Of a DNA stretch of 64,000 bases, positions 1-64,000 are shown piece after piece. Numbering within the stretch: position 1 is the stretch's first letter; the number at the start of each line of letters is the position of its first letter. The notes beneath the pieces were generated by a model. The model did no database searches. It was given only the letters and a program-made list of their open reading frames with translations, and was not told the origin of the DNA. The position numbers and the translations under genes were made by a program. Source of the stretch: Phycisphaerae bacterium (lineage in GTDB: Bacteria; Planctomycetota; Phycisphaerae; Phycisphaerales; UBA1924); NCBI GenBank assembly GCA_030432255.1, contig JAUIHS010000006.1:124001-188000 (forward strand), in the 5' to 3' direction.

Positions 1-39
1 GAACTGCAGGAGACCGACCTCGGACAGACGGCTGTCTCC

Positions 40-1560
40 GTGACCGAGATCGACCGGTCGGCGGACTGTGGTGAGGATGAGCGGCACCGCATCCGCTCCG
101 GCCGACTCGCGGGCCTCACCATGTGGCAGGCGATCTTCGTGCTCTCCTGGCCTGTCCTCGTCGAGTCGTTCCTCAACGCCTGCGTCGGACTCGTCGACAC
201 CATGCTCGCAGCCGGCATCTCGGAGGGCGCGACGGACGCCATCGGGGTCGCGTCGTACTTCAACTGGTTTGTCAGCCTGATCGCTGTCGCCCTCGGCGTC
301 GGGGCCACCGCAATGGTCTCGCGATCCATGGGGCGCGGCCGGATCGCGGTCGCCAACGCCGCCGTCGGCCAGGTCTTCATGCTCTCGCTCGTGCTCGGCA
401 CCGTTGTGGCGGTGCTCATTGCCGTCGCGGCCCCATTCATCGCGGGCCTCCTTCAACTCGAAGGCGATGGCCTGCAACACGCGGTCACATACCTGCGCAT
501 CGCCGCCATCGGCATTCCGGGACTCACCGTCCTTTTCTCCGGGATCAACTGCTGCCGCGGCGCCGGAGACTCGGTCCGCCCGATGGTGACGATGATCATC
601 ATCAACATCATCAACATCGCCATCAGCTTCTCGCTCTCCGGCGTGGATCTGGCGATGACATCGCTCAACGCGGCGGGAGAAGCGGAGCGTCGGGTGCTCT
701 TCGAGAATCCGGTGGGCCTGGACTACGGCGTCTCGGGCATCGCGGTCGGTACCTGCGTGGCGTGGCTGATCGGGGGCTGCATCATGACGATACTGCTGGC
801 ACGAGGTGTCCACGGCCTGAAGCTCAAACGGAGACGGTTGCGGCCTCACTGGCTGACGATCCGCAGGCTCGTTCGTGTGGCCGCTCCGAACTTCGTCGAG
901 ACCTTCGGCATGTGGTTCGGCAACTTCGTCGTCCTCATGCTGGTCGGCCAGCTCGCATCATCGGGACTGATCGGGGCACATGTCGTTGCGGTACGTATTG
1001 AGGCCTTCAGCTTTTTGCCGGGGTTTGCGATGGCAACGGCGGCGGCCACGCTTGCGGGCCAGTACCTGGGGGCGGGGAGTGCGACCCTCGCACGCCGGGC
1101 GGTGATCCGATGCGCCATCGTCGCAACATCCATCATGTTCCTCTTCGGCCTCGCCTTCCTCACCATTCCGGAGGCAATCGTCGGTGTCTTCTCTCAGCAA
1201 CCGCTGCACCTCGAGCAGACGCCTCAGCTCCTCTTCATCTGCGGCTTCATCCAGATTCCGTTTGCCCTGGTGATCGTGATGCGAGGGGCAATGCGCGGGG
1301 CCGGGGACACGCGTGTCGTCATGATGCTGACATGGCTGAGCACCTACGTGATACGCCTGCCCATGGCATGGCTCTTCTCAGGCGTCGAAGTCGCGCTCCC
1401 GGGCGGCCTCGTGATCCCCAATCCCGCACCGATGCAGCACTGGTTCGACCTGAACCCGCTCGCCGGCCTGTGGATGGGCATGTGCGCAGAACTTGCCATC
1501 CGCTTCCTCATCTTCTTCGCCCGCTTCCTGCATGGCGGTTGGACCCGCCAGCGCGTCTGA
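40..1560 (+). CDS. MATE family multidrug/Na+ antiporter
   Basis: Polytopic inner-membrane protein of about 506 aa, the usual MATE length, with roughly twelve hydrophobic segments in two repeated halves. The first helix (from residue 28, MWQAIFVLSWPVL) and the motif NACVGLVDTMLAAG are typical of the family, as is the second-half segment AMRGAGDTRVV. MATE proteins export cationic drugs or metabolites in exchange for Na+ or H+; the substrate here cannot be told. The start is uncertain: a GTG at 40 is used, but the frame is open to the left edge of the window, so the gene may begin upstream. It is followed after 70 bases by the flagellin gene on the same strand, with no obvious functional link. 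Confidence 0.9.
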   Translation: MTEIDRSADCGEDERHRIRSGRLAGLTMWQAIFVLSWPVLVESFLNACVGLVDTMLAAGISEGATDAIGVASYFNWFVSLIAVALGVGATAMVSRSMGRGRIAVANAAVGQVFMLSLVLGTVVAVLIAVAAPFIAGLLQLEGDGLQHAVTYLRIAAIGIPGLTVLFSGINCCRGAGDSVRPMVTMIIINIINIAISFSLSGVDLAMTSLNAAGEAERRVLFENPVGLDYGVSGIAVGTCVAWLIGGCIMTILLARGVHGLKLKRRRLRPHWLTIRRLVRVAAPNFVETFGMWFGNFVVLMLVGQLASSGLIGAHVVAVRIEAFSFLPGFAMATAAATLAGQYLGAGSATLARRAVIRCAIVATSIMFLFGLAFLTIPEAIVGVFSQQPLHLEQTPQLLFICGFIQIPFALVIVMRGAMRGAGDTRVVMMLTWLSTYVIRLPMAWLFSGVEVALPGGLVIPNPAPMQHWFDLNPLAGLWMGMCAELAIRFLIFFARFLHGGWTRQRV

Positions 1561-1630
1561 ATATCCGGACGTTGTTGAAGTCAGGACCGATTCCACCCGA
1601 TGAACCCGCAGTTCATTCCGGAGTCGTCCC

Positions 1631-2509
1631 ATGCGCATCATGAACAACATCCCCGAACTGCTCAGCCTCGGGTCGCTCCGGGCCCACCAGCGCTCCTACA
1701 CCCAGGCCGTCACGCGACTGTCAACGGGTCAGCGGATCAACCGTGCCGCGGACGACCCCTCCGGGCTCATCGCGGCGGAGCGCCTCTCGGCGCGAACGCA
1801 ATCACTGCACAAGCTCATCAACGACACCGAGTTCGCCTCCCACGCGCTTGGCGCACGTGAAGGTGCGCTCCAGTCCATCGGCGACCTCCTCATCGAACTC
1901 GAAGGACTCATCGTGCAGTCCGCCAATCGCGGCGGACTCGGCGAAGGTGAGCTCGAAGCGCTCCAGGTCGAGGCGGACTCGATCCTCGATGCCATCCAGC
2001 ACACCGTCGACTCCGCCACATTCAACGGCCGGAAAATCCTTGCCGACACTCAGGTGATCACGATCGGATACTCCAACCACGTGCTCGGCGCCGTGGACGT
2101 CGCCCTCGAATTCGATGCCGCGGAACGCACGCACACGATTGCCCCCGGGGTCGCTGTCGAACTGGAGGCGTCCGGAGCGACCAGCATCTTCGAAATCAGC
2201 GGCAGCCGGTTGAACCTGATCGATGGCGACCTTGGTGAAGCTGCCTCAGTCGTTGCCACCGCCCGGGAACGTATCAACGGGTTCATGGGCCAGATCGGCA
2301 ACCTCCAGAACTACCTCGTGACGACTGACCTCAACATCTTCCAGGCTGAACTGGAGAACACCGAGGCGGCCCGCTCCGTGATCGAGGATGCCGACTTCGC
2401 CGCTGAGACGGCCGAACTGGCTCGGGCGCAGGTCATGGCAGAGGCCGCCACATCTGTCATCCTGTCAAGCCGGGGCCAGGCTGAGCGTGCCCTCAACCTG
2501 CTCGGTTGA
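1631..2509 (+). CDS. Flagellin, short form
   Basis: Flagellar filament subunit of 292 aa. The N-terminal D0/D1 region (residues about 5-130) has the classic STGQRINRAADDPSGL signature, and the C-terminal region (about 210-292) has the coiled-coil ELARAQVMAEAATSVI and ends RGQAERALNLLG, as flagellins do. The central part between them is only about 70 residues, so this is a compact flagellin with little surface-exposed variable domain. No other flagellar gene lies in the window. I did not find a convincing sigma-28 promoter in the 70 bases upstream. A hook-associated FlgL-type protein is less likely given the length and the C-terminal sequence. Confidence 0.9.
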   Translation: MRIMNNIPELLSLGSLRAHQRSYTQAVTRLSTGQRINRAADDPSGLIAAERLSARTQSLHKLINDTEFASHALGAREGALQSIGDLLIELEGLIVQSANRGGLGEGELEALQVEADSILDAIQHTVDSATFNGRKILADTQVITIGYSNHVLGAVDVALEFDAAERTHTIAPGVAVELEASGATSIFEISGSRLNLIDGDLGEAASVVATARERINGFMGQIGNLQNYLVTTDLNIFQAELENTEAARSVIEDADFAAETAELARAQVMAEAATSVILSSRGQAERALNLLG

Positions 2510-2523
2510 CCTACCCTTCCAGC

Positions 2524-3039
2524 ATGACGGTGATCATCCGACCAGCCACCTCCGAAGACGCCCACGGGATCTTCGCCATCTACAACACGGAAGTCCGCGT
2601 GGGGACCGCGACCTTCGACACCGATCCCATGACTGACGATCAGCAGGCGAAATGGCTCGCGGCACACGACTCGCCGCGATATCCAGCGCTCGTCGCCCAT
2701 GACGTCGCCTTCGCAGCCAACCGTGGCGTTCTCGGCTGGGCCACACTGTCACCGTGGTCGGATCGGTGTGCGTACGCGCGGGCGGCCGAAGTCTCCGTGT
2801 ATGTCCATGAAGAAGCGCGCGGCCGAGGCGTTGGGCGCTCATTACTCAAGGCTCTGATCGATCATGCGCGCGGCGTGGATATCGCGGTGCTGCTTGCCCG
2901 CATTGCGGAGGGGAACCCCGTGAGCATCAGGCTCCACGAGTCGGTCGGCTTTCGAGAGATCGGCGTGATGCGACGGGTCGGCGAGAAATTCGGTCGGATC
3001 CTTGACGTCACGCTGCTCGACCTCCACCTCGACGCATGA
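2524..3039 (+). CDS. GNAT acetyltransferase, phosphinothricin acetyltransferase-like
   Basis: Cytoplasmic acyl-CoA N-acetyltransferase of 171 aa. It begins IIRPATSEDAHGIFAIYN and contains the EVSVYVHEEARGRGVGRSLL segment that forms the acetyl-CoA pyrophosphate-binding motif (R/QxxGxG/A), followed by NPVSIRLHESVGFREIGVMR, as in the Pat/YncA subgroup. Members acetylate amino acids or analogues such as methionine sulfoximine and phosphinothricin; the substrate here is unknown. ATG 2524 is chosen. A TTG at 2506 overlapping the flagellin stop is possible, but neither has a clear ribosome binding site. The gene ends 3 bases before the end of the convergent lipoprotein gene. Confidence 0.85.
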   Translation: MTVIIRPATSEDAHGIFAIYNTEVRVGTATFDTDPMTDDQQAKWLAAHDSPRYPALVAHDVAFAANRGVLGWATLSPWSDRCAYARAAEVSVYVHEEARGRGVGRSLLKALIDHARGVDIAVLLARIAEGNPVSIRLHESVGFREIGVMRRVGEKFGRILDVTLLDLHLDA

Positions 3040-3042
3040 GCA

Positions 3043-3705
3043 TCAGCGCGGCGGGTGATCCGAGAGATGGTCGAATATGTATCCGCCGACTTCGGCACCC
3101 CAGACCTGCGTCCCGTCGGCGTCCCATCCGCGGTCCCACGAGATCAGCACGTCGTCTCGGATCGTGACCTCGGAGGTCGCAAAACTCGCGCCGCTCAGGC
3201 TGCTCGGGCAGGTGCCCTCGCGGGTTGAGCCGACGAATGATCCATCTGCGCCGGGTCGCAGGTAGATGGAGCACCCGTCGCGCAGGACGATGGAGTCCGG
3301 ATCGATCGAGTCAAGCAGGCCCGACGTTCGCCAGGCTCCGATGAATCTGTCAGCGTCGCCGATCGTGTAGACATCACTCCGAAACTCGCCGGTGCCGAGT
3401 TCAATGAGGTGATAGAGACGTTGCCGATACGGGGCATCGAAACTGCCTGCTGCGGCCTGTTCCACGTAGAGCCAGGTTCCGGCGCGCTCGGCCCACATGG
3501 GGGTCATGACGAGGCGGATGTGGAAGAAGCGCTCGTCTTCCCTGGACTGGGCTTCGCTCGAGAACGTGCCGGTCATCAGCGATGTGAGTCGATCCAGATC
3601 GCTGGGGACTGGGGTTGGTACCGGCCGGGAGGGTGCGCCGCAACCTGAGATGATTGACGTCGTCAGGCTGACCAGGGCGACACTGATACAAGTTCCGATC
3701 TGCAT
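3043..3705 (-). CDS. CpcT/CpeT-like lipoprotein
   Basis: Predicted lipoprotein of 220 aa with a signal peptide ending in a lipobox (SIISGC, Cys about residue 22). The mature part matches the CpcT/CpeT fold: LTSLMTGTFSSEAQSREDERFFHIRLVMTP (split across residues 42-70), then WLYVEQAAAGSFDAPYRQRLYHL, and a late DGCSIYLRP segment. In cyanobacteria these proteins attach phycobilins to phycobiliproteins; homologues in non-photosynthetic bacteria are of unknown role, so only the family is assigned. The ATG at 3705 has AGGA about 8 bases upstream. It stands alone between a convergent acetyltransferase and a metallophosphoesterase. Lyase activity would be surprising in the absence of phycobiliproteins. 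Confidence 0.75.
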   Translation of the reverse strand: MQIGTCISVALVSLTTSIISGCGAPSRPVPTPVPSDLDRLTSLMTGTFSSEAQSREDERFFHIRLVMTPMWAERAGTWLYVEQAAAGSFDAPYRQRLYHLIELGTGEFRSDVYTIGDADRFIGAWRTSGLLDSIDPDSIVLRDGCSIYLRPGADGSFVGSTREGTCPSSLSGASFATSEVTIRDDVLISWDRGWDADGTQVWGAEVGGYIFDHLSDHPPR

Positions 3706-3748
3706 GATCGGATCCTACCACGGCGAGACGTGGATGGAGTCGGTGAAC

Positions 3749-4501
3749 TCAGGCGCCTACGCGGAGGCGATGGCCGTGCTGCTCCGGCAGGCCGAAGTCA
3801 CGAATGCGCCGGGAGACAGCCTCGATGTCATAGGCAATCCGACGGATCTGGAACGTCATCCGCTCCGTGTCGAACAGCCCCCAGGATGCATCCGGGTTTC
3901 GATCCCGCGGCTGCCCCACTGATCCCGGATTCAGGATATAGCGCAACTCCGGGTCGAGGGCATTGAGGACGCCACCGGTCAGCGGATAGACCCGGACATC
4001 ACCTTCAACCGCTTCGGCATCCGAATTGCAGGTGAACGCTGACGGCAGATGGGTGTGACCGATCATCCCGATGCGGCTGGGCAGATAGTTGAAAGCATCG
4101 GCCGCCGCCTGCGCCGTGTACAGGTACTCGAAGCGCGTCGGACTGAATGTGGCATGGGTCACCGAGATCCCCTCAAGCTCCACCCGATACGGAATCGATC
4201 GCAGGATGGCGAGATGGAAGTCGGAGAGTTCGTCCCGTGTAAATTCGATGGACCTGCGAGCCCGCGGATTGAAGCGAGCCGAAACGTCTTCACGGAGAAC
4301 CGCTTCGTCATGGTTGCCGAGGACGATGGCGTCCGCGTAGTCGGAAACCGTTTCAAGGCAGGCGGCCGGGTCCGGTCCGTACCCGACGATATCGCCGAGG
4401 CAGATCAACTGGTCGTAGCCAACCATCCGGAGGTCTTCGAGGACGGCCTCGAGAGCCTGGAGGTTGCCATGAATGTCGGCGATGAAAGCGAGGCGAGGCA
4501 T
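3749..4501 (-). CDS. Metallophosphoesterase (calcineurin-like)
   Basis: Predicted cytoplasmic metal-dependent phosphoesterase of 250 aa in the YfcE/MJ0936-like group. The dinuclear metal site is visible: DIHGN (residues 8-12), GDIVGYGPDP (D about 36), GNHDEA (about 62-66), then a distal GHTHLPSAF motif and a late LNPGSVGQPRD block. These enzymes hydrolyse phosphomono- or diesters; the substrate is not indicated. ATG 4501 is preceded by AAGGA at a spacing of about 8. The gene lies 249 bases downstream of infC on the same strand, where rpmI-rplT would usually be found; it could be cotranscribed with infC since no strong terminator separates them. Confidence 0.85.
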   Translation of the reverse strand: MPRLAFIADIHGNLQALEAVLEDLRMVGYDQLICLGDIVGYGPDPAACLETVSDYADAIVLGNHDEAVLREDVSARFNPRARRSIEFTRDELSDFHLAILRSIPYRVELEGISVTHATFSPTRFEYLYTAQAAADAFNYLPSRIGMIGHTHLPSAFTCNSDAEAVEGDVRVYPLTGGVLNALDPELRYILNPGSVGQPRDRNPDASWGLFDTERMTFQIRRIAYDIEAVSRRIRDFGLPEQHGHRLRVGA

Positions 4502-4750
4502 GCGTGGTTCCTTGCGGGGTCGCGGCCAGGCTGAGCAGCCTGCGAGGATTCCTTCCCTCTATCGTCCTACAGGGACGCCGCGGTCCTACGAATCTGTCAC
4601 AGTTTCCTGATGGTTGTTCCGCTTCCGTGACATCGGGTTTCAGGACCTGGTCGGTCACACAAAAAGTGAACGCAGGCCACCGGACCTTGATTGCCCGGCT
4701 CCGGAACAAAGGAGACTCAGAAGACTGAGATACACGCGTCTTTTTTCGGA

Positions 4751-5422
4751 TCAGGCCTCGCCGCCCGCTTCCGCCTTCTCTTCTTCGGGAGCGGTGGCGG
4801 TCTCTTCCTGGGGAGCGGCGGCCTTCGCCTTCTCCTCGGCGGCGGCCTGCCGACGCTTGACGACCTCGATCTTGGCCTTGTCGGGCGCCAGAATCAGACT
4901 GACCTGTCTACCCATGTGCTTGGGCATGGACTCGACCTTGGCGATGTCGCCCAGTTCCTCACAGATTTCCTTGAGGCGCTCGATACCGATGTCCTTGTGT
5001 GCCATCTCGCGGCCGCGAAACCGCTGCACGAGTTGGACCTTGTGTCCGGCCATGAGGAACTTGCGGGCCTGCGCCACCCGGATCTGCACATCGTGCGGGT
5101 CGATCTTGGCGGAGCGTCCGAGTCGGACCTCCTTCATCTCGGCCTGCCGGGTCGCCGCCCTTCGCTGCTGTTCCTTCTTGGACTGCTCGTACTTGTACTG
5201 ACCGTAGTCCATGATCTTGCAGACGGGCGGACGGACGTCCGGTGAGATTTCCACAAGATCAAGTCCGACGTCATCAGCCATCCGACGCGCATCGCGCGTA
5301 TCGACAACGCCGACCTGGTTGTTGTCCTGATCGATGAGTCGGATCGGCGAGATCCGGATCTCATCATTGACGCGCGTCTTGTTGACGACGCCACCTCGAT
5401 AGTGTCCATAGCGACGAGCGAT
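4751..5422 (-). CDS. infC: Translation initiation factor IF-3, AUC start codon
   Basis: IF-3 binds the 30S subunit, blocks 50S joining and checks the start codon. Read from an ATC codon at 5422 the protein is 223 aa: ARRYGHYRGG, then NDEIRISPIRLIDQDNNQVGVV (the IF3-N signature) and a full C-terminal domain with FRGREMAHKDIGIERL. A start at the first ATG (5281) would delete most of the N-terminal domain. The ATC has AAGGAG exactly 7 bases upstream (5430-5435). infC is known for non-canonical AUU/AUC/AUA starts through which IF-3 represses itself. The C terminus has an Ala/Glu-rich tail of about 35 residues. The usual rpmI and rplT neighbours are absent. Confidence 0.95.
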   Translation of the reverse strand: MARRYGHYRGGVVNKTRVNDEIRISPIRLIDQDNNQVGVVDTRDARRMADDVGLDLVEISPDVRPPVCKIMDYGQYKYEQSKKEQQRRAATRQAEMKEVRLGRSAKIDPHDVQIRVAQARKFLMAGHKVQLVQRFRGREMAHKDIGIERLKEICEELGDIAKVESMPKHMGRQVSLILAPDKAKIEVVKRRQAAAEEKAKAAAPQEETATAPEEEKAEAGGEA

Positions 5423-5435
5423 CAGAAGTCTCCTT
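5420..5435 (-). promoter_or_regulatory. infC ribosome binding site and AUC initiation codon
   Basis: On the minus strand AAGGAG (5430-5435) stands 7 bases before ATC (5420-5422). The strong Shine-Dalgarno sequence with a weak start codon fits the known IF-3 autoregulation scheme, in which IF-3 discriminates against its own AUC codon. Confidence 0.85.
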
Positions 5436-5453
5436 ACGTGTGAGAAGTGCAGC

Positions 5454-5472
5454 GGCGACGAACCACGTCGCC
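5454..5472 (-). promoter_or_regulatory. Hairpin in infC leader
   Basis: A perfect 7-bp stem GGCGACG/CGTCGCC with a 5-base loop lies about 20 bases upstream of the infC Shine-Dalgarno sequence. It would form in the 5' untranslated RNA. A role in control is inference only. Confidence 0.35.
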
Positions 5473-5875
5473 TCGTTCAACAGCGGCAACCAACACCCTT
5501 GCGTCGGAAACAGCCTGACTGGTCTCTGGACAAACAGGGATCATGAGGAACTGCCGGACTCACCCGGCGCTCGCTTGACCGAATCCCACACGGTTCCCCC
5601 CGCCGAAGTCACTGATGACAGCGTCACTTGCACAATCTCAGGATGGACAAGATCTCGAACCAGATCATCGACTCCGTGGGAATGAACCCATACCATACCC
5701 CGACCAACGAACGTCAAAGTACATTGTTCGGCACGGCAAGGCAAGAGGTTGATCGAATTTCAACACTCGACCCGCGCCCATCACACGACCGATGAAGGCT
5801 CGACGGGACTCTCATTCCTGAATTGAAGCCCCGTCAGCACAAGAAAGACACCCGCCCGCGGAGCCGAGACCCACG
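5473..5875. other. Intergenic region between divergent infC and J-protein genes
   Basis: About 400 bases with no credible gene. It must hold the promoters for infC (minus strand) and the DnaJ-like gene (plus strand). A minus-strand TTGACG at 5712-5717 is a possible -35 box for infC but I see no -10 box at normal spacing. No CIRCE element (heat-shock operator) and no tRNA-like cloverleaf were found. Confidence 0.4.
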
Positions 5876-6817
5876 GTGAAACGAGACTACTACGAGGTCC
5901 TGGGAATCCCACGTCATGCCGATGCGGACGCCATCAAGGCCGCCTACAGGAAGCTGGCGCGACAGTTCCATCCCGATGTCAACAAGTCCGAGGACGCCGC
6001 GTCCCGCTTCAACGAGATTCAGGAGGCGTACGACGTCCTCTCCGATCCCGACCGACGCCGACAGTACGACCAGTTCGGACACGCGGCAGCCGCGGGCGCG
6101 GGCACCGGGTCCGGCCAGCATTACACCTGGTCGAACGTGGGCGGAGCCGGCGGGGGATTCGGGGCCGACGACTTCGACGTCGGATCGATCTTCGAAGACA
6201 TCTTCGGCGGCCGAGGCCAGCGACCCACCGGGCACGGCTTCGGACGGGCTGCGAGAGGGCGCGCCGCCGCTGACCGAGGTGGCGACATCACCGAAGACAT
6301 CACCGTCGACTTCCTCGAAGCCGTGCGAGGTTGCCGCAAGTCACTTCGCATCCGCCGTGGCGGCACCACCCAGACGATCGACATCACCATCCCCAAGGCC
6401 GTCAAAGACGGTTCCCGCCTGCGCATCAAGGGGTCGGGAGCACCCAGCATGGGTTCCGGAGCCCCGGGCGACCTGCTCCTTCGCGTACACGTGCGCCCCC
6501 ACCCGTACTTCAGCCGCGATGGTCTGGACATCTCGATTGATGTGCCGATCACCATCACCGAGGCGGCTCTCGGTACCACGATCGACCTGCCGACCCTCAG
6601 TGGTGAGGCGAGCCTGAAGATCCCGGCGGGTGTCGACAGCGGTCGCCGACTGAGGCTGAAGCGACTCGGCATGGAGGACCCGGAGGGAAGGCGAGGCGAT
6701 CTGCTGGCTCACATCCGCATCGTCGCGCCGCATGAACTCACCGATGACCAGGAGCGCACGCTGAAGGAACTCGGCGAGGATCTGCCGAGTCCGCGCCAGG
6801 GTTCCCCGTGGAGTTGA
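5876..6817 (+). CDS. DnaJ-class cochaperone, CbpA type (no zinc finger)
   Basis: Hsp40 of 313 aa that would stimulate DnaK ATPase. Residues 1-70 form a J domain with the invariant HPD (QFHPDVNKSED). A Gly-rich linker (about 75-120) follows, then two C-terminal substrate-binding beta domains (DITVDFLEAVRGCRKSL onward, to about 300). The four CxxCxGxG zinc-finger repeats of true DnaJ are missing, so it is a type B (CbpA-like) protein. Translation starts at GTG 5876. No dnaK, grpE or hrcA is nearby. The gene ends 5 bases from the end of a convergent gene. Confidence 0.92.
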   Translation: MKRDYYEVLGIPRHADADAIKAAYRKLARQFHPDVNKSEDAASRFNEIQEAYDVLSDPDRRRQYDQFGHAAAAGAGTGSGQHYTWSNVGGAGGGFGADDFDVGSIFEDIFGGRGQRPTGHGFGRAARGRAAADRGGDITEDITVDFLEAVRGCRKSLRIRRGGTTQTIDITIPKAVKDGSRLRIKGSGAPSMGSGAPGDLLLRVHVRPHPYFSRDGLDISIDVPITITEAALGTTIDLPTLSGEASLKIPAGVDSGRRLRLKRLGMEDPEGRRGDLLAHIRIVAPHELTDDQERTLKELGEDLPSPRQGSPWS

Positions 6818-6822
6818 ATCGA

Positions 6823-7893
6823 TCAGGACGAGGCTGATGCGGGTGCCGCGTCGGCCTCCGGTGACGGCTCCGCAGCGGCGGCCTCACGTGCCGCGAGGTC
6901 CGGCAGGAACTCGTTCTCGTACCACGATCTCCACGCCGGAATGTCATATCCGAGTGATGCGGTGGACTGGCCCCACGCTTCAGAGGTGAGGTCCACGAGG
7001 GCGCCATGCACCTCAGTGTGATAGATGATCACAGCGGCATCGATGATGCGCAGGATCGAACCGGTCGTGAGGATCCCGATTTCCGGATCAAAGGCCACCG
7101 AACCGTTGCCCACAACGGGCGTGACATCCGCGACGTAGGCCGTCTGACGCCCGATCAGGATCCATGCCAGTGAGCGATCCTCCGGCGGGATCCCACCCGT
7201 CCCCGATGAATTGCCTGACCCCAGTTGCCCGGTGATGAGAAGCGGAATCGCTTCCAGGATGCGGAGTTGGCGGATGGCGTGTGCACCGACGGCGCGCTCT
7301 GAGTCGTTTCCATATCGCACAGCATGCGCCAGGATCCGCGCGCTCTCGCGAGGAAGCGGGTTTTTGCCGGCCGCTTCGCGCGCCGCCGCTCGATCGCGGA
7401 CGCGTGCGAACGCCTCTTCCCGGTGGGCCTCATGTTCCGCCAGGATGGCCTGCCACATCAGGGCGGCATCACCGGCATCGGAGGCAGCGCCCTCGAAGAT
7501 GTCGAGCATTGCACCCCGGACGTCGGCATCCTCTTCGGCGAAGATCTCGATCAGGCTGGGCCAGTACATCGGGTCTTCCCACTCGCAGAACTGGAGCAAC
7601 CCGAGTTGGCGAATCTCCGTGTTCCGCATGGAGCCGAAGGACCGCGCCCGCAGCCGCTTCATCTGCCGTTCCGCCTCGCGAATCACCCGCCGCTCCGCGA
7701 TGTAGGCGCGAGCGACCGGATCGCCAGGATCGTCGACCGGAGGGAGGATCAGCCCGGACCACGGATCCGTGGCCTCCGTCGCATCCCGATCCACGATGAA
7801 CTCAGACGGCTCGACCCCACCACCCGCCAGCAGGGGTGACGACGCAGCGAGCCCGAGGATGAAGACCGAGATGAAAGATGTGCGAAAGGCCAT
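6823..7893 (-). CDS. Secreted protein with HEAT-like helical repeats, unknown function
   Basis: Product of 356 aa with a signal peptide (MAFRTSFISVFILGLAASSPLLAG). ATG 7893 was chosen because it begins the signal peptide and has GGAG 6 bases upstream. The mature protein is mainly alpha-helical, with repeats such as DADVRGAMLDIFEGAA and ERAVGAHAIRQLRILEAIPLL that resemble HEAT/Armadillo units. It ends in an Ala/Glu-rich tail. I do not recognise a catalytic motif. A periplasmic protein-protein interaction role is the most that can be inferred. Confidence 0.7.
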   Translation of the reverse strand: MAFRTSFISVFILGLAASSPLLAGGGVEPSEFIVDRDATEATDPWSGLILPPVDDPGDPVARAYIAERRVIREAERQMKRLRARSFGSMRNTEIRQLGLLQFCEWEDPMYWPSLIEIFAEEDADVRGAMLDIFEGAASDAGDAALMWQAILAEHEAHREEAFARVRDRAAAREAAGKNPLPRESARILAHAVRYGNDSERAVGAHAIRQLRILEAIPLLITGQLGSGNSSGTGGIPPEDRSLAWILIGRQTAYVADVTPVVGNGSVAFDPEIGILTTGSILRIIDAAVIIYHTEVHGALVDLTSEAWGQSTASLGYDIPAWRSWYENEFLPDLAAREAAAAEPSPEADAAPASASS

Positions 7894-8130
7894 GGGAACT
7901 CCGATGACTGATCCTACCCCGAGTCTGACCCCCAATCGGCGAAATTGTTCCCGTGGCGCACAGAATCCGAACTTATCTCGGGCCCTGCCCCGGAATGCGA
8001 GCTAAAATCCCGGTGCAGGAAAGTGGCTGATGGTGAAATGTCGGGGGACAGTATCCGTAGAAGAGTGCAGGCCGCGAAGCCCGGCCCGGCGGTCCGGGTC
8101 GGCAGCGCGAGGAAGGAGGCGTGCGGACAG

Positions 8131-8355
8131 ATGGACTTCGACCCGATCATCCATGCCATATCACAGAACTTCTTCTGGTTTGCCGGCACCCTCATCGCCG
8201 TCATCGCCATCGGTGGTGCCTATGTCCGGGACATCATCAGGATCCGGGCCCAGGAACGGACACGTCGGGAAATTGCTGCCTACATCGCCGAAGGATCGAT
8301 GGATGCCGAACAGGGCGAGCGCCTGATGAAGGCGGCTCCGGACGAGGAAGACTGA
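8131..8355 (+). CDS. Small single-pass membrane protein, first of tandem pair
   Basis: 74-aa protein: a short N-terminal part, one transmembrane helix (about residues 13-31, WFAGTLIAVIAIGGAYV), then a basic segment and a SHOCT-like C-terminal helix-turn-helix hairpin with the motif RTRREIAAYIAEGSMDAEQGERLM. ATG 8131 is chosen because it aligns with the start of the paralogue 16 bases downstream; GGAGG lies about 11 bases upstream. Function unknown. The pair is probably cotranscribed. Confidence 0.7.
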   Translation: MDFDPIIHAISQNFFWFAGTLIAVIAIGGAYVRDIIRIRAQERTRREIAAYIAEGSMDAEQGERLMKAAPDEED

Positions 8356-8371
8356 ACCAGGTGAGCCCATC

Positions 8372-8638
8372 ATGAACAACAGCATCGAACAGATCTTCGA
8401 GTTCCTGGCAGCGGACCCTGAACTTCTCATCCCGATCCTCGCGATTGGGGGCGGTCTCTTTATTGCCTTTACCGCGATCGTGGTCACCAACGTCGCCGGA
8501 ATGGTTCGGTACCGCGCCCGTGAGCGAACACGCCGTGAGATCGCCGCGTACATCGCGGAGGGATCCATCAGCGCGGACGAAGGCGAACGTCTCCTGGTCG
8601 CGGACACGCCGAAGCGTGGCGGCTGCGGCTCATGCTAG
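8372..8638 (+). CDS. Small single-pass membrane protein, second of tandem pair
   Basis: 88-aa paralogue of the preceding gene. It has a transmembrane helix (about residues 17-40, LLIPILAIGGGLFIAFTAIV) and shares RERTRREIAAYIAEGS with its neighbour, followed by SADEGERLL. Unlike its neighbour it ends with a Cys-containing tail (GGCGSC) that could bind metal or form a disulfide. The C-terminal hairpin resembles short SHOCT-type domains, which are linked to oligomerisation; this is an inference from pattern only. Its last 9 bases overlap the end of a convergent hypothetical gene. Confidence 0.7.
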   Translation: MNNSIEQIFEFLAADPELLIPILAIGGGLFIAFTAIVVTNVAGMVRYRARERTRREIAAYIAEGSISADEGERLLVADTPKRGGCGSC

Positions 8639-9052
8639 GACATCGATGACGCTCCCCGACGGGAGCAGGACCGAGCGGCGGTACGTATTGATCGCGCGCT
8701 GGACGGTCTCGCGGGTCGGCGCTTTCGGGACATCACCCAGCACGGGACCGGCATACGACGGGCGCTTCTCCTGCGACCCGACCTGATCGGTGTTCTCGGT
8801 TCGACGCGCGACGTCCACCCGATCAACCGAGGCGGTCCGCTCATTGTCTTCACGAAGATGGCACCAGTAGTCCCGAACCTCGTCCACATGATGGTCACAG
8901 GTGCGATCGTTGTGACAGCCGCCGACCAGGCGAAGCGAGGAGGCGTCCGCTTCGCAGGCCGCGCCGGCCCGATTCTCGACCCGCTTCCGGGCGACATCGG
9001 ACCACATGCGCTGGGTCGTACTGGTCTGATCTTCAATTCGCACGACAGACAC
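8630..9052 (-). CDS. Hypothetical protein with Cys/His cluster
   Basis: Possible gene of about 140 aa (GTG 9052; a start at ATG 9007 would give 125 aa). The third codon positions are GC-rich as in neighbouring genes, which supports coding. The central part GGCHNDRTCDHHVDEVRDYWC has a cluster of Cys and His that could bind a metal. The C-terminal half (APTRETVQRAINTYRR, LLPSGSVIDVLA) looks like a folded domain. No family is recognised. It lies between two plus-strand genes and overlaps the end of the upstream one by 9 bases. Confidence 0.45.
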   Translation of the reverse strand: MSVVRIEDQTSTTQRMWSDVARKRVENRAGAACEADASSLRLVGGCHNDRTCDHHVDEVRDYWCHLREDNERTASVDRVDVARRTENTDQVGSQEKRPSYAGPVLGDVPKAPTRETVQRAINTYRRSVLLPSGSVIDVLA

Positions 9053-9204
9053 TGTCCGAATGGCGTGCCAGCCGGGCGTTACCGGGCGAAGTCCGAGAAT
9101 GTCCGGGGCCATCCGCCGTGGGCGGGTTCCCGCTAAGCTGACACCTCGACCCGCATGTGCGGGACGTTGCGTGAACTCAACACGGATTGTTGCCCCGCCA
9201 CGAC

Positions 9205-10308
9205 ATGCTGCCCACCGACGCCCTCGACTACGACCTTCCGCCCGAACTGGTCGCGACGCATCCCGCAACACCTCGAGATGCATCCCGGCTGATGGTGCTC
9301 CGCCGCTCGGAACCGGAGCGGATTGAGCACTGCCGCTTCGAGGATCTCGATCGCTTCGTTACCGGGCCGGATGTCCTCGTTCGCAACGTGACCCGGGTCC
9401 TCCCCGCGCGCTTCGAGGGGCGCCGTGCGTCGACCGGGGGTCGACTGGGCGGACTCTTCCTTGAGGAACGCCGCCCCGGACAGTGGCAGGTCATGCTCCG
9501 ATCCAACGGGAAACTTCGGGAAGGCGATGTCGGAATCATCGGGGGTGACGAGGGACTGCATCTCCGACTCATCGAGCGCCTCGACGAGGGCTGGCTCGTC
9601 GATGTGCAGGACCCGGAGGGCAGGAGTCTCACTCGACCTGTCTCCGAGCTCCTCGAAGGACGGGGGCGCCCCCCCTTGCCGCCCTACATCCTCGCCGCCA
9701 GGCGGGCGCGGGATGACGCCAGCGACGATCCCACCGATCCCGACCGATACCAGACGGTGTACGCCGAGCCGGAGCGGACCGGGTCCGTCGCCGCCCCCAC
9801 TGCCGGGCTCCACTTCACGCCCGCACTCATTGACCGACTGACGAGCCGCGGCATCCGCTGGGCTGATGTATCACTCGACGTCGGCGCCGGAACATTCAAG
9901 CCAATCGAGGCGTCGAGTGTCGAGGAGCACGACATTCACGCTGAACGCATCGAGGTGCCCGGATCGGCGATTGCGGCGGTCGAGTCTGCCCGTGGCTCCG
10001 GCGGTCGCTCGATTGTGGTTGGCACCACGTCTGTCCGGGCCCTCGAGAGCCTCCCTGAGCCGGTCACCGATGAGGTGCGTCAGGCCGGGCTGACCATGAG
10101 GACGAAGCTCCTGATCACGCCTGGATTCGACTTCAGGTTCACGGATGCCCTCATCACCAATTTCCACCTGCCGCGCTCATCCCTGCTTGCCCTGGTGGCC
10201 GCATTCCTGCCCGGAGGCGTGGAGCGGCTGCTGCACTGCTACGGGGAAGCGATCCGGCAGAAGTACCGCTTTTACAGCTACGGCGATGCGATGCTCATTC
10301 TGCCGTGA
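9205..10308 (+). CDS. queA: S-adenosylmethionine:tRNA ribosyltransferase-isomerase
   Basis: QueA transfers and isomerises the ribose of SAM onto 7-aminomethyl-7-deazaguanine in tRNA, making epoxyqueuosine. The protein (367 aa, normal length) has the N-terminal DYDLPPELVATHP, the central PPYI, YQTVYAEPERTGSVAAPTAGLHFT (split here across residues 182-205) and the C-terminal TNFHLPRSSLLALVAAF and YRFYSYGDAMLIL motifs. ATG 9205 is chosen over an upstream TTG at 9187. No other queuosine gene is in the window. murE follows 70 bases later on the same strand. Confidence 0.96.
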   Translation: MLPTDALDYDLPPELVATHPATPRDASRLMVLRRSEPERIEHCRFEDLDRFVTGPDVLVRNVTRVLPARFEGRRASTGGRLGGLFLEERRPGQWQVMLRSNGKLREGDVGIIGGDEGLHLRLIERLDEGWLVDVQDPEGRSLTRPVSELLEGRGRPPLPPYILAARRARDDASDDPTDPDRYQTVYAEPERTGSVAAPTAGLHFTPALIDRLTSRGIRWADVSLDVGAGTFKPIEASSVEEHDIHAERIEVPGSAIAAVESARGSGGRSIVVGTTSVRALESLPEPVTDEVRQAGLTMRTKLLITPGFDFRFTDALITNFHLPRSSLLALVAAFLPGGVERLLHCYGEAIRQKYRFYSYGDAMLILP

Positions 10309-10327
10309 TTGGCGGGCAATTCTCACA

Positions 10328-10368
10328 CGGCGACGGAGAGATCGACGATACTGATCCGAACGTCGCCG
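10328..10368 (+). repeat. Inverted repeat between queA and murE
   Basis: CGGCGACG (10328-10335) and CGTCGCCG (10361-10368) form an 8-bp stem with a 25-base loop just upstream of the murE start. There is no T-run, so it is more likely a leader structure than a terminator. Confidence 0.3.
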
Positions 10369-10378
10369 CGAGGTCTTC

Positions 10379-11953
10379 ATGCTGTTGCAGAATCTGATCG
10401 AGGGAGTTGAAGTCACGTGTGTCGAACCGGCGCACCTGGATCAGCGCATCTGTGACCTGACCGAAGACAGTCGGACGGCGCTCCCCGGATCGCTGTTCAT
10501 CGCCCGTCGCGGCACGAGGCTGGCAGGCACCTCATTCGTCGACGATGCGATCGAGCGCGGTGCGGTTGCGGTCCTTGTCGACGAGGCGGACGCTGCCGAC
10601 CTCTCGCTGCCCGATGATGTCGCAATGGTCACCACCACCGATGTCGAGCTCGCCACCGCAGAGATGGCCGAGCGGTTCTTCGGCCACCCATCGCGCCAAC
10701 TCACGGTCATTGGCGTGACCGGAACCAATGGCAAGACAACCATCGCCCACCTGGTCCACCAACTCGCCAATGCAGGTGGAGTCCGCTGCGGACTCATCGG
10801 AACCGTCTCCATCGATGATGGCCTGGAGGTCGCGCAATCGGCCATGACCACGCCCCCGGCCATCGAGATCAGCCACGCTCTCGCCAGCATGGTTGAGTCC
10901 GGCTGTGTCGCCGCATCACTCGAAGTCTCCAGCCACGCCCTCGCTCAGCAGCGCGTCGCCGGACTGGATTTTGACATCGCCATCTTCACCAACATCTCCG
11001 GTGATCACCTCGACTATCACGACACCCTTGACGCGTACATCGCTGCAAAGTCACGCCTCTTCACCATGCTCGATACCGATGGCCTCGCGATTATCAACAT
11101 CGATGATCCACGCTGGGAGTCCGTCATCGGGAAGTGCGCCGCGCGGCGACTGACGTGCAGCCTCGATTCTGAGGCCAATGCCGATTGCCACGCTGAGATC
11201 CTCGACGTCAGCCTCCGTGGTGTCGAAGCGGTCTTCGCCGGGCCGTGGGGCGAGGTGCAGGTCTGCCTGCCCTTGATCGGGCGACACAATGTCATGAACG
11301 CGCTTCAGGCCGTCGCCGCCGCACATGAATCGGGCGTGCCGCGACCGGACCTCTCCCGGACAATCGGCCGGGTGAAACCGGCTCCCGGTCGACTTGAGAT
11401 CGTCCGGCGCGATGTGGCCCACCCGGACCCCTTCGTGACGCTGGTCGACTACGCCCATACAGATCATGCGCTGGAAACAGCACTCCAGAGCCTCATACCG
11501 CTCAAGCCGACGCCGCGAAGCCGAATCCGCCTCGTCTTCGGTTGCGGGGGCGAACGGGATCGCACGAAGCGGCCCAGGATGATGCGCGTCGCGGCGAGAC
11601 TGGCCGATGACGTCATCGTGACCAACGACAACCCCCGTTCAGAGCGACCAGCATCGATCATCCGTGACATGCTGGACGGGCTTCCCGACTCGGACTCCTC
11701 GACGGTGACGATTCAACCCGACCGGCGTCGTGCCATCTATGATGCAGTCATGGCTGCCAGGGAGGATGACATCGTGCTGATTGCGGGGAAGGGGCACGAG
11801 GACTATCAACTCCTCCCGGACGGGCGGGGTGGGTACACATCGACACCCTTTGATGACCGCGTGGTTGTGCGCGATGCCCTTCTGGCCCGCCTGGGTCCAT
11901 CCGTCCGAGTATCCGGCTCCGGAGCGGCAGTGACAAAGGGGGCGACCGGATGA
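10379..11953 (+). CDS. murE: UDP-MurNAc-L-Ala-D-Glu:meso-DAP ligase
   Basis: Cytoplasmic ATP-dependent Mur ligase (524 aa) that adds the third amino acid to the peptidoglycan precursor. The P-loop VTGTNGKTT is at residues 113-121. A DNPRSERP motif near residue 418 is the signature for meso-diaminopimelate rather than lysine as substrate. The central domain has FTNISGDHLDYH and the C-terminal domain GKGHEDYQ. This indicates a peptidoglycan wall of DAP type. The ATG is preceded by GAGG at about 7 bases. The last 4 bases overlap the murF start (ATGA), showing translational coupling. Confidence 0.96.
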   Translation: MLLQNLIEGVEVTCVEPAHLDQRICDLTEDSRTALPGSLFIARRGTRLAGTSFVDDAIERGAVAVLVDEADAADLSLPDDVAMVTTTDVELATAEMAERFFGHPSRQLTVIGVTGTNGKTTIAHLVHQLANAGGVRCGLIGTVSIDDGLEVAQSAMTTPPAIEISHALASMVESGCVAASLEVSSHALAQQRVAGLDFDIAIFTNISGDHLDYHDTLDAYIAAKSRLFTMLDTDGLAIINIDDPRWESVIGKCAARRLTCSLDSEANADCHAEILDVSLRGVEAVFAGPWGEVQVCLPLIGRHNVMNALQAVAAAHESGVPRPDLSRTIGRVKPAPGRLEIVRRDVAHPDPFVTLVDYAHTDHALETALQSLIPLKPTPRSRIRLVFGCGGERDRTKRPRMMRVAARLADDVIVTNDNPRSERPASIIRDMLDGLPDSDSSTVTIQPDRRRAIYDAVMAAREDDIVLIAGKGHEDYQLLPDGRGGYTSTPFDDRVVVRDALLARLGPSVRVSGSGAAVTKGATG

Positions 11954-13380
11954 ACTTCTGGATACCCGCCTCGCTGCGGACGGCATCCGGTGGCAACTGG
12001 GTGCACCGCCCCGTTCACAACCCGCGCGAAGATGCCGGGATCGTCGGACTCGGAACGGATACCCGCACGCTTACGCCGGGCCGGGGATTCCTTGCCATTC
12101 GTGGCGAACACTTTGACGGGCATGACTTCCTTCTCGCCGCCTGCGAAGCGGGCGCCCCCCTGCTGGTCGTGGAAGATGGCGGCGCGGCGGAAGAAGCCAT
12201 CGCCGAGCACCCGGACACCTGGGTCCTGAGGGTTCCGGACACGCGCAAGGCGCTTGTGCGTCTCGCTGCGGCCTACCGGCGCACGCTCGAGTCGACACGC
12301 GTCATTGCCATCACGGGATCGAACGGCAAGACCACGACGGCGCGCCTGATCGATGCGGTGCTTGGCACGAAGTTCCGCGGCACGGTCAGCGCTCACAGTT
12401 TCAACAACGACATTGGTGTTCCGCTGACGATCCTGTCGGCCAGACCGGGCGACCAGTATCTGGTGTGCGAAGTCGGTACGAACAGTCCGGGCGAGATCGA
12501 ACTGCTGGCGCGCATCATTGAGCCTGACATCGGCATCATCACGACCATCGGCCGCGCCCACATTGAACACTTCGGCTCGATGGAAGCGATCGCCCGCGAG
12601 AAGGCGACCCTGCTGAGTTACATCCGCCCCGGCGGAACAGCGATTGCGACCGCTGAGTTCGACCTGCTGCGCGAGTTCATCAAGCCGATTCCGAACGTGG
12701 TGACATTCGGTCGTGCCGCGGATGCGGACCTGCGACTCACCTCCTTCGAACACCTCGAAGACAGCGAATCGCTCAGCCGCTTCACAGTCAATGATCGACG
12801 CAGCTTCGAACTCAGTCTCTACGGCGAGCACAACGCGCACAATGCGCTCGCGGCGGTCGCAGTCGGCCATCGCTTCGGACTCGGCGACGAGGAGATCGCG
12901 CGCGGCCTTCGGTCCGTCCAGTCCGTTGAGATGCGTCTCCAGCGGGAGAGCATCGGCGGCGTTGACGTCTTCAACGACGCGTACAACGCCAGTCCGGAGT
13001 CGACCGTGGCGGCGATCCGCACTTTCGCATCGGTGAGTGACAGCCGACGGCGCGTGATCGTGATCGGCGACATGCTCGAGCTGGGCGACGCCGCACCGGG
13101 AGCACATCGCGAGGTCGCGGAAGCGATCCTCGAGGCCGGGGACATTGCGGAGGTCTTCACGATTGGTGCTGCTGCCCTGTATACGGCCGATGGCCTGTCA
13201 CAGCACTGGCCCCAGAGTCGCATCACGATGTTCCAGAAACTCGAACCGAAGCAAGCGGTGCAGATCGCATCGAAGTTGAACGAAGGTGATGCGGTTCTGC
13301 TGAAGGGCTCTCGGGGCATGCGCCTGGAGCAGATCATCGAGGCGCTGCGGGAACGCGTTCCGTCGGAACCCGGCGTATGA
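11950..13380 (+). CDS. murF: UDP-MurNAc-tripeptide:D-Ala-D-Ala ligase
   Basis: MurF (476 aa) adds D-Ala-D-Ala to the UDP-MurNAc-tripeptide. It shows an N-terminal substrate domain with DTRTLTPGRGFLAIRGEHFDGHDF, the P-loop ITGSNGKTTTARL (about residues 120-132), the metal/carbamate region EVGTNSPGEIELLA, and the C-terminal NDAYNASPES and LLKGSRGMRLE motifs. It overlaps murE by 4 bases. In many bacteria mraY and murD follow; here a RecQ helicase gene follows 7 bases later, so the division/cell wall cluster is broken up in this genome. Confidence 0.95.
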   Translation: MNFWIPASLRTASGGNWVHRPVHNPREDAGIVGLGTDTRTLTPGRGFLAIRGEHFDGHDFLLAACEAGAPLLVVEDGGAAEEAIAEHPDTWVLRVPDTRKALVRLAAAYRRTLESTRVIAITGSNGKTTTARLIDAVLGTKFRGTVSAHSFNNDIGVPLTILSARPGDQYLVCEVGTNSPGEIELLARIIEPDIGIITTIGRAHIEHFGSMEAIAREKATLLSYIRPGGTAIATAEFDLLREFIKPIPNVVTFGRAADADLRLTSFEHLEDSESLSRFTVNDRRSFELSLYGEHNAHNALAAVAVGHRFGLGDEEIARGLRSVQSVEMRLQRESIGGVDVFNDAYNASPESTVAAIRTFASVSDSRRRVIVIGDMLELGDAAPGAHREVAEAILEAGDIAEVFTIGAAALYTADGLSQHWPQSRITMFQKLEPKQAVQIASKLNEGDAVLLKGSRGMRLEQIIEALRERVPSEPGV

Positions 13381-13387
13381 TGCGGGC

Positions 13388-14860
<1,473 letters not shown>

Positions 14861-14877
14861 CGCGCCCCCATGGTGAC

Positions 14878-15252
14878 CTATCGCATATCCATGGTGCTGC
14901 GACCTCGTTCACCCACCTGCTTCAGCACGTCCATGGCATTGGCCTTGTCGGTGGGCGTGCCTTCGGTGAAGACGAGGGTGGTGCTACCGATGAGGATCTC
15001 GTCGCCGTCACGCAGGCGGACTTCGTCGTCGATCCGGCGGCCCTTGACGTAGGTGCCGTTCCGGCTCCGCATGTCCGTCGCGTAGAACTCGGTGGTCTTG
15101 TTGTCGAAGCGGATCTGCACGTGACGCCGCGAGACGCCGTCATCGTCAATCTGGAGATTCGATGCCTCGTGTCGGCCGATGACCTTGGCGCCCTTGCCAA
15201 GGGGGAGGTAGAGGCCTTCCTGGGGTCCGTTGCGAACAATGATTGACGGCAT
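14878..15252 (-). CDS. FHA domain protein
   Basis: 124-aa protein made almost wholly of one forkhead-associated domain, a phosphothreonine-binding fold. Key residues are seen: GRHEASNLQI (GR), GVSRRHVQI (SRH), and RSRNGTYVKGRRI (NG). It would bind a Thr-phosphorylated partner, so it probably acts with a Ser/Thr kinase, which is not in the window. ATG 15252 has GGAG upstream and starts the domain directly. It lies 79 bases downstream of sixA on the same strand and converges on recQ with a 17-base gap. Confidence 0.9.
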   Translation of the reverse strand: MPSIIVRNGPQEGLYLPLGKGAKVIGRHEASNLQIDDDGVSRRHVQIRFDNKTTEFYATDMRSRNGTYVKGRRIDDEVRLRDGDEILIGSTTLVFTEGTPTDKANAMDVLKQVGERGRSTMDMR

Positions 15253-15331
15253 ACTGCGTGCTCCTCGCACTGGATTGGCTGACCACCACGAACACGGTCA
15301 AGCTAATGAATAGGCGTTTGGCCTGCAAGAG

Positions 15332-15811
15332 TCAGGTGCATCCCCCGTCCCACCGTATGCGCGAACGAAGTTCGCAGCGCCCGATGATTTCTCCCGCATC
15401 CGGCAGGTCGAGTCGATACGCCTCCCCCGTCCGGAGCGGGATCGCCTTGCCGCCGCCGGGACCGTGCAGGAGAACGGCCAGGAGTGCACACAACTGAGGT
15501 TGGTGCCCGACGACCACCGTGGGCCCCAACTCCCGTGCCTCCACGATGACCTCAAGAGCCTCTGAAGCGGTGCCCAGTTCGAGTCGGGGGTCGAACTCGG
15601 CTACAACGCCAATCTCCTGTCCGATCGTCTCGGCCGTCTGACGCGTCCGCCGATAACCGCTCGCGATGATCCGCGGCGGCGTCCCTTCGCGCTTGAGGAA
15701 CTCGCCCACGTACGCCGCCTGACGCCGGCCACGCGACGTGAGTTCGCGGTCCCGGTCCTTTCCCGTCCCCGACTCGCCCGCCTGCCCATGCCTGACGATA
15801 TCCAGATGCAT
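15332..15811 (-). CDS. sixA: Phosphohistidine phosphatase SixA
   Basis: Histidine phosphatase (phosphoglycerate mutase-like) of 159 aa that removes phosphate from His residues of phosphotransfer proteins. The catalytic LDIVRHGQA is at the extreme N terminus (residues 3-11), with SGYRRTRQTAE and the second catalytic His in VVVGHQPQL. ATG 15811 is chosen because it begins the domain and has AAGGAG 5 bases upstream; a longer frame upstream is not homologous. It is 178 bases from the divergent carboxypeptidase gene. Confidence 0.88.
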   Translation of the reverse strand: MHLDIVRHGQAGESGTGKDRDRELTSRGRRQAAYVGEFLKREGTPPRIIASGYRRTRQTAETIGQEIGVVAEFDPRLELGTASEALEVIVEARELGPTVVVGHQPQLCALLAVLLHGPGGGKAIPLRTGEAYRLDLPDAGEIIGRCELRSRIRWDGGCT

Positions 15812-15989
15812 AGCCGCTCCTTCTTGCACAGATCCTACCCGCCACCCGTTCGGACGCCAAAAATGGGTAGCCCGACGGCCTCGCTTCCGACTTCTTGTCC
15901 GTGAGATTGCCTGTGCGTCGTGTATTCTGATTCGATGGCCCGACCGTGTCCTTTGAGCGGGCCCTGACAGTTCCCGGAGAGAGGTCTCA

Positions 15990-18242
15990 ATGCCGATCAA
16001 GAGAAAACTGCGTCGCCTGGCCATCTTCGCCGCGTCCCTATGCACCGTCGCGGCGGCGCACGCCCAATCGATGCGTTACGACGGCCATCGGGCGCTCCGC
16101 GTTTCCATCCCGGATCAGGCGGCGTTGTCGCAGGTCCTTGAGGTCGGGGGTCTGCTCAGTTGCCGCGTCGGTGTCGGCACGGTCGACGTCCACATCGCGC
16201 CGGACCGGATGGCCCAGTTCGAGGCCCTGGATCTGGACTTCGTGGTCCTGCACGACAACATCCAGACACTCATCGATGCCGAGCGAGCGACGATGGAAGC
16301 TGTCGCGGCTGATCGCGGTGCGAGTTGGTTCGCTTCGTACAAGACTTACGCCGAATACGACGCCTATGTCGACGCGCTCGTGGCGCTCAATCCGGCCATT
16401 GCGAGTCGGTTCTCCGTCGGCTTCTCACTTGAAGGACGCGAGATCTTCGGTATCCGCATCACAGGCCCCGGCAGCGGGAAACCGCAGGTGGCGCTCAACG
16501 GCTGCCAGCACGCGCGCGAGTGGATTGCGCCCGCCATCACCATCTACACGGCGGACCAGTTGATCCGCGGCTACGGCGTCGACTCTGACGTCACGGCGAT
16601 CGTCGACAGCGTGGAGTTTCACATCATCCCGATCGTCAATCCGGATGGATACGTCTACTCGCACACTTCCCAGCGACTCTGGCGCAAGAATCGGCGCAAC
16701 AACGGCAGCAACTTCGGCGTCGACCTCAATCGCAACTGGACAACCAACTGGGGAGGCATCGGTTCGAGTGGCTCAACAGGCAGCGAGACGTATCGCGGCC
16801 CCTCCGCCGAATCCGAACCGGAAACCGTTGCGCTCCGCCAGTACCTTGAGACGCTGACCAACTTCCGAGGCCACCTCGACATTCACAGTTACACGCAGGC
16901 GTTCCTTGGCCCGTGGGCGTACAGCACCACGATCTCGCCGCCCCGGGCGACCGAATTGATCCACGTGCACAACCAGATGGCGGATGAGATGTTCGCCGTG
17001 AATGGCGTGGCCTATCAGGCCGGCCTGGGGACTGATGTGATCCTGTCGCCCGCTTCGGGTGTCTGTCCCGACTGGGTGACCGAGAACACGACAGCGCTCG
17101 CGTGGACGCTCGAGTCCCGCGATACCGGCGCCTTCGGCTTCGAACTCCCGGCCAACCAGATCATCCCGACGGGTGAAGAGACTTTCGCTGCGATCAAGGT
17201 GCTTGCGCAGCACGTGACACGCACGCTTGAGTTCCAGTTCCCCGGCGGCCTGCCCGGCACTGCTGAGCCGGACACCCCCCTCGTGATCAGCACCGAGGTC
17301 GGCGTATGGAATCTGGAGAAGTATCTCAACGGCTCCGGCACGTTGTGGTACCGGACCGGCAGCAGCGGTCCCTTCACGTCCCAGGCGCTCACCGGATCGT
17401 TCCCCACCCTCAATGGCACATTGCCCGGCGCCCCGTGTGGCGCGAGCATCGAGTACTACTTCGAGGCCCAGTCACAGTCCGGCGCCACCGTGCTCTCTCC
17501 GGTCGATGCCCCGGCATCCGTCTACGCAGTGACCGTCGCAGACACCGCCATCGCCCTGCAGGATGATTTCGAGACCGACATGGGATGGTCCGTGTCCGGT
17601 GATGCGACCGACGGGCAGTGGAGCCGAGGCACACCCATCGGTGGTGGCGATCGCGGCGACCCCCCGACGGATGCGGATGGATCGGGTCAATGCTGGCTGA
17701 CGGACAATGTCGACGGCAACTCGGATGTCGATGGCGGCACCACGATTCTCACTTCACCGGTGATTGACGCGTCAGGCGGTGGCGTCCTCTCGTACCAGTA
17801 CTGGGCGGACGACGGGACCGGTGTTTTCTCGGATGACTCGCTGGCGGTGGATATCGCGACGAATGCCGCGGGTACCAACTGGGTGCGTGTTCGGACCTAC
17901 AACACGCCCACGGCGGCGTGGCAATCCGACAGCATCGACATCGATGCGGAACTGGCACCGACCGCGACGTTGCGGGTCCGCTTCAGCGCCGCCGACCTGG
18001 GCAGTGCCAGCCTGATCGAGGCCGGTGTCGACGATCTCCGCCTCGTGCAGACGCAGCCCTGCCCGATGACCTGCACTGGCGATGTGACCGGCGACAACAT
18101 GGTGAACTTTGACGACCTGAACGCGGTGCTCGCCGCCTGGGGCACCTCCGACCCCTCCGGAGACGCTGACAACAGCGGCACCGTGGACTTTGATGACCTG
18201 AATATCGTGCTCGGTGCGTGGGGCGCCGACTGCACACCGTGA
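15990..18242 (+). CDS. Secreted M14 zinc carboxypeptidase with C-terminal dockerin-like repeats
   Basis: Exported metallocarboxypeptidase of 750 aa. A signal peptide (residues 1-26) precedes a propeptide-like part and an M14 domain (about 110-410) with zinc ligands H174 and E177 (QHAREW) and H299 (DIHSY), and catalytic Glu375 (WTLESRD). A beta-rich region (about 420-510) and a jelly-roll-like region (about 520-690, DDFETDMGWSVSGDATDGQW) follow. The end has two EF-hand-like dockerin repeats: GDVTGDNMVNFDDLNAVLAAWG and GDADNSGTVDFDDLNIVLGAWG (split here; 18077-18225), then a Cys three residues from the end. It probably degrades proteins outside the cell. A paralogue follows 25 bases later. Confidence 0.93.
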   Translation: MPIKRKLRRLAIFAASLCTVAAAHAQSMRYDGHRALRVSIPDQAALSQVLEVGGLLSCRVGVGTVDVHIAPDRMAQFEALDLDFVVLHDNIQTLIDAERATMEAVAADRGASWFASYKTYAEYDAYVDALVALNPAIASRFSVGFSLEGREIFGIRITGPGSGKPQVALNGCQHAREWIAPAITIYTADQLIRGYGVDSDVTAIVDSVEFHIIPIVNPDGYVYSHTSQRLWRKNRRNNGSNFGVDLNRNWTTNWGGIGSSGSTGSETYRGPSAESEPETVALRQYLETLTNFRGHLDIHSYTQAFLGPWAYSTTISPPRATELIHVHNQMADEMFAVNGVAYQAGLGTDVILSPASGVCPDWVTENTTALAWTLESRDTGAFGFELPANQIIPTGEETFAAIKVLAQHVTRTLEFQFPGGLPGTAEPDTPLVISTEVGVWNLEKYLNGSGTLWYRTGSSGPFTSQALTGSFPTLNGTLPGAPCGASIEYYFEAQSQSGATVLSPVDAPASVYAVTVADTAIALQDDFETDMGWSVSGDATDGQWSRGTPIGGGDRGDPPTDADGSGQCWLTDNVDGNSDVDGGTTILTSPVIDASGGGVLSYQYWADDGTGVFSDDSLAVDIATNAAGTNWVRVRTYNTPTAAWQSDSIDIDAELAPTATLRVRFSAADLGSASLIEAGVDDLRLVQTQPCPMTCTGDVTGDNMVNFDDLNAVLAAWGTSDPSGDADNSGTVDFDDLNIVLGAWGADCTP

Positions 18243-18267
18243 GCCCTCAAGGCGACGAAGGAAAGAC

Positions 18268-20508
18268 ATGAAAGCAAGTATTCGACTGGTGTGTATCGCG
18301 CTGACGCTGCTGGGACTGGCGAATGTCGCCCCCGCCCAGGAGCAGGCTCGATTCGATGATCGCTGCGTCGTTCGCGTGCAGGTCAACTCGCTGCGCGAAC
18401 TGCAGCTTGTGAAGTCGATCTCCACCGACATCTGGAACTGCCACGTGCGACTCGGCGCACCCCTCGACGTCATGGTGCGGCATGATCAGCTTGCCGAATT
18501 CGAGGAGATCGGACTCCCCTACAGCGTGTCCATCAACAACGTGCAGGAACTCATCGATAACGAGCGCGCCGATGTTCGCGGCACATCGTTCTTTGATGAC
18601 TACCAGACGCTCGACCAGGTCAACGCGTACATGGATACGCTGGCGGCCCTTCGCCCCGACCTTGTCAATGTGATCACGCTCGGCCAGTCCCTTGAAGGCC
18701 GCGATATCAAGGGCATGGTCATCACCAGTCCCGGCGGTGGCACGAAGCCCGGTATCTTCTATCACGGCGGCCAGCACTGCCGGGAGTGGATCACGGTTCC
18801 CGTGACCATGTACATCGCCGACCAGATCATCCGGAACTACGACACTGATCCGTACATCCAGGAACTCGTCGACCGCTGCGAGTGGTACATCGTTCCCGTG
18901 ATGAATCCGGACGGGTATGTCTACACGCACACGTCAAATCGCCTTTGGCGAAAGAACCGGCGCAACAACGGCGACGGCACCTTCGGCGTGGACCTCAACC
19001 GCAACTGGGGTTACGAGTGGGGTGGCGCGGGATCGAGCGGATTCACGGATGAGGAGACCTACCGGGGCCCCACACCCTTCTCCGAGCCGGAGACCCAGGT
19101 GATGCGCGACTTCATCATCGCCCATCCCAACATCATGGCGCACCTGGACAATCACAGCTTTTCCCAGTTGCTGCTCTACCCGTGGGCACACACCACGGAT
19201 CTCCCGCCTGATGATGCGCTCTACAACGAGATCAGTACGAACATGGTTGAGACCATCGCCTCCATTTCGGGGCGGACATACGTCAACGGTCCCGTCGGCC
19301 CGACCCTGTACCTCGCTTCCGGCGGCTCCATCGACTGGGTCTACGGCGACCGGGGCATCCTTTCGATGACCTATGAGTTCCGGGATACCGGCGCGAACGG
19401 GTTCATCCTCCCGGCAAACCAGATCATCCCCAACTGCGAGGAAATCTTCCCGACGGCCCTGTACTTTGCTGACGTGGCGACCGTGCCCGTCCGCATCAGC
19501 TACCCGGACGGCAAGCCGCAGTTCGTCACGCCTGCCCAGGGCACCACGCTGCGCGTCGACATCGAAGACAATGCCGAAACCGTCGATACCACCACCGCCG
19601 AACTCATGGTGCGTTCGGTCGGCGCCCGCGGCGGATTCACGCCCATCGGCATGACTTCCCTCGGGAACGGCGAGTTCGAAGCGACGATCCCCGGTGAACT
19701 CTGCGGCTCAACCATCGAGTACTACACCCGCGTTCAGACGACAGAAGGCAGCACGATCACCGATCCCGCGGATGCACCGACGTCCTTCTACACCACGCAG
19801 GCCAACGACCTCGTCACGTTCGTCGATGACGATTTCGAAACCGACATGGGCTGGGTGGTCTCCGGTGACGCAACCGACGGACAGTGGAGCCGAGGCGTGC
19901 CGGCAGACGGCGATCGCGGTGATCCGGCGACGGATGGCGATGGCTCCGGTCAGTGCTGGCTTACGGATAACGTCGCCGGTAACTCCGACGTTGATGGTGG
20001 GACCACCATCCTGACCTCGCCGCTCTTCGATGCGTCAGAAGGCGGTTTCATCAACTACCAGTACTGGATGGACTCCGGCCCCGGCACGATCAGCAACGAC
20101 TTCCTCAGCCTGGAAGTCGCCACCGATGAGTTCAGTTCCAACTGGACTGAGCTTCGGAGTTATACGACTCCCCAGGCGCTCTGGCGCTCGGACACCATTG
20201 ACATCGCCGGCGAAGTCGGTAGCACGCCCAACCTTCGTCTCCGCTTCCTGGCGGCGGACCTGGGAACAGCCAGCCTCATCGAAGCCGCGATCGATGGATT
20301 CGAGTTCATCGGCGTCGACGACTGCCCGCCCCCACCGGTGTGCCCGGGTGACGCGGACGGCGACCTCACCGTCGACTTCGACGACCTCAATATCGTGCTG
20401 TCCAACTGGGCGACGAGTGGTCCCGAGGGCGATGTTGACAGTTCCGGCACGGTCGACTTCGACGATCTCAATGAGGTCCTGACCAACTGGAACGCCGACT
20501 GCAACTGA
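18268..20508 (+). CDS. Second secreted M14 zinc carboxypeptidase with dockerin-like repeats
   Basis: Paralogue of the preceding gene, 746 aa, same domain order: signal peptide (MKASIRLVCIALTLL, start ATG 18268), pro-region, M14 domain with HCREW (zinc His and Glu), DNHSFSQ (third zinc His) and TYEFRDTGANGF (catalytic Glu), a beta sandwich, a DDFETDMGWVVSGDATDGQW jelly-roll-like region and two dockerin-like repeats near 20344-20490, ending in WNADCN. The tandem pair arose by duplication but has diverged strongly in the pro-region. A strong terminator follows (20544-20585). The two may differ in substrate side-chain preference. Confidence 0.93.
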   Translation: MKASIRLVCIALTLLGLANVAPAQEQARFDDRCVVRVQVNSLRELQLVKSISTDIWNCHVRLGAPLDVMVRHDQLAEFEEIGLPYSVSINNVQELIDNERADVRGTSFFDDYQTLDQVNAYMDTLAALRPDLVNVITLGQSLEGRDIKGMVITSPGGGTKPGIFYHGGQHCREWITVPVTMYIADQIIRNYDTDPYIQELVDRCEWYIVPVMNPDGYVYTHTSNRLWRKNRRNNGDGTFGVDLNRNWGYEWGGAGSSGFTDEETYRGPTPFSEPETQVMRDFIIAHPNIMAHLDNHSFSQLLLYPWAHTTDLPPDDALYNEISTNMVETIASISGRTYVNGPVGPTLYLASGGSIDWVYGDRGILSMTYEFRDTGANGFILPANQIIPNCEEIFPTALYFADVATVPVRISYPDGKPQFVTPAQGTTLRVDIEDNAETVDTTTAELMVRSVGARGGFTPIGMTSLGNGEFEATIPGELCGSTIEYYTRVQTTEGSTITDPADAPTSFYTTQANDLVTFVDDDFETDMGWVVSGDATDGQWSRGVPADGDRGDPATDGDGSGQCWLTDNVAGNSDVDGGTTILTSPLFDASEGGFINYQYWMDSGPGTISNDFLSLEVATDEFSSNWTELRSYTTPQALWRSDTIDIAGEVGSTPNLRLRFLAADLGTASLIEAAIDGFEFIGVDDCPPPPVCPGDADGDLTVDFDDLNIVLSNWATSGPEGDVDSSGTVDFDDLNEVLTNWNADCN

Positions 20509-20543
20509 GCCGTCCAGCGGCTGTGCAGCGTCAAGAAATCCTT

Positions 20544-20585
20544 GTCAGCCTGGAACTCACAGGAGTTTCAGGCTGACTTTCTTTT
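20544..20585 (+). terminator. Rho-independent terminator of the carboxypeptidase pair
   Basis: A 15-bp stem (20544-20558 with 20563-20577; one G-U pair) with the 4-base loop ACAG is followed by TTTCTTTT on the plus strand. The right arm overlaps the last codons and stop of the convergent rimO gene. Confidence 0.85.
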
Positions 20586-22197
20586 CCAGTTCCTCAAGTG
20601 GGCGTGCGACGAGATCGTAGCCATTTGAGCCCACGATGACACAGCGCACCAGTTCGCCCGGGCTGCGCTTCTCCTTCGACTCGACGTACGTCACGCTGTC
20701 AACATCAACCGCCTGGAAGTACGCGCGCCCCTCGTAGAGATCGCCTGCGGCGCCGTAGATCTCCTCCACGCCTGCAGTCGCCGTGGTGCTGGACTGCAAC
20801 GGCCGGTCGATCAGGATGTCAAACTGAATACCCGAGTCGCATGGATTCGCCTCGTCGAAAAAGCCGGCCAGGTACTCCGCCTGCCCGAAGGCGATCTCCT
20901 GCTGGAGTTCCATCAGTTCATCGTGGCGACGGCGCTTGACCTCCGCCGGAACGGCGAGGCTGTCATCCGCCTCCATGCGCCCGGCAGGTGTGCCGTCTTC
21001 CTTCGAATACTCGAAGACGCCCATGGCATCGAAGCCGATCTCCTCGATGAATGACAGGAGTTCCGCATGGTCCTCCTCGGTCTCACCGGGGAAGCCGGTG
21101 ATGAAGGTCGTGCGAATCGCCATACCCGGAGCGGCATCACGCAACTTGTGCATCAGTTCGGTCTGGTGCTCGCGCGTCACATTGCGACGCATCGCCGAAA
21201 GCACACTGTTGCTCGCATGCTGCAGCGGAATGTCAATGTAATTGCAGACGTGTGGCAACTCCGCAATCGCGCGGATCATCTCGTCGTTGAACTTCGTCGG
21301 ATACGCGTACATCAGGCGGATCCAGCCGTGACCGCCGGCATGCTGGTCGACCAGGTCGTTCAACGAGCGCAACAGGTGCGGCAGGCCCCCGCCGCCCTTC
21401 CCGTCGAAGTCGAATCCCATCCCGATGTCATCGCCCCACGATGTCGTGTCCTGACCGATCAGGTTGAGTTCGAACGCACCATCCTCGAGCAGCTCACGAG
21501 CCTCGGTCAGAATGCGCTCCAGCGGCTTCGACCGCATCTTGCCTCGGATCGAGGGAATCGTGCAGAACGCACAGTTCTGATTGCACCCCTCGCTCATGCG
21601 GAGGTAGGCGTAGTGCCTCGGCGTCAGCCTGAGCCTCGCAGAGTCGTCCTCGAAGTAGCCGATTCCCTTGCCATCCTGTCCGTTGACGGTCAGGCCGACC
21701 GTCTCCATGCCACGCTCCTTCGCGGCCTGCAATGCGTTGCCCGCGATCCAGTACTTCGGCTGGTCGGATGAATCTGTCAGCGTGAGGCGCTCAGGTGATT
21801 CGCCGCGAACGGCATGCACGATGTGATCGCGATCGAACACACCGATCATGGCATCGACATCCGGCGCCCATTCCAGGATGCGCGCCCGATGTCGCTGGAC
21901 GAGGCACCCGGCGACGACGACCCGACGGACATCGCCCTTCTCCTTCCGACGCACCGCTTCCCCGATCACCTCGAGTGATTCCTGTTTGGATGCCTCGAGG
22001 AAACCGCAGGTGTTGATGATGACGGCGTCCGCCGACGGTTCTTCACCGCTGGGGTCCCACGAGATCGGCTGCAGTCCATCCTCGGCGAGGAGCCCGAGCA
22101 TCTTCTCCGAATCGACAAGGTTCTTCGGGCAGCCGAGGCTGACGAAGGAGACCGTGCGGATGTCGGGCCCTGATCGGATTGTCCGGGTGTCAGTCAT
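20557..22197 (-). CDS. rimO: Ribosomal protein S12 methylthiotransferase RimO
   Basis: Radical SAM enzyme that methylthiolates an Asp of ribosomal protein S12. The N-terminal UPF0004 domain has the three Cys of one 4Fe-4S cluster (SLGCPKN, NTCGFLEASKQES, AGCLVQRH); the radical SAM motif is CNQNCAFCTIP; a C-terminal TRAM domain ends the protein. At 546 aa it is about 100 longer than E. coli RimO. The extra length includes an insertion of about 60 residues between the first domain and the radical SAM motif (from RGESPERLTL to GYFEDDSARL) and a short Gly-rich insertion. ATG 22197 is chosen by homology; no clear ribosome binding site. Its 3' end overlaps a plus-strand terminator. Confidence 0.94.
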   Translation of the reverse strand: MTDTRTIRSGPDIRTVSFVSLGCPKNLVDSEKMLGLLAEDGLQPISWDPSGEEPSADAVIINTCGFLEASKQESLEVIGEAVRRKEKGDVRRVVVAGCLVQRHRARILEWAPDVDAMIGVFDRDHIVHAVRGESPERLTLTDSSDQPKYWIAGNALQAAKERGMETVGLTVNGQDGKGIGYFEDDSARLRLTPRHYAYLRMSEGCNQNCAFCTIPSIRGKMRSKPLERILTEARELLEDGAFELNLIGQDTTSWGDDIGMGFDFDGKGGGGLPHLLRSLNDLVDQHAGGHGWIRLMYAYPTKFNDEMIRAIAELPHVCNYIDIPLQHASNSVLSAMRRNVTREHQTELMHKLRDAAPGMAIRTTFITGFPGETEEDHAELLSFIEEIGFDAMGVFEYSKEDGTPAGRMEADDSLAVPAEVKRRRHDELMELQQEIAFGQAEYLAGFFDEANPCDSGIQFDILIDRPLQSSTTATAGVEEIYGAAGDLYEGRAYFQAVDVDSVTYVESKEKRSPGELVRCVIVGSNGYDLVARPLEELEKKVSLKLL

Positions 22198-22255
22198 GAG
22201 TGGCGAAACATTGTAGTGAGGACCCACTCCCATGTCCCGGAGGGGCCTGAATCGT

Positions 22256-23965
22256 TCAGTTGCCGCCCCAGCCACTCAGAACGTGCTCCAGATCGGCGAA
22301 ATCCACCAATCCGTCACCATTCGTATCCCCCTCCCGCCACACCGGAACCGACCCCGACCAGTTGTCCAGCACCCGATTCAGGTCCATGAAGTCCACACTT
22401 CCGTCGCCATCCGTGTCCCCCTCGATAAAGATCGGTTCGACGACCAGCACCTGGTCGGCGGCCACGCCCCGCAACGTCGTCAGACGTCCGCTCGGCCAGA
22501 CGATGCGGACCTCGTCCACGTCCTCAGACTCCCCAAGACCAAAGTGAGCCGAGAGTCCGGAGACCGAGAGGTAGTTGCAGCCGCCATCGACCTGCCGCTG
22601 CTGAACCACGCCTCCCGCATCGACAAAGACGCACACACCGAAACCGTCCGGAGCCAGTGATGCATCCGAAGAGGTGTCGAACAGGATCCTCAACCAGTGC
22701 ACATCCGGGCCCGACAGATCGTTGCGGAAGAGTGAAGGCTCCTCTCCGTTCGCGAAGATCAGGATGTCCTGGTCACCATCCGAGTCGGCGTCGAAGTTGG
22801 CAATGCCGCGGCCGTAGCCCGTGTGCACGAGGCCGCGAGCCACGGCTTCCTCAGTGAAGGCTCCGGCTCCGTCATTCAGGAAGACCTTGGACGTCTCACC
22901 GACCCACTCTCCACCCGAGAACCAGCCATTCGTTTCGACAATGTCCACATCGGTGTCATGATCGAGATCCACGGCGACTGTCCCCCAGCCCCAGCCGCCA
23001 TCGTCCACACCCGATGCCTGCGCCGCCTCGACATACAGGTGATCGCCCTGGTTCAGGTACAGCGTGTTGCCGAACTTCTCGCCATCGTCTTCATGGATCG
23101 AGGTGACATACCAGTCGAGGCGCCCGTCGGCATTGAAATCGCCGATGGTTGTACCCATGCCGTTCTGGTCGAGACCAACACCAGCCTGCACGGTGCGATT
23201 CTCGAAGGTCCCATCGCCAAGATTGACGTAATACTGCGACGTTCCGAAGTCCGAGACCCAGAGCAACTCGGGAAAACGGTCGCCGTCCATGTCCGTGAAG
23301 CGCGGCGAGAATCCCTGCATCAATGACGGTACGTCAATGACGATGCCGGTCACATCGGTGAATGTTCCATCACCATTGTTTCGAAAGAGACGATTGCCAT
23401 TGTTGTTGTTGATCCACCCAGCGACCGCAAGGTCAAGGTCACCGTCAAGATCGTAGTCGCCGAACGACGCGCCCAGACCGTCGCCGATGAACTGCGAGGT
23501 CGTGGCGACCCCCGCGTCCGCCGCGACTTCGACGAACCCGGTACCTGTGTTCCGGTAGAGCCTGTGCTGACCGGGATTGAACCCTCCAAAGAGATCACCG
23601 TGGCTGGTCACGAAGATGTCAAGGAATCCGTCCGCATCGAAGTCCCCCACCGCCGCCCCGACGCCGTAGTGCCGTTCGGTCAGGCCCCATGCTGCGCCGT
23701 GATCCGTGAACTTTCCGGCTCCGTCGTTCAGGTACAACAGGTCGGGCGTCGTGCCATCGGACGGTACGAAAACATCCACCGCGCCGTCGCGATCGAAGTC
23801 CCCGACACAGCCGCCGGCGAACATCGCACCGCCGAAGGGATAAGGTGACCCCGAAAGATCCTGCACCACGAGCAGGCCCGCGGCCGCGCTCTGATCGCTG
23901 AAACTCAGGGTCCCAGCGCTTGCGACGCTCGCCACGACGCACACCATCAGGCTCATGCGAACCAT
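22256..23965 (-). CDS. Secreted VCBS/FG-GAP repeat protein (ASPIC/UnbV type) with dockerin-like repeats
   Basis: Exported protein of 569 aa with a short signal peptide. It has about seven FG-GAP-like blades with Ca-binding loops (GDFDRDGAVDVF, GDFDADGFLDIF, GDYDLDGDLDLA, GDFNADGRLDWY) making a beta-propeller, then an ASPIC/UnbV region (HWLRILFD to VRIVWPSGRL). The C terminus has two dockerin-like repeats: GDTDGDGSVDFMDLNRVLDNW and GDTNGDGLVDFADLEHVLSGWGGN (split here), near 22260-22420. Unlike most other tagged proteins here it lacks a final Cys. ATG 23965 overlaps the stop of the upstream gene (TGATG), so the two are translationally coupled; GGAGG is 12 bases upstream. Confidence 0.88.
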   Translation of the reverse strand: MVRMSLMVCVVASVASAGTLSFSDQSAAAGLLVVQDLSGSPYPFGGAMFAGGCVGDFDRDGAVDVFVPSDGTTPDLLYLNDGAGKFTDHGAAWGLTERHYGVGAAVGDFDADGFLDIFVTSHGDLFGGFNPGQHRLYRNTGTGFVEVAADAGVATTSQFIGDGLGASFGDYDLDGDLDLAVAGWINNNNGNRLFRNNGDGTFTDVTGIVIDVPSLMQGFSPRFTDMDGDRFPELLWVSDFGTSQYYVNLGDGTFENRTVQAGVGLDQNGMGTTIGDFNADGRLDWYVTSIHEDDGEKFGNTLYLNQGDHLYVEAAQASGVDDGGWGWGTVAVDLDHDTDVDIVETNGWFSGGEWVGETSKVFLNDGAGAFTEEAVARGLVHTGYGRGIANFDADSDGDQDILIFANGEEPSLFRNDLSGPDVHWLRILFDTSSDASLAPDGFGVCVFVDAGGVVQQRQVDGGCNYLSVSGLSAHFGLGESEDVDEVRIVWPSGRLTTLRGVAADQVLVVEPIFIEGDTDGDGSVDFMDLNRVLDNWSGSVPVWREGDTNGDGLVDFADLEHVLSGWGGN

Positions 23966-25869
23966 CACGGGCAAGCACCTCCCCAGTTCGACAGGACGAC
24001 ATTCAGATCATCGAAGTCCACCAGTCCATCGTCCGTGAGGTCCGGTCCCGTCCCCGGCGTAACGGTCTGGCCCCACGCGAGCAGGACTGCATTCAGATCA
24101 TCGAAGTCCACGGTGTTCGAACCGTCCGTATCACCCGGAACATCACCCGGAAGCACCTGGACGGTGTCCTGCCGAAAACACCCGCTCTCGATACAGGTGG
24201 CCTGGAACGTGTAGGTGCCCGGCGCATCGACTCGCGCGCCCAGCGTGTTCACGCCAGTGACGATGTTGCCATCGAGCGTGGTCCACTGGTACGCACCGGT
24301 ATCACCGACCGCGCAGCCGGAGGCCGATCCTGACAATTGAATCAGTCCGCCACCGCAGGGAAGCGCCATGTCAGGGCCGGCATCCACCACGGGGCCATTC
24401 TCCGCCGCGACGAAGACTGTGTCCTCCGCGACGCATTGATCACAGGCGGCAGAGAGGGTGTAGGTTCCCGGTTGATTGACCGTCGGAGTCAGCGTGTCGC
24501 CACCGAGAATCACGCCGGGCCCGCTCCATGCGAAGGTCGCACCTCCGGGGCACGTACCACCATCGCCACCCGAGACGCTGCCCGACAACTGCGCGGCGCC
24601 GCCGAGACCGCAGATCGCCCGATCCGGCCCGGCATCCACGAGCGGCGCTTCACAGTTCAGGCACACCCCGCCCTGGATGAGTTCGATGTCATCAAACGCC
24701 GCCGCACCGGGCGAGACGCCGCCGGAGGAGAACTTGAGGCGTACGTTGGTGAGTCCGGCATACGGCGTCAGGTCCACGCACGTCGTTTCGCACATGGCTG
24801 TCGCACTGAAAGGCGCCGTCCAGATCGTCGCGAATGGACCGTCATCAAAACTGATCTCGATTCGCGGCCCGAGTGTTGACGGCTTTGAGTACGCAAACTC
24901 AAGCGAGATGGTTGCGGCCGCCGAGAAGTCGAGGCACTTCGTTGTCGCCGCCGAGTACGGAAAACCGCTCGCGAATGTCATGGCGTAGTCACCGACCCCG
25001 GCGCATTGCGGCGATGAACTCACGAAAGGACCTGATGCACCCTCGCAGAACTCGAAGAGGTCGGGGAAGATGTCGCAGACGCGTCCGGACTGAAAGAACG
25101 TTCCGAAGTCGGCCTCGAACTCGAGGTCACAACCGCCCATCAACCCGCAATCGCCGCACCCGAAGTCCTGCACTTCGGCAACACATTGGGCATCCCACTC
25201 CACTTCACAGCAGAACGGGTCGACCAGGCAGACGCAGTCCTGCACGACCTGATCCGCACAACCGGGAGCGCCGGCTTCGCAGCAGTCATGGGCCGGCTCA
25301 GCGCAGCCGCAGTCGAGCAGTTCGATGATGACATTGTCAATCAGGATCGCATTGGTGCTGGGGTTGCCATGGTCCCACTGCCAGTACACCGATGTCGCGC
25401 CGTTCAGGTTCACGGTGTGGATGGCGGTGACACATTGCCCGCCCGTCACCGAAAGCGCGCCCGCGACCTGGGTCAGTGACGGATTGCAGTCCAATGCGGT
25501 ATCGAAGGACGTGTCGTAGCGCAGGATGGTGCCGGTATCGCTGAACTGGCTGAACTGGAACGTCAGGCGGACCTGAGTGCAGCCCTGCCCTGCCACGTTG
25601 AGCCAGAGCACGGGATCTTCAGATGAACTGTCCAGCTTCCATGCGTTCCCGGCATTGCAGAAACTGTTGGATGTGACCGTGGCACCGTCCTCGCACCACT
25701 GCACCTGGAACGCTCCATCGTCGTAGTCCGAGGGCCCGCCGAATCCATCGAAGAGCTCGAAGTACAGGAGGCACGGCTCCTCTTCCTGGGCGCAGACATC
25801 ACCGACGAATGGCAGCCATGCCAGAGACACCACGAGCAGCCGGATGACAGGAGCCACTGTTGAACGCAC
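23965..25869 (-). CDS. Secreted multidomain protein with PKD/Ig-like repeats and dockerin-like repeats
   Basis: Exported 634-aa protein. The GTG at 25869 starts a signal peptide (VRSTVAPVIRLLVVSLAWLP, to CAQ) and has GGAGAG about 5 bases upstream. The mature part has an N-terminal jelly-roll-like domain, a Cys-rich stretch (CGCAEPAHDCCEAGAPGCAD and following, probably disulfide-bonded), a second jelly-roll-like domain, two PKD/Ig-like repeats (DAGPDRAICGLGGAAQLSGS; DAGPDMALPCGGGLIQLSGS) and two dockerin-like repeats ending WGGACP (near 23968-24130). No catalytic site is recognised; a structural or adhesive role outside the cell is likely. It is coupled to the downstream VCBS gene. Confidence 0.8.
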   Translation of the reverse strand: MRSTVAPVIRLLVVSLAWLPFVGDVCAQEEEPCLLYFELFDGFGGPSDYDDGAFQVQWCEDGATVTSNSFCNAGNAWKLDSSSEDPVLWLNVAGQGCTQVRLTFQFSQFSDTGTILRYDTSFDTALDCNPSLTQVAGALSVTGGQCVTAIHTVNLNGATSVYWQWDHGNPSTNAILIDNVIIELLDCGCAEPAHDCCEAGAPGCADQVVQDCVCLVDPFCCEVEWDAQCVAEVQDFGCGDCGLMGGCDLEFEADFGTFFQSGRVCDIFPDLFEFCEGASGPFVSSSPQCAGVGDYAMTFASGFPYSAATTKCLDFSAAATISLEFAYSKPSTLGPRIEISFDDGPFATIWTAPFSATAMCETTCVDLTPYAGLTNVRLKFSSGGVSPGAAAFDDIELIQGGVCLNCEAPLVDAGPDRAICGLGGAAQLSGSVSGGDGGTCPGGATFAWSGPGVILGGDTLTPTVNQPGTYTLSAACDQCVAEDTVFVAAENGPVVDAGPDMALPCGGGLIQLSGSASGCAVGDTGAYQWTTLDGNIVTGVNTLGARVDAPGTYTFQATCIESGCFRQDTVQVLPGDVPGDTDGSNTVDFDDLNAVLLAWGQTVTPGTGPDLTDDGLVDFDDLNVVLSNWGGACP

Positions 25870-25884
25870 TCGCTCTCTCCATGA

Positions 25885-25921
25885 ACAAGGCTCGGTGACC
25901 GGAATGATCACCGAGCCTTGT
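25885..25921 (-). terminator. Perfect 14-bp hairpin between two genes
   Basis: ACAAGGCTCGGTGA (25885-25898) and TCACCGAGCCTTGT (25908-25921) form a perfect 14-bp stem with a 9-base loop. It lies after the alpha-2-macroglobulin gene and only 16 bases before the next start codon. It may terminate transcription, although no U-run follows on the minus strand, or protect or regulate the downstream message. Confidence 0.6.
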
Positions 25922-25975
25922 ATCCTATCGGCGCGAGGGAGGTGGCGGAACAGGGAACTGACGGTTCTCGGACGC

Positions 25976-28900
25976 TTACTCCCGATCCAGCACGCGAAGG
26001 CGGACCTCGCGGCCGTTGCACTTGATCTCAGGGGCATACATCGCCTCTCCCTTCACAGGCAGGGCGTGGAACGAACCGGGGACCTCCGCTCGGAGAGTGT
26101 AGGTGAGTTCCCAGAAGCCCTGGTCCAGCGAGTTGATGAAGAAAGCCACGTGCCGGTCGCGCAGTTCGCGATACGTCGATCGCTGCCGACCTGTGTAGTC
26201 GGTGCGATCCTCGCCCGCTTGCCACTCAGCCTCCGCCTCCGCCTTTGCCTGGGCCGTTCCAAAGCGAAGCCGAGCGGCGCCCGCCGTGAGCTGACGCGCT
26301 GAGATGCCGCGCCCGCTCTTCACCTCGACGGCTTCGAGTCCGGCCGGCTTGAGATCTTCGATCAGGAGATAGCTGTAGTCGTTCTTCACTTCGATGCTGA
26401 CCACGACTTCGATCCGCTCGCCGGAACGAACGAAATCGCCATCGTTCAGTGGCACCCGTTCCTCGACGAATCCACGCAGCAGCGTCGGTCGCGGCACCAT
26501 CCGGTAGTACTGCCTGCGAATGAACATCTCATGTCCCGCCGCGGTGATCGGCTCTTCGAGACTGAAGAAGGAGCCCGAGACCATGTAGTAAAGCGGTGCC
26601 GCCGTGCCGTCGTCGTAGCTGGCCTCGATGCGGATCTCGTTGTGATCACGGATCAGTTCAGGGTCGACGGCGAATGTCGCCGGTGCCGCGATGATGTCGG
26701 CGGGCTTGAGCGTCCGCCTGGCGATCTGCTCGCCATTCACGCTCACGGTGTACGAAACGGTTCGCAGCGTCTCTCCGGACGCCCTCAGGTACTGGTTGAG
26801 AGCCATCACCACGATGGCGGTGTCCCGCGTGTTGGTCCAGCGGGCGCCGCGGCGGTTCTTCACCAGCCACATCATGGCAGCATCGACGAGTTCATGTTCC
26901 GGCTCGACCGTTGCCAATGCCATGAGTGCAAAGGACGTGGTTTCAATCGGGCTGTCAAACCAGCGGTACCAGAAGCCCGCCGCTCCCCAGCGCGCCGTCT
27001 GCACCACATGCGGGCTCTCGCGCACGGCTTCACGCATCACTGCTGACCGATCCGGAGACTGATCGACCTCTGCCGACGAAACGAGACGACCGATCATGTC
27101 CCGCGCACGATCGGGTTCCCCGTAGTGATGGAAGATCAGTGATGCGAGGGACTGGCCGAAGGCGTTCAACTGATCACGACCGTTCCACAGGTTCTCCAGC
27201 GCCGCCTTCTCGAAGCGCGATGGATTGCCATCCAGGTGCCGGCGCGCCTGCGACATGGCATGCAGCGTCCACGCCTGCTCCGTCGGACGATGCTCGTCTT
27301 CGACCAACTGACCCTGGAGGTAGCCCACTCCGCGTTCCAGCATCGCATGATCGAAATCCAGGTCCGCATCCGCCGCGAGGCTCAGACCCCACACCACGTA
27401 CGCCGTCATGTACCGGTTCGACGAATCAGTCTTCCACCAGCCCCAGCCGCCATCGCCTTGCTGCGTGTCAGCGAGACGCGCCAGGCTGACACGGATGACC
27501 TCATCCATCTCCGCCATGCTCACTTCCGCCTTCGGTCGATGCTCCGGCTCGATGCCGCCAAAGATGCCGCTGGCGACATCCTCACGCGACAGGCCCATGT
27601 CTCCAAGGGTACGTGCCGTGATCACGACCGGCAGGAAGCGTGACATCGTCTGTTCGGTACAGCCGTAGGGGTACCGCACGAGGTACGGCAGCGCATCGAG
27701 CATGGTCACCGCGATGCTGGGCGTCACCTGCACCGCGAGTTCCGTGGATCCCTCCTGGCGCGCCGATGGCAGGTCGAGACGGATCAACGACTCGAGCGCA
27801 GAAGTCCGCCCTGACTGCGCGATCAGTTTGTCGATGCCGTGCTCGTAGATCGGGTACGTCTTCTCCATGGCGTCCGAGTAGCGCTCGCCGGAGACCGAGA
27901 CAACGGTCGTCCGCAGCATGGCCTCACCGGCCTCGCGCGCATCGATCATCCAGTCCACGCGATACTCGCCACGGGCAGCGATCTCGATCGCCGCGTGACG
28001 CTCAGGCGTGGTCCGTTCAACGCCGTCAACGGCCAGTGCAGCATCAACCACGATGGCCTCGTCCGTGTTGTTGTTGATGATCGTCGAGATCATCACCTCA
28101 TCGCCGACCACGAAGAAACGCGGCGCCTGGAGGCGTGCCGTGACCGGCAGGATGGTGCGCACCTCGGCCGTTCCCGCACCCACATCTGTCCCCCTCGTCA
28201 CCGCCCGGGCGGTCGCCCGCCAGCGGGTCAGGTTGTCCGGGAAATTCACCTTGACGTGCGCTTCGCCGCGCTCGTCAGTCTGAACGGCGGGCAGCCAGAC
28301 GACCGTCGACCGGAAGTCGGAACGCACCTGCACATTCGGTACTCCCACCTCACCGGCAGGCGCAGCGGCCGGCGCGAAGTCGGCCTGGTCACGCCTGGAG
28401 AGGGATTCGGACTCCATGATCTCCGCCCCGGCGCTGAGTCCATCAGTCACCGCTGAACGGGTGATCCCCAGCCTCGCATTGACGCTGCGATCGTCATCGA
28501 AGAGGCCTCGGTCGCGCCCCGCCTTGCCGGCGTTGCGGCGATCCGCTTCCGCCTCTTCCTCCTTGCGATCCCACATGCCGTACTGACGCCATCCAAAGGA
28601 AGTCGATGAATTCACGAGGTTCTGACGCTTCTGACCGTAGAAGAACTGACGCGGATCGCCCGCGTAGTCCGACTGGATCGCAAACACCGAGTCATCCACA
28701 AGCGCCACCGAAACGGAAGCAGCAACCGGCCGCCCTTCGTAGTCACTCGTCTTCACCAGGAGCGAACCCTCTGCCTGAGGCTCGTACGCCTCGGCATCCG
28801 CCGTGACCTGGACGTCGAGGAAGTGCTTCACGGGCGGAACGACGACCTGTTCAGAGTCGCTCGTCACGCGTGCATCGGCGACCAGGTATGCCGAGATCCA

Positions 28901-31846
28901 CGTGTTCGGAACGTGTGCTTCAGTCAGATCAATGTGCGTGAGCTTCGCTGTTCCTTCCATGCGAATCACTTCGTAGGAGAGGATCGACTCCGACTCGACT
29001 GTAAAGAGCACGTGTCGGCGACTGCTCGGCGCCGTGATCATCACAGGCGCGCGCTCGCCCTCGCGGAAGGAGTCCTTGTCAACGATGACATCTACACCAT
29101 CGTGGTGATAGCCGAGGAACTCCGTCGACTCGTCCGCAACCCAGATCGATGCCGAAGCCTGAATGAGCCCGCGTCCCGGATCACGACTGATCCAGGTGAA
29201 TCGGTAGTAGCCCTCGCGCCCCGCAACATGCGTGACCGTCGCAAGCCCCTCGTCGTCCGTCTCCACGTCGAGGAGCGCAATCTCCTCAGACTCGTACCCG
29301 ATGAACTTCGGCTGCCAGAATGGCGAGAGCCCGCCGCGCCGCTTCAACTCGGAGTACTCGCGCCCCGTGATCTCGGTGCCATCGGGAAGCCGCCAGATCT
29401 CCTTCCACTCCAGACGCTCCACACGGACCTTGCCGCGATCCTGGATCGGGTTGTCATTGGCATCCACGGCACGGAACTCGACCTCCATCGCATCGCCCGG
29501 TGCCCGGATGCAGTGCTCGACCGTCGGATACACGAAGTAACTCTGACGCGTCACCTGCACCGCCTGCGAACTCGTGATCTCGCGGCGTGATGCATCCGTC
29601 ACCCGGCACTCGATGGTGTAGGTCAGGTCGTAGTCCGAATTGGCTGGTGTTTCGAAACCAATCCTGACACGCCCCTCCTCATCGGTGCGCAACTGCTCAC
29701 GACTGACCTGCTCGCCTTGCCAGCCCCAGCCGCGGCCGAAACTGCTCCGGGCGTTCGCATCCTCGAAGTACCAGTCGTACTCCCGCCGCGGCGACCACCA
29801 GTGATAGAAGGGACGCTGATGGATCACCACCTCGACCTCCGCCCCGGCCACCGGACCACCGAAGTAGTACTCCGCGACCATGTCCACCTCGACGCGTTCG
29901 CCCATCACTGAGGGGCGGAGTTTGCCGTCATCATCTCGCGGCGGTTCGATCCGCACGAGAAATTCGGGAAGCTTGTACTCCTCGAGTCGGAAGAGCGTCG
30001 CATAGCCGATGGTGTCCGTGGACCCATGCTTGTAGAAGCGGACGCGGTACTCACCAAGCATCATCTCGGACGTCACATCCAGAGAAGCGTGCGCTGTTCC
30101 GAAGGCATCCAACTCGACGGTGTCCTCGATCATCTTCTCGCCATTCGGGTTGTCGATGCGATAGCGGATCTTCTCACCCTCGGGCGTGGAGTAGGTCTCG
30201 CCTTGCTGCCGCGCCACGAATCGCCACTCCACCGTCTCGCCGGGCCGGTACGCCGGGCGGTCGGTGTAGGCGTAGATCCGCCAGGGATCATTGTTCGGTG
30301 TGCCGTGCCAGCGACCGGAGTAGTGCAGGGCCTGTCGATCACCGCTCCGCGCCGCCACGAACGAAGTCACCTGTCGACCCCGTTGTCCGTCCACCGTCAT
30401 GTCCAGCATCACGATGCCCTGCGCATCTGTCCTCCCGGTCCGACGATCCTGAATGCGATAGTGGTCGCGTTCGCGGATGTGACTGAACAGAGCGACTTCA
30501 GCATCAGGAACGGGCGCACCGGTGAGTGCATTACACACGTATACGAGCATCCGCTCCGGTGAGGACTTCTGCACGATCACGAGGTCCGACACGAGCAGCA
30601 GTTCGCGCTGGTCGTCCGGGCCGACGACCACGTACGCACCCGGCGCCAGTGGGTCTTCAATGTTCACGACCGAGTGTCCCGGATGATGATCGCCGCGGTC
30701 TTCCGTCTCGATATCCCAGGTGCGGACCGGGGCCACGCCCGAAACCTCAATCGACTGCAGCCAGTGGTCCACGCCGTGATCCCGGGTCGGCCGGATGTCG
30801 GCGGTCAGATCGGTCGGATAGAGCTTGACTGACACGCGATCCACGTTCCGCCAGTGCACGTGCAGTCGCTGATCCGAACCGGGGAGATAGACCTGATCCA
30901 CCCGGAGGTCGATCGTCTTCCCCGTGATCTCCCTGATCTGGTTCCGGGCCTCATCCCAGAATCGTGACTCGCCTCGATCGTACGTGCGCGTCAGCCGCTC
31001 GAACAACTCCACGGCCCGCACGTAATCCGGCTTCGCCGCCACGTAACCCTCATCCGTCACCTCGACCCGGCCCGTGTACAGCATGAACCGCGCGTAGTTG
31101 TACAGGGCATCGTCGTACCACTCCGTGCCGCGTCCCTTCGCGATGGCTTCCTCGTACGCTTCAATCGTGCGGCGATTGAGGACGTAGGTCTGGCCTCTGC
31201 TCGAAGTCGCCGAGGCATACAGGTATGACATGCGAGCAATGTCCCGGTCATCCACTGCGATCTCGCGAGCATCCGCGAGAATGGCATCGCTCAGCAGCGC
31301 ATTCCAGTGCCAGTTCCTCGCTTCGAGGACGTCGTACACCTTGTTCACGATGCCCAGGTATCGCTCGCGGGCTTCATCGACGTCCGTGCTGTTCGCCCAG
31401 TATTCGAACGCCCGTTGATACCACGGCTGGGCCGCGCCCCAGTTGGCGTGCCGCCGATTCAGCGCGCTCCACCAGAAATCACCGAGAGACTCCGCCGCCA
31501 GCGCATAGGCGAGGTCGCGGTCCGGTTCCCGCGTGTAGTGATCCTCGATCAGGCGTTCCAGCGATCGTCGGTAGCCGTCGTACGCAGACTCATCCGTGCG
31601 TCGCGCTCCGGACATCGCCCGCCAACCCGTGTCCGCCAGTCGGAACGTCACCCACCGCTGCTCGTCATCGGTCAGCGTCCGCTGACTGATCGACTCATAG
31701 AGCTTGTGCGCCTCACTCCAGGCGCCCCGGGCACAGGCATCCTCCGCGGCACTGAAGCCCGCCCCCGTGGGTGGAGCGGCAAGTGACCCCGTGTTCAGCA
31801 GGAGCACCGTCATGAGACAGGTCAGGAGATGTCGGATCGCGTGCAT
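25976..31846 (-). CDS. Bacterial alpha-2-macroglobulin with thioester motif
   Basis: Very large exported protein of 1956 aa. ATG 31846 starts a signal peptide (MHAIRHLLTCLMTVLLLNTG) and has GGAAGG 6 bases upstream. An N-terminal helical, TPR-like region (to about 330) is followed by macroglobulin domains, including an MG2-type segment (AYTDRPAYRPGETVEWRF), a bait-like region, the A2M family segment (VRSDFRSTVVWLPAVQTDERGEA, split here) and a thioester domain with GCTEQ (Cys about residue 1396; codon 27659-27661) within the alpha/alpha barrel. CxEQ forms an internal thioester that traps proteases covalently. In Proteobacteria the gene often pairs with PBP1C; none is seen here. Likely protects the cell envelope from foreign proteases. 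Confidence 0.9.
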   Translation of the reverse strand: MHAIRHLLTCLMTVLLLNTGSLAAPPTGAGFSAAEDACARGAWSEAHKLYESISQRTLTDDEQRWVTFRLADTGWRAMSGARRTDESAYDGYRRSLERLIEDHYTREPDRDLAYALAAESLGDFWWSALNRRHANWGAAQPWYQRAFEYWANSTDVDEARERYLGIVNKVYDVLEARNWHWNALLSDAILADAREIAVDDRDIARMSYLYASATSSRGQTYVLNRRTIEAYEEAIAKGRGTEWYDDALYNYARFMLYTGRVEVTDEGYVAAKPDYVRAVELFERLTRTYDRGESRFWDEARNQIREITGKTIDLRVDQVYLPGSDQRLHVHWRNVDRVSVKLYPTDLTADIRPTRDHGVDHWLQSIEVSGVAPVRTWDIETEDRGDHHPGHSVVNIEDPLAPGAYVVVGPDDQRELLLVSDLVIVQKSSPERMLVYVCNALTGAPVPDAEVALFSHIRERDHYRIQDRRTGRTDAQGIVMLDMTVDGQRGRQVTSFVAARSGDRQALHYSGRWHGTPNNDPWRIYAYTDRPAYRPGETVEWRFVARQQGETYSTPEGEKIRYRIDNPNGEKMIEDTVELDAFGTAHASLDVTSEMMLGEYRVRFYKHGSTDTIGYATLFRLEEYKLPEFLVRIEPPRDDDGKLRPSVMGERVEVDMVAEYYFGGPVAGAEVEVVIHQRPFYHWWSPRREYDWYFEDANARSSFGRGWGWQGEQVSREQLRTDEEGRVRIGFETPANSDYDLTYTIECRVTDASRREITSSQAVQVTRQSYFVYPTVEHCIRAPGDAMEVEFRAVDANDNPIQDRGKVRVERLEWKEIWRLPDGTEITGREYSELKRRGGLSPFWQPKFIGYESEEIALLDVETDDEGLATVTHVAGREGYYRFTWISRDPGRGLIQASASIWVADESTEFLGYHHDGVDVIVDKDSFREGERAPVMITAPSSRRHVLFTVESESILSYEVIRMEGTAKLTHIDLTEAHVPNTWISAYLVADARVTSDSEQVVVPPVKHFLDVQVTADAEAYEPQAEGSLLVKTSDYEGRPVAASVSVALVDDSVFAIQSDYAGDPRQFFYGQKRQNLVNSSTSFGWRQYGMWDRKEEEAEADRRNAGKAGRDRGLFDDDRSVNARLGITRSAVTDGLSAGAEIMESESLSRRDQADFAPAAAPAGEVGVPNVQVRSDFRSTVVWLPAVQTDERGEAHVKVNFPDNLTRWRATARAVTRGTDVGAGTAEVRTILPVTARLQAPRFFVVGDEVMISTIINNNTDEAIVVDAALAVDGVERTTPERHAAIEIAARGEYRVDWMIDAREAGEAMLRTTVVSVSGERYSDAMEKTYPIYEHGIDKLIAQSGRTSALESLIRLDLPSARQEGSTELAVQVTPSIAVTMLDALPYLVRYPYGCTEQTMSRFLPVVITARTLGDMGLSREDVASGIFGGIEPEHRPKAEVSMAEMDEVIRVSLARLADTQQGDGGWGWWKTDSSNRYMTAYVVWGLSLAADADLDFDHAMLERGVGYLQGQLVEDEHRPTEQAWTLHAMSQARRHLDGNPSRFEKAALENLWNGRDQLNAFGQSLASLIFHHYGEPDRARDMIGRLVSSAEVDQSPDRSAVMREAVRESPHVVQTARWGAAGFWYRWFDSPIETTSFALMALATVEPEHELVDAAMMWLVKNRRGARWTNTRDTAIVVMALNQYLRASGETLRTVSYTVSVNGEQIARRTLKPADIIAAPATFAVDPELIRDHNEIRIEASYDDGTAAPLYYMVSGSFFSLEEPITAAGHEMFIRRQYYRMVPRPTLLRGFVEERVPLNDGDFVRSGERIEVVVSIEVKNDYSYLLIEDLKPAGLEAVEVKSGRGISARQLTAGAARLRFGTAQAKAEAEAEWQAGEDRTDYTGRQRSTYRELRDRHVAFFINSLDQGFWELTYTLRAEVPGSFHALPVKGEAMYAPEIKCNGREVRLRVLDRE

Positions 31847-32002
31847 GTCATACCTTCCAGTTCGCGGGACAACGTGAGTCATCCTATCCATAGCTCACTT
31901 CGGCCAGACCGGGCCGTCACTTCCACGTGTCCGATGTCTATTTGTTTGTGCCGACTAATATCGCCGTCGTGACATTCCCGTGACACAACCCCTTCCCCTG
32001 CT

Positions 32003-33403
32003 TCAGGATGGGCGTTCGTCCCCTGGCACCGGGTCGGGAATCGGGCGGTCGTGGGGATCCGTCGCCACTTCGCCGCCCGCCGTCTCCAGTTCGTCCTGCA
32101 TGGCACGCGAAGTCACATGCTCCAGCGCCATCGCCGTCCGGTGCACATGATCGGGGCGCAGTCCCAGTTCGTGCACGAGGTAGTGCTCCCACAGACGATG
32201 CATGCGGATGATCCCCTGGGCACGCCGGCGACCCGCCTCCGTCAACCCGAACCGTCCCGATGCACCCATGATCTCCCCTCGACGCAGCGCGCCACGCAGC
32301 GCCACCCGGATCGCGAGACCCGGACCACCTCGGTCTCCGCGCAGTGCTTCGATGATCTGGACCTTCGACATGTCCCGCGGCGTTTCGCCATCCCCGGCGC
32401 TGTGGACCTCTTCAAGCCGATACAGCATCGCCAGCAGATCTTCACGCTCAATACGCACCGCCGTCATGAAGCGCCGTACATGCCGCGCCACAAGGCCGTG
32501 CCAGGGTGAGAACACGATGGTCAGGCCGAGCAGCACGCCCGAAGTCACCGTCATCGTGCCCGCGGCATCCAGAGACGGCGTCCCCGGCCCCACAACCAGC
32601 GCCGGCACGTGCGCCGCCACCATGTAGCCTCCGACCGATGACAGCACAGCGCACGCCACACTCAGCCACAGTTGGACATGCAGGCGATCCGTCAGCAGAC
32701 GCGCCGTCGCCGGCGGACAGATCAGCATCGCGATCACCTGAATCGACCCCACCGCCTCGAACGAGGCCACCACCGCGATGGAGACCAGGATCATCATCGC
32801 GTAGTGCATCCAACCCGGGCGGAACCCCAGCGTGCTCGCCAGGTCCGGATCGAAGGACGTGATCCGAAGTTCCTTGAAGAAGATCGTGATGAACAGCACG
32901 ACCACGATGCCGACCGAAACAAGCGTCAGAACCTCCCGCGGCAGGTTCTGCAGATGCCCCCACGAAAACGCATCGCCCCACCCCTCGGGACCCAGCCACG
33001 CAATATCCTCCAGTTGACCGTACAGCACACAGTCCGCATCCAGGTCGATGTGACTCGCGGCCGTCTGCTCCAGCAGGACGACCCCCAGTGCGAAGAGCAC
33101 CGAGAATGCGACGCCCATGCTCGCACCCGGATCAACCCTGCCCAACCGGCAAAGGAACTCCACGGCCACCGTCACCACAACCCCCGCGATCGCCGCACCC
33201 GCCACCACGGGGAGCGTCGCGCGCGATCCCACAAGCAGGAAGGCCACAACGATTCCCGGCAGCACGGCATGCGATATCGCATCGCCCATCAGGCTCAGAC
33301 GGCGCAGGAGCAGGAAGTTGCCGAGGAGGGCGCAACTGACCGCCGCGCATGTCGCCGCGGCGAGTGCCGGCACGTCATACTGGATGAAGAATGTGCTGTT
33401 CAT
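32003..33403 (-). CDS. Metal ABC transporter permease with DtxR-type C-terminal domain (second permease)
   Basis: ABC-3 family inner-membrane permease (MntB/TroC/TroD type), 466 aa. The first 290 residues hold about 8-9 helices with LLRRLSLMGDAISHAVLPGI and the family segment FKELRITSFDPDLASTLGF. The rest is a cytoplasmic domain resembling the helix-turn-helix and metal-binding/dimerisation region of DtxR/MntR repressors: LTEAGRRRAQGIIRMHRLWEHYLVHELGL and HRTAMALEHVTSRAM. It overlaps the preceding permease gene by 4 bases (ATGA). The domain may sense metal and gate transport; this is inference. Such fusions are known in several phyla. Confidence 0.88.
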   Translation of the reverse strand: MNSTFFIQYDVPALAAATCAAVSCALLGNFLLLRRLSLMGDAISHAVLPGIVVAFLLVGSRATLPVVAGAAIAGVVVTVAVEFLCRLGRVDPGASMGVAFSVLFALGVVLLEQTAASHIDLDADCVLYGQLEDIAWLGPEGWGDAFSWGHLQNLPREVLTLVSVGIVVVLFITIFFKELRITSFDPDLASTLGFRPGWMHYAMMILVSIAVVASFEAVGSIQVIAMLICPPATARLLTDRLHVQLWLSVACAVLSSVGGYMVAAHVPALVVGPGTPSLDAAGTMTVTSGVLLGLTIVFSPWHGLVARHVRRFMTAVRIEREDLLAMLYRLEEVHSAGDGETPRDMSKVQIIEALRGDRGGPGLAIRVALRGALRRGEIMGASGRFGLTEAGRRRAQGIIRMHRLWEHYLVHELGLRPDHVHRTAMALEHVTSRAMQDELETAGGEVATDPHDRPIPDPVPGDERPS

Positions 33404-34764
33404 CCCTGCGCCGTCTCCGGATCTCCGGTCAAGGGATGCACACTGGGCGGGAGCGCACCGCCGCGAGCGGCGACCGACTCTTCCAGTTGTCGGACCATTT
33501 CAGATGAAAGCACGTGCTCGACGAGATCCGCCGACCAGTCGACGTGCGAAGGCGCGATGTCCGCATGGCGCACGAGATACTCTTCCCACAGGCGATGATT
33601 CCTGGTAACACGAGCAGCCTGCTCGCGGCCGGTCGTCGTCAGTTCGAGTCCCCCGGAGGGATCCACATCAATCGCACCGCCGCTCCGGAGTTGCCGTATC
33701 GCGCGGCCGAGGCTCCGACCGGGCCATGCCCGCCGCGAACGCACTCCCGTGCGCGTCAGTCCCTCCGCATCGCCCACTTCGTCCGCCTCAAGGAGCATGC
33801 GAAGCAGGTGCTGCCGGTTGGTCCGGTCGTGGACACGCTTCGTGCGCACGACACCCGCAACAACGCCGCGAGCGGGCGCGAAGAACATGCTCAACAGGAA
33901 AACGCCCCCACTCGCCAGCACGATGACCGCGCCGGCGGGCAGACCGCCTGCCATGGCCGATGCCGCACCACCGGCATACCCCGAGAACCCGCCCAGCACC
34001 GCGGCGGTCAGCAACATGACAAACAGGCGGTCCGTCCAGAATCGTGCCGCGGCGGCCGGTATCACGATCATCGCCACGACCAGGATCAGACCGACCATCT
34101 GCAGACCGACGACCGTCACCAGAACCACGAACGTCATCATGATGATGTCGATCACACCGACCGGCCACCCCTGTGCCCGGGCATACTCCGCGTTGAAACA
34201 CACCACGCGGAATTCCTTCAGAAACGCGAGTGACACCAGCAGCACGAGCACCGCGAGCAGCGCCAGCACCATCGCATCGCGCCCCTGCATCGCCGCCGTC
34301 TGGCCGTAAATGAACTGCTGCAGGCCGCCGCGGTTGCCGATGTCCAGGCGCGCAATCACCTGCATCAGGACCACGCCGGCTCCGAAGAAGACCGAGAGCA
34401 CGATTCCGATCGCGGCGTCCTCGCGCAAGCGTGTGTGCCTCGATATGAAGAGCACCGTCAGCACACCGAGCACCCCGGTCACCGTCGCACCCGTCAGCAG
34501 AACGGGCATCGACCGGGGGTCAAATCCCATCCACGTGCCCAGCAGGAAGCCGCCGGCAACTCCTGGCAGTGTCGCGTGACTCAGGGCATCACCCATGAGG
34601 GCGCGGCCGCGAAGCAGGGCGAAGACCCCGATGGCACCGGCTGCCACACCAAGCATGATCGCACCGATGATGACCGCACTGGTGTTGTAGCCGGCGCGAA
34701 ACGTCAGTATCCGGAAGATCTCCTCCGCGCCTGGTGATGCGATGGCGGCGACAACCGCGCTCAT
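33400..34764 (-). CDS. Metal ABC transporter permease with DtxR-type C-terminal domain (first permease)
   Basis: ABC-3 family permease of 454 aa, paralogue of the next gene. Membrane helices fill residues about 20-300, with LLRGRALMGDALSHATLPGV and FLKEFRVVCFNAEYARAQGW as family landmarks. A linker leads to a DtxR-like C-terminal domain: LTTTGREQAARVTRNHRLWEEYLVRHADI and DWSADLVEHVLSSEM. Together the two permeases would form the membrane heterodimer. Stop/start overlaps of 4 bases on both sides (with the ATPase gene and the second permease gene) show tight translational coupling. A His/Glu pattern in the C-terminal domain is consistent with metal binding. Confidence 0.88.
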   Translation of the reverse strand: MSAVVAAIASPGAEEIFRILTFRAGYNTSAVIIGAIMLGVAAGAIGVFALLRGRALMGDALSHATLPGVAGGFLLGTWMGFDPRSMPVLLTGATVTGVLGVLTVLFISRHTRLREDAAIGIVLSVFFGAGVVLMQVIARLDIGNRGGLQQFIYGQTAAMQGRDAMVLALLAVLVLLVSLAFLKEFRVVCFNAEYARAQGWPVGVIDIIMMTFVVLVTVVGLQMVGLILVVAMIVIPAAAARFWTDRLFVMLLTAAVLGGFSGYAGGAASAMAGGLPAGAVIVLASGGVFLLSMFFAPARGVVAGVVRTKRVHDRTNRQHLLRMLLEADEVGDAEGLTRTGVRSRRAWPGRSLGRAIRQLRSGGAIDVDPSGGLELTTTGREQAARVTRNHRLWEEYLVRHADIAPSHVDWSADLVEHVLSSEMVRQLEESVAARGGALPPSVHPLTGDPETAQG

Positions 34765-35588
34765 CCCGGCTCGCCCCGGCGCGCCAGCGCATTGGCCGCT
34801 TCATCGAGCAACGTCAATCGTCCACCGTACGTCTTGAGGAGGTTCTCCTCCGTGAAGGTCTCGCGCACGGGTCCCGATGCGACGACGCGCATGTTCAGGA
34901 GGATCACCTCATCGAAGTATTCCGGCACGTTCTGAAGATCGTGGTGCACACAGATCACGGTCCGGCCCAGATCGCGCAGGTCGCGCAGCACATCGACGAT
35001 CGCGCGCTCGGTCGCCGCATCCACACCGGCGAAGGGCTCATCCATGAAGTACAGGTGCGCCTCCTGAGCCAGCGCCCGCGCCAGGAAGACGCGCTGCTGC
35101 TGGCCCCCGCTGAGCCGCCTGATCTGACGCGACTCCAGTCCGCTGAGTCCCACCTTCGCCAGACACTCCCGCGCCGCCTCTCGATGACGGCGCGACACCG
35201 GACGGCACCAGCCGATCAGGCCGTAGCGCCCCATGCACACCACATCCAGCGCCGACACGGGAAAGTCCCAGTCGACCGTCTCGCGCTGCGGCACGTACCC
35301 CACGATCGAGCGCTGCTTGCGATAGGGCTCACCATAGATCTCGATGAGGCCTGACGCCGTGGGAAGGAGTCCGAGACATGCCTTGATCAGTGTGGATTTC
35401 CCCGCGCCGTTCGGGCCAACGATCGCGATCAGGCGACCGCCCGTCGGCGCCTCATATTCGATGTCCCACAACACGGGACGCCGGTCATAGGCCACCGTCA
35501 TGTCGTGAATCGACAGCGGGCTCTCCGGACTGTGCTCGGGAAACGTTTCGAGCGACCGGGGTCGCTCCCCATGGTGCGGCATGACCAT
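34761..35588 (-). CDS. Metal ABC transporter ATP-binding protein
   Basis: ATPase subunit of 275 aa for Mn/Fe/Zn import. Walker A is GPNGAGKSTL, the signature motif RLSGGQQQRVFLARALAQ, Walker B LYFMDEPFAGVD, and the H-loop CVHHDL. The segment VPQRETVDWDFPVSALDVVCMGRYG is characteristic of the MntB/SitB/TroB group. The N terminus has about 25 extra residues before the domain. The start overlaps the stop of the binding-protein gene (TGATG); an ATG at 35582 is an alternative. The stop overlaps the first permease start by 4 bases. Confidence 0.93.
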   Translation of the reverse strand: MVMPHHGERPRSLETFPEHSPESPLSIHDMTVAYDRRPVLWDIEYEAPTGGRLIAIVGPNGAGKSTLIKACLGLLPTASGLIEIYGEPYRKQRSIVGYVPQRETVDWDFPVSALDVVCMGRYGLIGWCRPVSRRHREAARECLAKVGLSGLESRQIRRLSGGQQQRVFLARALAQEAHLYFMDEPFAGVDAATERAIVDVLRDLRDLGRTVICVHHDLQNVPEYFDEVILLNMRVVASGPVRETFTEENLLKTYGGRLTLLDEAANALARRGEPG

Positions 35589-36601
35589 CAGTGTGCCTCG
35601 TCCTCCCCGCCAAGTCGTCCCTGCATGCCTCGATCGGGCGCCTCGCCCCCCAGCGCACGTGCGATCGTCGTCACGTTGTGATCAATCATGCCGATGTACG
35701 TCCCCTCGTACGTCCCGGACGGACCCATCGCATCCGAGAAGAGCTCTCCACCAATCTCAACCGTGTGCCCCTGCCGCTTTGCGCCGGCAATGAGCGCCTT
35801 CACGTTGCGATCAGCGACCGTGCTCTCCACGAACACCGCGCGCACGCCGCGAGTCACGATCATCTCGACGAGCGCCTCGATATCCCGGACGCCCGCCTCC
35901 GATTCGGTACTGATCCCCTGGATGCCTCGAACCTCAAAGTCGTACGCCCGCGCAAAGTACTGGAACGCATCGTGCGCCGTGACGAGCACGCGACCCGCCT
36001 CCGGAACGGTCCCCAGCACCTCGCCGGCATACGCATGCAGCGCTTCCACGCGCTCCCGGTACGCCGCCGCATTCGCTTCGTACGACGCGGCACCCTCCGA
36101 ATCCAGTTCACCCAACGCATCACTGATGACCCCGGTGATCTTTGCCCACGCGGCGGGATCCATCCAGATGTGCGGATCGTAGTGCCCCTCCATGTCCTCG
36201 GGTTCCAGCAGATCCGACTCATCAAGAACGGCACCGACGGCAACCACGGGCTTGGTTGATGCGAGACGCACCAGCGCATCCGTCATCTTGCCTTCCAGCA
36301 GCAGGCCGTTGTAGAAGATCACGTCGGCTTCCGACATCAACTGATTGTCGGAACGGGTCATCTTGTACAGGTGCGGATCCACCCCCTCACCAATCAGGAT
36401 CGTCACCACGGCACGATCTCCCGCCACTTCCCGGACCACATCACCGATCATGGCCGTCGTCGCCACGACAGTCACTGTCTTCGAGCCGCCCGGAGTGTCT
36501 TCCCCGCCTGGACCGGCCGCTTCGTCCCGGCACCCCGCCAGGCCCACGCATAAGCCCACGGCAAACAGAGACAGCCATTTCCATGTTTGATGCATCGACA
36601 T
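35588..36601 (-). CDS. Metal-binding lipoprotein of ABC importer (MntA/TroA-like)
   Basis: Cluster A-I solute-binding protein of 337 aa. A lipoprotein signal peptide ends in GLAGC (Cys about residue 23). Metal ligands can be placed: His in GVDPHLYKMTRSD, His in YDPHIWMDP, Glu in GISTESEAG and Asp in ELFSDAMGPSGTYEGTYIGM. This set, and the lack of a His-rich loop, points to Mn(II)/Fe(II) rather than zinc. ATG 36601 is chosen; AAAGGA is about 6 bases upstream. First gene of a four-gene operon with its own promoter and operator (36619-36670). Confidence 0.92.
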   Translation of the reverse strand: MSMHQTWKWLSLFAVGLCVGLAGCRDEAAGPGGEDTPGGSKTVTVVATTAMIGDVVREVAGDRAVVTILIGEGVDPHLYKMTRSDNQLMSEADVIFYNGLLLEGKMTDALVRLASTKPVVAVGAVLDESDLLEPEDMEGHYDPHIWMDPAAWAKITGVISDALGELDSEGAASYEANAAAYRERVEALHAYAGEVLGTVPEAGRVLVTAHDAFQYFARAYDFEVRGIQGISTESEAGVRDIEALVEMIVTRGVRAVFVESTVADRNVKALIAGAKRQGHTVEIGGELFSDAMGPSGTYEGTYIGMIDHNVTTIARALGGEAPDRGMQGRLGGEDEAH

Positions 36602-36618
36602 ACACGTCCTTTCCATCC

Positions 36619-36632
36619 GTAGCATATGCTAC
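36619..36632 (-). promoter_or_regulatory. Perfect palindrome, probable metal-repressor operator
   Basis: GTAGCATATGCTAC is a perfect 14-bp palindrome lying just downstream of the -10 box, covering about +3 to +16 of the transcript and ending 17 bases before the start codon. Position and symmetry fit a repressor site of the DtxR/MntR type; identity of the repressor is inference. Confidence 0.65.
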
Positions 36633-36641
36633 ATTTCTGGC

Positions 36642-36670
36642 ATTGTAGCCCCCCACTCCCCAGCCGTCAA
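36642..36670 (-). promoter_or_regulatory. Sigma-70 promoter of the metal importer operon
   Basis: On the minus strand TTGACG (36665-36670) and TACAAT (36642-36647) are separated by exactly 17 bases, one mismatch each from the consensus. The start point would be near 36634-36636, next to the palindrome. Confidence 0.75.
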
Positions 36671-36742
36671 TCTCAGGGCCAACAGGAACGGCGCACCCGT
36701 CGATGCCCCGATGCCTCAGTGCCGATGCCGAGTCCAACAACA

Positions 36743-36774
36743 AGGCCCCGGATGCGGGCGTGCATCCGGGGCCT
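36743..36774 (-). terminator. Terminator of the cytochrome/beta-propeller gene
   Basis: AGGCCCCGGATGC (36743-36755) pairs perfectly with GCATCCGGGGCCT (36762-36774) around a 6-base loop, 30 bases past the stop codon of the gene ending at 36804. The minus-strand tail is TGTTGTTGG, moderately U-rich. Confidence 0.75.
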
Positions 36775-36803
36775 GACGGAGGAGACCATCTGTCAACAGG
36801 TCG

Positions 36804-39800
36804 TCACGGTGTCACTGGCTGAACCAGCGCCTGCCCGGCACCGCCGCACTGGGTCCCCCACGCGCCCAGCACGATGTTCAGGTCGTCGAACGTCACCCGG
36901 CAGTCACCGTCGAGGTCGCCGTCATGCTGGCGAGCCTCGAGCTTGTTCCAGTTCGAGAGCACCGTGTTCAGGTCGTCGAAGTTGACCAGCGTGTCGTCAT
37001 TCACATCACCTTCCTTGTACAGCGGCCGCGAATCCAGGCGATTCACCACGCAGTCGCGATCCCAGTCAATCCCGAGACGCAATCCCGATCCGGGTGGCAC
37101 CGCCGTCACCACGAAGGACACGCCCGCCCGAATCATGTCCTCGACCTGACCCAGCGTCAGCATCTCATCCACATCCGTCCGGAAGAGTGGAGTCGCGCCT
37201 CCCTGCGTCATCGTCATTCCCCGCGCTGCTCCGGCAGCACTCCAGCGCACGATCACATCACAACGCGTCGGAAGCAGGTCGTGCTGCGCGATCATCTCGG
37301 TCAGCTTCGCCTGTTGAGATGGATCACTTTCGTCGTCCCAGATGAACTGCTGCCCGACGACCGGCATCACGTTCGTCTGGAACGCGTTCATGAACGCAAT
37401 CATCTCGTCGCCCTGAGCCGCGATGCCCGGAAAGATGGTGTTCAGGAATTCCTGCAGGGGGTGATCCGCAGACTCGCGCTCCTCGCGTGCATCATGCAGC
37501 AGGCCGAACCCCGTGTACAGGTCAGCCTGGAACTTGTCGTTGATGCCGCGGAACTGCGGCACCAGTTGAATCTGGCCATAGAAGGGCATGCCGCCATAGG
37601 CGAAGGCAATGTCGCCGTCTGCACATGCATCATCGAGCGCGCCGTCCGCCTCCAGCGCATGACACACCTGGCACTGGGCCAGGTAATTGACCCGGCCGAT
37701 CAGGGCGCCCGAATCCTTGAACGTATTGTTGCGAGCACGGTACCAGGTCGGCATGTACTCCATGGTGTCGATGAATGCCGTGAACGTGTTCATCTCCTCG
37801 TCCGACAACTCCTCCTCCGCGCCCAGCAGACCGGTGAACGCCGGATTGAAGGCCTGGAAGTCCGGACGATCGCCGCGCCAGTGGAACGGCGCCCGGTTCG
37901 CAAGCCCGCGCAGGGACTGGGTGAACATCGGGCCCTTGATCGGATGATTCTCGACGAACTCGTTCTGATTGCACAGATCGAACGCGCTCAGCGATGTATG
38001 CGGCTTCTCAAGGAAACCCGTTTTGGTCTGGTCACCCAGATCCCATGCCAGCTTGTCCATGTGACCCGACGGATGACACGACGCACACGAATGACCGAAG
38101 TTGTTCGTGAACTGGTTGCTGTACAGGAACTGCCGACCCTCACGCTGAAACGCATACTCAGGGCTCGACAGGCATATGGAATCCACCACCATCAACGCAT
38201 CCGACGATATGTCGAGACGCGTCACCATCTGGTTCACGCGATCCCACGCATACAGGCGCTGCCCGTCCACATCCAGCGCCAGGCTTCGCGGCGACGAGTG
38301 CTCACCCGGCAGGTCCACGCGCCCCAGCACCGTCCCATTCGATGCCAACACGCCAATGCGTCCCACGCCGGATGCCGCCACATACGCCTTCTGCCCGTCG
38401 CCGCTGAAGACCACATCCAGCGGATTCGCGAGCGACATGGCCTGCGCCTCGGGATTCGGAGCGCTCACGTCATCGAAGTTCGCGACCGAAGCATGCAGGT
38501 TCTCGTGCATTGCGACGGGCGATGCCGAATGAAAACCCGTGACCTCGACCATCTCATGCTCAAGGATGTTGCCGCGAAGAACGTTCTCGAGGCGGACCGT
38601 GTTGTTGGGCTGATGATTGGAGATCAGAAGCGTCGAACCATCCGGCGACAGCGCCATGCCCGCAAGCCGCGCACCGATATTGCCGAGGATGCTCGTCACC
38701 TGCATGCTCCCGACGGTGCCCGGCGTCGAGACATCAACGATCACCAGGTCGTGGTCCGTGGTGTCCTTCGCATCATTGATCACCGCGGCGAGCACATCCG
38801 TAGCATTCCGCAGATTGACCGGTGTCCCCGTGACCTGCTCGTAGAGCGTCTCCCAGACGGATTCGAGTTCCGACACCATCGCCGGATCCGGATCACCATT
38901 CGGGAGCGACAGCACGTCCACGATCTGCTGCCACGGGTGGTCCCCCGTCGACGGGTGGCCCGCATCCGTCACGATGCGCTGCACGAGTTCCTGGCCGCCC
39001 AGTCCGCTGAAAGTCACATCCGGCCAGGGCGACAGCTTCGGGCTCGACCACGCCACCTGTGTCGATGTCATGAACAGCGGTACGACCAGGCCGGGATAGA
39101 ACTCGATGATGTCCGGCTCCTCGAAACCGTCGTCCAGTTCAAGGTTGTCCATCTCGAAGACCACCGGGAATCCGGCAACCGTCGTGTTGTTCCCTGAGTC
39201 GTGCGCCGCCACGATCACGGTCTCCGTCGAAGCGTCGTACACTGCGGCACGGGGCGTGAAACAGTCGAGCCATGTGCTCTCCACGATCTGGAGTGCTCCC
39301 GTGTCGATCGACACCAGCGCTCCCTCCTGGGCCAGGTCCGTCGGCGCGCCCGGCTTGGCGTCCAGCACGGCAGGACTTCCCTCGCACACGATGAAGGCAT
39401 GGGAGCCCGATGCGTTGAACAGGATCCGGTTCGGCCGGTCGCCCACTTCGATCACGGCGAGCACGCCGCGCGTGGTCGGATCGATCACCATCACATTGTC
39501 CGACACGTAGTTGGCCACCCACAGGCGCCGTGTTCCCGGTTCCACCGCCAGCGCCGACGGCTCAAGCCCCACTGGGATCTCCCCGACCGGCTTCATCCGG
39601 GTACCGGAGAGATCAATGATGGTCACCGAGGCGTTCGGCGGGTTCACGGCGTACAAACGCTCGGCCGCCGAGTCGAGCGCCAGCGCCTTGTGAATCGGCG
39701 CCTCGAAGTTCACCACCTCACCCTGCACCAGCGGGCCCGGTGGCGCTGCGTCCGGGTCAAAGGGAGGCGCGCCGCCTCGCGGCCCGAATCCCGCCATCGC

Positions 39801-39998
39801 TCGGATCGCCGCTTCGGTGTGGTGCCCGGCTCCCACCGGAATCCGCAGCGCTTCAAGATCCGATTTGCTGATCGGCGCCGGCGGCCCGAAGCCACCCGCA
39901 CCCATGCGACTCGTGATCACGTCCGGTGACGCCGCTGTATGGCTCACGCCTGACAACAACACGCCCGCCGCCAACGCAACTGTTCTGGTCCTCGACAT
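36804..39998 (-). CDS. Secreted dihaem cytochrome/YVTN beta-propeller protein with dockerin-like repeats
   Basis: Exported protein of 1064 aa; ATG 39998 starts the signal peptide (MSRTRTVALAAGVLLSG). The N-terminal half is a beta-propeller of YVTN/lactonase type (ALAVEPGTRRLWVANYVSDNVMVIDPTTRG, split here). The C-terminal half has two haem-binding CxxCH motifs, CASCH (near 38090) and CQVCH (near 37670), with GPMFTQSLRGLANRAPFHWRGDR as in MauG/cytochrome c peroxidase relatives. Two dockerin-like repeats follow (near 36850-37015), then WGTQC and a 13-residue tail. An electron-transfer or oxidase role outside the cytoplasm is likely; the substrate is unknown. Confidence 0.85.
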   Translation of the reverse strand: MSRTRTVALAAGVLLSGVSHTAASPDVITSRMGAGGFGPPAPISKSDLEALRIPVGAGHHTEAAIRAMAGFGPRGGAPPFDPDAAPPGPLVQGEVVNFEAPIHKALALDSAAERLYAVNPPNASVTIIDLSGTRMKPVGEIPVGLEPSALAVEPGTRRLWVANYVSDNVMVIDPTTRGVLAVIEVGDRPNRILFNASGSHAFIVCEGSPAVLDAKPGAPTDLAQEGALVSIDTGALQIVESTWLDCFTPRAAVYDASTETVIVAAHDSGNNTTVAGFPVVFEMDNLELDDGFEEPDIIEFYPGLVVPLFMTSTQVAWSSPKLSPWPDVTFSGLGGQELVQRIVTDAGHPSTGDHPWQQIVDVLSLPNGDPDPAMVSELESVWETLYEQVTGTPVNLRNATDVLAAVINDAKDTTDHDLVIVDVSTPGTVGSMQVTSILGNIGARLAGMALSPDGSTLLISNHQPNNTVRLENVLRGNILEHEMVEVTGFHSASPVAMHENLHASVANFDDVSAPNPEAQAMSLANPLDVVFSGDGQKAYVAASGVGRIGVLASNGTVLGRVDLPGEHSSPRSLALDVDGQRLYAWDRVNQMVTRLDISSDALMVVDSICLSSPEYAFQREGRQFLYSNQFTNNFGHSCASCHPSGHMDKLAWDLGDQTKTGFLEKPHTSLSAFDLCNQNEFVENHPIKGPMFTQSLRGLANRAPFHWRGDRPDFQAFNPAFTGLLGAEEELSDEEMNTFTAFIDTMEYMPTWYRARNNTFKDSGALIGRVNYLAQCQVCHALEADGALDDACADGDIAFAYGGMPFYGQIQLVPQFRGINDKFQADLYTGFGLLHDAREERESADHPLQEFLNTIFPGIAAQGDEMIAFMNAFQTNVMPVVGQQFIWDDESDPSQQAKLTEMIAQHDLLPTRCDVIVRWSAAGAARGMTMTQGGATPLFRTDVDEMLTLGQVEDMIRAGVSFVVTAVPPGSGLRLGIDWDRDCVVNRLDSRPLYKEGDVNDDTLVNFDDLNTVLSNWNKLEARQHDGDLDGDCRVTFDDLNIVLGAWGTQCGGAGQALVQPVTP

Positions 39999-40346
39999 CG
40001 TGTGGGTCTCCTCTGGGGATTCCGGAATGTGAATCCACGCACCGGGAGTGCAACGAGCGTTCCACCTGTCTGGAATTCCGAACTCCACGTGCCGAAGCCG
40101 CGGGCCTGATCGCAGATTGCCGAAGTTTGCGCAACATCAGACCCGGTTCAGTCCTCCCGAAAGGACCCCGCTCCGGTTCGCCACCCCTGGTGAAAATTCC
40201 TGCCACCAGCGCTGTGGGAAATATTGGCCTGCTCCAATCCGTCATATTCGGGTTGTGTCTCCCCCTCCCCCCTCGTACTCTTGAAGTCTGATGGTGAGCG
40301 CGGCCGGGAGCGCATGATGAGGGGACGTGGGAGAGACGGAGGAAGT
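39999..40346. other. Intergenic region, divergent promoters
   Basis: About 350 bases between the divergent cytochrome and prepilin genes. No credible gene. A 10-bp palindrome ATTCCGGAAT is at 40019-40028 in the leader of the minus-strand gene. A TTGGCC...TATTCG pair near 40225-40250 has poor spacing; I do not call a promoter. Confidence 0.35.
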
Positions 40347-41186
40347 GTGAGATACGGGTCCCAGGCGCAGCGCATGCACCTCAGACGATCAACCGGCCTG
40401 CCCGACAGCAGTCACGACTCGCCGTCTCGCTCCGCCTTCACGCTCATCGAACTCATCGTCACCATTGCCATCATCGGTGTCCTCGTCAGCCTGCTCATTC
40501 CCTCCATCCGGGGTGCCACGGAGGCCGCGCGCAGCAACGAGTGCCGCATGAACCTGCGAGTCATTGCCAGCGACTTCATGCTCTTCGCCGATGACATGCT
40601 CAATGCGGGTCGGGGCAACGACCCGGATGTCCTCGGCTCCGACAATCGGTTCCTCTTTTCGACCTTCATCGAATCCGAGTACTCGATGGATGAGTTCTGG
40701 CCCGACGACGCACAAGGCGTCTTCCGCGAACTCCCGCGTTCGGGGCAGCATCAGTACCTGCAGTGCCCGTCCGCCCGCAACGCCACGCCCCTCCGTATCT
40801 TCAAGGCCAAGCCCTGCTATCTCGACGGCTTTGACCCCGCCACCTCGATCTCCTACGGCTTCAACTTCCGACTCTATCGACGCGATGCCAGCCTTTTCGG
40901 CGCCGCGGGCATTCCCATCCTCAATATGCGCCTGCTGTCCGAGCCCAACGTCCCGCTCGTCTGGGACGTTCATTGGGAAGCCGAACAACTCACCGGCATC
41001 CGAGACGGTGTCTTCTCCGCGCCCGGACTCGGCAGCACAGGACCCTACCTCAGCAACGATCAGCGCTGGAATCCCGCACGCCGCCACAACGGCTCCATGA
41101 ACGTCGGATTCATCGACGGCCATGTCGAGTCCACCAGTGCACCACTCTCCGAACCCAACTGGCGCTGGGACTTTGTGCCGCGTTGA
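40347..41186 (+). CDS. Prepilin-type (type II secretion/type IV pilin-like) protein
   Basis: 279-aa protein with an N-terminal cleavage/methylation motif [22 protein letters not shown], processed before the Phe by a prepilin peptidase. The long leader and the C-terminal [17 protein letters not shown] are typical of the many planctomycete prepilin-like proteins. GTG 40347 has GGAGG 4 bases upstream; an ATG at 40374 lacks such a site. It may form part of a pseudopilus or be a surface protein. A histidine kinase gene follows 18 bases later on the same strand. Confidence 0.8.
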
Positions 41187-41204
41187 CACCGGCTCCGTAC
41201 CCCG

Positions 41205-42722
41205 ATGACACTCCGACTCAAGTTCCTGGTCCTGATCAGCCTCGTCACGCTCTCAGTGCTCGTCAGCGCCGTCACCGCCATCTGGGCCGCATCACTCCAG
41301 CGTGCTGCCGCGGAGAATGTCCTGAACCTCCCCGTCATCCTCGAGGAACTCGGCCGACTCCGGCGCAGCACCGATGCCCTCCACGCCCTCCTGCCATCCG
41401 CCCCTTCGGACGACACCATTTCTCGCGACAGCACGCACAGAGACACACAGCATGTCAGTGCCGCCATCATCGAAGCACACGGCGCCCTCGAGGGCTCACC
41501 CGGCTTCGACTCGTGGGCCGGAGTCGGCGCTTCGACATCACTCCGTCAAGCCGTTCGCGATTGCAGTTCCGGCGTCCAGTCATGGATGCGGTCCGGAGAA
41601 CTCGCCAGCGCCGCAGAACTTCGTGAACACTGTGAATCAATCACCGGACTCGTCAACTACTGCGAACGGCAGGTCCTCAGTCATGCCGCTGCCCAGATCG
41701 AGGACAACCAGCGCCTCCGCCAGCGCACCCTGCAGGCCAACTACTTCGCCATCCTCGGTGCACTGCTCATGAGCGCACTCGCCTACATCCTTCTGCATCG
41801 CTGGGTCATCAGCCCCGTCGCTGCCCTGCGCACCGCCGCCGGACACATCGCGAAAGGGGACTATGAACATCGCATCCCCGTCACCGGCCGCGATGAATTC
41901 GCACGGCTCAACGCCGAAGTCAATCACATGGCCGGCATGATCGTCGCCATGCAGCGAGAACGCATCGAGCAGGAGCGCTTCGCCGCCATCGGACAGATGG
42001 TCCGCAGGCTCGCGCACAACCTCCGCAACCCGCTCTCCGGTATCAGGGGACTCGCCGAACTCACACGCAATGAACTCGACCACGAATCACCCCTCCGCGA
42101 AAACCAGCAACGCATCGTCACCTCAGTCGACAAGTTCGAACAATGGCTCGCCGAACTCCTTGATGCCACCTCGCCACTCCAGCTTCGACCCGGACGCATC
42201 GACCCCACAGCCTGGCTCCGCGGACTCGTCGATGCCCACCGTCCCATGGCGCTCACTCGCGGCGTCAACCTTGAGATCAACCTCGATGACGCCCCCGCCT
42301 CCGTCCTCTGCGATGAACGTCACCTCGGGCACGCCATCATCGCCATCCTCTCCAACGGCATCGAGGCCTGTCCCAAGGATGGTTCCGTACATCTGAAGGC
42401 CGAGAACGGTCCGGAAACCAACCAGTGGACCATCCGCATCACCGACGACGGCGACGGCGTACCGCCGGAGTTGATCACCCGCATTTTCGCGGCACACTTC
42501 ACCACGAAGTCCACCGGAAACGGCATAGGTCTTGCAGTAGCTCAACAGATCGTCCGGGCACACAACGGGCGCATTCATGTCGACGGCGGCATATCCTCTG
42601 AAAACGGGGTCGCATCCGCCCACTCCGGCCGCGGCGCCAACTTCGAGGTCATCCTGCCACTCGACGCTGGCGCACCGCTCCCGGAAGAGAACACCCGGTC
42701 TGAGAAGCTGGAGAATGTGTAG
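41205..42722 (+). CDS. Membrane sensor histidine kinase with HAMP domain
   Basis: 505-aa kinase of two-component type. One helix at 5-30, an extracytoplasmic sensing region (about 30-178), a second helix (about 180-205), a HAMP domain (205-255), the dimerisation box with His271 (RLAHNLRNPLSG), and the ATPase domain with N box (AIIAILSNGIEAC) and G boxes (DDGDGVPPELI, TGNGIGLAVAQQIV). It would phosphorylate the NtrC-type regulator encoded next; the two genes share one base (TAGTG), showing coupling. The signal sensed is unknown. Confidence 0.92.
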   Translation: MTLRLKFLVLISLVTLSVLVSAVTAIWAASLQRAAAENVLNLPVILEELGRLRRSTDALHALLPSAPSDDTISRDSTHRDTQHVSAAIIEAHGALEGSPGFDSWAGVGASTSLRQAVRDCSSGVQSWMRSGELASAAELREHCESITGLVNYCERQVLSHAAAQIEDNQRLRQRTLQANYFAILGALLMSALAYILLHRWVISPVAALRTAAGHIAKGDYEHRIPVTGRDEFARLNAEVNHMAGMIVAMQRERIEQERFAAIGQMVRRLAHNLRNPLSGIRGLAELTRNELDHESPLRENQQRIVTSVDKFEQWLAELLDATSPLQLRPGRIDPTAWLRGLVDAHRPMALTRGVNLEINLDDAPASVLCDERHLGHAIIAILSNGIEACPKDGSVHLKAENGPETNQWTIRITDDGDGVPPELITRIFAAHFTTKSTGNGIGLAVAQQIVRAHNGRIHVDGGISSENGVASAHSGRGANFEVILPLDAGAPLPEENTRSEKLENV

Positions 42723-44200
42723 TGGCAAAAATTTTGATCATCGAGGATGAAGAAAACCTCCGTTTCTCCATCTGCCAGAGCCTGCGGAAGGCGGAGCACG
42801 AGGTCAGCGAGTGCTCATCAGCGGACGAAGCCTGGGATCTGACGCGCGACATCGAGTTCGACACCATCCTCAGCGACGTCAATCTCGACGGCTCGCGCAC
42901 CGGCATCGACCTCATGCGCCGACTGCGCGAAGACGGATTCGAGGGTGCTTTCCTCATCATCACCGCTTACGGGTCGGTCGAGAAGGCGGTCGAGGCGATG
43001 AAACTCGGCGCCGACGACTACCTTCAGAAGCCCATCGGTCTTGAAGAACTCGGCATCGTGGTCGAGCGCACCCTTGAGAACCGCCGCGTCCGTGCCCGCC
43101 TGAAGCTCTACGAGCGCATGGAGCGCACGCGTCATGACACCCAGACCGTGATCGGTGAGGACGAAGCGTGGTGCCGCACGCTCCACATGGCCGAACGCCT
43201 TGCCGCCCTTCCCCTCCCCGCCCCGGGTCGCCAGGATCCGGCGGGTGTCAGCATCCCCACAATTCTCCTGCTCGCCGAGACCGGCGCCGGCAAGGGTGTC
43301 TTCGCGCGGCGTATCCACGCCCATGCCACGGAACTGACGGGCGACGCCTCCGCACCCTTCGTTCATGTCAACTGTTCGGCGCTTCCCGCTTCACTCGTGG
43401 AAAGCGAACTCTTCGGCCACGAACGCGGCGCATTCACCGATGCAAAGGCCGCACGCTCCGGCCTCTTCGAGATGGCCGAGGGCGGCACGATCTTCCTCGA
43501 CGAAATCGGTGACATGGCCCTGGACCTGCAAGCGAAACTCCTGCTCATCGTCGAGCAGGGTACGTTCCGGCGCGTCGGCGGTACGCGCGATCGCACCGTG
43601 CGTACCCGCGTCATCGCCGCGACCAACCAGGACCTTGAGACCCGCGTGGAGGCCGGCGAGTTCCGGCGCGATCTCTACTACCGCCTCAACGCCTTCACGC
43701 TCAGAATTCCCCCGCTTCGCGAGCGCACCGACGATATCATGCTGATTGCGGAGGCCATGCGCGAACGCTTCTGCAGGGAGTACCGACGGTCAGGGATGAC
43801 ATTCTCCATACAGGCCGCCGCCGCGATGAAACACCACCCGTGGCCCGGCAATGTCCGTGAACTCATCAACGCCGTCCAGCGAGCCGTCATGCTCAGTGAG
43901 AAGAACGAAATCTCACCCACCGACCTCGGCCTCAACGCGCAGGCCACCCGCAAAGTCACGTCACCCGCGGCAGCCCATACCAACGGCTCAACGGCAACCG
44001 GCCCCATCACCTTCGACTTCGACAACAACTCCTACAGCGCCGAAGAAGTCGAACGCGAACTCATCGTTCAGGCTCTCCAGCGCGTCAAGGGCAACGTCTC
44101 CAAGGCCGCCAAACTCATCGGCATGAACCGGAGCAGCCTGCGCTATCGCATCGAACGCGGCGGACTCGAAGACTACGTCAAGGAGATGGCCCGGCAATGA
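42722..44200 (+). CDS. NtrC-family sigma-54 response regulator with GAFTDA variant
   Basis: 492-aa transcription activator, starting at GTG 42722. Receiver domain 1-120 (acidic pocket E8/D9, phosphorylated Asp52, Lys103). AAA+ domain about 145-400: Walker A AETGAGKG (185-192), Walker B IFLDEIGD, and the sigma-54 contact loop GAFTDA (236-241) instead of GAFTGA. A Fis-type DNA-binding domain ends the protein (VSKAAKLIGMNRSSLRYRIE). Other AAA+ landmarks (ESELFGHE, HPWPGNVREL) are intact. The stop overlaps the next start (ATGA). Activity with sigma-54 may be altered by the Asp. No sigma-54 promoter was found nearby. Confidence 0.92.
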   Translation: MAKILIIEDEENLRFSICQSLRKAEHEVSECSSADEAWDLTRDIEFDTILSDVNLDGSRTGIDLMRRLREDGFEGAFLIITAYGSVEKAVEAMKLGADDYLQKPIGLEELGIVVERTLENRRVRARLKLYERMERTRHDTQTVIGEDEAWCRTLHMAERLAALPLPAPGRQDPAGVSIPTILLLAETGAGKGVFARRIHAHATELTGDASAPFVHVNCSALPASLVESELFGHERGAFTDAKAARSGLFEMAEGGTIFLDEIGDMALDLQAKLLLIVEQGTFRRVGGTRDRTVRTRVIAATNQDLETRVEAGEFRRDLYYRLNAFTLRIPPLRERTDDIMLIAEAMRERFCREYRRSGMTFSIQAAAAMKHHPWPGNVRELINAVQRAVMLSEKNEISPTDLGLNAQATRKVTSPAAAHTNGSTATGPITFDFDNNSYSAEEVERELIVQALQRVKGNVSKAAKLIGMNRSSLRYRIERGGLEDYVKEMARQ

Positions 44201-45780
44201 TCGCATCGGCCCTCGCCATCTCGGCCGCCCTCATCGGGCAGACCTACCAGCCGGGCGGCGGCTTCGATATCGGTGACCCCGACATCATGCCCGGGACACC
44301 GGTCGAGGTCGGTCAGGCGCTCGGCATCCAGTCCGCCTTTCCGCTCGAAGCCAACGATGCGGTCATCAGGCGCACCGACCCCGTCGGTACTCCCAATCCC
44401 ATCCCGCCCGCGCGAAACCTCCCCGACCTGCGCGGCCTGCGTGTCATCGGATGGTCACCTGAGAATCCGGACACCGATCTCTACACCGGATCCACCTCCG
44501 ACTTCGACGGCACCGCGGCGGAGTTCGTCCGCATCGATCTCACATTCAACGGACTCCTCAACCCGCCCGGCACGCTCGGCGTCAACGGTCATCCCTTCGA
44601 ACCCCTCGAGTGGGGTGATCACCCTGTCTACGGCTACCTCGAAATCGACATCGACAACGACCACGACACCGGTGGCGACATCGGCGGCGGTGCCGAGTTG
44701 AAGTACCTCGCCAACGTCGCGCGCTTCGGCAACCTGCCCCCCCTTCCGCTCGCCAACAAGGCCGCTGTCAGCGGGTACGACCATGATCTGAACTTCGCCA
44801 CCATGCCCCACTTCGAGCGCAGCGGCGCCGACTGGGAAGTCACGTTCTGCGGCTGCAACATTCTGACCAAGACGAGCGAACCCACCGGAGATGGCGACGA
44901 CGTCTTCGAGGAAGGCGAAGTCTGGATCCTCACCGGCCGCGTCTTCCAGCGCACCGGGGGCTACGCGCAGGGTTCACTGGCCACCGGAGGTTCCGGCCCG
45001 GGCCTGTACGACCCTGAAGTCGAGGTGCGCTTCTACCACTACAACCCCAACGGCACCGCCAACGACCGCACGCTCATCACCATCGTCTATCCCATGACCA
45101 TGGCTGGCGCGGCGCTCATGGCCAACGAAACGGCTCAGGCCGCGAACGCCAACGTCGCCGATCACAACAGCATCGAGGAATCACTCGTCGACATCATTGC
45201 CGGCGCCGACTCCGGACAACTCTTCGGCGAAAACGCCACGCTCCAGAACGGCTGGGCCGGGCAGTCCCCCAATGCCGGCCTCGATACCGACAACTGGCGC
45301 TGCACCGCCATCTTCGGAACCAGCTACCCCGACACCCGCCCCTACTTCTTCGCCTGGACCGATGTCGCATTCCAGACCTACGGAGATCTCGACGGAGACG
45401 AGATGACCGACCTCGTTGATCGCGGCATCATCCAGGCCCGCATCGATGAAGTGGACGGCACCGGCCGCGACGCCGACGGCGTCGTCGACGGCACGGTCAC
45501 AGTCGTGAACTTCGGCCCCAACTTCTTCCTCGAAGACATCAACGGCGACGGCCTCATCGACGGCGCAGACCGCGACGACCCCATGTACGACCCGCCCACC
45601 TACCCCGGCGACGTCAACAACGACGGCGTGGTCGACTTCACCGACCTCAACGCCATCCTCGCCAACTGGGGCAACTCCAACGACGTCACCCACGACGACG
45701 GCGACCTCGACAACAACGGCGTCGTCGACTTCAGCGACCTCAACGAAGTCCTCGCCAACTGGGGCGTCACCTACCCATGA
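44197..45780 (+). CDS. Secreted protein with dockerin-like repeats, unknown function
   Basis: 527-aa exported protein; a short signal peptide (MIASALAISAALIGQ) begins at ATG 44197, overlapping the regulator's stop by 4 bases. The mature part contains Asp/Gly-rich beta segments (YGYLEIDIDNDHDTGGDIGG, a YFAWTDVAFQTYGDLDGDEM segment) resembling extracellular Ca-binding domains. The C terminus has two dockerin-like repeats, GDVNNDGVVDFTDLNAILANWG and GDLDNNGVVDFSDLNEVLANWG (split here; 45606-45768), ending VTYP with no Cys. No enzyme motif was seen. Its link to the two-component pair is only positional. Confidence 0.75.
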   Translation: MIASALAISAALIGQTYQPGGGFDIGDPDIMPGTPVEVGQALGIQSAFPLEANDAVIRRTDPVGTPNPIPPARNLPDLRGLRVIGWSPENPDTDLYTGSTSDFDGTAAEFVRIDLTFNGLLNPPGTLGVNGHPFEPLEWGDHPVYGYLEIDIDNDHDTGGDIGGGAELKYLANVARFGNLPPLPLANKAAVSGYDHDLNFATMPHFERSGADWEVTFCGCNILTKTSEPTGDGDDVFEEGEVWILTGRVFQRTGGYAQGSLATGGSGPGLYDPEVEVRFYHYNPNGTANDRTLITIVYPMTMAGAALMANETAQAANANVADHNSIEESLVDIIAGADSGQLFGENATLQNGWAGQSPNAGLDTDNWRCTAIFGTSYPDTRPYFFAWTDVAFQTYGDLDGDEMTDLVDRGIIQARIDEVDGTGRDADGVVDGTVTVVNFGPNFFLEDINGDGLIDGADRDDPMYDPPTYPGDVNNDGVVDFTDLNAILANWGNSNDVTHDDGDLDNNGVVDFSDLNEVLANWGVTYP

Positions 45781-45793
45781 TCAGGTGCCACTT

Positions 45794-45812
45794 CTCTCCG
45801 AGCAGTGGAGAG
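45794..45812 (+). terminator. Hairpin after the dockerin-tagged gene
   Basis: CTCTCC (45794-45799) and GGAGAG (45807-45812) form a 6-bp stem with a 7-base loop 14 bases past the stop at 45780. No strong T-run follows, so termination is only possible. Confidence 0.4.
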
Positions 45813-45821
45813 GTTGTGAAC

Positions 45822-45880
45822 TTGAAGCTTGGCACAAGCGAACCAAGACCCACCCAGGGCCCAGAACCTACAAGCTTCAA
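45822..45880. repeat. 10-bp inverted repeat in convergent intergenic region
   Basis: TTGAAGCTTG (45822-45831) and CAAGCTTCAA (45871-45880) are perfect inverted copies 39 bases apart between two convergent genes. Confidence 0.5.
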
Positions 45881-45890
45881 CCCAACACCT

Positions 45891-45905
45891 CGCGGCAAAG
45901 CCGCG
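45891..45905 (-). terminator. Short hairpin after the GH57-like gene
   Basis: CGCGGC and GCCGCG form a 6-bp stem with a 3-base loop, directly past the stop codon at 45907 on the minus strand. No U-run; weak terminator candidate. Confidence 0.4.
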
Positions 45906-45906
45906 C

Positions 45907-48825
45907 TCAGCACCCACTCCCCCAATCCCCCAGCACCGCATTCAGGTCATCGAAGTCAACCACGCCATCCCCCGTCACATCACCATCCTCGCCCGGCGCG
46001 ACACTCTGACTCCAGTTCGCCAGCACGAGGTTCAGGTCGTCGAAGTTGACTTCACCGTTGCCATCCGCATCGCCCGGTGTGCACGGGCCAGGCGGCGCGA
46101 CCGTGATATCCGCGATATCAACGATCACGTACTCCGCCGCGTCGACATTCCCGTCACCATTCACGGTGGCGGGCACCTGGAAGCCTGACAGCAACATGCC
46201 CCCATCCTGAGTCTCGAACACGCCCACCGCCAGCGCGATCTGCGTCGGCATCACCCCAAGTTCTCCCACGAGGTCAAGCGTGCCCTCGAGCACTCCACCA
46301 TTCGCACCCGTCGTCGCCTGGGATGCACCCGATGTATCAAACCAGCCCTCGTAGTCGTTGTCATTCTCGTCAGCCAGGAACGCATCCCACTGCGCCACCT
46401 GCCCCGCCTTCGCCCAGTTCGCAGCCGTCAATGCACCGGGCATCTCCGCCACGTAGATGAAGTGATCCTGTCCCTCACCGGCATCTTCAGTCGCCACGTA
46501 CAACGTCTGGCCGATCACACCTGCATACAGGTGAAGCCCGCCGCTGGATGCAACCTCTGTCGCATCGCCATCCAGCACGCCGTCCATCGTCCACATCGGT
46601 TCCAGCTCACCACCCATCACGGGGAAGTGCCAGTCAGCGCCGTTGTTGTTGTCCCACGTGCCACCGCCGTCGTTGAAGACGAAGTCGAACTGCGACGCCG
46701 AACCCGGCAGCGCGATGTCGATCTCCCACACCTCGTCTCCCGCATTCCACGTCATCAGCGCATCCGGCGGCACCGTCGACCAGTTGTCAAAGCCGTAGTG
46801 AATCCACACATTCCCCGCGCTCGCGAGCACACCACCCGCCGGGTCATACTCGACATGGGCACTGCCGCCGGCCACCAGCGGATCCGGTGTCACCGCGACA
46901 CCCGACGGTCCACCACCACCCGCGATACCGACGTACACATGCTGAATGTCCGTCTTCTTCACGTTCCCCTGCCCGTCAACCGCCTCAACGTAGTAGTCGA
47001 TCAGCACATCCGACTGCCCGTTGATCATCGCGCTGTATCGCGTCGCGCGATACGTCGCACCCAGCACGCCCGCGGGCGGCGCCGGATCACTCTGAGCGGT
47101 CATCGACACGCTGTTCCACGCACCCACTTCCGCACCCCCGGCAAAAGTCTCGTTCTGGATCGACGCGATCGGATTGAAGCCATCCGCATCCACACGCCAG
47201 TGCAACGTGATCGCTGACACACCACTCACGTCATCCGCGAAAGTCCACACCTCGAAGTCGGATGGCTCCGGTGTTCCGCCCCACTCATAGCCGCCCGGGT
47301 TATAGGGTTCGCGCTGCGGCACGAAGATCGTCGGTGCCACCGTGTCCGCGCCAGTCCCGATCACTGCATCAGCGAACGTCACCGCCTGGTTGCACCCGCG
47401 GGTCACGTTGCTGTCCCACACCTCGGTTCCGTCCCAGTACCAGTAGTCGGATGCTTCTGACACCAGCAGGTAATGCCATGCCCGATCCGTGTTCGTGCCC
47501 GCGCCATTCAGGATGTTCCCGATCGACGAATACGGCGCAATCGCATCCGCCGTGAAGACGCGGTTCTTCGCCGCGGTCAGGACCGCCCAACTGTTCCTGT
47601 CCGGACTCCACCCGGACCCGTTCGGATCACCGAGCCACTTCTTGAACTCCGGATCACCGTTGTCAGCACCCGCCCACGATCCATCTTCCACGTGGATCAC
47701 ATCATTCGTGTCCACCGGGAAGCGCTGCAGGTAATCATCCACCGTGGTGACCTCGTAGTCCGGATCACCCGATACCCAGTTCACCATGTTCTGGAAGTTG
47801 TGGTGGTAGTACGACTCGGACCCGCCGCCGAAGTTGTCGCCGTCATGATGCAGCATCACGAACATCGGATGCTGCGCATCCGTGTTCCAACCCAGGTACT
47901 GATCCATCACCTGGTCGTACAGGAAGGCGCCGTAGCCGCCCCGGCCGTCTTCGTTCCCCTCGTACCGCGCCGCTGGCACCGCCACGATCCGCGAGATCGC
48001 CCCCGTCTCCGGATCGACATGCTGCACGTAGTGCGGCTGATACCCGAAAGGCACGCTCACCTGGCTCGGCGCCCACAGGTTGTTCAACTGCACCCATGCC
48101 CCGCCGTTCTGCGCCGGGTCAGGGTTGATCTGGTCAGCCGCGTTCGGCGCAAAGAGGTTCGATGCATTGGTATGCGGATACCCGACACACGCGCGATCGA
48201 AGTGAATGTTGTCCACCAGGATCCAGTCGAGCTCGATGCCCGGCGCCGTCAGCGCCGGAATGATCCGCGTCGAGAAGGCCGTCTCCGGCGGGAACATGCC
48301 GTTTGATTGAGGCCCCGCCCACGTCTGACCGTGCACATGCTGGTGCAGACGAATCTGCATGACCGCATCTTCGTAATCCAGCAGAGGCATCAGCGGGTGG
48401 TGATAGCCGAAGGCCACCATGTCCAGCCGCGGATGCCCGAGGGAGGTAGTCCACGTATTCGCCTGGTCGTACGCCCCATCCCAGTTCGTCCACTGTCCGC
48501 CGTGCACGCCGGCGCCGGCAAGCGCATTGAGGTTCTCGATCAAGGACCCCGAGAAACTCACCTGCGCACCGAGGTGCGACTGGCCAAGACCCGCCTGCAC
48601 AGCATCCCGCGGCCACCCCGTGTACGGTCCCAGTCGCTGATTGTGGACATCGACGACGCTGAAGGAGAAGTAGCCCCCTGCATCGGTCGCGAGCACCGAC
48701 TCGTAGGGATAGTAGATCGGCTGGTGCATGTGCCAGAGGAACCCGATCTGGATGGGCGCGGCGGTCGCCGCACCTGCAGCGCACAAGAAAAAAGCGCCTG
48801 TCCACGTCAGCCTGGATCCACGCAT
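45907..48825 (-). CDS. Secreted GH57-like alpha-glucanase with CBM25-like module and dockerin-like repeats
   Basis: Exported protein of 972 aa; ATG 48825 starts the signal peptide (MRGSRLTWTGAFFLCAAGAATA). The catalytic part (about 25-520) begins FLWHMHQPIYYPYE, the GH57 HQPxxxP region; FPPETAFSTRIIPAL may hold the catalytic Glu. A segment at about 650-735 (VWIHYGFDNW, FDFVFNDGGGTWDNNNG) closely resembles the starch-binding CBM25. A CBM9/DOMON-like region (about 750-850) follows, then two dockerin-like repeats (45925-46080) ending WGSGC, with Cys as the last residue. Probably degrades starch or glycogen outside the cell. A LacI-type operator candidate lies 50 bases upstream. Confidence 0.82.
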   Translation of the reverse strand: MRGSRLTWTGAFFLCAAGAATAAPIQIGFLWHMHQPIYYPYESVLATDAGGYFSFSVVDVHNQRLGPYTGWPRDAVQAGLGQSHLGAQVSFSGSLIENLNALAGAGVHGGQWTNWDGAYDQANTWTTSLGHPRLDMVAFGYHHPLMPLLDYEDAVMQIRLHQHVHGQTWAGPQSNGMFPPETAFSTRIIPALTAPGIELDWILVDNIHFDRACVGYPHTNASNLFAPNAADQINPDPAQNGGAWVQLNNLWAPSQVSVPFGYQPHYVQHVDPETGAISRIVAVPAARYEGNEDGRGGYGAFLYDQVMDQYLGWNTDAQHPMFVMLHHDGDNFGGGSESYYHHNFQNMVNWVSGDPDYEVTTVDDYLQRFPVDTNDVIHVEDGSWAGADNGDPEFKKWLGDPNGSGWSPDRNSWAVLTAAKNRVFTADAIAPYSSIGNILNGAGTNTDRAWHYLLVSEASDYWYWDGTEVWDSNVTRGCNQAVTFADAVIGTGADTVAPTIFVPQREPYNPGGYEWGGTPEPSDFEVWTFADDVSGVSAITLHWRVDADGFNPIASIQNETFAGGAEVGAWNSVSMTAQSDPAPPAGVLGATYRATRYSAMINGQSDVLIDYYVEAVDGQGNVKKTDIQHVYVGIAGGGGPSGVAVTPDPLVAGGSAHVEYDPAGGVLASAGNVWIHYGFDNWSTVPPDALMTWNAGDEVWEIDIALPGSASQFDFVFNDGGGTWDNNNGADWHFPVMGGELEPMWTMDGVLDGDATEVASSGGLHLYAGVIGQTLYVATEDAGEGQDHFIYVAEMPGALTAANWAKAGQVAQWDAFLADENDNDYEGWFDTSGASQATTGANGGVLEGTLDLVGELGVMPTQIALAVGVFETQDGGMLLSGFQVPATVNGDGNVDAAEYVIVDIADITVAPPGPCTPGDADGNGEVNFDDLNLVLANWSQSVAPGEDGDVTGDGVVDFDDLNAVLGDWGSGC

Positions 48826-48875
48826 CGGGTCACACTCCATCTCTCTGATTTGAAGGGTCGGGGAGGACACAGCTT

Positions 48876-48891
48876 GGTGTAACGTTTTACC
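48876..48891 (-). promoter_or_regulatory. LacI-family operator-like sequence upstream of the GH57-like gene
   Basis: GGTGTAACGTTTTACC matches its own reverse complement at 13 of 16 positions, centred on AACGTT. LacI/CcpA-type operators have this form (GTAA, central CG, TTAC). It is 51 bases upstream of the start codon, and the gene encodes a probable starch-active enzyme, a usual target of sugar-responsive LacI-type regulators. Confidence 0.5.
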
Positions 48892-49174
48892 ATGTCGACC
48901 CCCGCAACGGTAGTGAAAACAGCCGGCCCGCACTCGCCGGCTTCGCTAACTACCAAAACCGACAAGGATTTAGGAGTCACTGTGCATCGAAGAATGAGGA
49001 CGAATTCACGGGACTCTCACCAACCCAGCGGATAGTGTGTGCTCACATCACCGCGATTTCGCCGACACAACCCGCTCGGCGGTGCCAGTCGCAGTGTCAA
49101 CGAATGAATCCATTCATCCGGAACAGACGTCGGGAGGACGGCCCTCTTCTCCCGGCAAATCGGAGAATCTGACC
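48892..49174. other. Divergent intergenic region
   Basis: About 280 bases between the GH57-like gene (with its operator) and the HzsA-like gene. It must hold the two divergent promoters; none is clear. A small inverted repeat ATGAAT-CC-ATTCAT is at 49104-49117. No gene seen. Confidence 0.35.
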
Positions 49175-52100
49175 ATGAGTGTCATCGACGCACCCGGCGT
49201 GCGAAGCTTCCTCCGCGCCCTGCTCACCGCCATCATCCTCTTCCCCGCACCGGCTTACGCCGGAAACGTCGTCGACTACGACATCGTCTACGTCCGGCAG
49301 CCCCGACACGGCGATGTCACACCCATCGTCTGGCCAGATGTCGCACAGCCCGGGCGACTCGAACCCGGCGCCGAACTCATGCTCCTCCACCCCGACGGCT
49401 CGCAGGAAGTCCTCGTCGACCCCGGACCCGGCGCCGTCACCGACCCCGCCGTCTCGCTCGATGGTCAGTGGGTCTACTACAGCCTCTTCCATGACGTCGA
49501 AACACTCAACAACGAACGACTCGGCCTCTCATACGCCGGCTCCGACATCTATCGCATCCACATCCAGTCGCGAACCGTCGAACAACTCACCTTCGGTGAA
49601 TTCACGCCCGCAACCGCCGCCGGAAACTGGACCTCCGATCCGCTCGAAGCCGATACGACGCAGTTCAACAGCCTCGGATACGGCGTCATGAACACCGGGC
49701 CATGCCCACTTCCCAACGGCAGGCTTGCATTCACCAGCACTCGCAACGGCCTCGAAGTGCCTCGCGGCGGTCGCTACGGTGTCTTCCAGCTTTTCGTCAT
49801 GGATGAGGACGGCGCCAATGTCACCCCCATCGCGCCAATGAGCCTCAGCGGTGCGCTCCATCCCACGCTGCTCCGCGACGGACGCATCCTCTTCTCATCA
49901 CACGAATCACAGGGCGCTCGTGACCGTCGCCAATGGTCACTGATGGCGATCAAACCCGACGGCCGCGACTGGACCCCCGTCGTGAGCGCCTTCCGTCGCG
50001 CCCAGGCCTTCCACTTCCCGACGCAACTCGCCGACGGCAATGTTGTCTTCGTTGACTACTACAACCTCCACAACCTCGGCTTCGGCGCGCTGCGCAGACT
50101 CCCCGAACCCGGCTTCGACACCATGGGCCCCTTCCACTCCGCCATCAAGGACGAGAATCCGAGGCTCTACTTCACGGACTCCGATGGCATCTCCACCAAC
50201 TTCCGCATGCCCTTCACACCCGTCGGCATGTTCTCACTCACCCCTTTCACGCACGCGAAGGACCAGGCCGCACCGCTGCTCCCCGATGGTGAGACCCGTG
50301 CGGGCAAACTGACGCAGCCGACCGCCGCGCCGGAGAACGACATTCTCGTCGTCTGGTCTGGCGGCCCCGTCAACACGCTCCAGCGTCCCGTCAACCTCCC
50401 CACTGTTGACAGCGGGATCTACCTGATCCCCGGTGCGGCGACGATGAACAGCCACGAAGATCTCATCGAGATCCTCAACGATCCGGGTTACAACGAAGCG
50501 TGGCCGAGGCCAGTGGTCGCATGGAGCGACATCCATCCTGCGCCCCCCGCCGAACTCCCCTGGCTCCCCAACGACGGATCCGAACACGAACTCCTCCCGA
50601 AGGGCACGCCCTTCGGACTCATCGGCAGTTCCAGCGTGATCCGCCGCGAGACGGCCCCCGGGTTCACCGATGACACGCCTGAGTGGAACGGGCTCGACCC
50701 CTTCTCCAGTGCATCGGGTGCCAGCAGCAACTGGTCGTGGCAGGGCGCCGAGGCGGGTCTGTACGAAGACGAGGACGTCTACGCCATCCGGCTTCTCATG
50801 CTTGAGCCGACCACGCATCGCTCATACGGCCCCAACGCCGGGCGTCATTTCGATAACCACGCCGGCGAGCGCATGCGCATTCTCGGTGAAGTGCCAGTGC
50901 TCAAGCCTGCTCCCGGTGGCGGCTACGAAGAACTCACGCCCGGTACACCGGACTCCAGCTTCCTCGCCCGCATTCCGGCGGATACGCCCTTCACGTTCCA
51001 GACCATTGATCGTCGCGGCATGGTGCTCAATATGTCCCAGACCTGGCACCAGGTCAGGCCTGGAGAACTCCGCAATAACTGTGGCGGCTGCCATGCACAC
51101 AGCCAGGTGCCCATCGAGTTCGACACCACCATCGCCTCGACACCCGCTTACAGCGTTCCGGACCTGAGCAGCGGCACACCGCTGCTCAACCCGACCGGTG
51201 GTGACGATCCGGAGGTCCTCTGGACGAACAACGCCGCTGAAGATGTCGAGTTCTACCGAGACATCAGACCCATCCTGCAACGCAGTTGCATCCCGTGCCA
51301 CACGCGGAACTCACCGCTCCCGCCAGGGCAACTCGTCCTCGATGACTACGCGCTGTACAACGATCTGCCCGGTGACTACGCCCGGCTCGCGGCGGATCCG
51401 GCCGGCCAGTGGGGCTACCCCGCTGTCGCCAACGGTGGAGCATGGATCGGCATGAACGCAAGCCGCTACGTCCGCATGTTCCAGAGCAGGCGTTCACTTC
51501 TCATGTGGAAGCTGCACGGCGAGCGCCTGGATGGCTGGTCCAATGAAGATCATCCCACTGAGACGACGCCCGGCGATGCGAGCACGCTCCCGCCCGGTAC
51601 CAATGCTCAGGATGCCGATCTCGACTTCACCGGCACGCAGATGCCGCCTCCCGGAAGTGGTGTCGCTCCCCTCACCGACGCCGAGCGGATGACATTCGCG
51701 CGATGGATCGATCTCGGTTGCCCCATTGATACCGGACTCCATACCGGACACGAGGACTTCGGCTGGTTCCTCGATGAACTGCGGCCCGTTGTCCACGTCG
51801 ATGCACCGCGTCCCGGTCAGGCCGACGCACCGATCAGTGAACTGCGCATCGGGCTGACCGACCCCGGCTCCGGTCTCGACATGTCTTCGCTCTCGGTCAC
51901 GACCACCGCGTCCATCATGGGCCGCGCGCCCGGTGCCGAACTCGCCGACCTCTTCGTGCACGAAGGCGACAGCATCTGGACCGCCGCACTCACCGATCCG
52001 ATCACCAGCACTGCCACCATCAACCTCACCGTCTCGATTGATGACGTTCAGGGCAACCGCAACACCATCGTCCGCCGCTTCAGCGTCACGCCCACCGGTT

Positions 52101-52276
52101 GCATCGCCGACTTCGACAACGACAGCGTCATCACGATCTCAGACTTGAACGTCGTCCTGCAGAACTGGCAGGACGCCGTCGATCCCGGCACCAATGGAGA
52201 TGCGTCCGGTGATGGACTCGTCGACTTCACCGACCTCAACCGGATCCTCACGCAGTGGGGAGAGACCTGCCCGTAA
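49175..52276 (+). CDS. Secreted HzsA-like multihaem protein with dockerin-like repeats
   Basis: Exported 1033-aa protein; ATG 49175 begins a signal peptide (MSVIDAPGVRSFLRALL, to AYA) with GGAG about 8 bases upstream. The N-terminal two thirds is a beta-propeller-like fold (DIVYVRQPRHGD, GAVTDPAVSLDGQWVYYSLF) of the kind found in hydrazine synthase alpha and many planctomycete relatives. Two haem motifs follow, CGGCH (near 51085) and CIPCH (in RDIRPILQRSCIPCHT, near 51290). The end has two dockerin-like repeats (52105-52262), closing in WGETCP. Family resemblance does not mean hydrazine synthesis: no HzsB or HzsC is present. An extracellular redox role is likely. Confidence 0.82.
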   Translation: MSVIDAPGVRSFLRALLTAIILFPAPAYAGNVVDYDIVYVRQPRHGDVTPIVWPDVAQPGRLEPGAELMLLHPDGSQEVLVDPGPGAVTDPAVSLDGQWVYYSLFHDVETLNNERLGLSYAGSDIYRIHIQSRTVEQLTFGEFTPATAAGNWTSDPLEADTTQFNSLGYGVMNTGPCPLPNGRLAFTSTRNGLEVPRGGRYGVFQLFVMDEDGANVTPIAPMSLSGALHPTLLRDGRILFSSHESQGARDRRQWSLMAIKPDGRDWTPVVSAFRRAQAFHFPTQLADGNVVFVDYYNLHNLGFGALRRLPEPGFDTMGPFHSAIKDENPRLYFTDSDGISTNFRMPFTPVGMFSLTPFTHAKDQAAPLLPDGETRAGKLTQPTAAPENDILVVWSGGPVNTLQRPVNLPTVDSGIYLIPGAATMNSHEDLIEILNDPGYNEAWPRPVVAWSDIHPAPPAELPWLPNDGSEHELLPKGTPFGLIGSSSVIRRETAPGFTDDTPEWNGLDPFSSASGASSNWSWQGAEAGLYEDEDVYAIRLLMLEPTTHRSYGPNAGRHFDNHAGERMRILGEVPVLKPAPGGGYEELTPGTPDSSFLARIPADTPFTFQTIDRRGMVLNMSQTWHQVRPGELRNNCGGCHAHSQVPIEFDTTIASTPAYSVPDLSSGTPLLNPTGGDDPEVLWTNNAAEDVEFYRDIRPILQRSCIPCHTRNSPLPPGQLVLDDYALYNDLPGDYARLAADPAGQWGYPAVANGGAWIGMNASRYVRMFQSRRSLLMWKLHGERLDGWSNEDHPTETTPGDASTLPPGTNAQDADLDFTGTQMPPPGSGVAPLTDAERMTFARWIDLGCPIDTGLHTGHEDFGWFLDELRPVVHVDAPRPGQADAPISELRIGLTDPGSGLDMSSLSVTTTASIMGRAPGAELADLFVHEGDSIWTAALTDPITSTATINLTVSIDDVQGNRNTIVRRFSVTPTGCIADFDNDSVITISDLNVVLQNWQDAVDPGTNGDASGDGLVDFTDLNRILTQWGETCP

Positions 52277-52306
52277 GCCCGAAGGAGCAACGAGGAATCC
52301 GGGTGC

Positions 52307-55300
52307 TCAGTACCGTTCGAGCGCACGCCTGACAGCGCTCTTGAAGTCCACCATGCGGAACGGACGCGCCAGGATCACCGGGCCGGAGGCATCCGATGAC
52401 GCCTGAGTCTCGCCGCGCCCCCGACTGCCCACCACCACCGTCGGTGTCGATCCTGACTTCGACTCGAACATCGCGCGCATGGCATCGTCCATTTCCACGG
52501 CACCCACGACCAGCAGCGACACATCGTCGCGCGACATCGCGCTCGGACCGTCGATCACCACCTCGTAGCCGATGGACTCAAGAGTGCTCGCCATCAGGCC
52601 GCGAACATGAACATCCGGTTCAACCAGCAATGCCCGTTGCACGCCTGCCTCCGGAAGGCGCTCTGGAACCGGGATCGGTTTCTCAGGTTCAATCGCCGGA
52701 AGGTAGATCGAGAATGTCGTCCCCTCGCCGATCTTCGTGTCGACCAGTACCTGTCCGCCATGCTCCCGGACGATGCCGTGAATGACTGACAGACCGAGGC
52801 CCGTCCCCCGCTCACGCGGCTTCGTGGTGAAGAACGGATCGAAAATTCGAGGCAGGGCTGCCGGAGAGATACCGGATCCCGTATCCGACACCTGAAGCAC
52901 CGCGCACGGATGCCCGCGCAGCGGCTCCAGTGCCGGCACCGCGGGGGCTTCCTCGATCAGGCCGCACGACACCCGCAGGGACCCGCCCCGGGGCATGGCA
53001 TCCGCGGCGTTCAATGCGAGATTCATGACGACCTGCTGCATCTGCGTTGCGTTGGCTCGCACCCACGGCTCCGGTGCGCCATCCAGATCGACCGTGACCT
53101 CGACATCGCGCGGCAGCGTCGCCTGGATCAGGCGCGTGGCATTCTCCACCGCCTCGCTCAGTCGATACGGACGCCGCTCCATCGCGGCACCACGGCTGAA
53201 CGTCAGCAGCGAGTTGACGACATCACCTGCCTGTTTCGCCGCCTCCTGGATCGAAGCCAGTTCCTGTCGGGTGGGATGCTCCGGCTCCAACCGGTCCATG
53301 GCAACCTTGACGTGCGCGAAGATAGCGGTGAGCACGTTCTTGAAGTCGTGCGCGATACCGCTCGCCAACTGCCCGATGGCCTCGATACGTTGCGCCTGGC
53401 GCAGTTCCTCTTCGAGCATCCGTCGCCGCGTGATGTCCCGGATCACGACGATCAACTGATCATCGAGGAAGGGCAGCAGTCGTGCCTCCAGGTGCCGATC
53501 GTCGTCTTCTTCCGAGTAGATGTAATCCAGCACGATCAGCGCATTGCGACGGCGCACGTCCACCATCGTTTCCTCGAAGATCTCTGCAACGTCACTGGGG
53601 AGGAGTTCATGCAGCGACCTCCCCTCAAGTGATCCCACCGTGGGCGTCAGCCCGGCCGTAGCACCGTGCGAGTCCAGCACCACGCCCGAACTGCTGAGCC
53701 TCACATACAGGTCGGGCAGTGCATCGAAGATGCGCTGGAGTTCGTGCGTCTTGTTGAGCAGTTGCTGCTCGGCAAGGATGCGCTGCGTGACGTCCCGAAA
53801 GACGATCTGAGCAGCGGTGTCGCCCTCGTGCGTGCACTGTGTTCCCGCGGACTCGACGATCATCTCGGTCCCGTCTGCCCTGATCCAGGTCTGTGTCTCA
53901 CGCTCGACCATCATTTCCGTAGTCTCGAGTCGCCGGATCCGCTGCCGCTCTCCGTCGCGATAGTCCTCTGCCAGGAAGCGAAGGAACGGCTCACCCAGCA
54001 GTCTCGTCGGGTCATCAACGCGCAGCAGCCGCCGCGCTGACGCGTTCGCGTAGACGATGAGGCCGCGCTTCTCGATCAGAATGCCATCCGGCGAAGTTTC
54101 CACCAGCCGGCGATAGCGCTGTTCGCTCTCGACCAGTGCCGCCTGCGATCGCTTGCGCTCGAGTTCGGCCGATGCACGAACGGCGAAGATACGCAGGATC
54201 GATTCCATGAACGGAATGTTCGTCATCGGGCGCCGATCCAGTACGCACAGCAGTCCCAGCGCCTGGCCGGAAGAGTCAAACAACGGTGTCCCGATGAAGC
54301 TGTCGACTCCAAGATCGCGAATGAACGGATCCTCCGGGAACTGCTGACGCAATTCGCCCGGGAAACAGCGGAGTCCCTGCCGGATCACGACCTCGCACGG
54401 AGAGCCGATGATCGAGCAACTCAGGTTCTCAACAATCTCGCCGCGCTCGGACGCCGCGATCGCCCTGATCCTGCTCGTGTCCCGCCGGTCCAGTTCGCAC
54501 ACCAGCACGTACTCGACCTTCAGCGTCGAAGCCAGGTACTGCACGAGCGACCGGAAGAATGCCTGCCCCGTCGTCGCCGAGACGCCGTGCGCAATCTGGC
54601 GCAGTGCGTCCTCCGCCCGCCGGCGCTCGGTCACATCGCGCAGCACCGACAGGAAGTGTCCGTTGGGCAACTGGCGGGTCGAGTACTCCGCGATCCGCGT
54701 CTCATCATCCGGACGCACGAAGGGAAATGTCCCCTGCCCATCCACGCTCGCACGCGAAGAAGAGAAGCGCGCCGCGGCCAGCGCACCTGTCATCTCGGCG
54801 TCGCCCGGATCGATCTGCTCGAGCGTTGTGCGTGAGCATCCGAAGAGATCGCAGGCCGCATCATTGAACTCGACGAATCGCCCCCGCGCATCGGTGACCA
54901 GGATGGCGTCATGGCTGGACTCGAAGAGCATCCGAAGTCGCTGCCGACTCTCGACCAGCGCCTGCTCGACGCTGGCGCGCCACCCACCGAGGGGATCCTC
55001 GACGACGGGTTCAGCATTCTCGAAGAGCAACAGGATGTACCGACCACCGTGACCTGCTATGCGGCTCCCGCGGACGCGATCCGCGCGATCCCGGAAACCC
55101 AGCAACCCGCTGCAGGACACCGAGAAGCGCGCACGTGCGCCCGTCACCAGGCCGTTGATCTCATGCATCACGTGTGAGACGTTGACTTCACTCCACGATT
55201 CCATCGAGGAGAGCACGTCATGAATCGATCGACCGCACCAGTCTTCGCGTTCGTCGCGTCCTCGTCCCAACAGCAGAAGCCAGGAGGTGTTGACGCACAC

Positions 55301-55393
55301 GATCCGACACTCCGGGTCAATGACAACAGCCGGATCAGCAATCGCATCGAGCAGTGCCGTGTCAATGGGCATCGCCCCATGGTCAGCAGCCAC
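52307..55393 (-). CDS. Hybrid-type histidine kinase: four PAS, GAF, and a degenerate receiver
   Basis: 1028-aa kinase without membrane helices, so soluble. Order: PAS (about 10-125), PAS (150-260), GAF (265-415), PAS (420-545), PAS (550-660), dimerisation domain with His682 (SGIAHDFKNVLTA), ATPase domain (780-895, with NLALNAADAM and GTGLGLSVIHGIV), and a C-terminal receiver-like domain (about 910-1028). In the latter the strand that normally carries the phosphorylated Asp reads SLLVVGAVEM, without that Asp, so it should not accept phosphate. GTG 55393 has AGGAGG about 6 bases upstream. It converges on the HzsA-like gene with a 30-base gap. Confidence 0.9.
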   Translation of the reverse strand: MAADHGAMPIDTALLDAIADPAVVIDPECRIVCVNTSWLLLLGRGRDEREDWCGRSIHDVLSSMESWSEVNVSHVMHEINGLVTGARARFSVSCSGLLGFRDRADRVRGSRIAGHGGRYILLLFENAEPVVEDPLGGWRASVEQALVESRQRLRMLFESSHDAILVTDARGRFVEFNDAACDLFGCSRTTLEQIDPGDAEMTGALAAARFSSSRASVDGQGTFPFVRPDDETRIAEYSTRQLPNGHFLSVLRDVTERRRAEDALRQIAHGVSATTGQAFFRSLVQYLASTLKVEYVLVCELDRRDTSRIRAIAASERGEIVENLSCSIIGSPCEVVIRQGLRCFPGELRQQFPEDPFIRDLGVDSFIGTPLFDSSGQALGLLCVLDRRPMTNIPFMESILRIFAVRASAELERKRSQAALVESEQRYRRLVETSPDGILIEKRGLIVYANASARRLLRVDDPTRLLGEPFLRFLAEDYRDGERQRIRRLETTEMMVERETQTWIRADGTEMIVESAGTQCTHEGDTAAQIVFRDVTQRILAEQQLLNKTHELQRIFDALPDLYVRLSSSGVVLDSHGATAGLTPTVGSLEGRSLHELLPSDVAEIFEETMVDVRRRNALIVLDYIYSEEDDDRHLEARLLPFLDDQLIVVIRDITRRRMLEEELRQAQRIEAIGQLASGIAHDFKNVLTAIFAHVKVAMDRLEPEHPTRQELASIQEAAKQAGDVVNSLLTFSRGAAMERRPYRLSEAVENATRLIQATLPRDVEVTVDLDGAPEPWVRANATQMQQVVMNLALNAADAMPRGGSLRVSCGLIEEAPAVPALEPLRGHPCAVLQVSDTGSGISPAALPRIFDPFFTTKPRERGTGLGLSVIHGIVREHGGQVLVDTKIGEGTTFSIYLPAIEPEKPIPVPERLPEAGVQRALLVEPDVHVRGLMASTLESIGYEVVIDGPSAMSRDDVSLLVVGAVEMDDAMRAMFESKSGSTPTVVVGSRGRGETQASSDASGPVILARPFRMVDFKSAVRRALERY

Positions 55394-55966
55394 TACATCC
55401 TCCTCTTACGGCGTGCAGAGGATACCGCGCGGTTATCGGGAGTGCAGCGCTAATGTCAGCGCGGCGAAAAAATGAAGTGATCGCCGTGTCCTCACGCTTC
55501 CATGAGAGTATCGGGCGCAATGTCGGTCCCCAGTTGCCACAAACATCACGATCCCGAGGATTCATCGGGAAATGAGTGATGTTGCTTATCACAACAGGCC
55601 GGACCATTTTGTATTCTGGTGCCAGTGCAGGATGCACGTGGATCGTCGAGCGGAGATGCCCCATGCTGATTCCAACCCCGCAATGTCATGCCGTGGACGT
55701 CATCGTCCGGGCAGATCACACCGAAATCATCGCGACGATTCGCCCGATACGCTCGGGAACGGATACATCGCTGAGATGTGCGTCTCGCTACGCAGACCTG
55801 CGACGCCTCGCACAGAGGTATACCCCCAGGCATCTCTCCTCGCTCAGCAGGCACTTCCCCTGCCGAGTGGTCTGATGACCTGATCACGCCGTTCTGGACC
55901 TTTTGTCAATTTGACCGAAACGCGACTCGGATCCGACGACTTGTATCAGTGCGTCCCGAGTGCGTT
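55394..55966. other. 570-base region with few coding signals
   Basis: Between the kinase start and the next minus-strand gene. It must hold the kinase promoter. A possible small plus-strand gene at 55663-55875 is listed separately. No tRNA, terminator or sizeable repeat was recognised. GC content looks lower than in the neighbouring genes. Confidence 0.4.
55663..55875 (+). CDS. Possible small protein of 70 aa
   Basis: Starts MLIPTPQCHAVDVIVRADHT and ends HFPCRVV. GGAG lies about 8 bases upstream of ATG 55663. The predicted beta strand HAVDVIVRADHTEIIATIR and helix YADLRRLAQRY could fold, but third-position GC is lower than in surrounding genes. No family recognised; it may be non-coding. Confidence 0.3.
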   Translation: MLIPTPQCHAVDVIVRADHTEIIATIRPIRSGTDTSLRCASRYADLRRLAQRYTPRHLSSLSRHFPCRVV

Positions 55967-56362
55967 TCAGTTCCTTGCACGAACCGGTCGGCCGCGGGAG
56001 CTGCGGACGACCGGCTTCTTTTGAGTACCCGACATCACGCTCAGCAGTTCCGTGGTCAACAACCACAGAACCGCGTCCCGCGCATCCTGGCGCGCTCGCG
56101 GCATCAGGGCCGCCAGTTCGGTCACGCGAAGCCCGGTACTCAAGGCCATCTCACTGAACAGTGTCCCCGCGACCAGATCCTCCGCCGGAATCGGTGCGCG
56201 CCCCGGAATGCGACGCAGTTCCATCGCCTCCGTGAGAACATCGCCGACCCGTACCATCACCGCATCCAGATGCGCAGGGCCGAGACGGTCCAGCCAGTCC
56301 ACAATGGCGTTCGGCGGTGAGGCGTTCACGATAACCTGATAACCCACGCCGACGCTCAGCAT
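55967..56362 (-). CDS. Hypothetical protein, 131 aa
   Basis: ATG 56362 is chosen because GGGGGA lies 7 bases upstream and a longer reading would overlap the next gene. The protein has regular hydrophobic spacing (VIVNASPPNAIVDWLDRLG, LDAVMVRVGDVLTEAMELRR, ARDAVLWLLTTELLSVM) suggesting a compact alpha-helical domain and a basic C-terminal tail (KKPVVRSSRGRPVRARN). No signal peptide and no family recognised. It lies 56 bases downstream of the His-rich secreted gene on the same strand. Confidence 0.55.
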   Translation of the reverse strand: MLSVGVGYQVIVNASPPNAIVDWLDRLGPAHLDAVMVRVGDVLTEAMELRRIPGRAPIPAEDLVAGTLFSEMALSTGLRVTELAALMPRARQDARDAVLWLLTTELLSVMSGTQKKPVVRSSRGRPVRARN

Positions 56363-56418
56363 TTCACAATCCCCCGTCGCGGCGGCAACCACGTCGGGAG
56401 TCCCCCGACCCGGCCCCT

Positions 56419-56868
56419 TTATCGCCAGCGCCGGAAGTCCAGCGTCACGTGCGTCCTCGCGTGCGACACGCGGGCAGACACCCGACTCCCTGACCAGGCA
56501 ACACGCGGACAGCCGCGGACACACACCCGCAGTCCATCACACGTCCGCTCCACGGAAGCGCGGTATCCACACCTGCGAAACACCCGCGCCACTTCGTAAG
56601 CCGTACTCCGCGTTGAAATCGTGAAGCACCTCCCGTTGATCCGGAGCGTCCCCGCCGCCCATCGAGGTGCGCGGACATGCCGGTACGAATGATGGTGATG
56701 GTGCGACCGCTGTGCGTGCGACCAATGCGAGCGCGATGAACGATCCCCCCGACACCACCCGGAAGCCTCGACCGACGAAATCCCGAACACCATGAGACCT
56801 CCGAGTCCCGCCGCCATGAGGCCGCGACGCAGACGCGCACACCGATATCTGGATCCATTCCTGGACAT
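56419..56868 (-). CDS. Secreted His-rich basic protein
   Basis: 149 aa. ATG 56868 has AAGGAG 7 bases upstream. A basic N terminus leads into a signal peptide (LMAAGLGGLMVFGISSVEA). The mature protein starts with a His/Ser-rich stretch (HWSHAQRSHHHHHSYRH) that could bind metal, then a small domain with five Cys (RCFTIST to VRGCPRV) and a strongly basic end. No family recognised. The His cluster suggests metal or surface binding, which is inference. Confidence 0.6.
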   Translation of the reverse strand: MSRNGSRYRCARLRRGLMAAGLGGLMVFGISSVEASGWCRGDRSSRSHWSHAQRSHHHHHSYRHVRAPRWAAGTLRINGRCFTISTRSTAYEVARVFRRCGYRASVERTCDGLRVCVRGCPRVAWSGSRVSARVSHARTHVTLDFRRWR

Positions 56869-57127
56869 AGCCAATCTCCTTCTTGCAGAAGCATGTGAAT
56901 TCCAACCCCGCCGGCCGGCAGGCAAGGCCCGAGGGGCCTCTCTCAGCCATGCAGCCCCCCCAACCCGCGTGACGCCCTCAGAGGGGGGAAAATAAACTCG
57001 GTGGAATCATGTCACACGCCCGCTGGTTGTTGCAGTAGGCTGTATGAAGACGTGGCGATTCAATTCGACTTCGACGACCCGCATGGAACCGCGCTCGCGG
57101 TGGAATCGCGGGTCACGGATGCAGGTG

Positions 57128-57802
57128 ATGTCCGCTCCCAAGGACAGGAACGAGCCCAGTAAGGCGTCCCTGACGTTTGCCGCCCGGCAGACGTTTGTGC
57201 GTCCCATGCAGCGGGCCATCACCGCCCTCATCAACGACTACCACCAGGCGGTGGCCAACCACGACGACCAGCAGAAGGACGAACTGCGTCGGCGCATCCT
57301 CACGCAACTTGAGGAGTTCGACGCGACCGCCGGTGACGGCCACGCCTACCCCGACTGGGTCCGCCCCGTGATGCGCGCCAATGCCCTCGCCGCTTTCGGC
57401 GAACTCGAAGACGCCATCCACTGGGAGGCCGTCGGCGCCGATGCCGCCGAACTCGACATGCACAAGGCCATCTCGGCCAATAACCTCTCGGACCACTACC
57501 GGCGCCTGGCCGACCACGAGCAGGCCGTCGCCTTCGCAACGGAGGCCTACCGCCTCTGGCCCGAGAATGACGGCATCATCGTCAACCTCGCCCTCGCCCT
57601 TTACAGGGCCGGACAGCGGGACGCCGCCGGTAACATCCTTGAACAGCTCGCCGCAATCTCCCCCGCCGGTGCAACCGACGGCATCCTCGCCGCGCACCTC
57701 CAATTCGAGGAAGAACTGCGCGAAATGATCGACCTGCCCATCGTCCGGGGTATGTTGAAGCAGGCCGATGAGGAAACCGGGGACGAAGCCGCCGGTAACT
57801 GA
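57128..57802 (+). CDS. TPR-like cytoplasmic protein
   Basis: 224-aa protein with helical repeats of tetratricopeptide type (ANALAAFGELEDAIHWEAVGAD, ISANNLSDHYRRLADHEQAVAFATEAYRLWPEN split here, NLALALYRAGQRDAAGNILEQL). TPRs mediate protein-protein contacts. No signal peptide. Starts at ATG 57119 or 57128 are both possible; an ATG further upstream (57056 or before) would add a basic extension. The ECF-sigma-like gene follows 78 bases later on the same strand, so the TPR protein could act with it. Confidence 0.65.
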   Translation: MSAPKDRNEPSKASLTFAARQTFVRPMQRAITALINDYHQAVANHDDQQKDELRRRILTQLEEFDATAGDGHAYPDWVRPVMRANALAAFGELEDAIHWEAVGADAAELDMHKAISANNLSDHYRRLADHEQAVAFATEAYRLWPENDGIIVNLALALYRAGQRDAAGNILEQLAAISPAGATDGILAAHLQFEEELREMIDLPIVRGMLKQADEETGDEAAGN

Positions 57803-57880
57803 CCTCAGACTCGCAGCGCTTCCAAGCGCTTCCACGCCAGCCGGTCACGTGAGCCGGCAGATCACCACGGAGGTGGATTG

Positions 57881-58690
57881 ATGGACAGCAGGACCCAACA
57901 GGATGGAGCCGAACGGAGAGCACAACTCCTCGCCATCAGCGAGATCGTCGACTCCGCCGCCTACTACTTCGGAGCGAAGTTCAAACTCGGTGACCTCCGG
58001 GATGATCTCGCCTCCGAGACCAGCTGCCGCATCGCGGCGATGCTCAAGGACAATCGCGAGCCGCTCAACGCCATCAACCCGGAGAGCGACGACCAGGAAG
58101 CCGACATCCGCCGTTTCATCTTCGGCGTGGCGCGCAACGTCGCCCGCGAACTCTCGCGCCAGGAACGCCGCACCGTCGGTGACTTTGATCTCAGCGACCG
58201 CGCCTCCGCCACCATGCACCTCGCTATCCACGAGGAGCGGCCCGAAGCTCGCCTCGAACTCAACGAGACCATCACCCAGGCCCTCGGACAGTTCAAGGGC
58301 CTCAACAATGAACTCCGGGAAACCCTCGTCGCCGAGGAAGTCCGCCGCAACGAGTACAACGAAGAAGCCACCGAATCACTCTGCGATGCCTGCAATGTTT
58401 CCATGGGCAAGGTGAAGACGATGATCACTGAACGCGAAAACGGGTCCATCTCAGACGCAGCCTGGCGGCAGCGCATCCACCGACTCCGCGAGCGGGCACA
58501 GCGCACACTCGCCGGGGCTGACCTCTTTACGGTCTCGCTCCTCTGGGCACTCGCGCTCGCCGCGGCCATCGCCGCCGGCTCACAGCAGAACGCCGACACC
58601 AACGACGGCATCACCGCCGATGCGGCACCCGTCGTGCACGTCGACACCCTGCTCGCCAGCACCCAGAACGGCAAGCCCAAGAAGAACTGA
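57881..58690 (+). CDS. ECF sigma factor-like protein with C-terminal membrane helix
   Basis: 269-aa protein; ATG 57881 has GGAGGT 6 bases upstream. Residues about 20-105 resemble sigma region 2 (KLGDLRDDLASETSCRIAAML, DIRRFIFGVARNVARELSRQERR), and about 125-205 resemble region 4 (LGQFKGLNNELRETLVAEEV, VSMGKVKTMITE, IHRLRERAQRTL), but region 4 has an insertion of about 12 residues. After it comes a transmembrane helix (about 217-236, LFTVSLLWALALAAAIAAG) and a short tail. The helix could tether the sigma-like part to the membrane until released. It may instead be a diverged sigma-like protein without promoter activity. Confidence 0.6.
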   Translation: MDSRTQQDGAERRAQLLAISEIVDSAAYYFGAKFKLGDLRDDLASETSCRIAAMLKDNREPLNAINPESDDQEADIRRFIFGVARNVARELSRQERRTVGDFDLSDRASATMHLAIHEERPEARLELNETITQALGQFKGLNNELRETLVAEEVRRNEYNEEATESLCDACNVSMGKVKTMITERENGSISDAAWRQRIHRLRERAQRTLAGADLFTVSLLWALALAAAIAAGSQQNADTNDGITADAAPVVHVDTLLASTQNGKPKKN

Positions 58691-58716
58691 GGCCGTGACA
58701 ACCCGAGAGTTGACCG

Positions 58717-58743
58717 ACGCCCCGCCCCAGCGCGGGGCGTTTG
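58717..58743 (+). terminator. Terminator after the sigma-like gene
   Basis: ACGCCCCGC (58717-58725) and GCGGGGCGT (58732-58740) form a 9-bp GC-rich stem with loop CCCAGC, 27 bases after the stop codon. Only TTG follows, so the U-run is weak. Confidence 0.65.
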
Positions 58744-58757
58744 CACGCGCTGGATGA

Positions 58758-58782
58758 GCACATGCATGTGCGCCGAAGGCGC
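58758..58782 (-). repeat. Perfect 14-bp palindrome and adjacent hairpin
   Basis: GCACATGCATGTGC (58758-58771) is a perfect palindrome. Next to it GCGCC and GGCGC (58770-58782) form a 5-bp hairpin just past the batE stop, a possible terminator for the Bat operon. The palindrome could bind a dimeric protein. Confidence 0.5.
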
Positions 58783-58800
58783 TCGCCCCCCGATCCTGAA

Positions 58801-59613
58801 TCAGATCCTCTCCACTGCCTCTGCGGGCAGCCACGTCTCTCGATCATCGTGCAGGCGCACCAGCACCCAGCCCGGGCGTTCCTCCACGACAAAGAACTCG
58901 ACGCCCGCATGCAGCGGTTCGCGGAAACTCGGTTGATACGCGGATGCGTCCGGACCCTTCCGGCCGACGACCTCCGCCTGGACAATCACACCCTCATCAT
59001 GCGCCTGCCTCGACTTCTCTTCGATCCCCAGCGACGACCCGAGCACCACGACCGCAACGCCCATCAGCACTGCCGGCCAGCGCATACGCATCCTGCCGAG
59101 CAGACCGAGTCCGAGCAGCGTCCACAGCAGTCCATTGCAGACCATGAACGCACCGAAGCGCACCCGCGCCGGCACGTCGTAGTGCCAGAAGAAGATCGTC
59201 GTCAGGATCTGCTTTCGTGTGGTCGGGGGAATGCGATCCGGAACGCGTCGCCGCGCCCATTCGAGATTGGAGGCCACGTTCTCGTCGTTTGGCAGCAGTT
59301 CCTGCGCCCGCCGGAAGTTCGCAATGGCGCGCCCCAGGTCGCCGCGCAGGAACCATGCGTTACCGAGGTTGTAGTACAGCCGTCCGCTCTCAATGCCGCC
59401 CTCCTCCACGAGCCTTGTGAATGCGGCGATGCTTCGATCGAGCGCGGCTTCCGCCGCCTGCGGATCCGAGTCGCGTTGCCGCACTCCCGCATCGAACGCC
59501 TCTGTTGCTTCCGCCAGCAGAGCTTCCTGCACCTCCACCGACAGTTCCGCGCGAGCCCAGGCATGTGCGATCAGGACGCAGAACACCACCGACAGCAGTC
59601 GCCACAACTTCAT
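58801..59613 (-). CDS. batE: BatE: TPR and SH3-like domain protein
   Basis: 270-aa membrane protein with a signal peptide, TPR repeats (residues about 30-115; RLYYNLGNAWFLRGDLGRAIANFRRAQEL, split here), two membrane helices (about 150-195, FGAFMVCNGLLWTLLGLGLL and AVLMGVAVVVLGSS) and a C-terminal SH3-like domain (FVVEERPGWVLVRLHDDRETWLPAEAVERI, split here). In Bacteroides-type Bat operons BatE is the last member. The start overlaps the batD stop (ATGA). Confidence 0.85.
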   Translation of the reverse strand: MKLWRLLSVVFCVLIAHAWARAELSVEVQEALLAEATEAFDAGVRQRDSDPQAAEAALDRSIAAFTRLVEEGGIESGRLYYNLGNAWFLRGDLGRAIANFRRAQELLPNDENVASNLEWARRRVPDRIPPTTRKQILTTIFFWHYDVPARVRFGAFMVCNGLLWTLLGLGLLGRMRMRWPAVLMGVAVVVLGSSLGIEEKSRQAHDEGVIVQAEVVGRKGPDASAYQPSFREPLHAGVEFFVVEERPGWVLVRLHDDRETWLPAEAVERI

Positions 59614-61403
59614 GATCGACGCCTCCGCAGCACCGCATCAACCGACTCAAGCACCGCCAGTGCCTCGGACTGAAGCTGCTCCGCCCCCGCTTCATCCAGT
59701 CCGCCGAAGCGGGCCTCGTCACACCGCTCCAGCACAGCACGAAATCGAGTCGCCTCACTCACGTCGCATGCCGCCAGCAGTTCCTCACACTCCCGAGGCG
59801 TCAGCCCCGTCGCGGATCGGTCGAATCGCGATCCCATGTAGCGGTACAGCGCCTCGCTCACGGCCGCGGCGACTTCCACCCCTGCGCCGGCGGCGCGGCG
59901 GACGTCTTCGACTGCCGCTGCTGCGTCCCGTCGGCGCCTTCCTGCCATGTCCCCTGCGCGTCGGCGGGTCACCAGGACGAGGGTCGCGAGCATTCCGTAT
60001 GCGATGGGTGGACCACCGAGCGCGGCAAGAACAAGCGGGGACGCCACGGCGTCACCCAGTCGGAAGCCCTGCGTTGTCAGCACGTCGGGCCCGTCGTAGT
60101 TGTGGGCGATGCCTTCCCCGAAGTCCTCGACCTCGCGGCCGCCCTCAATGCCTGAGCCTGTGGCGCCGACCAGGTCATCCGCGCCGACGCTCGCCGATTT
60201 CTCGACCGTGATCGGTATGGGACGGCTGCGCGCCACGACGTACTCGCCCTTCTGTGTATCGAAGTAGGGCAATTCGATGGGCGGAACGGCTTCGACGTCA
60301 TCGCGCATGGCTCGAATCGTCAGGGTGAACCGCTGGCCCGCCTCGGCAATCTCCGGAGGATCGAGGCGATCTGCGATCTTGAAACCATCCGCGATGGCCT
60401 GCTTCGTCAGATCAAGTTCGACCGGATCCGGCAGCACCGCGCCCTTGATGAGAATGCTCAGTTCGATCGGCTGCCCCACGCTCACACGTTGCGGAATGGC
60501 GCTCGCGAAGACATCGTAGTTCCCGATCAGACCCGTGAACCCCTGCGGCTTCCCCTCCTCCGGCAACGGCCTGACATTGATCGAGAGGGGGTCCGATGGC
60601 ACCACGATCTGGCGCGTGCCCGCATCGAAGACACTTCGACCACGACGGTACTCCTGCTCGCCTGCAAGAACCAGGGGCCCCAGTTCCAGCACACCGGATC
60701 TGCGGGGTACGACGATGCGCTTCATGATGATCGCGTATTGCTCGCTGTCCCCTTCGCGCATGACACCGGAGATGCTGATCGTCGACTGCCCCCCGAAACC
60801 GAAGTGATTGGTGCGCGCCTCCGGGTTCTGAGCCGGTACGGCGTCATAAACATCTATGTTCGCGGTGTCCTCCCCCGTCAACTGGAAGTTACCGCGCTGC
60901 ACCCGGCGTTCGGACAGCACGACGATGTCCAGTTCGACGGGTTCACCCACGTATGGTGTCGGATTGTTGACGGCGACGTCCACGACGATGCCATCCATCT
61001 TCTGCGGTTCGGTCACCCGGATGACCATCGCGTTCGTCCTCAGCCGTTGCCCATCTGCCATGACCTCGATCGGACCGATGGACAGGTCGCCCGTCTCCGT
61101 TGCAATCACGACGTAGCGCAACGAGATCTTCTCGGTCCGTTCCAGGCGTCCATTGGTATACACCGCGCTGGACTGACGACTCACCGATGGCTCACCGACC
61201 TGCAGGCCGGGACTGTTCACCGGAAGAGGCGAGACGTCCGATGCACCCTCGACGCGAACCTCCACCACGAACTGCTGTCCCACGGTGACCCGGGTGTCGC
61301 TTGCCAGCAGCACTGCTGTCGGCGCAGCGCCGGCGGCGTGCCCAATCACGCACAGCGCCCACAGGAACACCAGAAATCGCATACCGCGCATCTGCATGAT
61401 CAC
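59610..61403 (-). CDS. batD: BatD: protein with oxygen-tolerance Ig-like domains
   Basis: 597-aa exported membrane-anchored protein. The N terminus has a signal peptide (MRFLVFLWALCVIGHAAGA, start region overlapping batC stop). The mature part has repeated beta-rich domains characteristic of the BatD (DUF3999-like/oxygen tolerance) family: LLASDTRVTVGQQFVVEV and, later, SVGQPIELSILIKG. A transmembrane helix is at about 460-485, and the C-terminal cytoplasmic part is helical and acidic/basic mixed (ECEELLAACDVSEATRFRAVLERC). Role in envelope stress or aerotolerance is known for the operon type; the molecular mechanism is not. Confidence 0.82.
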   Translation of the reverse strand: MIMQMRGMRFLVFLWALCVIGHAAGAAPTAVLLASDTRVTVGQQFVVEVRVEGASDVSPLPVNSPGLQVGEPSVSRQSSAVYTNGRLERTEKISLRYVVIATETGDLSIGPIEVMADGQRLRTNAMVIRVTEPQKMDGIVVDVAVNNPTPYVGEPVELDIVVLSERRVQRGNFQLTGEDTANIDVYDAVPAQNPEARTNHFGFGGQSTISISGVMREGDSEQYAIIMKRIVVPRRSGVLELGPLVLAGEQEYRRGRSVFDAGTRQIVVPSDPLSINVRPLPEEGKPQGFTGLIGNYDVFASAIPQRVSVGQPIELSILIKGAVLPDPVELDLTKQAIADGFKIADRLDPPEIAEAGQRFTLTIRAMRDDVEAVPPIELPYFDTQKGEYVVARSRPIPITVEKSASVGADDLVGATGSGIEGGREVEDFGEGIAHNYDGPDVLTTQGFRLGDAVASPLVLAALGGPPIAYGMLATLVLVTRRRAGDMAGRRRRDAAAAVEDVRRAAGAGVEVAAAVSEALYRYMGSRFDRSATGLTPRECEELLAACDVSEATRFRAVLERCDEARFGGLDEAGAEQLQSEALAVLESVDAVLRRRRS

Positions 61404-62740
61404 CAGTCCTTCTCCACCGGCGTGTGCCGCGCCTTGCCCGTTCCCATCTTCTGCTCCCGTTCCTCGCGCTTCGCGCGTTCCTTGTCCAGCAGCGCTTCAA
61501 GATACTGGCTGATCTGTTCCCGCATCTGGTCAAGTTCCTCCTGGCTCATCTGCTGCGCACCGGCCTGCCCTTCAGATGGCTCCTGCTGTGCACCGTCGGG
61601 GGACTGTTGCTCCTGTTCCTGACCCTCCCCTTCCTTCTCCTGTTCCTGCTGCGCATCCTCCCCCTGTTCGCCCTGCTGCCCCTCGGAGGACTCCTCCGAC
61701 CCGTCCCCCTGCTGCTCCTGCTGCTCCCCGGCCGCTCGCTGCATGCGCTCCGCGGCCTGCTTCAAGTCCTCGGCCGCTTCACGCTGAGCCTCCGATGCTT
61801 CGCCGAGGTCGCCGCGCTCCATGGCCTCCTGCGCTTCCTGCTGATGCGCCTGCGCCTCATTTACGCGCTGTTGCGCATCCGTCACATCCGAACTCTGCTC
61901 CGCACCGGCCTGATCGCCCATCTCATCCAGACGCTGCTGCGCATTCTGTGTGCGCTGGGTCAACTCGTCCTGCTGCTGCTGCAACGACTCCGGCGTCTGC
62001 TGCTCCTGTGACTGCTGTCCTTCGGTTGCCTGCTCCTGCTGTGAGGACTCCTGCTGTTCACTCCCCTCCTGAGCCTGCTCTGAATCGTCGCGATCTTCCT
62101 GTTCGTCGGCCTGTCGTTCTTCCTGCTCCTGCCCTTCCTCACCCTGCTGCTGCTGACGATCTGATTCCGCCGTTTCATCCGAGGCTTCCTGCTGATCGTC
62201 GGCGAGATCGGACAGTTCGTCCGCCATCTGCTGCATCTGCTGCTGCATCTCCTGCATGCGACGCAGTTCAGCCATGTGTCGGCGCATCGTCTCCAGACCC
62301 TGTGCAGCCCGCTGATCCCTCGGTGCGAGGTCGAGCGCGCGACGGAAATGAGATGAGGCACGGCGCAGACCGGACATCTGCTGCTCCAGGTCCGGTTCCT
62401 CGACAGAGATCGTCTCACGGTACGCCGCCGTCCCCAGGTTGTACGCTGCCCGCGCAGCCAGTTCATCACTCCGGGTCCCGGCCTCCACGGCGCGGAAGAG
62501 TCGCTCTGCCTCGTCGAGGTTGCCCTGCTCGAACTCCGCACACCCCTGGTTGAAGAGCGCCACGTCCAGGCCCTTCTCACGCTCCAGTGCTTCGGCGTAC
62601 TTCGCCGCCGCGGCTTCAAACGATCCCGCCTCGTACAACCGGTTCCCCTCCAGCACCAGCGTCCTCGCCGCGGGCTCTGCACCTTGAAGGTGCGCCGCAC
62701 CGGTCAGCAGCAGGAATATCACCAGGAAGAGTCGCCTCAT
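61400..62740 (-). CDS. batC: BatC: TPR protein with long Gln/Glu-rich region
   Basis: 446-aa protein. A signal peptide (LFLVIFLLLTGAAHLQG) precedes TPR repeats (about 25-130, GNRLYEAGSFEAAAAKYAEALEREK; FNQGCAEFEQGNLDEAERLFRAVEAG). Residues about 155-420 are nearly all Gln, Glu, Ser, Asp and Ala, with coiled-coil runs (QQQMQQMADELSDLADDQQEAS). The tail is basic (RAKREEREQKMGTGKARHTP). BatC in Bat operons is defined by TPR plus low complexity. The start overlaps the batB stop by 4 bases. Confidence 0.85.
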   Translation of the reverse strand: MRRLFLVIFLLLTGAAHLQGAEPAARTLVLEGNRLYEAGSFEAAAAKYAEALEREKGLDVALFNQGCAEFEQGNLDEAERLFRAVEAGTRSDELAARAAYNLGTAAYRETISVEEPDLEQQMSGLRRASSHFRRALDLAPRDQRAAQGLETMRRHMAELRRMQEMQQQMQQMADELSDLADDQQEASDETAESDRQQQQGEEGQEQEERQADEQEDRDDSEQAQEGSEQQESSQQEQATEGQQSQEQQTPESLQQQQDELTQRTQNAQQRLDEMGDQAGAEQSSDVTDAQQRVNEAQAHQQEAQEAMERGDLGEASEAQREAAEDLKQAAERMQRAAGEQQEQQGDGSEESSEGQQGEQGEDAQQEQEKEGEGQEQEQQSPDGAQQEPSEGQAGAQQMSQEELDQMREQISQYLEALLDKERAKREEREQKMGTGKARHTPVEKDW

Positions 62741-63750
62741 GTCACACCCCTTCGTCGTTCGCTCACCACGCCCTCAATGAGCAGGAGGGTCAACGCAAAT
62801 CCGAGAAAGATCTGGAACTTCTCATCATAGCGCAGTGTCGTGCGGGTCTCGATCTCGCTGCGCTCAGCATCTTCCATCAGACGGCGATACACCTTGTCGA
62901 GTTCGACGTTGCCCGTTGCGACGTTCAGGTATCGCCCGTCTGCCGAACTCAGCGCAATCTGCTCCAGCAGGCGGTTGTCGAGCCGCGTGCGCACCGTCTG
63001 GCCCTCGTACGTCAGGAAGGATCGACGTCCTCGCTCATCCGTGATCGGGATCCGAGCGCCCTGGTTCTCATCACCGATCCCGATTGCGATGATGCGAACG
63101 CCAGCTTCGCCCGCTTTGATTGCAGCCTCGATGGGGAAGCTCTCGTGATCCTCGCCATCCGTGATCAGGATGATGTCACGATGCCGTGCCTCCTCCAGGT
63201 CGAAGACATCAGTCATCGCAACGCGGATGGCATCACCGATCAACGTGCCGCCGCGGCTGACGCTCTCCGTATCCAATTCATCCAGTGCCATATGCACGAA
63301 CCCGTAGTCGCGTGTCAGAGGACACTTGACCACAGCGTTCCCTGCAAACGCCACCAGTGCGACGCGATCGCCCCGAGCTACGCTGATCACGTCCTTGACC
63401 CACAGCCTTGCACGCTCCAGTCGATTCGGCGGAAGGTCCTCGGCCATCATGCTCCGCGAGACGTCGACGATGAAGCACACATCGCGCCCCATGGCCGTAC
63501 TCGGCTTCGGTGTCGCATTCCATTGTGGCCGTGCCAGCGCCACCGCAACCATCGCCACGGACAGGGCCACGAGGCACACCCGCAGGCCTTGTCGCCACCG
63601 ACTCACGCGCCCGCCGATCACCGGAACCAGTGCCTCAGCCGCGAACCGCCGCAGGCCTGCGCTGCGTCGGCTCAGCACGAAGAGCATGAACAGACCGAAC
63701 ACCGGCGCCACCCACAGTCCGTGCAGCCACTCGTACGTCTCGAAGCGCAT
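62737..63750 (-). CDS. batB: BatB: membrane VWA domain protein
   Basis: 337-aa protein with two N-terminal helices (about 8-25 and 55-78), a periplasmic or cytoplasmic VWA domain (about 90-290), and a C-terminal helix (about 310-330). The metal-ion-dependent adhesion site is intact: DVSRSM (DxSxS), GGTLIGD (Thr) and ITDGEDHES (Asp). VWA proteins of Bat operons work with a MoxR ATPase. It starts at ATG 63750, sharing one base with the upstream stop (TGATG). Confidence 0.9.
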   Translation of the reverse strand: MRFETYEWLHGLWVAPVFGLFMLFVLSRRSAGLRRFAAEALVPVIGGRVSRWRQGLRVCLVALSVAMVAVALARPQWNATPKPSTAMGRDVCFIVDVSRSMMAEDLPPNRLERARLWVKDVISVARGDRVALVAFAGNAVVKCPLTRDYGFVHMALDELDTESVSRGGTLIGDAIRVAMTDVFDLEEARHRDIILITDGEDHESFPIEAAIKAGEAGVRIIAIGIGDENQGARIPITDERGRRSFLTYEGQTVRTRLDNRLLEQIALSSADGRYLNVATGNVELDKVYRRLMEDAERSEIETRTTLRYDEKFQIFLGFALTLLLIEGVVSERRRGVT

Positions 63751-64000
63751 CAGGGCAGACTCCTCAGTACCGTGTGACGCAGCAGCAACTCCAGCAGCAG
63801 CGCACCCGCTGCGGCGAGCGCGAAGGGCCAGAACCCCTCGGAGTAGCTTGTGTACTCGATCGTCTCGATCTCCGTCTTCTCCAGTTCATCGATCTCGGCA
63901 TACACATCGCGGAGCGAATCACCGTCGGTGACGCCGCGATAGACGCCGCCAGTCTGATCGGCGATGTCCCGAAGGGGACCCTCCTGGAATGGATAACGCC
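63750..64000 (-). CDS. batA: BatA: C-terminal part of a VWA protein, cut by the window edge
   Basis: The minus strand is open from the right edge to a TGA at 63750-63752. The 82 residues read RYPFQEGPLRDIADQTGGVYRG, then DVYAEIDELEKTEIETIEYT and a final membrane helix (FALAAAGALLLELLLRHTV). The EIDELEKTEIE stretch is typical of the end of BatA-type VWA domains. The rest of the gene, and probably DUF58 and moxR, lie outside the window. Confidence 0.85.
   Translation of the reverse strand, partial: RYPFQEGPLRDIADQTGGVYRGVTDGDSLRDVYAEIDELEKTEIETIEYTSYSEGFWPFALAAAGALLLELLLRHTVLRSLP

Follow-up and report, generated by a model that had tools for sequence, protein, structure and literature searches.

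The palindrome at the predicted transcription start of a TroABCD-like metal importer operon is, judging from its sequence, its conservation and the genomes in which it occurs, very probably an MntR box, the operator of an E. coli-type MntR whose gene is on another contig of the genome. The operon lies in a 64-kb stretch of DNA, here called the window; among named organisms, its closest relatives are MAGs of the Phycisphaerales (Planctomycetota). The operon and its upstream region contain the following features (window coordinates):

36743–36774, minus strand: intrinsic-terminator-like hairpin between the upstream gene (36804–40088, minus strand) and the importer promoter
36665–36670, minus strand: -35 element TTGACG (sequence, promoter scan)
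36642–36647, minus strand: -10 element TACAAT, 17-nt spacer from the -35 element (promoter scan)
36618–36633, minus strand: candidate MntR box TGTAGCATATGCTACG, 16 bp, conserved in orthologous operons
36607–36614, minus strand: Shine-Dalgarno-like GGAAAGGA (sequence)
35588–36601, minus strand: substrate-binding lipoprotein (SBP), TroA/ZnuA family (PF01297, E = 8e-79; PDB TroA 1toa, E = 8.5e-69)
34761–35588, minus strand: importer ABC ATPase (PF00005; best NCBIfam match Deinococcus MntA, below its cut-off)
33400–34764, minus strand: ABC-3 permease 1 (PF00950) with a C-terminal DtxR-like dimerisation domain (PF02742, ∼33472–33639)
32003–33403, minus strand: ABC-3 permease 2 (PF00950) with a C-terminal DtxR-like domain (PF02742, ∼32033–32242)

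The Importer Operon and Its Promoter

Along the minus strand the region reads TTGACG, 17 bases, TACAAT, GCCAGAAA, TGTAGCATATGCTACG, GGAAAGGA and, from 36601, ATGTCGATG. The original prediction had described a sigma-70 promoter followed by a perfect palindrome at the start of transcription, and all of these elements were found in place. Based on the usual distance between the -10 element and +1, transcription is predicted to start at ∼36635, which puts the box at about +2 to +17; the perfect 14-bp palindrome GTAGCATATGCTAC (36632–36619) is contained within its 16 bp. The longest mechanically called SBP reading frame opens with an ATG at 36625, inside the palindrome. The ATG at 36601, with GGAAAGGA ahead of it and a lipoprotein signal ending in LAGC, is the likely start codon.

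In a promoter scan TTGACG-17-TACAAT (36670–36642) scored 10 of 12 matches and was the sole site with at least 10/12 on either strand of the window. Markov-resampled window sequences, however, contain 0–3 such sites each; what makes the promoter stand out is where it lies, not that it exists. Perfect 14-bp palindromes occur ten times in the window, and a promoter or a palindrome alone is weak evidence. The significance of this palindrome comes from its conservation relative to shuffled sequences and permuted half-sites.

The operon has the composition of a TroABCD (cluster A-I) importer: a TroA-type SBP with the H, H, H, D site, an ATPase and two ABC-3 permeases. When aligned to 1toa, the SBP keeps the DPHLY, DPHxW, AHDAF and FSDAM motifs. 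It scores below every NCBIfam Mn and Zn equivalog cut-off, and TroA, the closest solved structure, is named zinc-binding in one PDB entry. We take Mn to be the transported metal because of MntR; the metal of the importer and the regulator could include Zn or Fe. A gene encoding a 1971-aa bacterial alpha-2-macroglobulin-like protein (25976–31891, minus strand) is located directly downstream of the operon.

The Palindrome Is Conserved Upstream of Orthologous Operons

We compared the locus with 80 relatives, most of which have strong SBP orthologues. The palindrome had been expected to be conserved upstream of orthologous operons if functional, and this is what we observed: 37 of 59 upstream regions (the window's included) carry the box with at most two mismatches, whereas shuffling predicts 0.4 of 59, and 60 permuted half-sites gave a mean of 0.47 of 58 regions and a maximum of 3. 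The box recurs as TGTAGC-N4-GCTACA ahead of orthologous operons with the same gene order. The window's TGTAGCATATGCTACG differs from this pattern at one position, the right arm ending in G instead of A.

In an alignment of 40 sites the arms are near-invariant, with the G, T and A of one arm and the A and C of the other strictly so, and the consensus half-site is ATGTAGC. The shoulders are A-rich and T-rich (AAATGTAGC...GCTACATTT). The spacer and the outer flanks drift, and the distant flanks carry little information. In several relatives the box lies over the -10 element (e.g., TTGACT-17-GATAAT running into GTAGC) and in others just downstream of it, as in the window; both positions suit repression. 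The gene whose promoter or transcription start the box covers is one for metal transport, and box and regulator are conserved together.

Occurrence of the Box Follows E. coli-Type MntR

The window had been said to contain no free repressor gene, which is correct; the probable repressor gene is located on another contig. The window genome (G000) encodes three PF02742 domains, two on the importer permeases and one in a free protein on contig C115 (G000:C115:65595-66023). This protein is an E. coli-type MntR, scoring 175.5 bits against the NCBIfam equivalog NF008273 (cut-off 153). Its best PDB match is E. coli MntR (2h09), and each of the six residues that bind metal in B. subtilis MntR (D8, E11, H77, E99, E102, H103) aligns with an identical residue.

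MntR scores across the relatives split cleanly into values of at least 108 bits or at most 62 bits. In genomes with an E. coli-type MntR, a box was found within 200 bp of the SBP gene in 36 of 40 and within 600 bp in all 40; in three of the four genomes where it lies at 200–600 bp, mntR stands between the box and the SBP gene. Only 1 of the 19 genomes without this MntR has a box (Fisher p = 2e-10 vs. the MntR group), and that genome (G025) is 81% complete. The 40 MntR genomes all belong to different genera, and both states, with and without MntR, were seen within four families, which lowers the risk that shared ancestry alone creates the link. In many relatives mntR adjoins the importer operon, often with the box in between.

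A wider set included nine loci with MntR nearby but no box at two mismatches or fewer, four of which have a variant that keeps TAGC. MntR proteins with Lys in the recognition helix (L194, L216, L226, L189) were seen beside the variant boxes TATAGC or CTTAGC, and those with Arg beside TGTAGC. This hints at a strict code in which Arg in the recognition helix goes with TGTAGC and Lys with TATAGC, but exceptions were found; the Lys/Arg difference is a possible specificity switch that would have to allow for these.

Importers of Zn, Fe or Mn are under the control of Fur-family proteins in other bacteria, and the window genome encodes four Fur-family sensors, so the box could be the operator of a Fur, Zur or Mur protein. 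We consider this very unlikely. All 81 genomes have Fur-family genes, whether or not they carry the box, so these genes do not account for where the box occurs; its distribution follows MntR, and it also has the core of the E. coli MntR site. The PF02742 domains on both permeases, together with the lack of a free repressor in the window, would fit a membrane-tethered self-repressor that binds the operator. The fusion is, however, found at 33 of the 34 box-bearing loci and at 38 of the 40 that lack the box, and being nearly universal it does not explain the pattern. In the fused domains the dimerisation domain is the only part with a Pfam score, the helix-turn-helix is degenerate, and of the six MntR ligands three are changed in permease 1 and two in permease 2; they lack the intact helix-turn-helix and ligand set of a DNA-binding DtxR repressor, which makes operator binding by the permeases highly improbable. 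A functionless chance palindrome, which the ten 14-bp palindromes of the window might suggest, has next to nothing in its favor given a box that is conserved across 40 genera despite spacer and flank drift and that co-occurs with one specific regulator, MntR.

Comparison With Known Systems

The MntR operator of E. coli mntH was described by Patzer and Hantke (2001; cited in PMC3852070). The regulator of that system belongs to the same NCBIfam equivalog as the MntR found here, and in both cases a Mn importer would be under its control. We read the mntH promoter in NC_000913 as AAACATAGCAAAGGCTATGTTT. It shares with the window the inner TAGC-N4-GCTA and the 4-nt spacer, the core in the window being TAGC-ATAT-GCTA. 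The outer bases differ, as the half-site is ATGTAGC here and ACATAGC in E. coli. Judging from the alignments, ATGTAGC is a lineage variant and the outer bases do not define the regulator family. The target also differs, being an ABC operon with permease-fused domains, unlike E. coli mntH. The conservation of the box, its co-occurrence with MntR and the shared mntH core support the idea of the original prediction that a DtxR/MntR-type protein acts at the palindrome, and such an MntR is encoded in the same genome.

In the Treponema TroR/troABCDR system, metal-dependent repression by a DtxR-family protein acts via a dyad near the promoter, with an offset that varies between species (PMC2628430). 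The importer studied here shares with it TroA as the closest solved SBP and a probable DtxR-family operator dyad near the promoter, but its proposed regulator is of the short E. coli MntR type and unlinked in the genome, and the operator sequence is different.

Other Genes Preceded by the Box

In the window genome we found one convincing box. Further copies of GTAGCATATGCTAC, which had been thought worth seeking near metal genes, did not turn up: across the 4.54-Mb genome the importer site is the only exact copy. The exact pattern TGTAGC-N4-GCTACA has one match (C110:92551), which falls at the 3′ end of a gene of acetyltransferase type and has no gene start near it; this match is probably due to chance, as a reversed control pattern gave four exact hits. 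Among the other one-mismatch sites, two are intragenic and one precedes an ffh-like gene. No box was found near the genome's own mntR, and autoregulation is not supported; nor was one found near its incomplete Nramp gene. This gene (L255, G000:C113 ∼172–759) lies close to the end of its contig, matches the 357-position profile only over its first 149 positions and is possibly broken or misassembled. A search of the window genome for MntP found none.

In the relatives, exact boxes precede mntR (L073; divergently at L074), an Nramp transporter (L088) and an importer ATPase gene (L081). Exact boxes, some in tandem, also precede seven PF13557 outer-membrane barrels (L076, L079, L089, L095, L098, L100, L102), and one lies directly upstream of an OprB-family porin (L091:161-1456). 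In G010, G020 and G029, which lack this MntR and have another DtxR-type regulator, close members of PF13557 lie beside the importer, which ties them to the uptake system independently. We therefore regard the PF13557 barrels as candidate outer-membrane Mn channels. The outer-membrane Mn channel MnoP of Bradyrhizobium (PMC9334652) is a precedent for a dedicated route of the kind that the PF13557 and OprB genes under the box suggest, but the barrel family and the regulator are different, and the route proposed here is a prediction for the relatives; no PF13557 barrel of the box-bearing kind was found in the window genome. Exact boxes were also seen just upstream of genes encoding a prepilin-type N-methylation protein (L099 in G012; L248 in G016, in tandem).

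Proposed Regulation of the Importer

We suggest that, when Mn(II) is sufficient, dimeric Mn-MntR would bind TGTAGC-N4-GCTACA over the transcription start. Bound at +2 to +17, it would stop RNA polymerase from using the TTGACG/TACAAT promoter, which would switch the TroABCD-like operon off; as Mn falls, MntR would be released and the importer made. From homology, position and conservation we infer that MntR binds and represses here, and that the metal sensed is Mn and not Zn or Fe.

The fusion of a DtxR-like domain to the permease is near universal in the importer lineage (Planctomycetota, Verrucomicrobiota and others), and the fused domains could sense metal to gate transport. A search of open-access papers found no paper on the TGTAGC-N4-GCTACA motif or on the permease-DtxR fusion. 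It is possible, though we hold it to be rather doubtful, that the Phycisphaerales have in common an MntR regulon that uses an operator dialect of its own, TGTAGC-N4-GCTACA. It would comprise mntR, Nramp, the Tro/Mnt ABC importer and dedicated outer-membrane barrels for Mn from the OprB and PF13557 families (the latter named for phenol degradation), and the permease-fused DtxR domains would sense metal and throttle transport, so that both expression and activity would be controlled.

The system described here is metal control of an ordinary kind, in which the operator sequence deviates slightly in a lineage-specific way. For a phylum whose gene regulation is sparsely documented, it provides an Mn operator and a regulator that can be predicted, and Mn-controlled genes may be found by searching sequences with the box. 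The unassigned outer-membrane barrels and the permease-fused sensor domains would then be testable parts of Mn uptake.
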